Origin: Blastocatellia bacterium
Lineage (GTDB): Bacteria; Acidobacteriota; Blastocatellia; UBA7656; JADIYM01
Assembly (NCBI GenBank): GCA_021463145.1
Contig: JAJTWZ010000037.1
Location: forward strand, 1 to 41,737
Direction: 5' to 3'
DNA: 41,737 bases
Shown here: piece by piece, positions 1 to 41,737 of the stretch
Numbering within the stretch: the first letter of the stretch is position 1
How the letters are laid out: every line of letters starts with the position of its first letter
Notes under the pieces: model-generated
What the model saw: the letters and a program-made list of their open reading frames with translations, nothing else
Told to the model about the DNA's origin: nothing
Databases searched by the model: none
Translations under genes and position numbers: made by a program

Positions 1-19
1 GCCGTGCGCTGACGCCCGC

Positions 20-275
20 ACTCCGCCCGTTTCATTCCAGGGGGGACGCCGCAGGCGTGTGGGGAACTATTACATCGACCGCTCCGCGGTCGCAGAGGAC
101 GGCCGTGACGCGGTGACCGCGAAGCGGTCACAGTGGAGGACCGAGTGTACGGGAACAGCCTGTGCTGCCGAGAAGGTCGTCTTTCGAGAAACTCCTCCGT
201 TACTTGTCGATTCCAGGCTCGAGGCACTCTGAGTCTCCGACTGCCCTGTCAGTGCAAAGCGCCGAGACGAACTCA
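20..275. repeat. Terminal repeat, copy A (inverted relative to window end)
   Basis: This stretch matches the reverse complement of the last ~220 bp of the window. Positions 46-98 are identical to 41614-41666 over 53 bp. The remainder (about 146-275) aligns without gaps at roughly 75% identity by eye and holds a perfect 16-bp core, ACTGCCCTGTCAGTGC. Copy A carries about 40 extra bases (about 99-138), including a second hairpin, that copy B lacks. I see no protein-coding signal, and no transposase lies beside it. It could be a dispersed chromosomal repeat at which a contig was broken, or the arms of a large inverted duplication. Confidence 0.8.
76..131. repeat. Twin GC hairpins inside terminal repeat copy A
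   Basis: Two short perfect inverted repeats follow each other. At 76-92, CGACCGC pairs with GCGGTCG around a 3-nt loop. At 113-131, GTGACCGC pairs with GCGGTCAC around GAA. The first is also present in copy B (41620-41636); the second is unique to copy A. There is no T-tract, so a simple intrinsic terminator is unlikely. They look like structural parts of the repeat. Confidence 0.7.
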
Positions 276-282
276 GCTGCAG

Positions 283-2979
283 TTACTCCTCGTCCCGATC
301 CTCTCTGATCTGATCGTTGCGTTCGTAGAATTCGTACGCCGCCGAGAGCACCGGGCGCGGTCTCGACCCGTCCGGGGGGCCCACGAAACCGGCCTGTTCC
401 ATCTGATCGAGGATCGCGGCCGCACGGCCATAACCGACGCGCAGCCGGCGCTGCAGCACGCTCGTCGATGCCCGGCCCATGTCGCAGACGATCTTGAGCG
501 CGTCCTCGAACAACTCGTCCCGGGCGCCTCCGCCCTCGACGCCGCCCGCTTCCTGCGGAGACATCGTCACCGTGTCGTCGTAATCGGGCTGACCTTGCTG
601 CTTGATGTATGTCGTGACGGCGTTGACGTCCTTCTCCGAGAGGAACGAGCCGTGGACCCGCACGAGCCGGGAGGTCCCGGGTGGCAGGAACAGCATGTCG
701 CCCTGACCGAGCAGCTGCTCGGCGCCGTTGGTGTCGATGATCGTCCTGGAGTCGACTTTCGACGATACCCGGAAGGACATCCGCGACGGGAAATTCGCCT
801 TGATCAGGCCAGTGATGACGTCGACCGATGGACGCTGCGTGGCGAGAACGAGGTGGATGCCGACGGCGCGTGCCATCTGCGCGAGTCGCGTGATCGACGA
901 CTCGACCTCGGACGATGCGACCATCATCAGGTCCGCGAGCTCGTCGATAAGTACGACGATGTAGGGAAGTGGCTTGGGCAGCTCCTCGCTTTCGCTTGCA
1001 AGCCGCTGGTTGACGATCGCGCGGACTTCCTTGTTGAACTGCTCGATGTTCCGGACGCCAAGGCCGGCGAGCGTGCGGTAGCGGTTCTCCATTTCGGTGA
1101 CCGCCCACTTCAGCGCATTCGCGGCGCGCTTCGGATCCACGACGATCGGCGTGAGCAGATGCGGTATGCCCTCGTAGAGCCCGAGCTCCAACCGCTTCGG
1201 GTCGACCATTATGAACTTCACTTCATCGGGTGAAGCCTTGTAGAGGATCGACGTGACAATCGCGTTGATCATCACCGACTTGCCCGAACCGGTCGAGCCG
1301 GCGATGAGCAGGTGCGGCATCTTCTGCAGGTCGGCGATGAAGTCTTGCCCGTCGATCGTGTGTCCGAGCGCAAGCGTGAGCTTCGAAGGCGAATTCTGGA
1401 ACGTGGCGCTCTCGACGATCTCGCGAAGGAAAATCGTCCGCCTGTCGACGTTTGGCACTTCGATGCCGACCGTCGACTTGCCTGGAATGCGGTCGATGCG
1501 GATCGATTCGGCCTTCAGCGCGAGGCACAGGTCGTCGGCAAGCCCGACGACGCGGCTGTACTTGATTCCGGGATCGGGCTTGAACTCGAACGTCGTCACG
1601 ACCGGCCCCGGATTGATGCGGTGGATGTGTCCGGTGACCGAAAACTCCTTGCACTTCTCGGCGAGGGCGACGGCGCGGCTCTCGAGTTGGCGCTCGTCCT
1701 GCTCGCACACTGCCGGAGGCGCCGTCAGCAGATCCGTCGACGGGATCAGATAGCCGGTCTCCGTTGCCGTCGCGCGCAGAGGGAGCTTCGGCTGAGCCGG
1801 CTGCGACTGAGGTGTGCGAACGATAGAGAGTGTAGAGACCATTTCGGCCACGAGCGGGTCAACGTCGACGAGCGGCGGGGGGTCGGGAACCGGCGGCGCC
1901 GCCGGAGCGCCGTTGTTGGCGGCGGGGCCGCCAGCATCGGCGGCCGCTCGTGCGGTGCGGCGAGATTGCGCTTCGGCAAATCTGGCCCGGGCCGCGGCGG
2001 CCGCGGACAGTGGCGCCGCAGGCGGCGCGGGCGCCGCGGGCTCGGCGGGTTCGACGGCCGCCGTGGCGACTGCAGGCGGCGGCGTGAGCCGATCCGTGCG
2101 TGGGATGACACGGGATGGCGCCGCATCATCGGGGGCGTCGAGTGGCGCGGTGCGCGGCGCCTGCCGGACCCTGATCGCCGGACGTTCCTCGGCATCGTCC
2201 CTCAGACCCTGCTTGACCAGTTCCTCGGTACGCCGCCGCTCCTCGCGTTCGCGAACGCGAATCGACTCCTCGTCCAGTTCGCCGATCCGGGCCGCCTTTT
2301 CGGCGGCGCGTTCCGCGGCGCGGGCCGCCCGGTCGTCGCTTTTTCGCTGCCACCAGGCCGAGAAGCGTTCGCGATAGGCGCCTATAGAAAACAGCGACAC
2401 GCCGCCAGACGCCGGAGCTACTTCATCGCGGCGATGGAAAGCTCGTTCGACCGTATCGGAGAGCGACACCTGAAGGGTGAGCATCACCGTCAGCACGAAG
2501 ACGACCGTGAGGACGATTCCCGCGCCGATCGTGTTGAGCATCGCGCTCAACGAGCGCGCGACGACGAGTCCGACGAGCCCGCCGGTCGTCGACACGTTCG
2601 CGAGCCAGGAGATCGCCGGTGTCGGCATGAGGCTTAGGCCGCCAGCGAGCGCGAGAAGCATGAACGTGAACCCGCAGACCAGCTTGAAGTCGATGCCGAG
2701 GCGGTGCGCGACGAAACCGCGAACGCCGAACGCCGCAAGCGCGACCGGGACCGCGAGTGCAATCAGTCCGACAACCTGCAGGAGGAGGTCCGCGATCCAC
2801 GCGCCGACCTGCCCGACCAGATTTCCGGCCTCGATGCGCGTCGACGCGACGTTGAATGCCGGATCAGACGGGTCGTAGGTGGCTAGGCTAAGCGCCGTCA
2901 GAATGGCCCCGCCGAGCAGCGCGAGAGCTGCGGCCTCAGTCGCGATCGTGCGTTCTGATCCTTGCGGCTTGGTGGCCAT
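283..2979 (-). CDS. ftsK: DNA translocase FtsK/SpoIIIE
   Basis: Hexameric ATP-driven DNA pump that clears and resolves chromosome termini at the division septum. The 898-aa product has about four N-terminal membrane helices (residues ~20-190). A charged, Ala/Pro-rich linker follows (~220-430). Then comes the FtsK motor, with Walker A GSTGSGKS near residue 561 followed by the family blocks MVDPKRLELG and LIDELADLMM, and a C-terminal winged-helix gamma domain (LQRRLRVGYGRAA). I chose the ATG giving MATKPQGSE because the open frame upstream reads as non-membrane, Arg-rich sequence unlike any FtsK N-terminus. The gene is monocistronic on the minus strand, and its 3' end abuts the terminal repeat with no intervening gene. 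Length and domain order are normal. Confidence 0.97.
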   Translation of the reverse strand: MATKPQGSERTIATEAAALALLGGAILTALSLATYDPSDPAFNVASTRIEAGNLVGQVGAWIADLLLQVVGLIALAVPVALAAFGVRGFVAHRLGIDFKLVCGFTFMLLALAGGLSLMPTPAISWLANVSTTGGLVGLVVARSLSAMLNTIGAGIVLTVVFVLTVMLTLQVSLSDTVERAFHRRDEVAPASGGVSLFSIGAYRERFSAWWQRKSDDRAARAAERAAEKAARIGELDEESIRVREREERRRTEELVKQGLRDDAEERPAIRVRQAPRTAPLDAPDDAAPSRVIPRTDRLTPPPAVATAAVEPAEPAAPAPPAAPLSAAAAARARFAEAQSRRTARAAADAGGPAANNGAPAAPPVPDPPPLVDVDPLVAEMVSTLSIVRTPQSQPAQPKLPLRATATETGYLIPSTDLLTAPPAVCEQDERQLESRAVALAEKCKEFSVTGHIHRINPGPVVTTFEFKPDPGIKYSRVVGLADDLCLALKAESIRIDRIPGKSTVGIEVPNVDRRTIFLREIVESATFQNSPSKLTLALGHTIDGQDFIADLQKMPHLLIAGSTGSGKSVMINAIVTSILYKASPDEVKFIMVDPKRLELGLYEGIPHLLTPIVVDPKRAANALKWAVTEMENRYRTLAGLGVRNIEQFNKEVRAIVNQRLASESEELPKPLPYIVVLIDELADLMMVASSEVESSITRLAQMARAVGIHLVLATQRPSVDVITGLIKANFPSRMSFRVSSKVDSRTIIDTNGAEQLLGQGDMLFLPPGTSRLVRVHGSFLSEKDVNAVTTYIKQQGQPDYDDTVTMSPQEAGGVEGGGARDELFEDALKIVCDMGRASTSVLQRRLRVGYGRAAAILDQMEQAGFVGPPDGSRPRPVLSAAYEFYERNDQIREDRDEE

Positions 2980-3112
2980 GAGACGTGATGCCGCCTGCCC
3001 CAAACCGGCGGCGTGCCGTACGTTACCACGAACGAACATGCGGGGCCATGTTGTAATTGACCGGCGGTCAGTGGATGCTCGGCGGCCTGCCCGGGTCTGG
3101 AGGCAGCGGTGG

Positions 3113-3129
3113 CCGGCCGCCGTGGCCGG
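3113..3129 (-). terminator. Weak GC hairpin in the gap between the flavoprotein gene and ftsK
   Basis: The 185-nt gap 2980-3164 holds a 6-bp hairpin (CCGGCC ... GGCCGG, 5-nt loop) just downstream of the minus-strand flavoprotein gene. No U-tract follows, so termination is only a guess. Nothing else recognisable was seen in the gap; the ftsK promoter must lie in it. Confidence 0.3.
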
Positions 3130-3164
3130 AGAGTGCAAACAACTTGCCGGAGCGCGTCGCCGGT

Positions 3165-3641
3165 CTAGTCACAGGTCGCAAGCACCGGAAGTTCGTCCCG
3201 ATGTCCGATGCCGAAACTAGAGTCGATCAGGTATGCCCTGCGTGGCGTGAAGCGATAGACGCGGGAAGATGCAAATGCCTTGATGGCGGACAGAAGTGGG
3301 ACTGAACCCATGTCCGCGGGCGGGAACTTCTCGAGATAGAGCCCCATTATTCGGGCTGCCGCTGCCGGAATCGTCGGTCCTTCGACGCTCCCTTCCATCT
3401 GGATTCCCTTGACCGGGCCAGGACGGCGAAAGTCTTCCTGGATGGTAATGGAAGCCCGAGGATCGGCCGCGAGGTTGACCGAGTGGCGGGCGCCCGGCTT
3501 CGAAAGCCAGATCAGGTCCAGACCGTCGTTGACGTAGAAAACCGCCGCCGACCAGGGCCCTTCCGGACCGATCGTGGCAACGGTCATCGTGCCGTGTTCC
3601 CGCAGAAATGCCTGCGCCCGTGCATCGAGAGATTCTTCCAT
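3165..3641 (-). CDS. Pyridoxamine 5'-phosphate oxidase-like FMN-binding protein
   Basis: A 158-aa protein of the PNPOx-like split-barrel flavin family. The N-terminal half has the usual pattern: a helix, then strand MTVATIGPEGPWSAAVFYV, then strand DLIWLSKPGARHSVNL, then DPRASITIQED. The middle GIQMEGSVEG strand is typical of general-stress/HugZ-like members rather than of the B6 biosynthetic enzyme PdxH. There is no signal peptide, so it is cytosolic. The start is supported by AAGGAGC upstream. It is divergent from the Rrf2 regulator, and the shared intergenic region carries CRP/FNR-like sites, which suggests co-regulation with the nitrate block. The substrate is unknown; heme, F420 or flavin redox roles exist in the family. 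Confidence 0.8.
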   Translation of the reverse strand: MEESLDARAQAFLREHGTMTVATIGPEGPWSAAVFYVNDGLDLIWLSKPGARHSVNLAADPRASITIQEDFRRPGPVKGIQMEGSVEGPTIPAAAARIMGLYLEKFPPADMGSVPLLSAIKAFASSRVYRFTPRRAYLIDSSFGIGHRDELPVLATCD

Positions 3642-3732
3642 CGTTAGTCGCGTGCTCCTTGCCGTTTTGAGGACCGGGACCCGAACAGCCCCCCGTCGCT
3701 GCCATTAACTACGTTGCCAGGTTCCCGAGGTC

Positions 3733-3748
3733 AGTGACGCAGGTCACG
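3733..3748. promoter_or_regulatory. CRP/FNR-superfamily-like operator 1
   Basis: AGTGACGCAGGTCACG is a near-palindrome with GTGA-N6-TCAC half-sites spaced exactly as in CRP-type sites. It lies between the divergent flavoprotein and Rrf2 genes, in a 277-nt region (3642-3918). A near-copy lies 51 bp downstream. The regulator is not encoded in the window. Confidence 0.55.
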
Positions 3749-3783
3749 GGGCAATGTGGCTCTGACACGAGATGGCAGCCAAA

Positions 3784-3799
3784 TGTGACGCAGATCACG
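3784..3799. promoter_or_regulatory. CRP/FNR-superfamily-like operator 2 (best match)
   Basis: TGTGACGCAGATCACG fits the TGTGA-N6-TCACA consensus at nine of ten half-site bases. It shares the inner CGCAG with operators 1 and 3, so the three look like repeats of one site. Its centre is about 80 bp upstream of the candidate -35 box of the Rrf2 gene, too far upstream for simple class II activation. Confidence 0.6.
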
Positions 3800-3828
3800 T
3801 TGTTCATGTGACGACCGTACATGCCGAA

Positions 3829-3842
3829 CGTGACGCAGGCCC
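3829..3842. promoter_or_regulatory. Half-site of the same operator family
   Basis: CGTGACGCAGGCCC keeps the left half and spacer of operators 1 and 2, but the right half (TCACG) is lost. It is 45 bp from operator 2. An additional TGTGAC half-site occurs near 3807. Confidence 0.4.
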
Positions 3843-3870
3843 ATAACTCCGATCTTTCCGAAAAACACCG

Positions 3871-3898
3871 TTGACACCGGTCCGGGCGGTTATGTACT
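3871..3898 (+). promoter_or_regulatory. Candidate sigma-70 promoter of the Rrf2 gene and perhaps the nar-act block
   Basis: A perfect TTGACA (3871-3876) is followed after 16 bp by TGTACT (3893-3898, four of six bases of TATAAT). Transcription would begin near 3905, directly before an AGAGGT ribosome-binding site (3908-3913) and the ATG at 3919, giving a very short leader. Confidence 0.45.
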
Positions 3899-3918
3899 TG
3901 TGCATCTAGAGGTCATCA

Positions 3919-4389
3919 ATGCTTTCCGCTACCTGTGAATATGCTTTGAGAGCGCTCGTCCTGCTTGCCCGTGAGGTAGATGGACGTCCGTTGTTAGGCA
4001 GGGATCTGGCGCGGGAGGCCGAGGTGCCGCCGAATTATCTGTCGAAAATACTCAACTCGCTCAAGAGAGTGGGGATACTGGAAGCGACCCGCGGGACGCA
4101 CGGCGGGTACCGGTTACTGAAGACGCCGGATGAGATCAGGCTGATCGACGTGGTCGAGGTGTTCGAGTCGCCACTTGCGAAGCCATCGTGCGTGCTCGGT
4201 GGCGGACGAGAGTGCAACGACGGGGATCCCTGCTCGGCGCACGCGCAGTGGCGCGACGTCCGGAGAGTGTTCCACGAGTTTCTCGAAACGACGACTTTGA
4301 GTTCGATTGTTGACACACCTTCACTGACGAAGACGGTAGAAGATCGGAGCCCGGTAACAACAGTTCCGGGCGCGGAAAACCCAACCTAG
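3919..4389 (+). CDS. Rrf2-family Fe-S transcriptional regulator (NsrR/IscR-like)
   Basis: A 156-aa Rrf2 protein. The N-terminal winged helix-turn-helix opens with the family signature (CEYALRALVLLAR) and has the recognition region PPNYLSKILNSLKRVGIL and wing RGTHGGYRL. Three cysteines, C91, C99 and C105, sit where NsrR and IscR bind their [4Fe-4S] or [2Fe-2S] cluster. NsrR members sense nitric oxide, which fits a gene placed 151 nt upstream of a nitrate-reductase operon on the same strand. It could instead sense Fe-S status or redox; sequence alone does not separate these. Its own promoter region carries CRP/FNR-like sites. The gap to the next gene (4390-4540) shows no strong promoter, so read-through into narC is possible. 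Confidence 0.88.
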   Translation: MLSATCEYALRALVLLAREVDGRPLLGRDLAREAEVPPNYLSKILNSLKRVGILEATRGTHGGYRLLKTPDEIRLIDVVEVFESPLAKPSCVLGGGRECNDGDPCSAHAQWRDVRRVFHEFLETTTLSSIVDTPSLTKTVEDRSPVTTVPGAENPT

Positions 4390-4540
4390 ACGAAGCGGTA
4401 GCCGGCCCCCCTGTACGACGACCATCCGGAAGTCTGCAGCGGAAATTCCGGCCCACCGCGGAAGCGTTCCTCCGGACCCGGCGCCTCGAGCGGGCGGGAT
4501 AGGAGAACTGCGCGCCAGAGTCCCGACGAGGATGCACTAA

Positions 4541-5454
4541 ATGATGAGTACTCCGCATTCCCAACAGAGCCCAGGAACCACAGGCAGCAGGCCGGCCGGA
4601 GTTCGGCTGGTTGTAGGCCTGCTCCGGTTGGCGGCTGTCTCGACGATCCTGTTCGGCGTTACCTCCATTGCGAGCGCCCAGGAAGCCGCCCAGTTCTTCC
4701 GCCAGAACTGCATGAGTTGCCACACGATCGGCGGCGGCCGCCTGACGGGCCCCGATCTCAAGGACGTGTCGCAGCGAAAGGACCGAGCGTGGCTCACGAA
4801 GTTCCTGCTCGATCCCAAGGGCACGATCGAAAGCGGCGATCCGTATGCGGCGCAGCTCCAGCAGGAAGCGCGCGGGGTCGTCATGCCGACCGTGTCCGGA
4901 ATGTCGAAGGAACGTGCAGAAGCGCTGCTCGATCTGATCGATGCGGAGTCGAAACTAGAGAAGTCACAGTTCGTCGGACTGCAGATTCCGGACGGACCCT
5001 TCTCCGAGGCCGACATCGCGCGAGGCCGCGACATTTTTCTCGGCAAGATCAAGCTCGTCAACACCGGCCCGTCCTGCGTCTCGTGCCACACGACGATAGG
5101 GCTCGGCGGACTGGGCGGCGGACGGCTCGGTCCTGACCTGAGCAAGGTCTACGAAAGGCTGGAGAACCGCAAGACTCTCGGTTCGTGGTTGCTGGCACCT
5201 CCCACGACCACCATGCAGCCGGTCTTCCGCGATCATCCGCTCGAGGCCGACGAGATCCTGCCGCTCGTGGCCTTTTTCGAGGATCGGGCGCAACGCGGTG
5301 GCGAGGACACGTCGCCGGCAAGGCTCAACTTCTTCCTGATCGGACTCGGCGGAACCGTGCTGGCGCTCGTCGGATTCGACCTGGCGTGGCGGAAGCGCTT
5401 CCGGGCGGTTCGCCGTCCGCTGGTCAAGGGCGCCGAATTGAAGCGAGGGGAACG

Positions 5455-5458
<4 letters not shown>
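4541..5458 (+). CDS. Membrane-anchored diheme cytochrome c (NarC-like)
   Basis: A 305-aa periplasmic cytochrome. It has a signal peptide (hydrophobic ~21-42, likely cut near SIASA/QE) and two class-I heme domains: C57-M-S-C-H61 with likely axial M115, and C179-V-S-C-H183 with likely axial M225. A C-terminal membrane helix (~262-282) and a basic cytoplasmic tail follow. This mirrors the diheme NarC that heads the Thermus nar operon. Expected role: pass electrons between NarI/quinol and soluble or ACIII-linked cytochromes. The start is one of two adjacent ATGs (4541 or 4544). Its stop overlaps the narG start (ATGA), implying translational coupling. A nitrite-oxidoreductase-associated cytochrome is the alternative reading. 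Confidence 0.85.
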
Positions 5459-9099
<3,641 letters not shown>

Positions 9100-9115
9100 G
9101 AGAGAGGTAAACACA

Positions 9116-10606
9116 ATGGACGTACGCTCGCAGATTTCGATGGTGTTTCACCTCGACAAATGTATCGGCTGCCACACGTGCAGCATCGCCTGCAAGAACA
9201 TCTGGACCGACCGCCCGGGCGCCGAATACATGTGGTGGAACAATGTGGAGACGAAGCCAGGCACGGGCTACCCGACCGCCTGGGAGGACCAGGAGAAGTA
9301 CAAAGGCGGCTGGGAACTGCGCGACGGCAAACTCGGCCTGAAGTCGACCGGCAAACGGCGGACGATAACGAACATCTTCCACCATCCGCACCAGCCGAGC
9401 ATGGACGACTACTACGAGCCCTGGACCTACGACTACCAGAACCTGTTCAACGCGCCCGAGGGGCCCGATCAGCCGACGGCAATTCCGATCTCGATGGTCA
9501 CTGGCGAGTACCTCGACATCGAGGCGGGGCCGAACTGGGACGACGACCTCGGAGGCTCGCCTGTCTACGCGGAGAACGATCCGAACCTCGATGGACTGAC
9601 GCCAGAGCAGCGCGAGCAGCTCTCCGCGGTCGAACGGCTCGTCTTCTTCTACTTCCCGCGTATCTGCAATCACTGCCTCAACCCCGGCTGCGTCGCGGCA
9701 TGCCCGTCGGGTGCTCTCTACAAGCGCGGCGAGGACGGCATCGTGCTCCTCGATCAGAACCGGTGCCGCGCGTGGCGCTCGTGCATCGCGGCCTGTCCGT
9801 ACAAGAAGGTCTTCTACAACTGGTCCACCGGAAAGTCGGAGAAGTGCATCCTGTGCTTCCCGCGAATCGAGACCGGCCAGGCTCCGGCCTGCTTCCATTC
9901 CTGCGTCGGGCGAATCCGGTATCTCGGCGTGCTGCTCTACGACGCCGAGCAGATCGAATCGGTCGCCAAGCGCCCCGACGAAGAGCTCATCGACGCGCAC
10001 CGCGACATGGTCCTCGACCCGTTCGATCCGGCCGTGATCGAAGCGGCGCTCGCCAACGGCGTCCACGAATCGGTGATCGACTCCGCGCAGAAGTCGCCCG
10101 TCTACAAATATGTGAAGACGTGGAAGATCGCGTTGCCTCCGCACATCGAGTTCCGCACGTTGCCGATGCTCTTCTACGTGCCGCCAATGTCTCCGGTAAT
10201 GGCGAGCCGCGAGGGCGAAACCGTCGACCACATCTCCGACAACCTGTTCCACGATATCGACGAGTCGCGCGTGCCGATGCAGTTCCTCGCGAACCTCTTC
10301 GGAGCGGGCCACGAGGCGAAGGTGCGCTATGCGCTCAGGAAGCAGAAGGCGGTCAGGTGGTATCGGCGCGCCATCACCGTCGGCGACGTCGACATGGAGA
10401 CGGCGATGCGGATGCTCACCGAGGCGGACTGCACCGTCGAGGAAGCCGAGGCGATCTACAAGCTGACGTCGCTGTGCACTTTCGACGACCGCTTCGTCAT
10501 TCCGCCCGCGCACCGCGAAGAGGCGATCCAGATGCTCGAGGATCCAATGGAGCACAAGCAGAGCGTGGGCTTCGGGTTCGTTGCCCGGCCGAGGAGGGGG
10601 ATGTGA
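9116..10606 (+). CDS. narH: Nitrate reductase beta subunit, four Fe-S clusters
   Basis: A 496-aa electron-transfer subunit on the cytoplasmic membrane face. All ligand cysteines are present and, remarkably, fall at the same residue numbers as in E. coli NarH: C16/19/22/26, C184/187/192/196, C217/223/227 and C244/247/259/263. W220 replaces a cysteine in the third group, the hallmark of the [3Fe-4S] FS4 cluster. There is no frameshift or truncation. An AGAGG element precedes the ATG, 16 nt after narG. The stop overlaps the narJ GTG start (GTGA). Confidence 0.97.
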   Translation: MDVRSQISMVFHLDKCIGCHTCSIACKNIWTDRPGAEYMWWNNVETKPGTGYPTAWEDQEKYKGGWELRDGKLGLKSTGKRRTITNIFHHPHQPSMDDYYEPWTYDYQNLFNAPEGPDQPTAIPISMVTGEYLDIEAGPNWDDDLGGSPVYAENDPNLDGLTPEQREQLSAVERLVFFYFPRICNHCLNPGCVAACPSGALYKRGEDGIVLLDQNRCRAWRSCIAACPYKKVFYNWSTGKSEKCILCFPRIETGQAPACFHSCVGRIRYLGVLLYDAEQIESVAKRPDEELIDAHRDMVLDPFDPAVIEAALANGVHESVIDSAQKSPVYKYVKTWKIALPPHIEFRTLPMLFYVPPMSPVMASREGETVDHISDNLFHDIDESRVPMQFLANLFGAGHEAKVRYALRKQKAVRWYRRAITVGDVDMETAMRMLTEADCTVEEAEAIYKLTSLCTFDDRFVIPPAHREEAIQMLEDPMEHKQSVGFGFVARPRRGM

Positions 10607-11166
10607 TTGCAGAGTCCACAAACTCCTACGACCTGCTCGCGCGGCTGGTCGCCTACCCGGAAGCGTCGTTCTTCGACGACGTGGCCGAATGCCGCCAGGC
10701 GCTCCAGACGGATTGCCCCAGGGCCGGCACGTTGGTGAGTTGCTTCGAGGAAGCCATAAGGGGCGAAACGGTCGAGGAGGTCGACGAACTGTTCACCAGG
10801 ACGTTCGACATCAATCCGATCTGTTCGCTCGAGGTCGGATGGCAACTCTTCGGCGAGAACTACAGCCGCGGCGAGTTCCTCGTATCGATGCGCCAGACCC
10901 TGCGCGACCTCGATCTGCCCGAGTCGACCGAGCTTCCGGACCACCTGATGCACGTTCTTGCGATCCTCGGACGAATGGAGGATGAGCGCGCGGACGGATT
11001 CGCCGCCGCGTGCGTGCAGCCGGCGGTCGACAAGATGCTCAAGGGCCTCAAGGGAAAGTCGAACCCGTACGCAAACGTGCTCGAAGCCATCAGGGAAGTG
11101 CTCGAGCTTCGGCACCCGAATACCGGCGCGGACGAAAAGCCCGACGGAGGGAAATCATGGAACTGA
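10603..11166 (+). CDS. narJ: Nitrate reductase molybdenum cofactor assembly chaperone
   Basis: A 187-aa TorD/NarJ-type helical chaperone that binds apo-NarG and guides Mo-cofactor and FS0 insertion before membrane docking. The recognisable family segment is LEVGWQLFGENYSRGEFL, followed by LPDHLMHVLAILGRM. I chose the GTG at 10603: it overlaps the narH stop by four bases and has GAGGAGG seven to ten bases upstream. The long open frame upstream is a narH shadow. The last ten bases overlap the narI start. Confidence 0.92.
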   Translation: MIAESTNSYDLLARLVAYPEASFFDDVAECRQALQTDCPRAGTLVSCFEEAIRGETVEEVDELFTRTFDINPICSLEVGWQLFGENYSRGEFLVSMRQTLRDLDLPESTELPDHLMHVLAILGRMEDERADGFAAACVQPAVDKMLKGLKGKSNPYANVLEAIREVLELRHPNTGADEKPDGGKSWN

Positions 11167-11864
11167 CGACTGCATTCCTGAACCTGCTGTTCTTCGCGAT
11201 CCTTCCGTACGTCGCGCTCTTCACGTTCTTTCTGGTGACGATCCAGCGTTACCGGTCACAGAAGTTCACTTATTCGAGCCTCTCCTCGCAGATGCTCGAG
11301 AACCAGGATCACTTCTGGGGTCTGGTTCCGTTCCACTACGGCATCCTGACGGTTCTGGGCGGGCACATCATCGCGTTCCTGCTTCCGGCGCAGGTCCTGC
11401 TCTGGAACCGCGCGTTGCCTCGCCTCTACATCACGGAGTTCGTGATGCTGATCGGCGGTGTGCTGACGGTAGTAGGACTGCTGAACCTGATCATCCGCCG
11501 CGTCCGGTACAGCAAGGTCAGGCGGGTGACATCGTTGCCGGACTGGATACTCTACGGGCTGCTGGCGAACCAGGTCGTCACGGGCCTTCTCGTGGCGCTG
11601 CTCTATCCGTGGGGTTCCTCCTGGTTTGCGGCGACCGCCGCGCCGTACCTCTGGTCGATCGTGAAGCTCAACCCGGACCTCGCGTACGTGTCGGCCGTGC
11701 CGTTCCTCGTGAAGCTGCACGTCGTCAATGCCTGGCTCGTCATCGGGTTCTTCCCGTTCACGCGGCTCGTTCACATCCTTGTGGTTCCGAATCCGTATCT
11801 GTGGCGCAAGCCGCAGGTCGTCCGGTGGAACTGGAACCGCAACGACATACGGAACACCAACTGA
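11157..11864 (+). CDS. narI: Nitrate reductase gamma subunit, diheme cytochrome b
   Basis: A 235-aa integral membrane protein with five predicted helices that oxidises quinol and passes electrons through two b hemes to NarH. Four histidines, H60, H70, H188 and H206, sit in paired helices with the H-x9-H and H-x17-H spacing expected of NarI axial ligands. The start lies within the narJ 3' end with GGAGG just upstream. It is followed after 28 nt by actA with its own strong Shine-Dalgarno sequence. No narK transporter gene follows, unlike many nar operons. Confidence 0.95.
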   Translation: MELTTAFLNLLFFAILPYVALFTFFLVTIQRYRSQKFTYSSLSSQMLENQDHFWGLVPFHYGILTVLGGHIIAFLLPAQVLLWNRALPRLYITEFVMLIGGVLTVVGLLNLIIRRVRYSKVRRVTSLPDWILYGLLANQVVTGLLVALLYPWGSSWFAATAAPYLWSIVKLNPDLAYVSAVPFLVKLHVVNAWLVIGFFPFTRLVHILVVPNPYLWRKPQVVRWNWNRNDIRNTN

Positions 11865-11892
11865 TCGGGAAGAGGAGGCGGAGGAGGTTCGC

Positions 11893-12573
11893 ATGCAACA
11901 GGCAACCGAAACGGGATGGCTGGGAAGCCGGAGGCTGACCACGCTGCTCATCATTGCGCTGATATTCGGGAGCGCGCTGCTCGTGACCGGCTTCGGCCCG
12001 ATGCGCCTCCCGGGCGACCAGCAGGGATACGAGCCGGCGCAGCCGATCAAGTTTTCGCACCGGCTTCACGCCGGAGAACTTGCGATCGACTGCTTCTACT
12101 GCCACAGCGGGGCCGAGAAGAGCAGGCACGCCGGCGTTCCGGCGGCCAGCACCTGCATGAACTGCCACAAGAACATTACGTCGACCTTCGGCGCCTTCAG
12201 GGCCGAGGACGACCTGGCGAAGAAGGAAGGCCGGCCGCCCCGTCAGATCGTGTCCGCCGAGCTCCGAAAGCTCTACGACGCGCTTGGGCTCGACGACGCG
12301 CGCAAGCCGGACCCGGCGAAGACTCCCAAGCCGATCCAGTGGGTGCGAATCCACACCGTTCCCGATTTCGTCCACTTCGATCACAGCGCACACGTGAACG
12401 CCGGCGTGACGTGCCAGCAGTGCCACGGCACGGTGCAGGCAATGGAGCGGCTCAGGCAGGACAGCGACCTTGGAATGGGCTGGTGCGTCAACTGCCACAG
12501 GACTTCGAACAAGTCGGGTGTCGCCGGGAAGCCAGTTCACGCGTCTATCGACTGCGCCACGTGCCATCACTGA
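11893..12573 (+). CDS. actA: Alternative complex III pentaheme cytochrome c subunit
   Basis: A 226-aa protein with one N-terminal membrane anchor (~15-33) and exactly five CxxCH heme sites at 67-71, 88-92, 174-178, 198-202 and 221-225, the ActA pattern. It is the periplasmic heme wire of the quinol:cytochrome c oxidoreductase ACIII. I chose the ATG at 11893 because GAGGAGG (11881-11887) lies six bases upstream; the longer open frame is a narI shadow. The start is only 28 nt after narI, so actA-F appear to be read with nar. The protein ends in CATCHH, so the last heme is at the extreme C-terminus. Confidence 0.95.
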   Translation: MQQATETGWLGSRRLTTLLIIALIFGSALLVTGFGPMRLPGDQQGYEPAQPIKFSHRLHAGELAIDCFYCHSGAEKSRHAGVPAASTCMNCHKNITSTFGAFRAEDDLAKKEGRPPRQIVSAELRKLYDALGLDDARKPDPAKTPKPIQWVRIHTVPDFVHFDHSAHVNAGVTCQQCHGTVQAMERLRQDSDLGMGWCVNCHRTSNKSGVAGKPVHASIDCATCHH

Positions 12574-12589
12574 GGTTGAGATACTGACT

Positions 12590-15556
12590 ATGTCCGAATC
12601 CGATCCGAAACCGACGACCCCAGCCGATGACTGGATGACATCACGGCGCACGTTCCTCCGCGCGGCGGGCTTCACGTTCGCCAGCGCGATGATCACGGGC
12701 TGTCAGTCGTCGCCAATCCATCACGCGATTCCGTACCTGGTCCAGCCGGAGGACGTCGTCCCGGGCAGGCCGGTCTACTACGCCGGCACCTGCAGTGGCT
12801 GCTCGTCGGGTTGCGGAGTGCTCGTGAAGAACCGCGACGGCCGCCCGATCAAGATCGAGGGTTACACCGATCACGCGCTTTCGCAGGGGGGCGTGTGCGC
12901 GGTCGGGCAGGCCCACCTGCTTGGCCTCTACGACAATCTGAGGTTCTCCGGCCCGCGGCGCGACGGCCAGCCGGTCGAATGGACCGATGTCGATGCCGAG
13001 ATCGCCGCCCAGATCGCCAAGGTGAAGGCGGAGGGCGGCGCGGTCCGTTACCTCTCCGGAACCGTGAGCGGGCCGGCCTCACGCACGGTGGTCGAGAAGT
13101 TCCTCGGAGGTTTCGCGGACGCCCGCTGGGTGATGTACGACCCGATCTCGTCGTCGGCGATCCTGGATTCGCACGAAAGGACGCACGGGGCGCGTGTCCT
13201 TCCACGGTACCGCTTCGAAAAGGCCGACGTCGTCGTTTCGTTCGGCGCGGACTTCCTCGGAACGTGGACGTCGCCGGTCGAGCACACGGCGGGATATCGC
13301 GCGCGCCGGACTCCCGACGACCCGGCCGTCCCGATGTCGTACCACGTGCAGTTCGAATCGCGGCTTTCGACGACCGGTGGAAAGGCCGACCGGAGGTTCA
13401 GGGTCGCGCCATCCGAAATGGGCGCGCTCGTTTCCGGACTTGCGGCGCTCGTCGCGAGGAAGGCAGGGACCGAGCTCGCGGGAGCCGCGGCGCCGGCGGC
13501 ACACGCGGAAGCTCTTGCCGAGGTTGCCGAGCGGCTCTGGGCGGCGAAAGGGAAATGTCTCGTCGTCAGCGGCAGCCAGGATGTCCAGGTCCAGGCGCTC
13601 TGCAACTTCATTAATCACCTGCTTGGCAATTACGACCAGACGCTCGACGTTACGGCGCCGTCGAACCAGAGGCTGGGAAGCGACAGTGCGCTTGCCGCGC
13701 TGCTCGACGAGTTGCGCGGAGGGCGCGTGAAGGCGCTCTTCATCGATGGCGTCGATCCCGTCTACGACCTCGGCCTCGCGACGGAACTCGCCGACGCGAT
13801 CCGACGCGTTCCGCTGGTCGTCAACTTTGCGTCGCGCAACGACGAGACGGCCGTAGCGTCGAAGTTCGTCTGCCCCGACCACCACGCGCTCGAGTCGTGG
13901 ACGGACTCCGAGCCGGTCCGCGGAATCGTGAACCTGTCGCAGCCAGCCACCCGGCCGTTGTTGGCAACGCGGTCGGTACTCGAGTCGCTGTCGGCCTGGA
14001 TGGGCGAGCCCCGCTCGATTCTCGACATCGTCCGATCGACCTGGGAAACGAAGGTCTTCCCCAGACAGACGGCACAGCCGGTGTTCCTCACGTTCTGGGA
14101 GCGCTCCGTACAGGACGGATTCTGCACGGTCACCCCGGAGCCCGTCGCGGCATCTGCATTCAACCTGGCGGCGGTAAAGCCGGCCGGCGAGGCGCACGCC
14201 GCCGCGGCCGGTCAACTCGAAGTCGTCGTCTACCCGACTGTGGGAATGCTCGACGGGCGCCACGCCTACAATGCCTGGCTTCACGAAATGCCCGACCCGA
14301 TGACGCGCGTCACGTGGGACAGTTACGCGTGCCTGGCGCCGGCGACCGCCAAGCGGCTCGGCCTTTCGGAGGGTGACGTCGTGCGCGTCGCGGCCGCCGA
14401 GCCGGGAGCGAGCGTCGAGTGCTCGGTCGTGATTCAACCCGGACAGCATGAGGGCGTCGTTTCTCTGCCGATGGGTTACGGCAGCCGCCTGAGCGAGCGG
14501 TTCGCAAACGTCGGTCCGCAGTGGCTCGAGAGCAGGACGGCGGTTGGCGACGATGGCCGAGTGGGCCGGCACGCGGGACCGTTCGTGACGATGCGCGAGG
14601 GAGCGCGTCTGTTCGACGGCCGTCCGGTGCAGGTTTCGCCGACGGGCCGCAGCCGGCCGCTAGCGGCGGTTCAGCTGCATCACGCGCTGACCGCCCCGGA
14701 GGAGCTCGATGGCCTCGGGTTCGAGCGGCGCGACATAGTTCGCCAGACGACTTTCGCCGAACTGCACGACGAAAAGAGCCACGGCGGGCACGGCGAACAT
14801 CACGGCGGTCCGAGCGAGCTCTGGCCCCAGGACCATCCGGTTACGGGCCCGAAATGGGGAATGTCGATCGACCTGTCCGCTTGCACGGGCTGTTCCGCCT
14901 GCGTCGTGGCGTGCCAGGTAGAGAACAACGTCCCCGTGGTCGGCCGGGACGAGGTGATGAGGCATCGAGAGATGCACTGGATCCGCATCGACCGGTACTA
15001 CGAAGGCGACGGCGACGACGTCTCGTTCCAGCCGATGATGTGCCAGCAGTGCGGGGTGGCCGGTTGCGAGACCGTCTGTCCCGCGCTCGCGACCCTGCAC
15101 AGCGAGGACGGACTGAACCAGCAGGTATACAACCGCTGCGTCGGTACGAGGTACTGCGCCAACAACTGCGCGTACAAGGTCAGGCGCTTCAACTGGTTCG
15201 ACTATCCGCACGCCGATCGTTTCGAAAATCTGGTGCTCAATCCGGACGTGGTCGTTCGATCGCGGGGCGTGATGGAGAAGTGCAGTTTCTGCGTGCAGCG
15301 CATACAGGAGGCGCGGATCGCGGCAAAGGCGAGAGGCGAAGCGATCGCCGACGGCGCCATCCAACCGGCGTGCCAGCAGACGTGCCCGGCACGCGCCATT
15401 ACGTTCGGAGACTTGAACGATCCGAACAGTGCGCTTTCGAAGGCCAACCACGGCCGGCGTAGCTATCGCGTCCTTGAAGAAGTAGGCACGGAGCCCTCGG
15501 TTACCTACCGGGCGGTCGTCCGCAATCGTGAAGGAGGAGAGGGCCATCATGGCTGA
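12590..15556 (+). CDS. actB: Alternative complex III Fe-S/molybdopterin-like subunit
   Basis: A 988-aa fusion of a molybdopterin-oxidoreductase-like half and a ferredoxin half, as in all ActB proteins; the family carries no molybdenum. A twin-arginine signal ([12 protein letters not shown] at 19-20) runs straight into ITGC38, a lipobox, so it is probably a Tat-exported lipoprotein. An N-terminal CSGCSSGC motif plus a later Cys (GGVCAVGQ) resembles an Fe-S site. The C-terminal half (from ~760) has C765/768/771/775 and three further cysteine groups for 3Fe/4Fe clusters. It overlaps actC by 8 nt. Confidence 0.95.
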
Positions 15557-16922
15557 GGTTGCTTCCGCTCTCAGGCTGCCGCTCGTTGCGAGCGACACGT
15601 CGCTCGGCCAGGTGACGCGCGACGTCTGCGCTCCGATGGAGGGCAAACCGACGTGGATGTGGTGGGCCGCGTTTCTCGTGTCGTCGGCCACGATGCTCGT
15701 CGGCGCCACCGCCGTGACTTACCAGGTCGCGACTGGAATCGGAACCTGGGGCCTGAACAGAACCGTCGGATGGGCGTTCGACATTACGAACTTCGTGTTC
15801 TGGATCGGCATCGGGCACGCCGGGACCCTTATCTCGGCAATCCTGTTCCTGTTCCGGCAGCGGTGGCGAACGGCAGTGAACCGCGCGGCCGAGGCGATGA
15901 CGCTGTTTGCCGTAATGTGCGCGGGGATTTTTCCCATCATCCACATGGGCCGGCCGTGGATGTTCTTCTTCGTGATTCCGTATCCGAACACGCGCGGTCC
16001 GCTCTGGATCAACTTCCGATCGCCGCTCGTCTGGGACTTTTTCGCGATCAGCACCTACGGCCTGATTTCGGCGGTCTTCTGGTACATCGGTCTCATCCCC
16101 GATCTGGCGACGATCCGGGACCGCGAGAAGCCCGGACTGCGAAAGACGATCTTCGCGATCCTCAGCCTCGGCTGGAACGGGTCGTTCCGTACCTGGCATC
16201 ACTACGAGCTCGTCTACCTGCTTCTCGCGGGACTTGCGACGCCGCTGGTGCTTTCGGTGCACAGCATCGTCAGCACCGACTTCGCAACCGCGGTGATCCC
16301 GGGCTGGCACACGACGATCTTCCCGCCCTACTTCGTCGCCGGCGCGATTTTCTCGGGGATGGCGATGGTGCTGACGTTGATGATCATCGTGCGCAAGGTG
16401 ATGCGGCTCGAGAACTACCTGACGAAGAGGCACATCGACGCGATGTGCAAGCTCGTCATTGCCACCGGGGGCATGGTCGGAATCGCCTACGCCACGGAAT
16501 TCTTCATCGCAATGTACTCGGCGAACGCCTACGAGCAGTTCGTCTTCATGAACCGTGCCCTCGGGCCGATGAAGTGGGCCTACTGGACGATGGTCTGCTG
16601 CAACGTGATCACGCCGCAGTTTCTGTGGTTCAAGAAGTTGCGGTCGAATCTGGTCGTCGTCTTCATCCTCACGATCTTCGTGAACATCGGCATGTGGTTC
16701 GAGCGGTTCGTCATCATCGTGACGTCGCTTCACAGGGATTTCCTGCCGTCCAGTTGGGCGACTTATGCGCCGACTTCGATCGAGATCGCTACGCTCGTCG
16801 GCAGTTTCGGTCTCTTCTTCACGGCGTTCCTGCTTTTCTGCCGGGTTCTGCCGGTGATCGCGATGGGCGAGGTGAAGGGCGTGCTGACGTTCGGCAGGCG
16901 AACCGGGGGAGAAGCGAAATGA
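15549..16922 (+). CDS. actC: Alternative complex III NrfD-like quinol-oxidising membrane subunit
   Basis: A 457-aa polytopic protein of the NrfD/PsrC family with about ten helices, one of the two large quinol-binding membrane subunits of ACIII. Characteristic stretches are [28 protein letters not shown] and the [10 protein letters not shown] loop. The start is preceded by AAGGAGGAGAGG and overlaps the end of actB; its stop overlaps actD (ATGA). Length and helix number are normal for ActC. Confidence 0.94.
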
Positions 16923-17449
16923 ACAACAGGTACGTGGTGAGCCTGTTCGAGGACGAGCACGATCTGCTCGCGGCGGTGCGAACCGCGCGCGAGCGCAAGC
17001 TCAAGATCGTCGACGTCCATTCGCCGTACGCCGTGCACGGTCTCGATGCGGCTCTGGGGGTCCGGCCTTCGTGGATGTCCTGGGCCTGCGCGGTATTCGC
17101 CGTGCTCGGCGTTTCGTCGATGCTGTTTTTCCAGTACTGGGTCGGAGCTGTCGACTGGCCCGTAAACGTCGGCGGCAAGCCGTGGAACTCACTGCCTGCC
17201 TATATACCGATCACCTTCGAAGCACTGGTCTTCGGAGGCGGCATCGGAATGGTGCTGACGTTTTTCGTGGCGTGCCGGTTGTATCCCGGAAGGCCGGCGC
17301 ACGTTCCGGATCCGCGTGTGACCGACGACCGGTTCGCGATGGTTCTGGAAGAGGCTGACGCCGGTTTCGATCTCGACGACGTGAGGCGTTTGTTCAGCGG
17401 CCTTGGTGCAGTCGAGGTCCGTGAGCACGTTTCCGAGGAGGCGCCGTGA
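16919..17449 (+). CDS. actD: Alternative complex III subunit D
   Basis: A 176-aa protein with an N-terminal soluble ferredoxin-like segment ([20 protein letters not shown], then [19 protein letters not shown]), two membrane helices (~57-80 and ~101-121) and a short C-terminal cytoplasmic tail. This is the standard ActD (DUF3341-type) layout; it has no cofactor and is structural. The start is coupled to actC by an ATGA overlap and the stop overlaps the actE start. Confidence 0.93.
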
Positions 17450-18075
17450 TGGGCAGAAGAACCGTCAACCTGATACTCATCGCGCTGCTGGCGGGACTTG
17501 CGGCGGCCGGATGGATCGTCCAGAGCGATCCATCGAAGCCGAACTACGTCTTCCTGCCGAACATGGTCGAGTCCGTTCCTTACGACTCGTTTGCCGAGAA
17601 CCCGAATTTCGCCGACGGCAAGACGCTCCAGTTACCGCCCGACGGCACGATTCCGCGCGGCGCGGTCCGGCTGCACTACTCTACGGGGACTGAAGAGGCG
17701 AAGAGGGCCGGGCAGGAACTGACCAATCCGTTCAAGCTTTCCGATACCGATGCCGTCCGTCGCGGTTCGGTCATATACGGCCGCTACTGCGCCGTGTGCC
17801 ACGGCGGCACGGGAAAGGGTGACGGACCCGTTGCGATGCGCGGTTTTCCCCCGCCGCCCGCATTCACGGATGCCAAGTCGCTCGCGATGGCCGACGGCGA
17901 GATGTTCCACCTGATCACCTACGGCGGCGAGAACATGCCGTCCTATGCGACGCAGGTATCACAGGAGGATCGATGGAAAGCCATCCTGTTCGTCCACGTC
18001 ATTCAACAGAAGGAACAGGCGGCGGCCGCGGCAGCGGCGCAGTCGCCAGTTCCGCCGGCTCCTCCAGCGCAATGA
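17449..18075 (+). CDS. actE: Alternative complex III monoheme cytochrome c subunit
   Basis: A 208-aa periplasmic cytochrome with an N-terminal membrane segment (~6-24), one CxxCH (114-118) and likely axial M163 in ENMPSYA. The tail is Ala/Pro-rich and low in complexity. Two starts are possible, GTG 17446 or ATG 17449. GAGGAGG at 17435-17441 is better spaced for the ATG, so that is used. No lipobox cysteine is visible near the N-terminus. Its stop overlaps actF (ATGA). Confidence 0.93.
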   Translation: MGRRTVNLILIALLAGLAAAGWIVQSDPSKPNYVFLPNMVESVPYDSFAENPNFADGKTLQLPPDGTIPRGAVRLHYSTGTEEAKRAGQELTNPFKLSDTDAVRRGSVIYGRYCAVCHGGTGKGDGPVAMRGFPPPPAFTDAKSLAMADGEMFHLITYGGENMPSYATQVSQEDRWKAILFVHVIQQKEQAAAAAAAQSPVPPAPPAQ

Positions 18076-19244
18076 TGATCCCTGCACTCGAATTCGATTC
18101 TCACTCGGCGCCGTCGTTTGCGACACGACTGTGCGCAATTGCCGGCGCGATCTGTCTGGTTGCGGGCGCTGTCCTTTCCCCGGCTTCGGTATGGCCATAC
18201 CTTCTGCTGCTCAGCTACGCGCTGGTTGGTCTCGGTGTCGGCGCCTTGTCCTTCATCGCGCTACAGTACATCGTCGGGAGCGGGTGGGCAGCGGCCTTCA
18301 GGCGTGTCCCGGAAGCAATGATCGCAGTCCTGCCGCTGGGGTTCGTGGGGCTCTGGGTCGTGTTCCTCGCGCACCCGTCCCTGTATCCCTGGCAGGGCGC
18401 CGCGCACGACGCGGCGCCGGGACTGGCGTGGTTCAAGCAGGCATGGCTGTCGTGGCCATTCTTCCTGGTACGGGCTGCTGTGTACATGGCCCTCTGGGCG
18501 GCATTCGGGTACGCGATGCTTCGGCATTCGCGAAAGCAGGACGAGACGGGTGACGTTTCGCACACGAAGTCGAACATCCACCTGTCGGCTGGCTTTCTCG
18601 CCGTATTCGGCATCACGTCGTTTCTCGCCAGTGTCGACTGGATCATGTCGCTGGAGCCGCACTGGTACAGCACGATGTTCGGCTGGTACAACTTTGCCGG
18701 GCAGTTCGAAAGCGCGCTGGCGGTTATCATCCTGCTGGTCGTATGGCTCGAGAGGCGCGGGCCGCTGCGGGGCGTGATCAACGAAGCGCATCTGCACGAC
18801 CTGGGCAAGCTGCTTTTCGCGTTCAGCACGTTCTGGATGTATCTCTGGTTCAGCCAGTACCTGCTGATCTGGTACAGCAACATCCCGGAAGAGACGGTGT
18901 ACTTCACGGCAAGGTTGCGCGGATGGTGGATGCCGTTCTCGATGGCGAGTCTGCTGTTGAACTGGGTCGTGCCGTTCGTCGTGCTGATGACGATTCCGGT
19001 CAAGCGCAACGCGAGCGCGCTCACGAAGGTGGCCGTCGCGGTACTGGTAGGGCGATGGTTCGATCTATACCTGATGATCTTCCCGTCGCAGTCGCCGGAC
19101 GGACCGGTTTTCGGCATCTGGGAGGCGGGAATGACGATCGGCGCGATTGCGGCGGTCATCCTGGTCGTCCGCTCGGCGCTGGGTGCGGCCAACATCATTC
19201 CAAAGGGTGACCCTTACATCCGGGAGAGCCTGCATCACCACTAG
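18072..19244 (+). CDS. actF: Alternative complex III second polytopic subunit
   Basis: A 390-aa membrane protein with about ten helices, related to ActC but diverged, and the last ACIII gene here. Typical ActF stretches include SVDWIMSLEPHWYSTMFG, FSTFWMYLWFSQYLLIWYSN and WVVPFVVLM. ATG 18072 overlaps the actE stop; ATG 18075 would shorten it by one residue. After it the plus-strand block ends at strong hairpins. No caa3/cbb3 oxidase gene follows, although such genes often accompany ACIII in other bacteria. Confidence 0.93.
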   Translation: MMIPALEFDSHSAPSFATRLCAIAGAICLVAGAVLSPASVWPYLLLLSYALVGLGVGALSFIALQYIVGSGWAAAFRRVPEAMIAVLPLGFVGLWVVFLAHPSLYPWQGAAHDAAPGLAWFKQAWLSWPFFLVRAAVYMALWAAFGYAMLRHSRKQDETGDVSHTKSNIHLSAGFLAVFGITSFLASVDWIMSLEPHWYSTMFGWYNFAGQFESALAVIILLVVWLERRGPLRGVINEAHLHDLGKLLFAFSTFWMYLWFSQYLLIWYSNIPEETVYFTARLRGWWMPFSMASLLLNWVVPFVVLMTIPVKRNASALTKVAVAVLVGRWFDLYLMIFPSQSPDGPVFGIWEAGMTIGAIAAVILVVRSALGAANIIPKGDPYIRESLHHH

Positions 19245-19286
19245 GAGCGCGTGTCGTCGAGTTTGATTTCCGTCCTGTTCCGGTGA

Positions 19287-19310
19287 GGTCGCGGACGCGT
19301 GTCCGCGACC
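19287..19310. terminator. Strong hairpin downstream of actF
   Basis: GGTCGCGGAC pairs perfectly with GTCCGCGACC around a 4-nt GCGT loop, 42 nt after the actF stop. There is no U-run, so it may be a Rho-independent-like stop, an mRNA 3' stabiliser, or both. It serves convergent genes. Confidence 0.6.
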
Positions 19311-19347
19311 GTGGATCGATGGATGAATGCGCCGCCGGCTGAGCGGC

Positions 19348-19435
19348 GTCGAACCCGGAGCGCCAACGGGCCGGCCGTGCCATCCGCGCCGCGTGAGGTG
19401 GACGGCCGGCCCGTCGCTTGCGCTCCGGGTACGAC
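19348..19435. repeat. Long imperfect hairpin with GGGCCGGCC core, dispersed repeat
   Basis: An inverted repeat with arms of about 35 bp: GTCGAACCCGGAGCGC and ACGGGCCGGCCGT on the left are mirrored on the right by ACGGCCGGCCCGT and GCGCTCCGGGTACGAC. The inner 13 bp are perfect and the outer 16 bp have one mismatch. Each arm closely resembles sequence at 40621-40655, so this looks like a family member placed between the convergent actF and VWFA genes. It could act as a bidirectional terminator. Confidence 0.75.
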
Positions 19436-19450
19436 TCGCGGAGAGGGGAG

Positions 19451-21607
19451 CTATTTCACCGAGAACTTCGATTCCCGCATCGACGAACGACCCTGCTCGT
19501 CGCGGACGTTGAGCCGCATCAGGTAATCGCCAGCCGGAATGTCCTTGCACGGAATCGCCGTGAACACCCAGCCACTCGCGCCGCCGGATGCCGGCATCAA
19601 GTCCAGTTCGAGCGATGCGAGCAACTGCTTGCCCTGCCAGATCGAAAGTACGGGCTTCTTCATTGCCCGGCCCTCGGGCCAATAGACGGCAGCGAGAATC
19701 GTCATCGCGTCCGCCTGTGAAAACACCGGCGTCGCGAGCGGCACGAGGTACTTGCCGCCAGTCTGAAAGCTCGGTTCGCCGGCCCCTTCCGGAGCGACTA
19801 CGTTGCGGCCAAGGACGATGTCGCTCGCCGCCGGACCAGACGACCAGTCGAGCCCGCGCACCTGCTGAACCGAACTGCCGATCGATCCGGTCTGCTCGCC
19901 CGACAGGATGGCCTCGACGCGCACAACGTCCCCTTCGGCCACGTCGAAGCCGCCCTCGAGCCGCAGGCCCTCGGCCCGGACCAGGGCCGCCTGCTCTGGC
20001 GTCAGGTTCAGGTTGATCGGAATGCGACCCGTGGCAAGCACACGATCGGCGGAGTCTCGCGCGATCAGAAGCCCGTAGTAACTGCCCGTCAGCGCCTTCT
20101 CGTCCGACTCCGTCAGCGAAATCGCTTCGGCGGGCACCGTGAGCGCGTAGCTGACGCGCGTTCCGCCTGCCGGAATGCCGAAGGCGTAGGATCGAAGAGT
20201 GAAGGGAAGCGACTTCCTGGCGCCGTCCTGATGTGCCCGGATGTAAAGCCGCTGATCCTCGAGCCTGAAAAGACCCCGCGCCTCGGTCGGGATTGCGAAG
20301 TACCCCTCGCGAGCGCGGACCGTCGCGCCCGCGTGGTTCTTTACCCTGACGCTGATCTTCCGGTACTCGCCCGTTTCCCAGTCACGCGTCGGCGCGTAAT
20401 AAATAAGGTAATAGCTTCGCTGATCGCGATCGATCTCGGCGAGTCCCTTGAACAGATCGTTGCTGTTCTTCATGAAGAGACCGCCGGTCCGTGAGGCGAA
20501 CTCGGCAAGTATGTCGGTTCTCGTGTTCGAATTGCGCGTGATGTTGTCGAAGATGCCGCCCCGGATCGATGACGTCCTTTCGGAGTTGAAATCGCTTCCT
20601 CGCATCCCGGCCGCGTTCTGAACCCTGTCCACTTCGGCGCGCGATGTGGAGCCCCTCTCCGATGCCGTATCGAGTCCACGAGCGTCGATTACGTAGAGCG
20701 TCACGCCGGCCGCGGCCGCGGCGTTGAGCACCCGTTCCTTCACATCCTGCACCTGTTTTACCTGCAGCAGGCCCTCCGAGAAGAGCGTGATGCTGCGGCG
20801 TCCCGGCAAGACCCGGTGGGCGTCGATGAGCGCAGTCAATGCGTCGTAGATCGTCCACGAGATACCGAGCGCCTGCATTTCCTCGGCCTGCTCGATCGAT
20901 CGCTTTGCGAGGCGCAGCGCAACTTCGCCCGCATCGGGCGGAGTCGCTGCCTCCGCGGCGCCGACACCCGCCGTACCCGACGAACTCGTGCCCTCCTCGG
21001 TGCCGGGTGCCGCGTACGTCGAATAGGCGTCGCCAGGAAGACGCACGCGCGCAAGGTCGATGCCCGCCTTCTCGGCCGCTCTCAACGTTCCGATTCCGCC
21101 CGTCTTCGTGTTCGCCAGCGCGGCAACGATAGCCTGCTTGTCGTTCGTCGTCGTCTGGAGGAGCCGCAGTCCGCCGGTGCCGATGGTGAAAAGCGTTACG
21201 TAATCGTCCGACGTCATCACAGTCTGCACATACTTCTCGATGGCGGCACGGACGTCCGCGAGGTGGACGTCCTCGACAGTTCCGTCCGTGACGACGATGG
21301 TGTGATACGTCGCAGTTCCGCTCGGCAAAGGCGCCGCTCCCGCACCGCGAGCGGCAGACGCATCCGCGATTCGGCCAACCGACTTGACGCGTGTGATCGG
21401 CTGGGGGATCCCGTCCTCGAGCACTTCGAAGTCACTCGCGGTGAGACCAGCCATCGGGCGACGGTCCTTGTCGAGGACTACGGCATCGACGAGTACCTCG
21501 ACCGATTCGAGCTGGGCCTGGCCGCCGTCAGGCGCCGGTTGCTGTGCGGCCGCGCTTCCGGCCGCAACAATCATGATAGCGAGTACCGTCGAGATGAACT
21601 TGCTCAC
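19451..21607 (-). CDS. Secreted VWFA-related (Acidobacterial-type) protein
   Basis: A 718-aa exported protein. The signal peptide ends near SAAAQQ (residue ~21). A region with DAVVLDKDRRPMAGLTASDF and EVLEDGIPQPI follows, the standard opening of the 'VWFA-related Acidobacterial domain' family. Next comes a von Willebrand A-like fold in which the usual DxSxS metal site reads D108-GTVE, so metal binding may be altered. The family tail GGLFMKNSNDLFKGLAEI ... YYLIYYAP is present. The GTG start is favoured because it is preceded by TTGGAGTT and begins directly before the signal peptide. Function is unknown in the family; adhesion or surface binding is usual for VWFA folds. It lies downstream of a hairpin and the IPT gene on the same strand. 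Confidence 0.85.
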   Translation of the reverse strand: MSKFISTVLAIMIVAAGSAAAQQPAPDGGQAQLESVEVLVDAVVLDKDRRPMAGLTASDFEVLEDGIPQPITRVKSVGRIADASAARGAGAAPLPSGTATYHTIVVTDGTVEDVHLADVRAAIEKYVQTVMTSDDYVTLFTIGTGGLRLLQTTTNDKQAIVAALANTKTGGIGTLRAAEKAGIDLARVRLPGDAYSTYAAPGTEEGTSSSGTAGVGAAEAATPPDAGEVALRLAKRSIEQAEEMQALGISWTIYDALTALIDAHRVLPGRRSITLFSEGLLQVKQVQDVKERVLNAAAAAGVTLYVIDARGLDTASERGSTSRAEVDRVQNAAGMRGSDFNSERTSSIRGGIFDNITRNSNTRTDILAEFASRTGGLFMKNSNDLFKGLAEIDRDQRSYYLIYYAPTRDWETGEYRKISVRVKNHAGATVRAREGYFAIPTEARGLFRLEDQRLYIRAHQDGARKSLPFTLRSYAFGIPAGGTRVSYALTVPAEAISLTESDEKALTGSYYGLLIARDSADRVLATGRIPINLNLTPEQAALVRAEGLRLEGGFDVAEGDVVRVEAILSGEQTGSIGSSVQQVRGLDWSSGPAASDIVLGRNVVAPEGAGEPSFQTGGKYLVPLATPVFSQADAMTILAAVYWPEGRAMKKPVLSIWQGKQLLASLELDLMPASGGASGWVFTAIPCKDIPAGDYLMRLNVRDEQGRSSMRESKFSVK

Positions 21608-21690
21608 GATCGAACTCCAATGATCCAGGGATTGGCGCCAGCGCGTCGAGCGGGCAACGTGCAATGGTACACCACTCGGGAAACTGGAAT

Positions 21691-21740
21691 CCGTGCCCGC
21701 GATCGGCGACTCGAATGCGAGCGCCGGATCGCGGGCACGG
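21691..21740 (-). terminator. Large hairpin between IPT-protein gene and VWFA gene
   Basis: A near-perfect 50-nt inverted repeat: CCGTGCCCGCGATC pairs with GATCGCGGGCACGG, continued inward by GGCG/CGCC and CTCG/CGAG, leaving a loop of about four bases. It starts 14 nt past the stop of the minus-strand IPT gene. The following minus-strand bases are only mildly T-rich. Probable terminator or RNA-processing structure. Confidence 0.6.
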
Positions 21741-21753
21741 AGCCACTGCGACG

Positions 21754-23604
21754 TCAGGGAATGGCGGGAACGACGTATCCGACGGTTGCGTCGAGCTTCC
21801 AGCCTTTACGCTGCATGTTGCGCGGCAACTTCGCCGCATCCTTTTCGATCGTGAGGTAGTGATTGACGACACGCTTGCCGTCGCTGAGCGCCCAGCGATA
21901 CAACGGCACCAGTCCCGTCCGCGCGTCAGTTACCAGATAACCGAGTCGTGCGCCCCGCTCGCGTGCCGTTCGCGGATCGCCTGGCGCCTTCTCGGCCGAC
22001 GTGAGAGTCAAGAAGAAGAGACCGCGGTCGGTGTCGCCCGGCCGATAGTTGTGCAACTCCACGGTCTTGATTCCAGCCGCGTCCCCGAACGGTTCGACGA
22101 ACAACGAGAAGTCGGCCGCCTTGGCAGCATCGGCCGGCTCGTTGCTCGCGGGCTTGAAGAATCGCCATCCCCCGGCTGCTCCCGCGGTTGTCGCGGCGAC
22201 GAATTCTCGCGCGATGGGCTGACGTGCGATCTGGTTTCGTACCGATACACCGGCAAAATCCTTCTCCGGGTATCGGCCTTCGACTGCGGGACCACGTCCC
22301 GAGGTCGCCGACACGCTCCAGGCGAGGGCGAGACTGACCATGGCATCGCCCTTATTTGCGTCGCCGACACCCAGCGGGACGGGAATCGAGAGCCGGGTCT
22401 GGCCGGCGCCGCCGCGCTCGACCGTCAGCAGGCCGTCGAGTTTCGCGACCGCGCCGTCCGGCGTGAGGACCCGGAAATTCGTGACGCGAATCGGACTGGA
22501 GCCGGCGTTTCGCACGGAGATCTCCGCCGGCACGGATGCCGACTGGCTCGTCAGCGTGACGGAGCCGGGAAGAACCGCCAGCACGACCGCTTCCGGTCCT
22601 CCGATCGGTGCTCCGCCGCCCGCCACGACGATCCGCATCCAGGTCGACTGGTTGCCGTCGCCATTGATGATGCGGACCTCGTAGTTGCCCGGCTCCCGGA
22701 CCATCGCCTTGGTGATCGTGACCGTCAGTTCCGAAAGACCCGCGTTCTCGGTTCGCGACGTTTGCGGGATGATCTTTCCGTCGCTGCCGTCGCCTTCCCG
22801 TCGCAGGAGCACGCGGGCGCTTCCCAGTTCCACCCCCTTCGCCGAAATCCTGATGCTGGCCGACACGGCCGTTCGCAGATCTATGCGCTCCGGTACCACT
22901 GAAACGATCGACACACCCTCGTTTCCTCCGCCAGGCGAAGCGGCCACGACGTCGAATCTTGCCGGCTCCGACGCCTTTCCGCCCGGATTTGTGATGGTGA
23001 ACGTGACAGCACCCGGAAGGGCGAGATGGGCGTCGGGGACCTTGAACGTCAGTCCGTCGCGAACGGCGTGGCCGCGAATCTCGGACTTGCCGGCCGCCGA
23101 GCTGAGCGTGACGATCGCCTGGTCAACCAGGTCGCGGCCGATTGCCGTGACGTAGACGTCGCGGCCAGCTGCCTTCACTTCGACGGGCGAGACGCGGGAT
23201 ATCGCCGGCGTAGGCACGGCGACGGCGGCCCGCACCTCGAGCGCCACCCAATCGGAGACGGCGCCGTCCGGGTTCTTGACTCTCAACTCGAGCGTGGCGG
23301 CCTTTGCGACGAGTGGAGCGGTAAGTGTTGCCCGAACCTGCGCCGGGCCTTCGAAAATCGTCTCGAGGCCGATGCCGCCACCCCGTTCGCCCTTCACGCG
23401 TGCGCGAACGACCGCGCCCTTGGCGAAGAGTCGGCCGTTGAGGGTAACGGAGACCGGCGCCGGACTAACCGGCACGCCGTCCGGTGACACGGTGTCTATT
23501 CGCGGCGCGGCCTTGTCCGCAGCGGTTCCATCCTGGGCGTTCGAGAGTGGCGCGGCGCCGGAAATGACAAGCGCGGCCAGAAGCAGGAGCGATCCGAGTC
23601 GCAT
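21754..23604 (-). CDS. Secreted protein with IPT/TIG-like Ig domains and DUF5648-like C-terminus
   Basis: A 616-aa exported protein. The signal peptide is ~1-23 (ends near SNA/QD). Three Ig-like IPT/TIG repeats follow, each opening with I-xx-V-x-P and ending in a T-N-P-G or N-P-D-G turn (about 35-125, 132-222 and 230-325). A fourth beta-rich region is at ~335-420. The last ~75 residues (LVPLYRWALSDGKRVVNHYL ... GWKLDATVGYV) resemble the DUF5648-type module of secreted proteins. No catalytic motif was recognised. Likely a cell-surface binding or matrix protein; the ligand is unknown. It is co-directional with the glycosyltransferase genes upstream (61-nt gap). Confidence 0.75.
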   Translation of the reverse strand: MRLGSLLLLAALVISGAAPLSNAQDGTAADKAAPRIDTVSPDGVPVSPAPVSVTLNGRLFAKGAVVRARVKGERGGGIGLETIFEGPAQVRATLTAPLVAKAATLELRVKNPDGAVSDWVALEVRAAVAVPTPAISRVSPVEVKAAGRDVYVTAIGRDLVDQAIVTLSSAAGKSEIRGHAVRDGLTFKVPDAHLALPGAVTFTITNPGGKASEPARFDVVAASPGGGNEGVSIVSVVPERIDLRTAVSASIRISAKGVELGSARVLLRREGDGSDGKIIPQTSRTENAGLSELTVTITKAMVREPGNYEVRIINGDGNQSTWMRIVVAGGGAPIGGPEAVVLAVLPGSVTLTSQSASVPAEISVRNAGSSPIRVTNFRVLTPDGAVAKLDGLLTVERGGAGQTRLSIPVPLGVGDANKGDAMVSLALAWSVSATSGRGPAVEGRYPEKDFAGVSVRNQIARQPIAREFVAATTAGAAGGWRFFKPASNEPADAAKAADFSLFVEPFGDAAGIKTVELHNYRPGDTDRGLFFLTLTSAEKAPGDPRTARERGARLGYLVTDARTGLVPLYRWALSDGKRVVNHYLTIEKDAAKLPRNMQRKGWKLDATVGYVVPAIP

Positions 23605-23665
23605 TGATTCCTCCTAGTTGTTTCGGTTCGTAGAATTCCTACGACGCCACGCCGTCGCGCGAAGT

Positions 23666-24544
23666 TTACCGTCCCCAGCCGACCAGCGAGGCGTCTCTGC
23701 GTGGCTTGAGACGCGCAATCGACATCAGCAGCCGGAAGGCGAACGAGCCAAGCAGACCGAAGTGCTTGCGGGCAAATGCGTTCTGGCTTTCGCGGGCCTC
23801 TTTGCGCATGCGGTCGAGCGCTCGAGAGGCGGAAGCCCCGCCGCGATGCGATACGACGACGGCAGGGGCGTGGACTACGGTCCACCCGGCCTTCCGGAGC
23901 CGAAGGCACAGATCCTCATCCTCCGAGTACATGAAGAAACGGACGTCGAACCGTCCGACTTCATCGAGCGCGTCGCGCCTGACGAGCAGGCACGCGCCGA
24001 CGCACCAGTCGACATCGACGAACTCGGCGTCCAGCTCGGTCAAGTCGTAACTCCGCCTGAATCCGCCGAACGGAACCAACCGCGACAGTCCGGCCGATTC
24101 CGCGAACTGATTCCACGGTGTCAGGAAGCGTCCGCAAGCGAACTGACTGGAACCATCGGCGCCCTGAAGTGCCGCTCCGACCGCACCGGCGCGCGGACTT
24201 GCGTCGAGGTGGGCGACGAGCCGCGCGACGGCTCCCGGCGGAAGTTGCGCGTCGGAGTTGAGAAAAAGTACGAACCGGCCTGCCGATGCGACGATGCCCC
24301 GATTCGCGGCGCGGGCGAACCCGACGTTCGAGTCCAGCGCGACGATGCGAACGGAGGGGAACGCCTCTTCGACTGCCTCCACGGTTCTGTCGCCGGACGC
24401 ATTGTCGACCAGGACGGCGTCGCAAGTGAGGCCGTCGGCCGCGCCGTGATCGAATACTGATCTGAGGCACTCGAGGGTAAGCTCGAGCGTGTTCCAGGAT
24501 ACGACGACGACCGTCACGTCTGGCGGTTTGACCGTCGCCATCAT
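23666..24544 (-). CDS. Family 2 glycosyltransferase, rhamnosyltransferase-like
   Basis: A 292-aa GT-A enzyme transferring a nucleotide-activated sugar at the cytoplasmic face. Motifs seen: VVVVSWNTLELTLECLRSV start, DNASGD (47-52), GFARAANRGI, a metal-binding L-N-S-D98 in place of DxD, and catalytic-region FMYSEDEDLCLRLRKAGW near 215. This pattern is that of WbbL-like rhamnosyltransferases. Its ATG overlaps the stop of the TMTC-like gene (ATGA), so the two are translationally coupled and probably act on the same glycan or glycoprotein. Confidence 0.87.
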   Translation of the reverse strand: MMATVKPPDVTVVVVSWNTLELTLECLRSVFDHGAADGLTCDAVLVDNASGDRTVEAVEEAFPSVRIVALDSNVGFARAANRGIVASAGRFVLFLNSDAQLPPGAVARLVAHLDASPRAGAVGAALQGADGSSQFACGRFLTPWNQFAESAGLSRLVPFGGFRRSYDLTELDAEFVDVDWCVGACLLVRRDALDEVGRFDVRFFMYSEDEDLCLRLRKAGWTVVHAPAVVVSHRGGASASRALDRMRKEARESQNAFARKHFGLLGSFAFRLLMSIARLKPRRDASLVGWGR

Positions 24545-26679
24545 CCTGAGCGAGGCCCGCCAGCGCGGGCCTTCTGAATCGTTTCGCGGTCGAATGAAGT
24601 GACCGCCGATCGTTGCGCGGCCTCGAAATATGGCTCGGCCGCAGCAGCGGATCCTGGCCGCACGTCACGCGCATAGCGCGCGAGGGCGAAGTTGGCCACC
24701 GCGCTCCCAGGGTCTCGTTCGAGGGCTTCGGCGAAAACGGTGCGCGCATCCTCGACGCGGCCCGATTTCCAGAGCAGTTGGCCGAGGACCAACCGCGAAG
24801 CATTGTCGTCCGGCACGGAGGCCAGCCGGACGCGAAGCGCCTCGATGGTGGTCGCGGTCTCGCCGCTGGTCTGGAGCAGGCTCGAGTAAGACTCCTGGGC
24901 CCGGATCAGGTTCGGCGTTCGCGCCAATACTCCTTCGAGCGTGCGGCGCGCATCGGCCGTGCGGCCCGCCGATACGTCTAGCATTGCCATCTCGGTTTCG
25001 TAGAGAGCACGCAGGGCGTCAGGCGTCATGTGCCACTGTCGCGCCGCGGCATCGATGTCGCCTCCGAGAGCCCTGGCGTACACGTCGCGCGCTTCGTCGA
25101 AGCGGCCCAGTCCTGCGTAGGTCGAGGCGAGGTTGAAGTACGACGAGATGAAGGTCGGATCCTCGTCGATTGCCTGCCGGTAAAAAGGAATCGCGCGCTC
25201 GTGTTCACCGCGGTTGGTGAGCACGAGTCCGTAGTTGTAGGCGGCACGTGGCGAGGTTGGGACGGTAGCGTAGGTTGCCTCCCAGAGCGTCGCGTCGTCC
25301 TTCCAGTCGGCATTGCGAACGACGGTCCGGAGCGCGAAGGCGCTGACCAGAATCACGAGGATGGAAAGCAGGCCCGCGCGCGCGCCGTCCGACAGCTTCA
25401 TCCGGCCGATTGACTGGACGATGTCGGCAAGGACGAATCCGGCGCCGGCAATCGGCAGGTAAAGATAGTGATCCGCGACGATCTCGTGGTGGGGAAGGAT
25501 CTGGCTCGCGGGGAGCAGCGTGACGAGGAACCAGAGCAAACCGAAGCCGGCGACGCGGTGTGAGGACCGCACGAGCAGCCAGAGGCCGAGCGCCGCAGTC
25601 CCAACGAGAAACACGATCGCCGGGAATACTCGGCCATCGGCAAAGCCAGTCGCCGGATCGAACGCGCCGTAATACTGCGCGGCGAGGTGACTCGGCCAGG
25701 TTGCGAGCCTTGCGTAATGCGCATAGGTGAGCGGCACCGTCAGCAGGTTCGTCAGAAACGACCCGCCCCAGTAGGTGACACCTGCATCTCCGATTCGCGT
25801 CGTCGCCGAGCGGACGAACAGGGTGTAGTACGCAAAGCCCGCCAACGCGATGAAGCCTGCGATGTAGAGCGGGGCTCCCTTTCGGATGGTGCGCGCTACC
25901 GCGGTCCACAGCGCCGGGCGTGAGCCGTCCGAACCGGTTTCCGTGGCACGGGCAAAATCCCACAGCACGCACACGAACGGAAAACTGGCCGCCATCTCCT
26001 TCGACATGAGACTCAGGCCGAAGCACGCGCCGGTTGCCACGAGCCAACGCGTGGCCCGCGCGCGCGACTCCGACTCACGGAACTTCACGTACGCGAAGAA
26101 GCCTGCCAGAAAGAAGAGCGCGAACAGTACGTCGCGACGTCCCGAAATGTAGGCGACCGATTCGGACTGAACCGGGTGGACGGCGAAGAATGCGGTCGCC
26201 GCAAACGACGCGATACGTGCTCCACCCGTGAGCCGCCGGGCGACCCAGAGAGTGAGCAGCACGTTGAGTGCGTGCACGACGATGTTCGTAAACCGGAATC
26301 CGGCCGGGTTGAGCCCCCAGATCGCGTAGTCGAGCGCATAACTGACGGTGCGGATCGGACGGTAACTGTCGCCCAGAAACACCCCGAAGTTCGAGAGGCT
26401 CCGAATCCGTCCGTCACGGACGACGAGGTCGACGTCGTCGAACACGAATCCGTTTGGAAGACTGTTGGCAAAGACGGCGACCACGATGATGACGAGGGCG
26501 GCTCCGAGCAGGATCCAGATTCGACGGTCGCCCGCACCAGACTGGACGGCCGAAGCAGGGACCGGATCGGGGGCGCCGTCCGAATCCGCAGGTTTCGCCG
26601 GGACGTCGACGGGCTGGCCGGCGGATTCAGGGAGGGATCTCTCGCCCTGGCCGGCTCGAACTCGCTTCTTCCTCGCCAT
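24541..26679 (-). CDS. TMTC-like polytopic glycosyltransferase with TPR C-terminus
   Basis: A 712-aa protein. After a charged N-tail (~1-50) come about ten membrane helices with the GT-C-type motif FVFDDVDLV (D81, D82) in the first outer loop and HPVQSESVAYISGRRD (168-183), both typical of TMTC-type O-mannosyltransferase relatives. The C-terminal third (~490-700) is a run of tetratricopeptide repeats (for example AAYNYGLVLTNRGEHERAI). Bacterial members are common in Acidobacteriota and planctomycetes; their substrates are not established. It sits between a single-pass proline-rich protein gene (19 nt upstream) and a coupled GT2 gene, suggesting a small glycosylation unit. Confidence 0.8.
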   Translation of the reverse strand: MARKKRVRAGQGERSLPESAGQPVDVPAKPADSDGAPDPVPASAVQSGAGDRRIWILLGAALVIIVVAVFANSLPNGFVFDDVDLVVRDGRIRSLSNFGVFLGDSYRPIRTVSYALDYAIWGLNPAGFRFTNIVVHALNVLLTLWVARRLTGGARIASFAATAFFAVHPVQSESVAYISGRRDVLFALFFLAGFFAYVKFRESESRARATRWLVATGACFGLSLMSKEMAASFPFVCVLWDFARATETGSDGSRPALWTAVARTIRKGAPLYIAGFIALAGFAYYTLFVRSATTRIGDAGVTYWGGSFLTNLLTVPLTYAHYARLATWPSHLAAQYYGAFDPATGFADGRVFPAIVFLVGTAALGLWLLVRSSHRVAGFGLLWFLVTLLPASQILPHHEIVADHYLYLPIAGAGFVLADIVQSIGRMKLSDGARAGLLSILVILVSAFALRTVVRNADWKDDATLWEATYATVPTSPRAAYNYGLVLTNRGEHERAIPFYRQAIDEDPTFISSYFNLASTYAGLGRFDEARDVYARALGGDIDAAARQWHMTPDALRALYETEMAMLDVSAGRTADARRTLEGVLARTPNLIRAQESYSSLLQTSGETATTIEALRVRLASVPDDNASRLVLGQLLWKSGRVEDARTVFAEALERDPGSAVANFALARYARDVRPGSAAAAEPYFEAAQRSAVTSFDRETIQKARAGGPRSG

Positions 26680-26698
26680 TGGTGCGCCCCGCGAGCAG

Positions 26699-27442
26699 TC
26701 AGTCCTTCGGAAGAACGCGGTACACGACCTTGTCGACGACGACTATCAACTGGTCGTCGAGACGGAAGTACTGCCGCAGGTCCGGGCGCGACTCGAGAAG
26801 CCGCACGTAAGGGTCGCTGCCGGCGACCAGCGTGATCGTTTCGAGCCCATTGGCTGCATCGTAGGCCGAGTCGACCAGCACCCCGCTACTGTCGCGTGTG
26901 AAGGTCTTGTTTCCGACGCGCCTCGTGCTGTTTCCGCCGGCCGGACCGGATGCCCGGGAACGCGGAGGCCGCGGCGTTGCATCAGCCGCAGGTCCTGGGA
27001 CCTTTGGCGCCGGATCGACGCGGGGCGCCGTCGACTCGCGCCTCGGGTCTGGTTCCGTGCGTGAGGGCGCTGGCGTGTACGCGGGAGCCGGGGGCGAGGC
27101 AGGGAAGAGCGGACCGGCCCCGATTCCGGGAAATCCGGGAATGATGCCGGGCAAAAGGCTCGGCTGAATGGCCGGACCTGCCTCGTCGTCGTCGCGATCC
27201 TTCGAGTCGTTCTTGTTCTCGTTCGCTGCCGGGATGCGCTGCGGAGGCGCGTATTTGATATCTGTCGGCGAGACTTGGAATCTCATTTGCGAACGTGCCG
27301 ACAGAAATAGAAGGACGACCGTCGCGAGCAACGCGACGAGCGCGAAAGCCGCGAGGCCAAGAGCGAACAGGAACGAGCGAAGCCTCGACGGACTGGCAGC
27401 GGGTCGAACAAATGTGCCGGCGGATGCGTGATCGATGTTCAT
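26699..27442 (-). CDS. Single-pass membrane protein with proline-rich periplasmic region, unknown function
   Basis: A 247-aa protein I do not recognise. It has a short cytoplasmic N-tail, one membrane helix (~24-48) and an acidic/asparagine-rich stretch (NENKNDSKDRDDDE). A low-complexity Pro/Ala/Gly section follows (~90-165), then a compact C-terminal domain (~170-247; VGNKTFTRDSSGVLVDSAYD ... LVAGSDPYVRLLESRPDLR). The C-terminal part looks folded and may be a small beta-rich domain. It is first gene of the minus-strand TMTC-GT2 group. Confidence 0.65.
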   Translation of the reverse strand: MNIDHASAGTFVRPAASPSRLRSFLFALGLAAFALVALLATVVLLFLSARSQMRFQVSPTDIKYAPPQRIPAANENKNDSKDRDDDEAGPAIQPSLLPGIIPGFPGIGAGPLFPASPPAPAYTPAPSRTEPDPRRESTAPRVDPAPKVPGPAADATPRPPRSRASGPAGGNSTRRVGNKTFTRDSSGVLVDSAYDAANGLETITLVAGSDPYVRLLESRPDLRQYFRLDDQLIVVVDKVVYRVLPKD

Positions 27443-27743
27443 GGCGTGCGGCCCAAACTTCGCATTCTACTGGAAGGAGTGAAGCATTGGCTATCACGGG
27501 CCGTATGCGCCCGGAAACAGTCCCCGCAGCGAACCTCGCCGTACCTCGCCGTACGGCGCCGTACGGTGCCGTACCGGGCGAACCGGCCGGACCGCGCCAG
27601 GGTGACTTTTCCGATGCGATGGTCTCCCGCTTTCCCACGAAAATGGATTAGTCTGTTCGCAGGGGCCGCGAGAATATCGGTACGCCTGGCCGCGCGAGTT
27701 TCGTGAGCGTGGCCGAGCCTGGGGCCGCCGGGAGGGATCAGAA
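27443..27743. other. Divergent intergenic region upstream of the persulfide dioxygenase
   Basis: This 301-nt gene-free stretch between divergent genes must hold both promoters. It contains a 10-bp tandem repeat (27537-27576). No convincing -35/-10 pair was found for either side; a TAGAAT hexamer on the minus strand near 27467 is the only -10-like match. GGGAGG at 27730-27735 is the ribosome-binding site of the next gene. Confidence 0.5.
27537..27576. repeat. Four-copy 10-bp tandem repeat, CGCCGTACNN
   Basis: Four consecutive decamers: CGCCGTACCT, CGCCGTACGG, CGCCGTACGG and TGCCGTACCG. The period equals one DNA helical turn, and the units generate overlapping CGTACG and GGCGCC palindromes. 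It lies in a divergent promoter region. It might be a regulator array or a simple slippage repeat. Confidence 0.7.
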
Positions 27744-29156
27744 GTGTATTTCAAGCAATTCTATCTGGGCTGCCTTGCGCAGGCATCGTACCTGATCGGT
27801 TCGAATGGAGAAGCCGCTGTCGTCGATCCACGGCGTGACGTCGACGAGTACCTGCGTGAGGCGGAGGAGAAGGGATTCCGGATCAAGTTCGTAATCGAAA
27901 CTCACCTCCACGCGGATTTCGTCTCGGGCCATCGCGAACTCGCGGAACGGGCTGGAGCCGAGATCGTCATTTCGCATCGGGCAGGAGCCGAGTTCCCTCA
28001 TCGTGCGGTGAAAGAGGGCGACGTGCTGCGAGTCGGTTCCGTCACGCTCTCGGTCATCGAGACTCCGGGGCATACTCCCGAGGGCATCTCGATTCTCGTG
28101 GCCGACAGTGCCGACAGGTCGGTCACGCCCAAGGTGCTTACTGGCGACACGCTTTTCGTTGGCGACGTCGGGCGCCCCGACCTCGCAGGCTCGAAGGGCT
28201 ACTCGCCCCAGGAGATGGCAGGCCTTCTCTACGACAGTCTGCACGGGAAGCTTCTCACCCTCGACGATGCAGTCGAGGTTTATCCTGCGCATGGCGCCGG
28301 CTCGCTGTGCGGCCGGAACATGTCGAAGGAGACGAGTTCGACCATCGGAATGCAGCGGCAGTTCAACTGTGCATTGAAGCCCATGTCGCGCGAAGCCTTC
28401 GTCGAGACGATGACGGAGAACCTCCCCGAGGTGCCGGGCTATTTCGCGAGGGATGTCGAGATGAATCGCACCGGCGCGGCGCGGCTGGAGAGTCTGAGGA
28501 TGCCCGAACCGTTGACGCCGGACGCGATTGCGGCGCTCGTCGAAAACGGCGCCGTCATTCTGGACGTGCGTACCGGCGCGGAGTTCGGCGCCGGCCACAT
28601 TCCGGGGTCGATCAATATCGGCCTCGGCGGTCAGTTCGCGTCCTGGGCCGGCTCCCTTATCGATATCTCGACGCCTGTCGTGATCGTGGCAGGCGAAACG
28701 GACGAGGTTGCGGAAGCCTGGACGCGACTCGCGCGAGTCGGGTTCGAGTCGGTAGTCGGCTATCTCGAGGGTGGAATGCACGAGTGGGAGGATGCCGGGC
28801 TTCGCGAGGCGGTGACACCGCAGGTATCCGTCGATCGTCTCAGATCGCTTCGAGAATCGAAGCCGGACCTTCAGATCGTCGATGTTCGTCGCCCGGCGGA
28901 ATACGAATCCGGCCACGTGCCTGGCGCCGTCAACGTGCCGCTCGCCGCGCTGGGCGACCGTGCCGGAGAGCTCGACTCCAGCCTTGCAACCGCGGTCGTC
29001 TGCCAGAGCGGTTACCGCTCCAGCGCGGCCACGAGCATTCTCGCGCGGCACGGGTTCAGGGACGTCGTCAACGTCGTCGGCGGTACCGCGGCGTGGCTGG
29101 CGGCGGACTTTCCAGCTGAGACTGGAATCTGCAAGCTGACGACTGAAAGCGGCTGA
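27744..29156 (+). CDS. Persulfide dioxygenase fused to two rhodanese domains
   Basis: A 470-aa cytosolic enzyme of the ETHE1/CstB type that oxidises glutathione- or CoA-type persulfide to sulfite; the rhodanese can form thiosulfate. The metallo-beta-lactamase domain (1-240) carries THLHADFVSGH (H54, H56, D58), H110 and TGDTLF D135 as metal and fold residues. The first rhodanese (~258-355) lacks a catalytic cysteine (VVIVAGE), and the second (~362-460) has it at C420 in CQSGYRS. This active/inactive pair is the CstB plan. The start codon is GTG, with GGGAGG upstream. It is isolated between divergent and convergent neighbours, with no sqr or csoR-like gene adjacent. Confidence 0.92.
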   Translation: MYFKQFYLGCLAQASYLIGSNGEAAVVDPRRDVDEYLREAEEKGFRIKFVIETHLHADFVSGHRELAERAGAEIVISHRAGAEFPHRAVKEGDVLRVGSVTLSVIETPGHTPEGISILVADSADRSVTPKVLTGDTLFVGDVGRPDLAGSKGYSPQEMAGLLYDSLHGKLLTLDDAVEVYPAHGAGSLCGRNMSKETSSTIGMQRQFNCALKPMSREAFVETMTENLPEVPGYFARDVEMNRTGAARLESLRMPEPLTPDAIAALVENGAVILDVRTGAEFGAGHIPGSINIGLGGQFASWAGSLIDISTPVVIVAGETDEVAEAWTRLARVGFESVVGYLEGGMHEWEDAGLREAVTPQVSVDRLRSLRESKPDLQIVDVRRPAEYESGHVPGAVNVPLAALGDRAGELDSSLATAVVCQSGYRSSAATSILARHGFRDVVNVVGGTAAWLAADFPAETGICKLTTESG

Positions 29157-29181
29157 GCGGGATTGCGCGATCGGGACGGGT

Positions 29182-30852
29182 TCAGGCTCGCCTGCGCAAC
29201 GAGACGATCTCGCGCAGTTCGTGAATTCGCAGGATCCAAGCCGCGGCGCCGTATACGGCAACACCTGCCGCTATAGAGGCTAGCACCTGCGCCGCGCGCA
29301 TCGTCGTCGAAACGCGGCCGAACGCTTGCGCCACGGCCTCGGCGGCGAGCCAGGCGCAAGGCGCCATCAGCGCCGACGCAGCGAGCGACTTCGCCGTGGC
29401 GACGCCCACCGATCTCAGTCCAAGCGGACCGAATCGCCGCCGGAGTGCGAAGCAGGCAATGCCGAAGTTCACCGTCACGGCGATCGAGGTCGCAAGCGCG
29501 AGCCCGCGATGGTCCCAACCGAGGCCGGCCACGAACAGGGTGCTCAGCGCGACGTTGAGTGCGATCGAAAGCACCGATGCAATCAGCGGGGTGGTCGTGT
29601 TGCCGAGCGCGTAGAACGCATCGGTCACGATCTTGATCGCAGAATAGCCGCACAGTCCGGCGGCGTAGCAGGCAAGCGCGGCGGCGGCCATTTCCGAATC
29701 GTGAGCCGAGAACACGCCGTGCTCGTAAATGAGGCTGATGATCGGACGGCTCAGAACTGCCAGCCCGACGCTCGACGGAATCGTGAGCACGAGCATCAGC
29801 CGCAGCGAGTGACCGAACACGTCCCGAAAGCTGGCCCGGTCACCGGCAGCCAGGTGCGCCGCCAACGCCGGAAGATTCGCCGTCGAGATCGCCACGCCGA
29901 ATATGCCGATCGGCAGGTACATGAGCCGGAACGCGACGTTCAGCCACGACAGCCAGCCGGTTCCGAGGCTCGCGAAGAGTGTGTTCACGAACACATTGAC
30001 CTGGACGGCCGCGATTCCGATAGTCGCCGGACCGATGAGCTTCCCGATGCGGCGAACGCCCGGATCCGAAAGGCTCAATTCCGGCTTCCACCGGTAGCCG
30101 ATTGCGCGAAGCGATGGCACCTGCACGAGCCACTGAACGAGGCCGCCTGCAAGAACGCCAACGGCCATCCCGCATACCGGGTGCATCCCTGCGGACGGCG
30201 CGGCAAGGTACCCCGCCACGCCGACGACAAGCGATCCGACGTTGAAGAACGCCGACGAAAGGGCGGGGATGCCGAATCGCTTCCGGCTGTTGAGAATGCC
30301 CATCGAGACCGCCGCCAGCGAAACGAGCGGCAGGAATGGGAACATCACACGCGTCAGGAAGACCGTCAGATCGCGCTTCGTGGCGAATCCGTAACTCTGG
30401 CCGGCAGGGAGTGGCACGTCGAAGCCCTCGCCGGGCAGCATTACCGCCACGATGGCAGGCGCAAAGACAATGCCGAGAAGCGCAACCACGCCGGTAACGA
30501 GAACCAGCAGGTTTACGAACCTGTTGGCGAGGCGCCACGTCGCCTCCTCGCCTTCGCGCACACCTGTTTCCGTGAAAGTCGTGATGAACGCTTTCGAGAG
30601 CGCCCCCTCCCCGAACAGGTCGCGCAGCATGTTCGGAATGCGGAATGCCGCATTGAAAGCGTCAAGGGCGAGCCCGGTCGGAAAGAGTGACGCCAGGACC
30701 ACCTCGCGCACGAGTCCGAGGACGCGCGACGTCATGACAGCAGCCGAAACGACGCCGGCAGACTTCGTCAGCCCCACCCGCTCCGTTCGCAGGCCGAGCG
30801 GACCGGCGCCTTCAGGCGACTCCTTCAGGGCGGACTTTGGCGCGTCGGTCAT
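29182..30852 (-). CDS. murJ: Lipid II flippase MurJ (MviN), paralogue 1
   Basis: A 556-aa MOP-superfamily flippase with about fourteen helices that moves lipid II across the inner membrane for peptidoglycan synthesis. Signature segments are TSRVLGLVREVVLASLFPTG, FNAAFRIPNMLRDLFGEGAL and SKAFITTFTE. The cytoplasmic N-tail (~30 residues) is longer than usual. ATG 30852 is used; a GTG lies one codon upstream. It is only 45 nt downstream of a second complete murJ, and its convergent neighbour ends 25 nt away. Confidence 0.93.
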   Translation of the reverse strand: MTDAPKSALKESPEGAGPLGLRTERVGLTKSAGVVSAAVMTSRVLGLVREVVLASLFPTGLALDAFNAAFRIPNMLRDLFGEGALSKAFITTFTETGVREGEEATWRLANRFVNLLVLVTGVVALLGIVFAPAIVAVMLPGEGFDVPLPAGQSYGFATKRDLTVFLTRVMFPFLPLVSLAAVSMGILNSRKRFGIPALSSAFFNVGSLVVGVAGYLAAPSAGMHPVCGMAVGVLAGGLVQWLVQVPSLRAIGYRWKPELSLSDPGVRRIGKLIGPATIGIAAVQVNVFVNTLFASLGTGWLSWLNVAFRLMYLPIGIFGVAISTANLPALAAHLAAGDRASFRDVFGHSLRLMLVLTIPSSVGLAVLSRPIISLIYEHGVFSAHDSEMAAAALACYAAGLCGYSAIKIVTDAFYALGNTTTPLIASVLSIALNVALSTLFVAGLGWDHRGLALATSIAVTVNFGIACFALRRRFGPLGLRSVGVATAKSLAASALMAPCAWLAAEAVAQAFGRVSTTMRAAQVLASIAAGVAVYGAAAWILRIHELREIVSLRRRA

Positions 30853-30897
30853 CACTCGAACTCGATTCGGAGCGCGAAGGCGTCACCCTACCACCGC

Positions 30898-32481
30898 TCA
30901 CCTTCCAATGCGCAGGCGCCGGAGCCGGCCAAATGCAGACCGCACTTCGGGCACCCCGAGCACGGTGGCGACGCCGATGTAACCGAGCCCGTACGGAACG
31001 AGGACGACGATCGCCGTCAGTATCGGCCGCTGGGTTCCCACGACTGTCTTCGCCGCCCATCCGAGCGCCGCTCCGGCCGCGGCCGAGGCCCAGAGTCTCG
31101 CGAGTGAATCGAACCCAATCCCGGTCGGCCCGATTCGCCGGTTGAGGGCCCGCCGCAGAAGAAAGAACTCGACGACGCCGCCAATTCGCGCTGCTGCGGT
31201 AAGCCCCGCCGCTCCCCACCTGGGCGCGATGCCGAGAGCCGCGGTCACGGGGAAAGCGAAGAACCAGCCGAGAAGCGCCGAGAGCGCCACGTGCACGATA
31301 GCGAACACGAGCGGCGTTCGAGTGTCGCGCAGCGCGTAAAATGCTGATGCGTACAGCCGCGCCTGCGTGATCGAAAGCAGGCCGATAGTGCCGCCCGCGA
31401 GGATGGCCCAGACGTACACCGCATCGTCGCGGCCGAACTCGCCGGACTGGTAGAGCGCGCCTGCAATGACGTCGCCGAGGGCGAAGAAGGCCATCGCCGA
31501 CGGCACTATGAAGAATGCGATCTGCCGAAGGCCGGCGTCGAGCCGCTTCCGGAGAAACTCCGCCACTTCATCGTCACTGCCTGTCGCGCTGGACATCGCA
31601 GGCAGTTCCGCCGCCGACACCGACATTCCGAACAGGCTCACCGGCAGCAGGTACAGCGTCTGTGCATAGAGCAATCCGGCGACTGCTCCCGTCTGCAGAA
31701 GGCTGGCGAAGAGCGTGTCGACGTAGCCGCTGATCTGGACGACGCCGCGGCCGACGAAAACGGGCCCGAAGTTCCGGACGACCGTCCAGACGTTCGCCGC
31801 GCGCAGGTCGAGCGAAAAACGAAGCCGCGTCGCGAGCCGCACTACGACCGGGAGTTGCACGGCGAACTGCAGTCCACTTCCGGCAACCGAGCCCCAGGCC
31901 AGCGCTTCGGCGAGTTGCGCCCGTCCGAGGCCCTTACCGAACGCGACCATCGTCCCTATCATCGCGGCGTTCCAGATCACCGGCGAAATGTAGGAGAGAA
32001 AGAACCGGCGGTGGCTGTTGAGGATGCCGAGGCACCAGGCGGAAAGCACGAGGAGACCGGCGCCAGGGAAGAGGATCTCGACCAGCCGGATCGCGAGATC
32101 GCGCTTCTCGCCCGTGAATCCCGGGGCAATCGCATCGATGAGCCACGGCGTCGCGAGCACGCCGCCCAGCACGAGGACCGACGCCACGACGAAGAGGATG
32201 GACGCGATGGCACCGGCCACGCGCCCGGCTTCCTCTTCATCGCCCTCGGCGACGAGCCGGGCGTACACCGGAATGAACGACGCCGACAGGACGCCTTCGC
32301 CAAACAGGTTCTGCAGGAAGTTCGGAATCCGGAACGCTGCACTGAAAGCATCGGCGGCGTCCGAACTGCCAAAGTAATGGGCGAATACCCGCTGACGTAC
32401 GAGGCCCGCGATGCGGCTCAGCAGAATGCCGGCAGCGACGAGCACCGCCGCCGCGCGTGGCTGGCGCGAGGGCGGCGTCAT
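30898..32481 (-). CDS. murJ: Lipid II flippase MurJ (MviN), paralogue 2
   Basis: A 527-aa flippase with the full MurJ N-terminal signature (LSRIAGLVRQRVFAHYFGSS, FRIPNFLQNLFGEGVLS, SFIPVYARL) and about fourteen helices. It is closer to the textbook MurJ in its N-terminus and lacks the long tail of its neighbour. The two proteins are clearly diverged rather than a recent duplication. It starts 34 nt after the M1-like peptidase stop, so peptidase and both flippases may be one transcript. Confidence 0.93.
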   Translation of the reverse strand: MTPPSRQPRAAAVLVAAGILLSRIAGLVRQRVFAHYFGSSDAADAFSAAFRIPNFLQNLFGEGVLSASFIPVYARLVAEGDEEEAGRVAGAIASILFVVASVLVLGGVLATPWLIDAIAPGFTGEKRDLAIRLVEILFPGAGLLVLSAWCLGILNSHRRFFLSYISPVIWNAAMIGTMVAFGKGLGRAQLAEALAWGSVAGSGLQFAVQLPVVVRLATRLRFSLDLRAANVWTVVRNFGPVFVGRGVVQISGYVDTLFASLLQTGAVAGLLYAQTLYLLPVSLFGMSVSAAELPAMSSATGSDDEVAEFLRKRLDAGLRQIAFFIVPSAMAFFALGDVIAGALYQSGEFGRDDAVYVWAILAGGTIGLLSITQARLYASAFYALRDTRTPLVFAIVHVALSALLGWFFAFPVTAALGIAPRWGAAGLTAAARIGGVVEFFLLRRALNRRIGPTGIGFDSLARLWASAAAGAALGWAAKTVVGTQRPILTAIVVLVPYGLGYIGVATVLGVPEVRSAFGRLRRLRIGR

Positions 32482-32515
32482 TCCACCTCGTTGCCTTGCG
32501 GAGAAGCCGGTACGA

Positions 32516-34966
32516 TCATTTCGCCGAGACGGACTGGTTCACGTAGAGGACGTCGCCCTGCGCGTTGATCGTCACACGCTTCGGCTTCTGGGGCAGTGGC
32601 ACCGAGAAGTCCTTGCTGCTGTTTCCAGTCATCTGAACCAGGCCGAGCCGCGACCAACCCTTTCCGAAGTCCAGATACACGGGCACCTGGGTTCGGAAGT
32701 TGTCGCCAACGCCGGATTGCGTGATCTTTCCGGCCAGCACCGTCTTCCCGCCCTCTTCGCGCAGCGAGTATTCGAAGGCGAACGCCGGGACCTCGGTTCC
32801 GTAGATCCACTGATCGAAAAACCAGTCGGCGCGGCCGGTGCCGTCGATATTCAGTGTCGGTGTCACGTGGCGATTCACGACTTCCTGGAAGTCGGCGGTC
32901 GAGACGTCCTTGTTGTGATTGGACTGGATGAAGTCCTTCATCATCGCCTGGAATGCGGCATCGCCAGTCTTGGCGTCGAACATCATCGCTCGCAGCATGT
33001 GCAGGATGTAGGCGCCCTTCGGGTAGACGAGATTTCGATATGCGCCGCGATTTCGCGCTGAGCTCAAACGGTAGCCCTGGGTAACGGGACCGATCGTGTA
33101 CGGCGGCTTGTCGTCCGTCGCTGGCGTCGCCTGCACGATCTGCCTCCGGTGGTCCTCCCAGAATTCGATGTACTTTTCCTGTCCCTTCACGCGCTCGACC
33201 CAGAGTGAGGCGGAAAATTCGGCGAATCCCTCGCTCATCCACTGGTCGCGGTAACTCTCCCAGCCGACGATATGTCCCCACCACTGGTGCGCCACTTCGT
33301 GCGGCCCGACGTACTGAAAGAACGAGTTCACTCCGCCCTTTCCGAACAGCTGCGTACGCACCGTGGTGTCCAGGAAGGCCGTGTACGGCATGTAGACCAG
33401 GGTCGGCCAGGCCTGCCCGAAGTTACTGGCTGGCTGCTGTGAGATCGCGATTCGGGAATATGGCAGCTTTCCGAAGTACGCGTTGAATATGCGCGTTGCG
33501 TTCTGCGCGTCGGAGAGCGCGGTCTTCGCCATTGCCGTAGTCGAAACCGCGCCGAGCGTGGTGCCGGTGACGTCGCCGCGGGCTTCGGCCGCCTGGATCT
33601 CGACCTGGATGCGGCGAATCTCGTCCGGGAGGGTGGTGTTCGCGTAGAACTCGATCGTGTAGCCTGCTTCCGGATCGGCCAGTTCGACCCGTTTGAATTG
33701 TCCGAGATTGAATCCGGCGACGGCGAGTTCCAGCGTTCCGCTCGTCCATTTGGAGATACGCTTGCCGCCCTGGGTCGTCTCCGGTTCGGCAAGGCTGCCG
33801 GTGCCAATGAGGATGAGCTTGTCGGGAAGTGTGTAGGAAGTGCGGAAGAGCGCACGGTCGCCAAAGGACGTGCTGGCGTTGTTCGGATACCAGGTGGAGC
33901 GGGGCACGAGTATGAAGTTGTTGCCACCTGAATTCCGGATGGCCTCGTTGCCGGCATACTCGAATGAAAGCGACGTGTCCGTCTCGGTGGGCAGGTCCGC
34001 CGGAAGTACCACGCCGACCTCGGCGCCCTCGTCCTTTCCCTGCTGGATGAACGGGAGGCTCGCGCCCGAAGCGTCCGTCACCCTGGCGATGCGCAGAGTC
34101 GGGAACAGTTCGAAAACGAGAACGCGAACGCCTGTCCGCATGCCGCGGAGCGTGACCTTGTCGGTCGCCGTGAGCATGGTGCCATCGATCGTGGCAGTGA
34201 TGTCGTGTTGCCGGATGTCGTAAGTGCGCGAATCCACCAGCGGCGCGCCGGCGCCCGACGCCTTCAGCGGAAACGCCGCCCATATGCCCCCGGTCTCGTT
34301 GTCGTAGCTCGCAAGCATCACCTGCTCGGGAGCGACCTGCGAGATGCCGCGCGGATCGACCTGGAAATAGAGTTTCGGGAAGGTCTTTCCCTTGATGAAT
34401 GCGGCAAAGTATCCGTGTCGTTCCTTTTCCTTCGAGTAAAGGTCGGAAAACGTGCGCAGGTCGAAGTTGAGGTTGAGAGTGGTGCGAAGGGTCCGCTGAT
34501 GTTCGGCCAGCAGGTCGCTCGCGCGGGCGAGTTGAGCGCCGCTCGTCGAGAACGTCGCCGTCTCAGTCTCTTTCAGCTCGGCCCACGTCTCGTCGCTGAA
34601 TCTCAGGACTGCCTCCGTGAACGGTTCCGTGATCGACGGCGTCTTCGTGAAGATCGAGAGCGACTGTTTCTCGCACGCAATGGGCGGCGTCATCGCGAAC
34701 TCGCCATCGCCGACGAATACCGCTGCGGTGACGCGGCCTTCAACGGCCGTCGCGAAATAGATTTCTCCGGACTTCAGCGTCATCACGCCGGCATCGCGAT
34801 GTATGACGACGTTGGCGACCGTGCAGACTTCGCCGGAAAGTACGAGTGTGCGCAGCGTTGCGTAGGCCGCCAGTTCGGGCGATGAAGGCGCCGGCTGTTG
34901 CGCGAGGGTGGAGGCACCGGACATACCGACAGCAATTATCAGGGCGAGGAGGGACGCACGATTCAT
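32516..34966 (-). CDS. Secreted M1-family-like zinc metallopeptidase without GAMEN motif
   Basis: An 816-aa exported protein with a signal peptide (~1-22, ending near TLA/QQ). An N-terminal ~240-residue region has no recognised family. A beta-rich M1-like N-domain (~245-440) is followed by the gluzincin catalytic domain with H556-E-x-x-H560 in HEVAHQWWGH and E579 after 18 residues (HExxH-x18-E). Where aminopeptidases of the family carry G-x-M-E-N, this protein reads SNFGQAWPTLVYMP. So the exopeptidase N-terminus-binding site is altered and the specificity may differ. It probably acts in the periplasm or outside. Confidence 0.85.
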   Translation of the reverse strand: MNRASLLALIIAVGMSGASTLAQQPAPSSPELAAYATLRTLVLSGEVCTVANVVIHRDAGVMTLKSGEIYFATAVEGRVTAAVFVGDGEFAMTPPIACEKQSLSIFTKTPSITEPFTEAVLRFSDETWAELKETETATFSTSGAQLARASDLLAEHQRTLRTTLNLNFDLRTFSDLYSKEKERHGYFAAFIKGKTFPKLYFQVDPRGISQVAPEQVMLASYDNETGGIWAAFPLKASGAGAPLVDSRTYDIRQHDITATIDGTMLTATDKVTLRGMRTGVRVLVFELFPTLRIARVTDASGASLPFIQQGKDEGAEVGVVLPADLPTETDTSLSFEYAGNEAIRNSGGNNFILVPRSTWYPNNASTSFGDRALFRTSYTLPDKLILIGTGSLAEPETTQGGKRISKWTSGTLELAVAGFNLGQFKRVELADPEAGYTIEFYANTTLPDEIRRIQVEIQAAEARGDVTGTTLGAVSTTAMAKTALSDAQNATRIFNAYFGKLPYSRIAISQQPASNFGQAWPTLVYMPYTAFLDTTVRTQLFGKGGVNSFFQYVGPHEVAHQWWGHIVGWESYRDQWMSEGFAEFSASLWVERVKGQEKYIEFWEDHRRQIVQATPATDDKPPYTIGPVTQGYRLSSARNRGAYRNLVYPKGAYILHMLRAMMFDAKTGDAAFQAMMKDFIQSNHNKDVSTADFQEVVNRHVTPTLNIDGTGRADWFFDQWIYGTEVPAFAFEYSLREEGGKTVLAGKITQSGVGDNFRTQVPVYLDFGKGWSRLGLVQMTGNSSKDFSVPLPQKPKRVTINAQGDVLYVNQSVSAK

Positions 34967-35139
34967 GGTGAATTCTCTCGGCGGAGGAATTGGATACGGC
35001 CAGTGTAACGGACAGCCGGACTATTTCGTACGGCCCGGGTGAACGGCCGGCCAGCCGATTCGCAAGCGTCCGTCCGGCGCCGGGAAACCGCCCCCAAGTG
35101 TGTCGCCACGCTTCGCCGGAACGCGGGACATTCTTCGTG

Positions 35140-36516
35140 TCAGTCCGCCCAGGCGACCTTGTCGGCGGCTCGCGCTTCGAGGTGAAACATCCCGTAGACA
35201 TACGCGAACAGGCCGAAGTACCACATGATCTCGGAAGGATCGTTCACGACGATGATCAGGCTGACGCCACCGGCCAGCACCGCCGAAAGCAGCAGTCCGG
35301 CGGCCGGCCGTTCCTTCAGCTCGTAGCACAGGACTCCGGTGAGCGACGCAGTCGCCCAGGTGACCCACACCAGCGTGCCGATGCTCATGAGGTCGATCGG
35401 AGCGCCGGCCGCAACGGCCGTAAGCACTCCAAATGGAAACGCGGGCGCCGCAAGCAGTCGCGCGGTCCAGAGCCTGGCCCGCGGGATCTCCTGCCGCGAG
35501 ACACCGCTGACCAGGTCGATCCAGACTCGCGGCCGCTCATAGGCGACAAGCGCGTGAGTAAGCGCCGCAAGGGCGAACGAGGCGCCGGCCGTGGCCGCTC
35601 CGGCCGCGCGGGAACGGCCCACGGTCGTCAGATCGAATCGTTCCGCGCACCAGGCCGCTGCGCCAGGCAGCACCACGGCAAGCCCGATCGATGCGTATAC
35701 CGCCGACGAGAAGCCCCTACGGACCAGCCGGATGTCGCGTAAGACCTGAGCGCCAATTCGGGGCCCGAGCATCCGGCCAGCCAGGCGTTCGACTGCGGTG
35801 CTCGATCGTCGCGCCCGGGCGAGCGCGTATCGGGCGGCATCTCTATCGGTCATCCTCCACGAACTGAACGCGTGGATCGTGACGGCATAACCTCCAGCGA
35901 CGACGGCCGGAGCCAGTGCCCAGACGAACGACCCGACAGCGAATGCCGCTCCCGCCGCCAGGACGGCGACAGCGGCGAGCTTGACCGGACGAACGAGGCG
36001 CGCGTGCACGAGCAGCATTGCCGCCCCCGACTCGGCGATCCCCACGCCGACGGCAGCGAGAAGAGCCGGAATCGCCAATGAACCGGCTGCGGCGACTCGT
36101 CCCGACCCTTCCCCGGCCGCCAATGCAGCGGCGATGACGATTGCGACGGCTACGGGCAGGGCCTTCGCCACACGGCGCGCCAGCAGGTCGTGCGCGAGCG
36201 CCATCGGCCCGATCGGAAGGCTGTCGAGGGCGAAGTCGGCCTCGCGAACGGCGTACGCGTCGCGAATGGTTCCCGAGAGACGGGCGACGATGACCGCTAC
36301 TGCCACTGCGCCGGCCAGGCCGGCGGCATTGGTCGCGATCCATGGAAGGGCTCCCTCGCGGAGGCCGCGAGCGGCGTCGGCAATGAACGGTTCGAAAATC
36401 AGGGAGGCGCCTCCGACGACGAGCGGCGCCATTACGAAGATTGAGAACGACTCGGCGCGTAGCCACCGTCGACCCATTCGGGCTCTCAACCGCAACAGCA
36501 GGGCGAAGCCTCGCAC
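35140..36516 (-). CDS. Polytopic membrane protein, possible ABC-exporter permease-like
   Basis: A 458-aa Ala-rich protein with about ten to twelve helices, not firmly recognised. A central cytoplasmic segment (~205-255: SSWRMTDRDAARYALARA, then RIGAQVLRDIRLVRRGFSS) and an early LPIGPMALAHDLLARR loop resemble two-module ABC-2-type permeases, but no ATPase gene is next to it. GTG is the start, one base after the stop of the WaaE-like glycosyltransferase gene, implying coupling. The 173-nt gap after its end contains only the M1 gene's promoter region. Confidence 0.5.
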   Translation of the reverse strand: MRGFALLLRLRARMGRRWLRAESFSIFVMAPLVVGGASLIFEPFIADAARGLREGALPWIATNAAGLAGAVAVAVIVARLSGTIRDAYAVREADFALDSLPIGPMALAHDLLARRVAKALPVAVAIVIAAALAAGEGSGRVAAAGSLAIPALLAAVGVGIAESGAAMLLVHARLVRPVKLAAVAVLAAGAAFAVGSFVWALAPAVVAGGYAVTIHAFSSWRMTDRDAARYALARARRSSTAVERLAGRMLGPRIGAQVLRDIRLVRRGFSSAVYASIGLAVVLPGAAAWCAERFDLTTVGRSRAAGAATAGASFALAALTHALVAYERPRVWIDLVSGVSRQEIPRARLWTARLLAAPAFPFGVLTAVAAGAPIDLMSIGTLVWVTWATASLTGVLCYELKERPAAGLLLSAVLAGGVSLIIVVNDPSEIMWYFGLFAYVYGMFHLEARAADKVAWAD

Positions 36517-36517
36517 T

Positions 36518-37276
36518 TCAGTCCTGGCTTTCCGGCATTCGAGGCGCGAGTCGCAGCTTCATCTCGCGGAGGAATACGTAGTAGGCCGCAAATCCGGCGA
36601 TTGCGAGGCCTGCCGCGCCGTCCCTGAATCCCTGCTTGAGCAGGTAAGTCTGAAGGAAAGTGACAGGCGGCTGGCAAACGGCCCTGAGTGAGGAGAATCG
36701 CCGCCCGCGCGCGGCGCGGTCGCGGGCAGCGAGCGTCGTATAGGCATCGATGCGGCGGTGGTGATCCGAGAGGCTGTCGACGGTGTAGTGCGCGATGTCG
36801 CCTTCGAGCGTTCCGGCTCTGGAGGGAAGCCTCACCGACTCGTGCACGTGGTCGCCTTCGAAGCGCGCCTGCCGCCGGTCGTAGAGCCGAACCTGCCAGT
36901 CCGGATACCAGCCGCCGTGGCGCACCCAGCGATCGATGTACCAGGCGACGCGCGACATCCGATAGCCGGCGGCCTCCGGTCCTCGCTTGCGCAGCTCCCT
37001 GATCGATGCTGCAAGGCTGCCGGTGACGACCTCGTCGGCGTCGAGCGAGAAGATCCAGTTGTGCGTGGCCGCCTCGGCCGCGTGATTCTTCTGCGCGGCG
37101 TAGCCCGGCCAGGGATTGTGCAAGACGCGATCCGTGAATCTGGAAGCGACCTCCACGGTCCGGTCGGCTGAGCCTGAGTCGACGACGACGATCTCGTCAG
37201 CCCAATCGAGCGACGCCAGTGCGGCGCCGATGCGCTTTTCCTCGTTGAACGCGATGACGGTGGCCGTGATCTTCAT
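36518..37276 (-). CDS. Family 2 glycosyltransferase, WaaE/KdtX-like
   Basis: A 252-aa GT-A enzyme. Motifs: ITATVIAFNEEKRIGAALAS, VVDSGSADRT (32-41), WPGYAAQKNHA, SLDADEVV with the metal-binding D79-A-D81, and the family block GWYPDWQVRLYDRRQARF. This is the WaaE/KdtX class that adds glucose or heptose-type sugars to lipopolysaccharide inner core. The internal ATG (MKITATVIAF) is taken as start because the longer frame upstream reads into the divergent peptidase gene and lacks GT2 sequence. It is coupled to the downstream membrane protein. Confidence 0.87.
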   Translation of the reverse strand: MKITATVIAFNEEKRIGAALASLDWADEIVVVDSGSADRTVEVASRFTDRVLHNPWPGYAAQKNHAAEAATHNWIFSLDADEVVTGSLAASIRELRKRGPEAAGYRMSRVAWYIDRWVRHGGWYPDWQVRLYDRRQARFEGDHVHESVRLPSRAGTLEGDIAHYTVDSLSDHHRRIDAYTTLAARDRAARGRRFSSLRAVCQPPVTFLQTYLLKQGFRDGAAGLAIAGFAAYYVFLREMKLRLAPRMPESQD

Positions 37277-37446
37277 TTCGAACGAAACCGACGGCGTGGT
37301 TATCGCACGGGCGGACCGATCGCGCCAGATGTCTTTGGAAGTGGCGCGCTTGCGCATTCGGTTGATCAGGGTGGTGAGGTTCGCGAGAATGGCGGGGGAC
37401 TCGACGTGGTCCTCGAGTTCGACCGTCAGATACGGAGGCGAGCAGG

Positions 37447-38319
37447 ATGCTTTGGAAGAATCGGCGCCAGAGTCAGAACATCGAGGATCGACGGGGGATG
37501 TCACGCGGTGGAGGCCTTGCGATCGGCGGCGGACTTGGCACCATCGTGATCTTCATTATCGCGCTGCTGCTCGGAGCCGATCCGCGTCAACTGATCGAGC
37601 AGCTTCCCCAGCAGGGTCAGGCGCCGGCGGGAGGTCAGCAGCAGCCCGCGAACACCAATCCGCAGGAGGACGAATGGAAGGAGTTCGTTGCGGTTGTCCT
37701 TGCGGACACCGAGGACGTCTGGAAGGAACAGTTCCAGGCTCTTGGCCGGACCTATCAGGAACCGAAGCTCGTCGTCTTCACGGGGTCGGTGCAGTCGGGT
37801 TGCGGCAACGCTTCGTCGGCCGTGGGACCTTTCTATTGTCCTGCCGATCAGACGGTGTACATCGATCTAAGCTTCTTCGAGGACCTGCGAAGGCGGCACG
37901 GCGCACCTGGCGACTTTGCGCAGGCCTACGTGATCGCGCACGAGGTCGGCCATCACGTGCAGAACCTGCTGGGCACGTCGGGCAAGGTTGACCAGATGCG
38001 CAGTCGTGTGAGCAAGGAGGAGTACAACCAGCTGTCGGTGCGCCTCGAGCTGCAGGCGGACTTTTACGCCGGTGTCTGGGCGCATCACGCGCAACAGAAG
38101 TTCAAGATCCTCGAGCCCGGCGACATCGAGGAAGCGCTGCAGGCGGCGAGCGCGATCGGCGACGACAAGCTGCAGATGGAGGCGCAGGGCTACGTCGTGC
38201 CTGACTCGTTCACGCACGGCACGTCGGCGCAGAGGTCGCAGTGGTTCGGCCGCGGCTACCGGACGGGCGATATTCGACAGGGCGACACGTTTGCGGCTCG
38301 CGATTTGAACGTGAGATGA
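37447..38319 (+). CDS. Neutral zinc metallopeptidase, YpfJ family
   Basis: A 290-aa membrane-anchored protein of the 'putative neutral zinc metallopeptidase' family. The opening MLWKNRRQSQNIEDRRG is diagnostic. A Gly-rich stretch and one helix (~22-43), a Gln/Pro linker (~50-75), the catalytic HEVGHH at 165-170 and the third ligand region LELQADFYAGVWAHH follow. Two cysteines flank NASSAVGPFY (C119, C131) and may form a disulphide, so the domain is probably periplasmic. The substrate is unknown. It is divergent from the WaaE-like gene. Confidence 0.9.
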   Translation: MLWKNRRQSQNIEDRRGMSRGGGLAIGGGLGTIVIFIIALLLGADPRQLIEQLPQQGQAPAGGQQQPANTNPQEDEWKEFVAVVLADTEDVWKEQFQALGRTYQEPKLVVFTGSVQSGCGNASSAVGPFYCPADQTVYIDLSFFEDLRRRHGAPGDFAQAYVIAHEVGHHVQNLLGTSGKVDQMRSRVSKEEYNQLSVRLELQADFYAGVWAHHAQQKFKILEPGDIEEALQAASAIGDDKLQMEAQGYVVPDSFTHGTSAQRSQWFGRGYRTGDIRQGDTFAARDLNVR

Positions 38320-38380
38320 GTGTGCACGCCGGAGGCGCCCGTCGCGGCGGGCCAGGCTCTCTCGTAATGGTCAAAGCAGA

Positions 38381-38418
38381 TGGAGCGCCGTGCCGGGTAA
38401 AACGGGTGCCGCGCTCCA
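38381..38418. terminator. Imperfect hairpin between convergent peptidase and tolC-like genes
   Basis: TGGAGCG and CGCTCCA form a perfect 7-bp outer stem with an imperfect GC-rich interior and AAAA in the loop. It lies 61 nt past the YpfJ stop. It may stop transcription from either side. Confidence 0.4.
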
Positions 38419-38461
38419 GGAGCTTCGAGTACTGATTTTGCCGCGGTTGCTCCGCGTTCGG

Positions 38462-40276
38462 TCACTCGCCCTTAGACTCGATCGTAACGCCGTTCACCGA
38501 GTCCGTAGTTCCCGTGACACGTTGCAGATCGACGATCGCCTTGTTGTAGTCCGTAAGGGCCTGCGCTTCGCGTCCACGTGCTTCGGAGAGCTGGTTCTGA
38601 CGGTCCAGCACGAAATAATTGGTCGAAAGGCCCGCCCGGAACCGCTCTTCCTCGCCCCGCAGTTGCGCTTCGGCAGCCACGCGCGAGGCCTTGGAGGCTT
38701 CGTAGCGCTGGCGCGCCGCGTCGACGGACTGCAATGCGTTGCGGACTTCGACCTGAATGTTCTGAACGAGCCGCCGGCTTTCGGCGTCAAGCTGCCTCAA
38801 CTCGGCCTCGCTGCGTCCGTAGTTGGCCTCGGCCACGTGGTTCCCGATCGGGAAGCTGAATCGCACGCCAACCGAATAGGTAGGGAAGTCAGTGCTGAAC
38901 AGCGTGCCAAGCGATCGGCCGTAGCCGCCGATGAACTGATCCGGGACGAATACCGGATCGGAAGTATCGACAGCTGGCGTGCCCGCCGTGCCGCGCAACG
39001 AGTACTGGAAGAACGCGTCGACCTGCGGCTTGAGCTGGTTCTTGAAGAAATCGCGATCGATCTGCTTGAGTTCGGTGCGGAGCTTGAGCTGGGTGAGCTC
39101 CGGACGATTGAGTATCGCCGCCTTCATCGACGAGTCGAGGTCGGCGCCCACGGGAACGAGTCCGGCCGGATCGACCGGCACGATGCGGGCGGACCAGGTG
39201 GCGTCTCCGGCATCGTTCAACATCAGGTTCTTCAGGGCGTTCTCCGCTGTGGTGATCGACTGGAGCGCCGTAATGACGAACTCCTTGCGCTGTTCGAGGT
39301 TCGACTCGGTGGAGCGCAGTTCGATCGGCGCGAGCGTTCCCGCCTCGACCTGGCGCAGGTTGTTCTCGAGTTGGACGCGAGCCAGCTCCACCGCTTCACG
39401 CTGGATCTGTTCGTTCCGGAGCGCATAGACCAGATCCCAATAAGCGCGCTGGACGCTTGAGACGGTATCGATGACCTGCTGGCGGAACTGGGCGTCCGAA
39501 AGGTCGAGATTCTTCTTTGCGAGCTTGATGCTGCGTCGCGTCGCGTCGATCTTCAGGTTCCTCATCAACGGCTGAGAGATGTCGAAGGTCAGCGTCGGGC
39601 GGTAGATCGGGTTGAGTGTTGTCGCCGTGCTGTCAGTCGTTTCACGCGTGTTGTTGAACGTCGCGGTGAAGTTGCCGCCCGACTCGAGCAGGCGGCGGAG
39701 CGAGGCGTTGTATGTGAGTTCCTTCTGCGTGACCGATGCATCCGTGCCGCCGCCCTGGAACAGCGAGGTAACCGGGAACGTGTTCGACGTGAAGCCGAAG
39801 TCGGCGTTGAGAACGGGATCGTAGCCACCCTTGGCACCGATCAGATCGTATTCGGACGTCCGGACGTCGAACTTGCTGACTTCGATTCCGAGGTTTTTAG
39901 CTACCGCCATCTTGATGGCATCGTGCATCGTGAGGGAGAGCACATTCGACTGGTCGACACCTATTCTCGTCGCTGGCACGTCGACGAACGTGATGAGCGG
40001 CGATGGCGCCGTGAGCTGATTGTTGGGAGTCGTCGAATCCTGAGGCGGAGCCGGCGCCGGATTCTGAATCGGCGGCACTTCGTCGAAGGTCTCGACGTTT
40101 GCGGCCTCCGTCGCCGCGGGTGCGGACTTGGCGGTCGCGGCCGCTTTCGAAGCACTGCGCGAAGCGGGTCGCCGCCCCTTGGCAAATGCGCCGGCCGGGG
40201 CGAGGACGAATGCGGCGGTTAGGATCGTGCCAACAATCCGCGGGCGGGTCATAAAGGACGTCGAACGTGTGCGCAT
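38462..40276 (-). CDS. TolC-family outer-membrane efflux/secretion protein
   Basis: A 604-aa outer-membrane factor forming the exit duct of tripartite pumps or type I secretion. It has a signal peptide (hydrophobic, ending PAGAFA/KG), a low-complexity Ala/Pro-rich insert (~45-95), then two structural repeats of coiled-coil alpha-barrel and beta strands. Examples are LSLTMHDAIKMAVAKNLGIE, the long helix RRSIKLAKKNLDLSDAQFRQ, and the second repeat SYSVGVRFSFPIGNHVAEA-like strand plus LRQLDAESRRLVQNIQVEVR helix. The start is ambiguous (40294, 40276 or 40252); 40276 has a weak CAGGT upstream. No inner-membrane pump or adaptor gene is adjacent in the window. Confidence 0.85.
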   Translation of the reverse strand: MRTRSTSFMTRPRIVGTILTAAFVLAPAGAFAKGRRPASRSASKAAATAKSAPAATEAANVETFDEVPPIQNPAPAPPQDSTTPNNQLTAPSPLITFVDVPATRIGVDQSNVLSLTMHDAIKMAVAKNLGIEVSKFDVRTSEYDLIGAKGGYDPVLNADFGFTSNTFPVTSLFQGGGTDASVTQKELTYNASLRRLLESGGNFTATFNNTRETTDSTATTLNPIYRPTLTFDISQPLMRNLKIDATRRSIKLAKKNLDLSDAQFRQQVIDTVSSVQRAYWDLVYALRNEQIQREAVELARVQLENNLRQVEAGTLAPIELRSTESNLEQRKEFVITALQSITTAENALKNLMLNDAGDATWSARIVPVDPAGLVPVGADLDSSMKAAILNRPELTQLKLRTELKQIDRDFFKNQLKPQVDAFFQYSLRGTAGTPAVDTSDPVFVPDQFIGGYGRSLGTLFSTDFPTYSVGVRFSFPIGNHVAEANYGRSEAELRQLDAESRRLVQNIQVEVRNALQSVDAARQRYEASKASRVAAEAQLRGEEERFRAGLSTNYFVLDRQNQLSEARGREAQALTDYNKAIVDLQRVTGTTDSVNGVTIESKGE

Positions 40277-40842
40277 ACCTGTATCTCGTTCCATTCGTAA
40301 GCTGTTGATTCGGACGCCGCCTGATACGACGAGATTCCCAAGCCTGTTTCATCGGAGTTCGGGCAGCGCCAGATGCCCTTCCAGCCAGCAGTCGGCCAGA
40401 TAGAAGCCGGAATCCGTCGCCCGCGTGCAACGATCGGCGCTCGCCGTACCGCTCGAGCAGTCCTGAACTCCCCGCGCGACGCCGACCAACGCGCCAGGGC
40501 AATCGTGGATCTCGCAACGAAAGGCGCATCCGAACCCACCCGAGCCCGGGCCCGGGCGCGAGCAGAACCGGGCCACCGCCGAGATCCTCCATCGTCCGAC
40601 GGACCGGCAACCCAGTGCCGGTCGTACCCGGAGCGCGACGGGCCGGCCGGGGCGACCCGTGGCGGTCCGCCGCACAGGCGACCCAGCGCCGGTCGACCAC
40701 AGTGCGACGGGCCGGCCGTGGCTACGCGCTCCATCCCGGTCATCGAAGACGCAGCGCGCACAGTGTGGGTTCGTCATTCATCCTTGACGCCGTCGTGCGC
40801 GCCCGCTGATGCTTGACGTTCGGCTGCCTCAACTCCCTCTCG
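40277..40842. other. Repeat-bearing gene-poor region upstream of the tolC-like gene
   Basis: 566 nt without a confident gene. It contains a 71-bp direct repeat (40610-40727), a GCCCGGGCCCGGGC palindrome (40544-40557) and GC-rich sequence open in many frames. On the minus strand a frame ending at 40349 finishes in a plausible cysteine-rich peptide (RCEIHDCPGALVGV ... GFYLADCWLEGHL) with high GC at third codon positions. A small or decayed gene is possible, but no start, signal peptide or ribosome site supports it. Confidence 0.4.
40610..40727. repeat. 71-bp-period direct repeat with GACGGGCCGGCC core
   Basis: Two copies begin with ACCCAG(T/C)GCCGGTCG (40610 and 40681) and share GCGACGGGCCGGCC further in. 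The first copy also contains GTCGTACCCGGAGCGC, nearly identical to the arms of the hairpin at 19348-19435. It is therefore a member of a dispersed, GC-rich, intergenic repeat family. Confidence 0.7.
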
Positions 40843-41373
40843 ATGGCCCGCAACACTACGTCTTCTGCCGAACGAGCATCCGACTGGCTGTCGCGCCCTC
40901 TCCACGTTGTCTTGCTCGCACTCGCTGCCTCAGCCGCGTGGGCCCTCTACGCTGTGCTCCGCTTTCCACCAGAGAAAGCCACGCTCAACCTGGTGTACCA
41001 CGTTCCCATCGTCTTCCCGTTCGTCACGTTTCTCATCGAACGTTCTCGTTCGGCTCGGCAAGCGCCCTCCTGGTCCTTGGCACCTGACTCCGTCGTGCTG
41101 TCGCTGGCGATGTGGCGAATCATCGGCGACGTCCCGCTTGTGTCGGGCCACGCGCTATTCCTGTCGTACGCCGTCCTGACGAGCCGAACTCGAATCACGC
41201 GGTTCGCGGCAATGGTTGTCTTGCTTGAGACACTGTGGCTCAAGTTGATCGTTTGGCACGACTCCGCCACGCTCGGCTTCGGCCTGACGTTGGGTCTCTG
41301 TTTCGCGCTCGTGCACTGGTTGGTTCGCTCACGCGAGGCCCCGATCCCTGTCTTCAAGGGGACGCCGAACTAG
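40843..41373 (+). CDS. Small five-helix membrane protein of unknown function
   Basis: A 176-aa hydrophobic protein with about five helices (starting near PLHVVLLALAASAAWALYAV and ending near GLTLGLCFALVHWLV), not recognised. The start is uncertain: ATG 40843 gives MARNTTSS and no ribosome site is obvious; an upstream in-frame ATG at 40813 adds ten residues. Third codon positions are less GC-rich than in the rest of the window, which suggests recent acquisition or low expression. It lies between the repeat-rich gap and the terminal repeat. Confidence 0.55.
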   Translation: MARNTTSSAERASDWLSRPLHVVLLALAASAAWALYAVLRFPPEKATLNLVYHVPIVFPFVTFLIERSRSARQAPSWSLAPDSVVLSLAMWRIIGDVPLVSGHALFLSYAVLTSRTRITRFAAMVVLLETLWLKLIVWHDSATLGFGLTLGLCFALVHWLVRSREAPIPVFKGTPN

Positions 41374-41385
41374 CGCATCCAGCGG

Positions 41386-41567
41386 AGTTCATCTCATTGC
41401 TTCGCACTGACAGGGCAGTCTGAAACTCGGAACCCGTCGAACCTGGAATCAACAACTTACAGGGGAGTTTCCTGAGAGTTCGTCTCATTGCTTCGCACTG
41501 ACAGGGCAGTCTGAAACTCGGAATCCGCAGGAACTGGAATCAAGAGCTGGGAGGGGAGTATCTCGAA
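41386..41567. repeat. Two tandem 91-bp units inside terminal repeat copy B
   Basis: Unit 1 (41386-41476) and unit 2 (41477-41567) share their first ~47 bases with one mismatch, including CACTGACAGGGCAGTCTGAA, and later share CTGGAATCAA and GGGGAGT. Copy A at the window start has a single such unit. Unit number therefore varies between copies of the element. Confidence 0.8.
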
Positions 41568-41694
41568 AGACGGCCGTCTCGGCCGCGCAGGCTGTACCCG
41601 TACATTCAGCAAGCCTCTGCGACCGCGGAGCGGTCGATGTAATAGTTCCCCACACGCCTGCGGCGTACCCCCTGGGATGAAACGGGCAGAGGGG
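41477..41694. repeat. Terminal repeat, copy B (inverted relative to window start)
   Basis: Reverse-complement partner of positions 20-275. Positions 41614-41666 are identical to 46-98 (53 bp), and a hairpin (41620-41636, CGACCGC/GCGGTCG) lies inside. A minus-strand open frame crosses it but differs in frame use from copy A and shows no protein family. The remaining 43 nt to the window end (41695-41737) show nothing recognisable. Confidence 0.8.
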
Positions 41695-41737
41695 AGCCGT
41701 ATACTCGCGTCGGCGCCGACGTCGCAGGTCGTCACTG

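Follow-up and report, generated by a model that had tools for sequence, protein, structure and literature searches.

At positions 19348-19435 of the window, the whole analysed stretch of 41,737 nucleotides, which is the entire contig C105 of a 5.28 Mb genome in 173 contigs, a palindrome is located between two convergent genes (18072-19244, +, and 19451-21607, -, according to a home-made gene caller). On direct reading of the window sequence the two arms, 19348-19382 and 19401-19435, are mutually complementary, and sequence and predicted fold both place a loop or spacer at 19383-19400. Folded as single-stranded DNA, positions 19346-19437 reach -42.4 kcal/mol compared with a mean of -24.9 for shuffled sequences (z -6.6), and none of 200 shuffles was as good. 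The long hairpin with arms of about 35 bp and its position between convergent genes, both proposed earlier from the sequence, are thus borne out. Further upstream, at 5185-15556, Pfam matches indicate oxidoreductase genes of the molybdopterin and Fe-S types, which may belong to a respiratory complex.

Each arm corresponds to one REP-type half-unit of a repeat that is here called family A. The left arm (+; 32.7 bits at 19346-19380) consists of a tag, a hairpin core and GGCCGGCCG, and the right arm (-; 48.2 bits at 19400-19437) is an inverted half-unit and the top-scoring copy in the genome. The arms had been predicted to share words with 40610-40727. This is correct for the right arm, where GTCGTACCCGGAGCGC is exact as it is at 40621-40636, but the left arm deviates, with GTCGAACCCGGAGCGC (one mismatch in its 16-mer) and with AACGGGCCGGCC in place of GACGGGCCGGCC. 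The distant site was also predicted to have direct repeats, and two direct copies were found there, at 40621 and at about 40690. A complete unit of half-unit and tail at 40621-40689 (+; pattern and model matches) is followed head-to-tail by a degenerate unit at 40690-40750 (+), which begins GTCGACCACAGTGCGACGGGCCGGCCG and has a match of 18.4 bits at 40701-40720, its end being set by eye. Positions 40590-40620 (+) probably represent the 3' tail of a further, decayed unit, judged by eye from the resemblance to the tail of the tandem units in contigs C121 and C122.

In the window taken by itself, the 16-mer GTCGTACCCGGAGCGC with up to three mismatches was not significant (3 matches; 18 of 100 shuffles had as many). 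In the whole genome the same word with up to two mismatches gave 87 matches compared with 12 for a reversed-pattern control, and the 12-mer GACGGGCCGGCC gave 32 exact matches compared with 5 for its control. A sequence model of the half-unit (40 positions, trained on 31 of 39 half-units) resulted in 82 matches at E<=0.01, with 150 of 12,520 candidates scored. The original prediction was to be given up if fewer than a handful of copies existed or if the similarity was explained by chance in GC-rich DNA; the number of copies is clearly far higher, and chance is ruled out genome-wide by the pattern controls. Sixty-nine of the 82 matches were placed in their surroundings, and the 13 others are two in C2 and one each in C8, C28, C42, C79, C86 (251724), C90, C109, C119 (41), C129, C140 and C160. 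When the model was applied to 38 related genomes, 33 had no match at E<=0.01 and five had weak ones with E 0.0018 or worse. Among 162 genomes of the class, including the genome studied, searched with stricter filters and with 40 candidates scored per genome, two others reach E<=1e-4, namely G048 (11 matches) and G052 (3 matches). The exact family A pattern had no match in a collection of 84,980 species, which possibly does not contain the genome studied. An Rfam search of eight sources (the window and loci L100-L106) gave no known family at the feature and only Acido-Lenti-1, elsewhere in the L106 contig.

The consensus of family A is GTCG-TA-CCCG-GAG-CGCnAGCG-A-CGGG-CCGGCCGTGCG, that is, a tag followed by an imperfect hairpin. 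The tag is conserved, with G in 60 of 62, T in 59 of 63, C in 63 of 65 and G in 62 of 65 of the rows that have a letter at the position concerned. The three bases preceding the tag are most commonly GGA (17), CCA (12), CCG (10) and AGA (6) in 64 copies. Longer units have about 35 more bases between the hairpin and the next tag, resulting in a tandem period of 70-74 nt in C20, C43, C44, C103, C121, C122 and C147. The proposed stem is paired in 82.8% of cells compared with 26.0-44.1% when the partners are slid. Covariation in the stem did not exceed that of shuffles, so the family A copies by themselves do not prove the stem.

Family A is mainly extragenic. In 68 of the 69 placed copies (C122:24451 left out), 61 are outside called genes, in stretches of which genes cover 81%, and the gene calls that the seven others overlap (home-made caller) are all weakly scored. 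Sixteen of the 68 copies are in convergent, 14 in co-directional and 10 in divergent gaps, and 21 beside the end of a stretch are undecided. Several copies are close to the end of a contig. The arrangement was counted in 70 copies, the 69 placed ones and the weak window match at 40701, with copies at most 130 nt apart regarded as neighbours. There are eight pairs with the tags outside, the palindrome included, five pairs with the tags inside and 13 head-to-tail neighbours, while 22 copies are solitary. The inverted dimer known from BIMEs is represented by both kinds of pair. The genome-wide count by orientation, pairing and position agrees with the original prediction of an element that occurs as half-units and as palindromes; the tandem form with a period of 70-74 nt was not foreseen. 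A mosaic repeat (GGACTGTCCCCGG ... GGGACAGTATCGCTTCGCG) with a GGACGGACGGTCTCGG stretch often borders family A copies (L108 at 2150-2800, L113, L116, L189 and L102), and this patchwork has no clear empty sites. One copy, in C157 (L115) at about 684-830, adjoins the end of an apparent CRISPR array (repeat ...CACGCCCCCGCGAAGGGGGC).

These properties suggest that the feature is a REP-type element, and we consider it likely that the palindrome is formed by two facing single-strand hairpins, each with the GTCG tag at its 5' foot. The putative enzyme is a RAYT/TnpA-REP-like transposase of the Y1 (HUH) type. Such an enzyme would copy the units as folded single-stranded DNA, two units landing in opposite orientation would generate a palindrome, and repeated landing would generate the 70-74-nt tandems. 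The REP/BIME interpretation given earlier is supported by the mainly extragenic copies, by the occurrence of half-units and palindromes and by the 5' tag with its hairpin.

No RAYT link of the kind proposed was seen in the genome studied. A Pfam profile search found two Y1_Tnp genes, both flanked by inverted copies of a third repeat, CGACCGCGGAGCGGTCG or a close variant (L068 and L069), and family A is absent at both loci. The two proteins pass the NCBIfam cut-off for IS200/IS605 (63.5 and 61.8 bits compared with 55) and are far below that for REP transposases (27.0 and 17.7 bits compared with 80). A RAYT flanked by family A is ruled out for both Y1_Tnp genes found. With their inverted CGACCGCGGAGCGGTCG flanks the two genes recall a group reported from Acidobacteria (PMC3733652), tyrosine transposases whose terminal inverted repeats are long. 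The palindromic repeat CGACCGCGGAGCGGTCG is also found near both ends of the contig, at 76-92 and 41620-41636 of the window. Because both Y1 transposases are flanked by a different repeat, family A looks orphaned in this genome, or it may be moved in trans. For the same reason family A is called REP-type and orphan here, and we do not regard it as a member proven to have a working transposase.

The core of family A is also present in three relatives, G008, G048 and G052 (family f3, same class). In G008 the core stems are CCCG/CGGG in 12 of 23 copies and CCGG/CCGG in six, and five are not fully paired; in G048 and G052 they are CCCG/CGGG in 10 of 15 and CCCC/GGGG in three, and two are not fully paired. 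These alignments place the core in a second family of the class, with apparently compensatory changes in the stem. The repeats in these relatives resemble family A in the tag region, the stem, the GAG/A internal loop and the inner CG pair but are without the GGCCGGCCGTGCG tail. In G048 and G052 they differ from family A also in a tandem period of 29-31 nt, and one of the arrays flanks a Y1 transposase gene. This gene, in G048 contig C27, encodes a protein of 173 amino acids. By eye, it has five tandem copies of a core variant upstream, in one of which the stem is disrupted, and downstream there are two complete inverted copies and a third that is truncated by the end of the stretch. The protein passes the Pfam Y1_Tnp cut-off (31.7 compared with 23) but not those of NCBIfam for IS200 (30.6 compared with 55) and REP transposase (23.2 compared with 80). 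Among the Y1 loci retrieved, two of 26 in G048 and G052 contain the core motif with up to two mismatches, as does one of eight in G008, about 1.4 kb from the gene. A putative transposase link is seen only for a related core and in one other genome of the class (G048). Family A would add a REP-type lineage in which a hairpin core is common to families of a class and a link to a transposase can be recognised in one genome but not in a second, and this makes the orphaning of REPs testable.

The surroundings of the 40.6-kb array brought a feature that the original prediction had not foreseen, a mixing of the copies with integron attC sites and with a second repeat, here called B. The attC box consensus is RYYYAAC...GTTRRRY (R''/R'), and the usual attC names are used for the stem. 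Alignment with attC-like sites identifies the 3' half of such a site at 40751-40824 (+), abutting the family A array and ending with CGTTCGGC, which is similar to an R' box. It is followed by a small ORF of 176 amino acids at 40843-41373 (+; caller start 40912), in the position of a gene cassette between two attC pieces and without any Pfam match at E<=0.01, and by the 5' half of the next site at 41364-41387 (+; GCCGAACTAGCGCATCCAGCGGAG). Two tandem copies of repeat B are present in that site, at 41385-41475 (+; repeat search and alignment) and 41476-41566 (+; repeat search), and a further copy is near the other contig end at 178-279 (-; 76.0 bits).

Repeat B has a length of 91 nt, and its first 32 bases with up to three mismatches gave 35 matches in the genome and none in the control. 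An exact stretch of repeat B had two stray matches in the collection of 84,980 species, in a Dehalococcoidia MAG and an Oscillatoria MAG, and a conserved RNA fold for B was rejected, with six weak pairs of which none changed on both sides. Repeat B is often found within attC-like sites, in the order GAAC...CAGCGGAG, B and CGCGCGC...CGCTGATGCTTGACGTT. Both attC halves were recognised around six of 47 copies, one half around 13 and none around 28, by crude motifs that miss some halves visible by eye. The repeat is present in contigs including C88, C10, C30, C41, C43 and C97, often at GCGGAG of an attC-like site and with up to four tandem copies (C30). Sites without B in C152, where the same contig has a filled site, C85 and C88 can be aligned with filled sites to the left and to the right of B; a pattern search for such sites gave three matches compared with one in the control. 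In one C88 site an identical main stem is predicted with B present and with B removed. Small ORFs interspersed with attC-like sites at about 3.5-10 kb of C88 (L100) have a third-position GC of 0.58-0.71 compared with 0.72-0.79 for ORFs at 10.7 kb and beyond. No integron integrase in the genome exceeded the profile cut-off; there were 18 matches below it, and this profile gives matches below cut-off in 14 of 14 control genomes too. C88:3500-9500 and window positions 40751-41387 appear to be integron-like cassette regions, similar to CALINs, without an integrase over the cut-off.

Copies of family A follow or interrupt repeat B in C20, C44 and C64. It is conceivable, though rather doubtful, that A and B are protein-free single-strand elements landing in the folded attC stem, at GCGGAG of the L'' arm or close by, and that each insertion regenerates GAG and enables tandem stacking. 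The filled and empty sites and the tandem stacking suggest that B and A may land actively in attC, and loss of B at some sites may also apply. If true, REP-like DNA would have a target in attC hairpins, and the cassette sites built in this way would be composite and possibly disabled. Insertion sequences of the IS1111-attC group and group IIC-attC introns are mobile DNA known to land in attC sites; they encode proteins and are much longer, while the 70-74 nt of A and the 91 nt of B do not suffice to encode a protein. REPs inside target palindromes have been recorded (PMC3733652, section 7), and a landing in the stems of attC sites would be a variant of that pattern. The mixing suggests that REPs and integrons, two single-strand hairpin systems, can meet at the same DNA.

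Several other explanations of the palindrome were considered. The hairpin is very stable and stands between convergent genes, as do other copies among the 16 of 68 in such gaps, which would suit a transcription terminator or a stabiliser of mRNA 3' ends for the gene pair. However, a search of 19150-19550 found no intrinsic terminator, family A copies are present in co-directional and divergent gaps too, with 21 of 68 undecided beside stretch ends, and the tandem arrays and the tag would be left unexplained; it is unlikely as the primary function, but the hairpin could have such a role as a secondary use. The eight pairs with tags outside resemble elements of 82-96 nt with long inverted ends and would suit a classical MITE, a non-autonomous DNA transposon that depends on a DDE transposase and would here have terminal inverted repeats of 35 bp. 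We regard a MITE as very unlikely because the flanks of these pairs have no consistent target duplication (by eye), and the solitary half-units and head-to-tail neighbours are not expected of a unit that is delimited by a pair of inverted ends.

The proximity of A to repeat B or to an attC half at 40.6 kb in the window and in C20, C44 and C64 raises the question whether family A is itself a fragment of an attC recombination site that has spread with gene cassettes. Neither A nor the palindrome has RYYYAAC/GTTRRRY boxes on inspection, many A copies including the palindrome have no attC motif by eye in 110-130 nt of flank, and in the relatives the core is a simple repeat, either tandem or inverted, which makes such an origin highly improbable.

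REPs of the GTAG super-family (GTAG-tagged REPs, BIMEs and REPINs) are among the known systems that come closest to family A. No description of the family A core or of REP elements in attC sites was found in the titles and abstract beginnings of the literature matches listed, and a search with core sequence strings gave no title on bacterial repeats among the matches listed. REPs of this super-family are often limited to one species, and in some families a variant tag, for example GTMG, is allowed (PMC3733652, section 5). The GTCG tag fits the GTMG form, and GTCG as the start of a word was not found in the accessible text of PMC3733652. TnpA-REP recognises and cleaves single strands according to PMC8266576. 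Family A differs from the GTAG super-family in that its longer units continue for about 35 bases beyond the hairpin, 70-74-nt head-to-tail arrays are frequent, no flanking RAYT was found in its own genome and copies are stacked with another repeat where attC sites occur. REPs with a CGTC tag resemble family A in that they have no dedicated transposase and are mostly dimers with the tags outside, as described in PMC3733652, where their stems are given as 8-9 bp; their tag is different, since family A has GTCG before a CCCG/CGGG stem. Family A shares with the GTAG super-family the form of short tagged imperfect palindromes, mainly extragenic and occurring singly and as inverted dimers, and by comparison of its copies it agrees with the REP kind as regards the tag, the hairpin, the mostly extragenic position and the way in which copies are paired.
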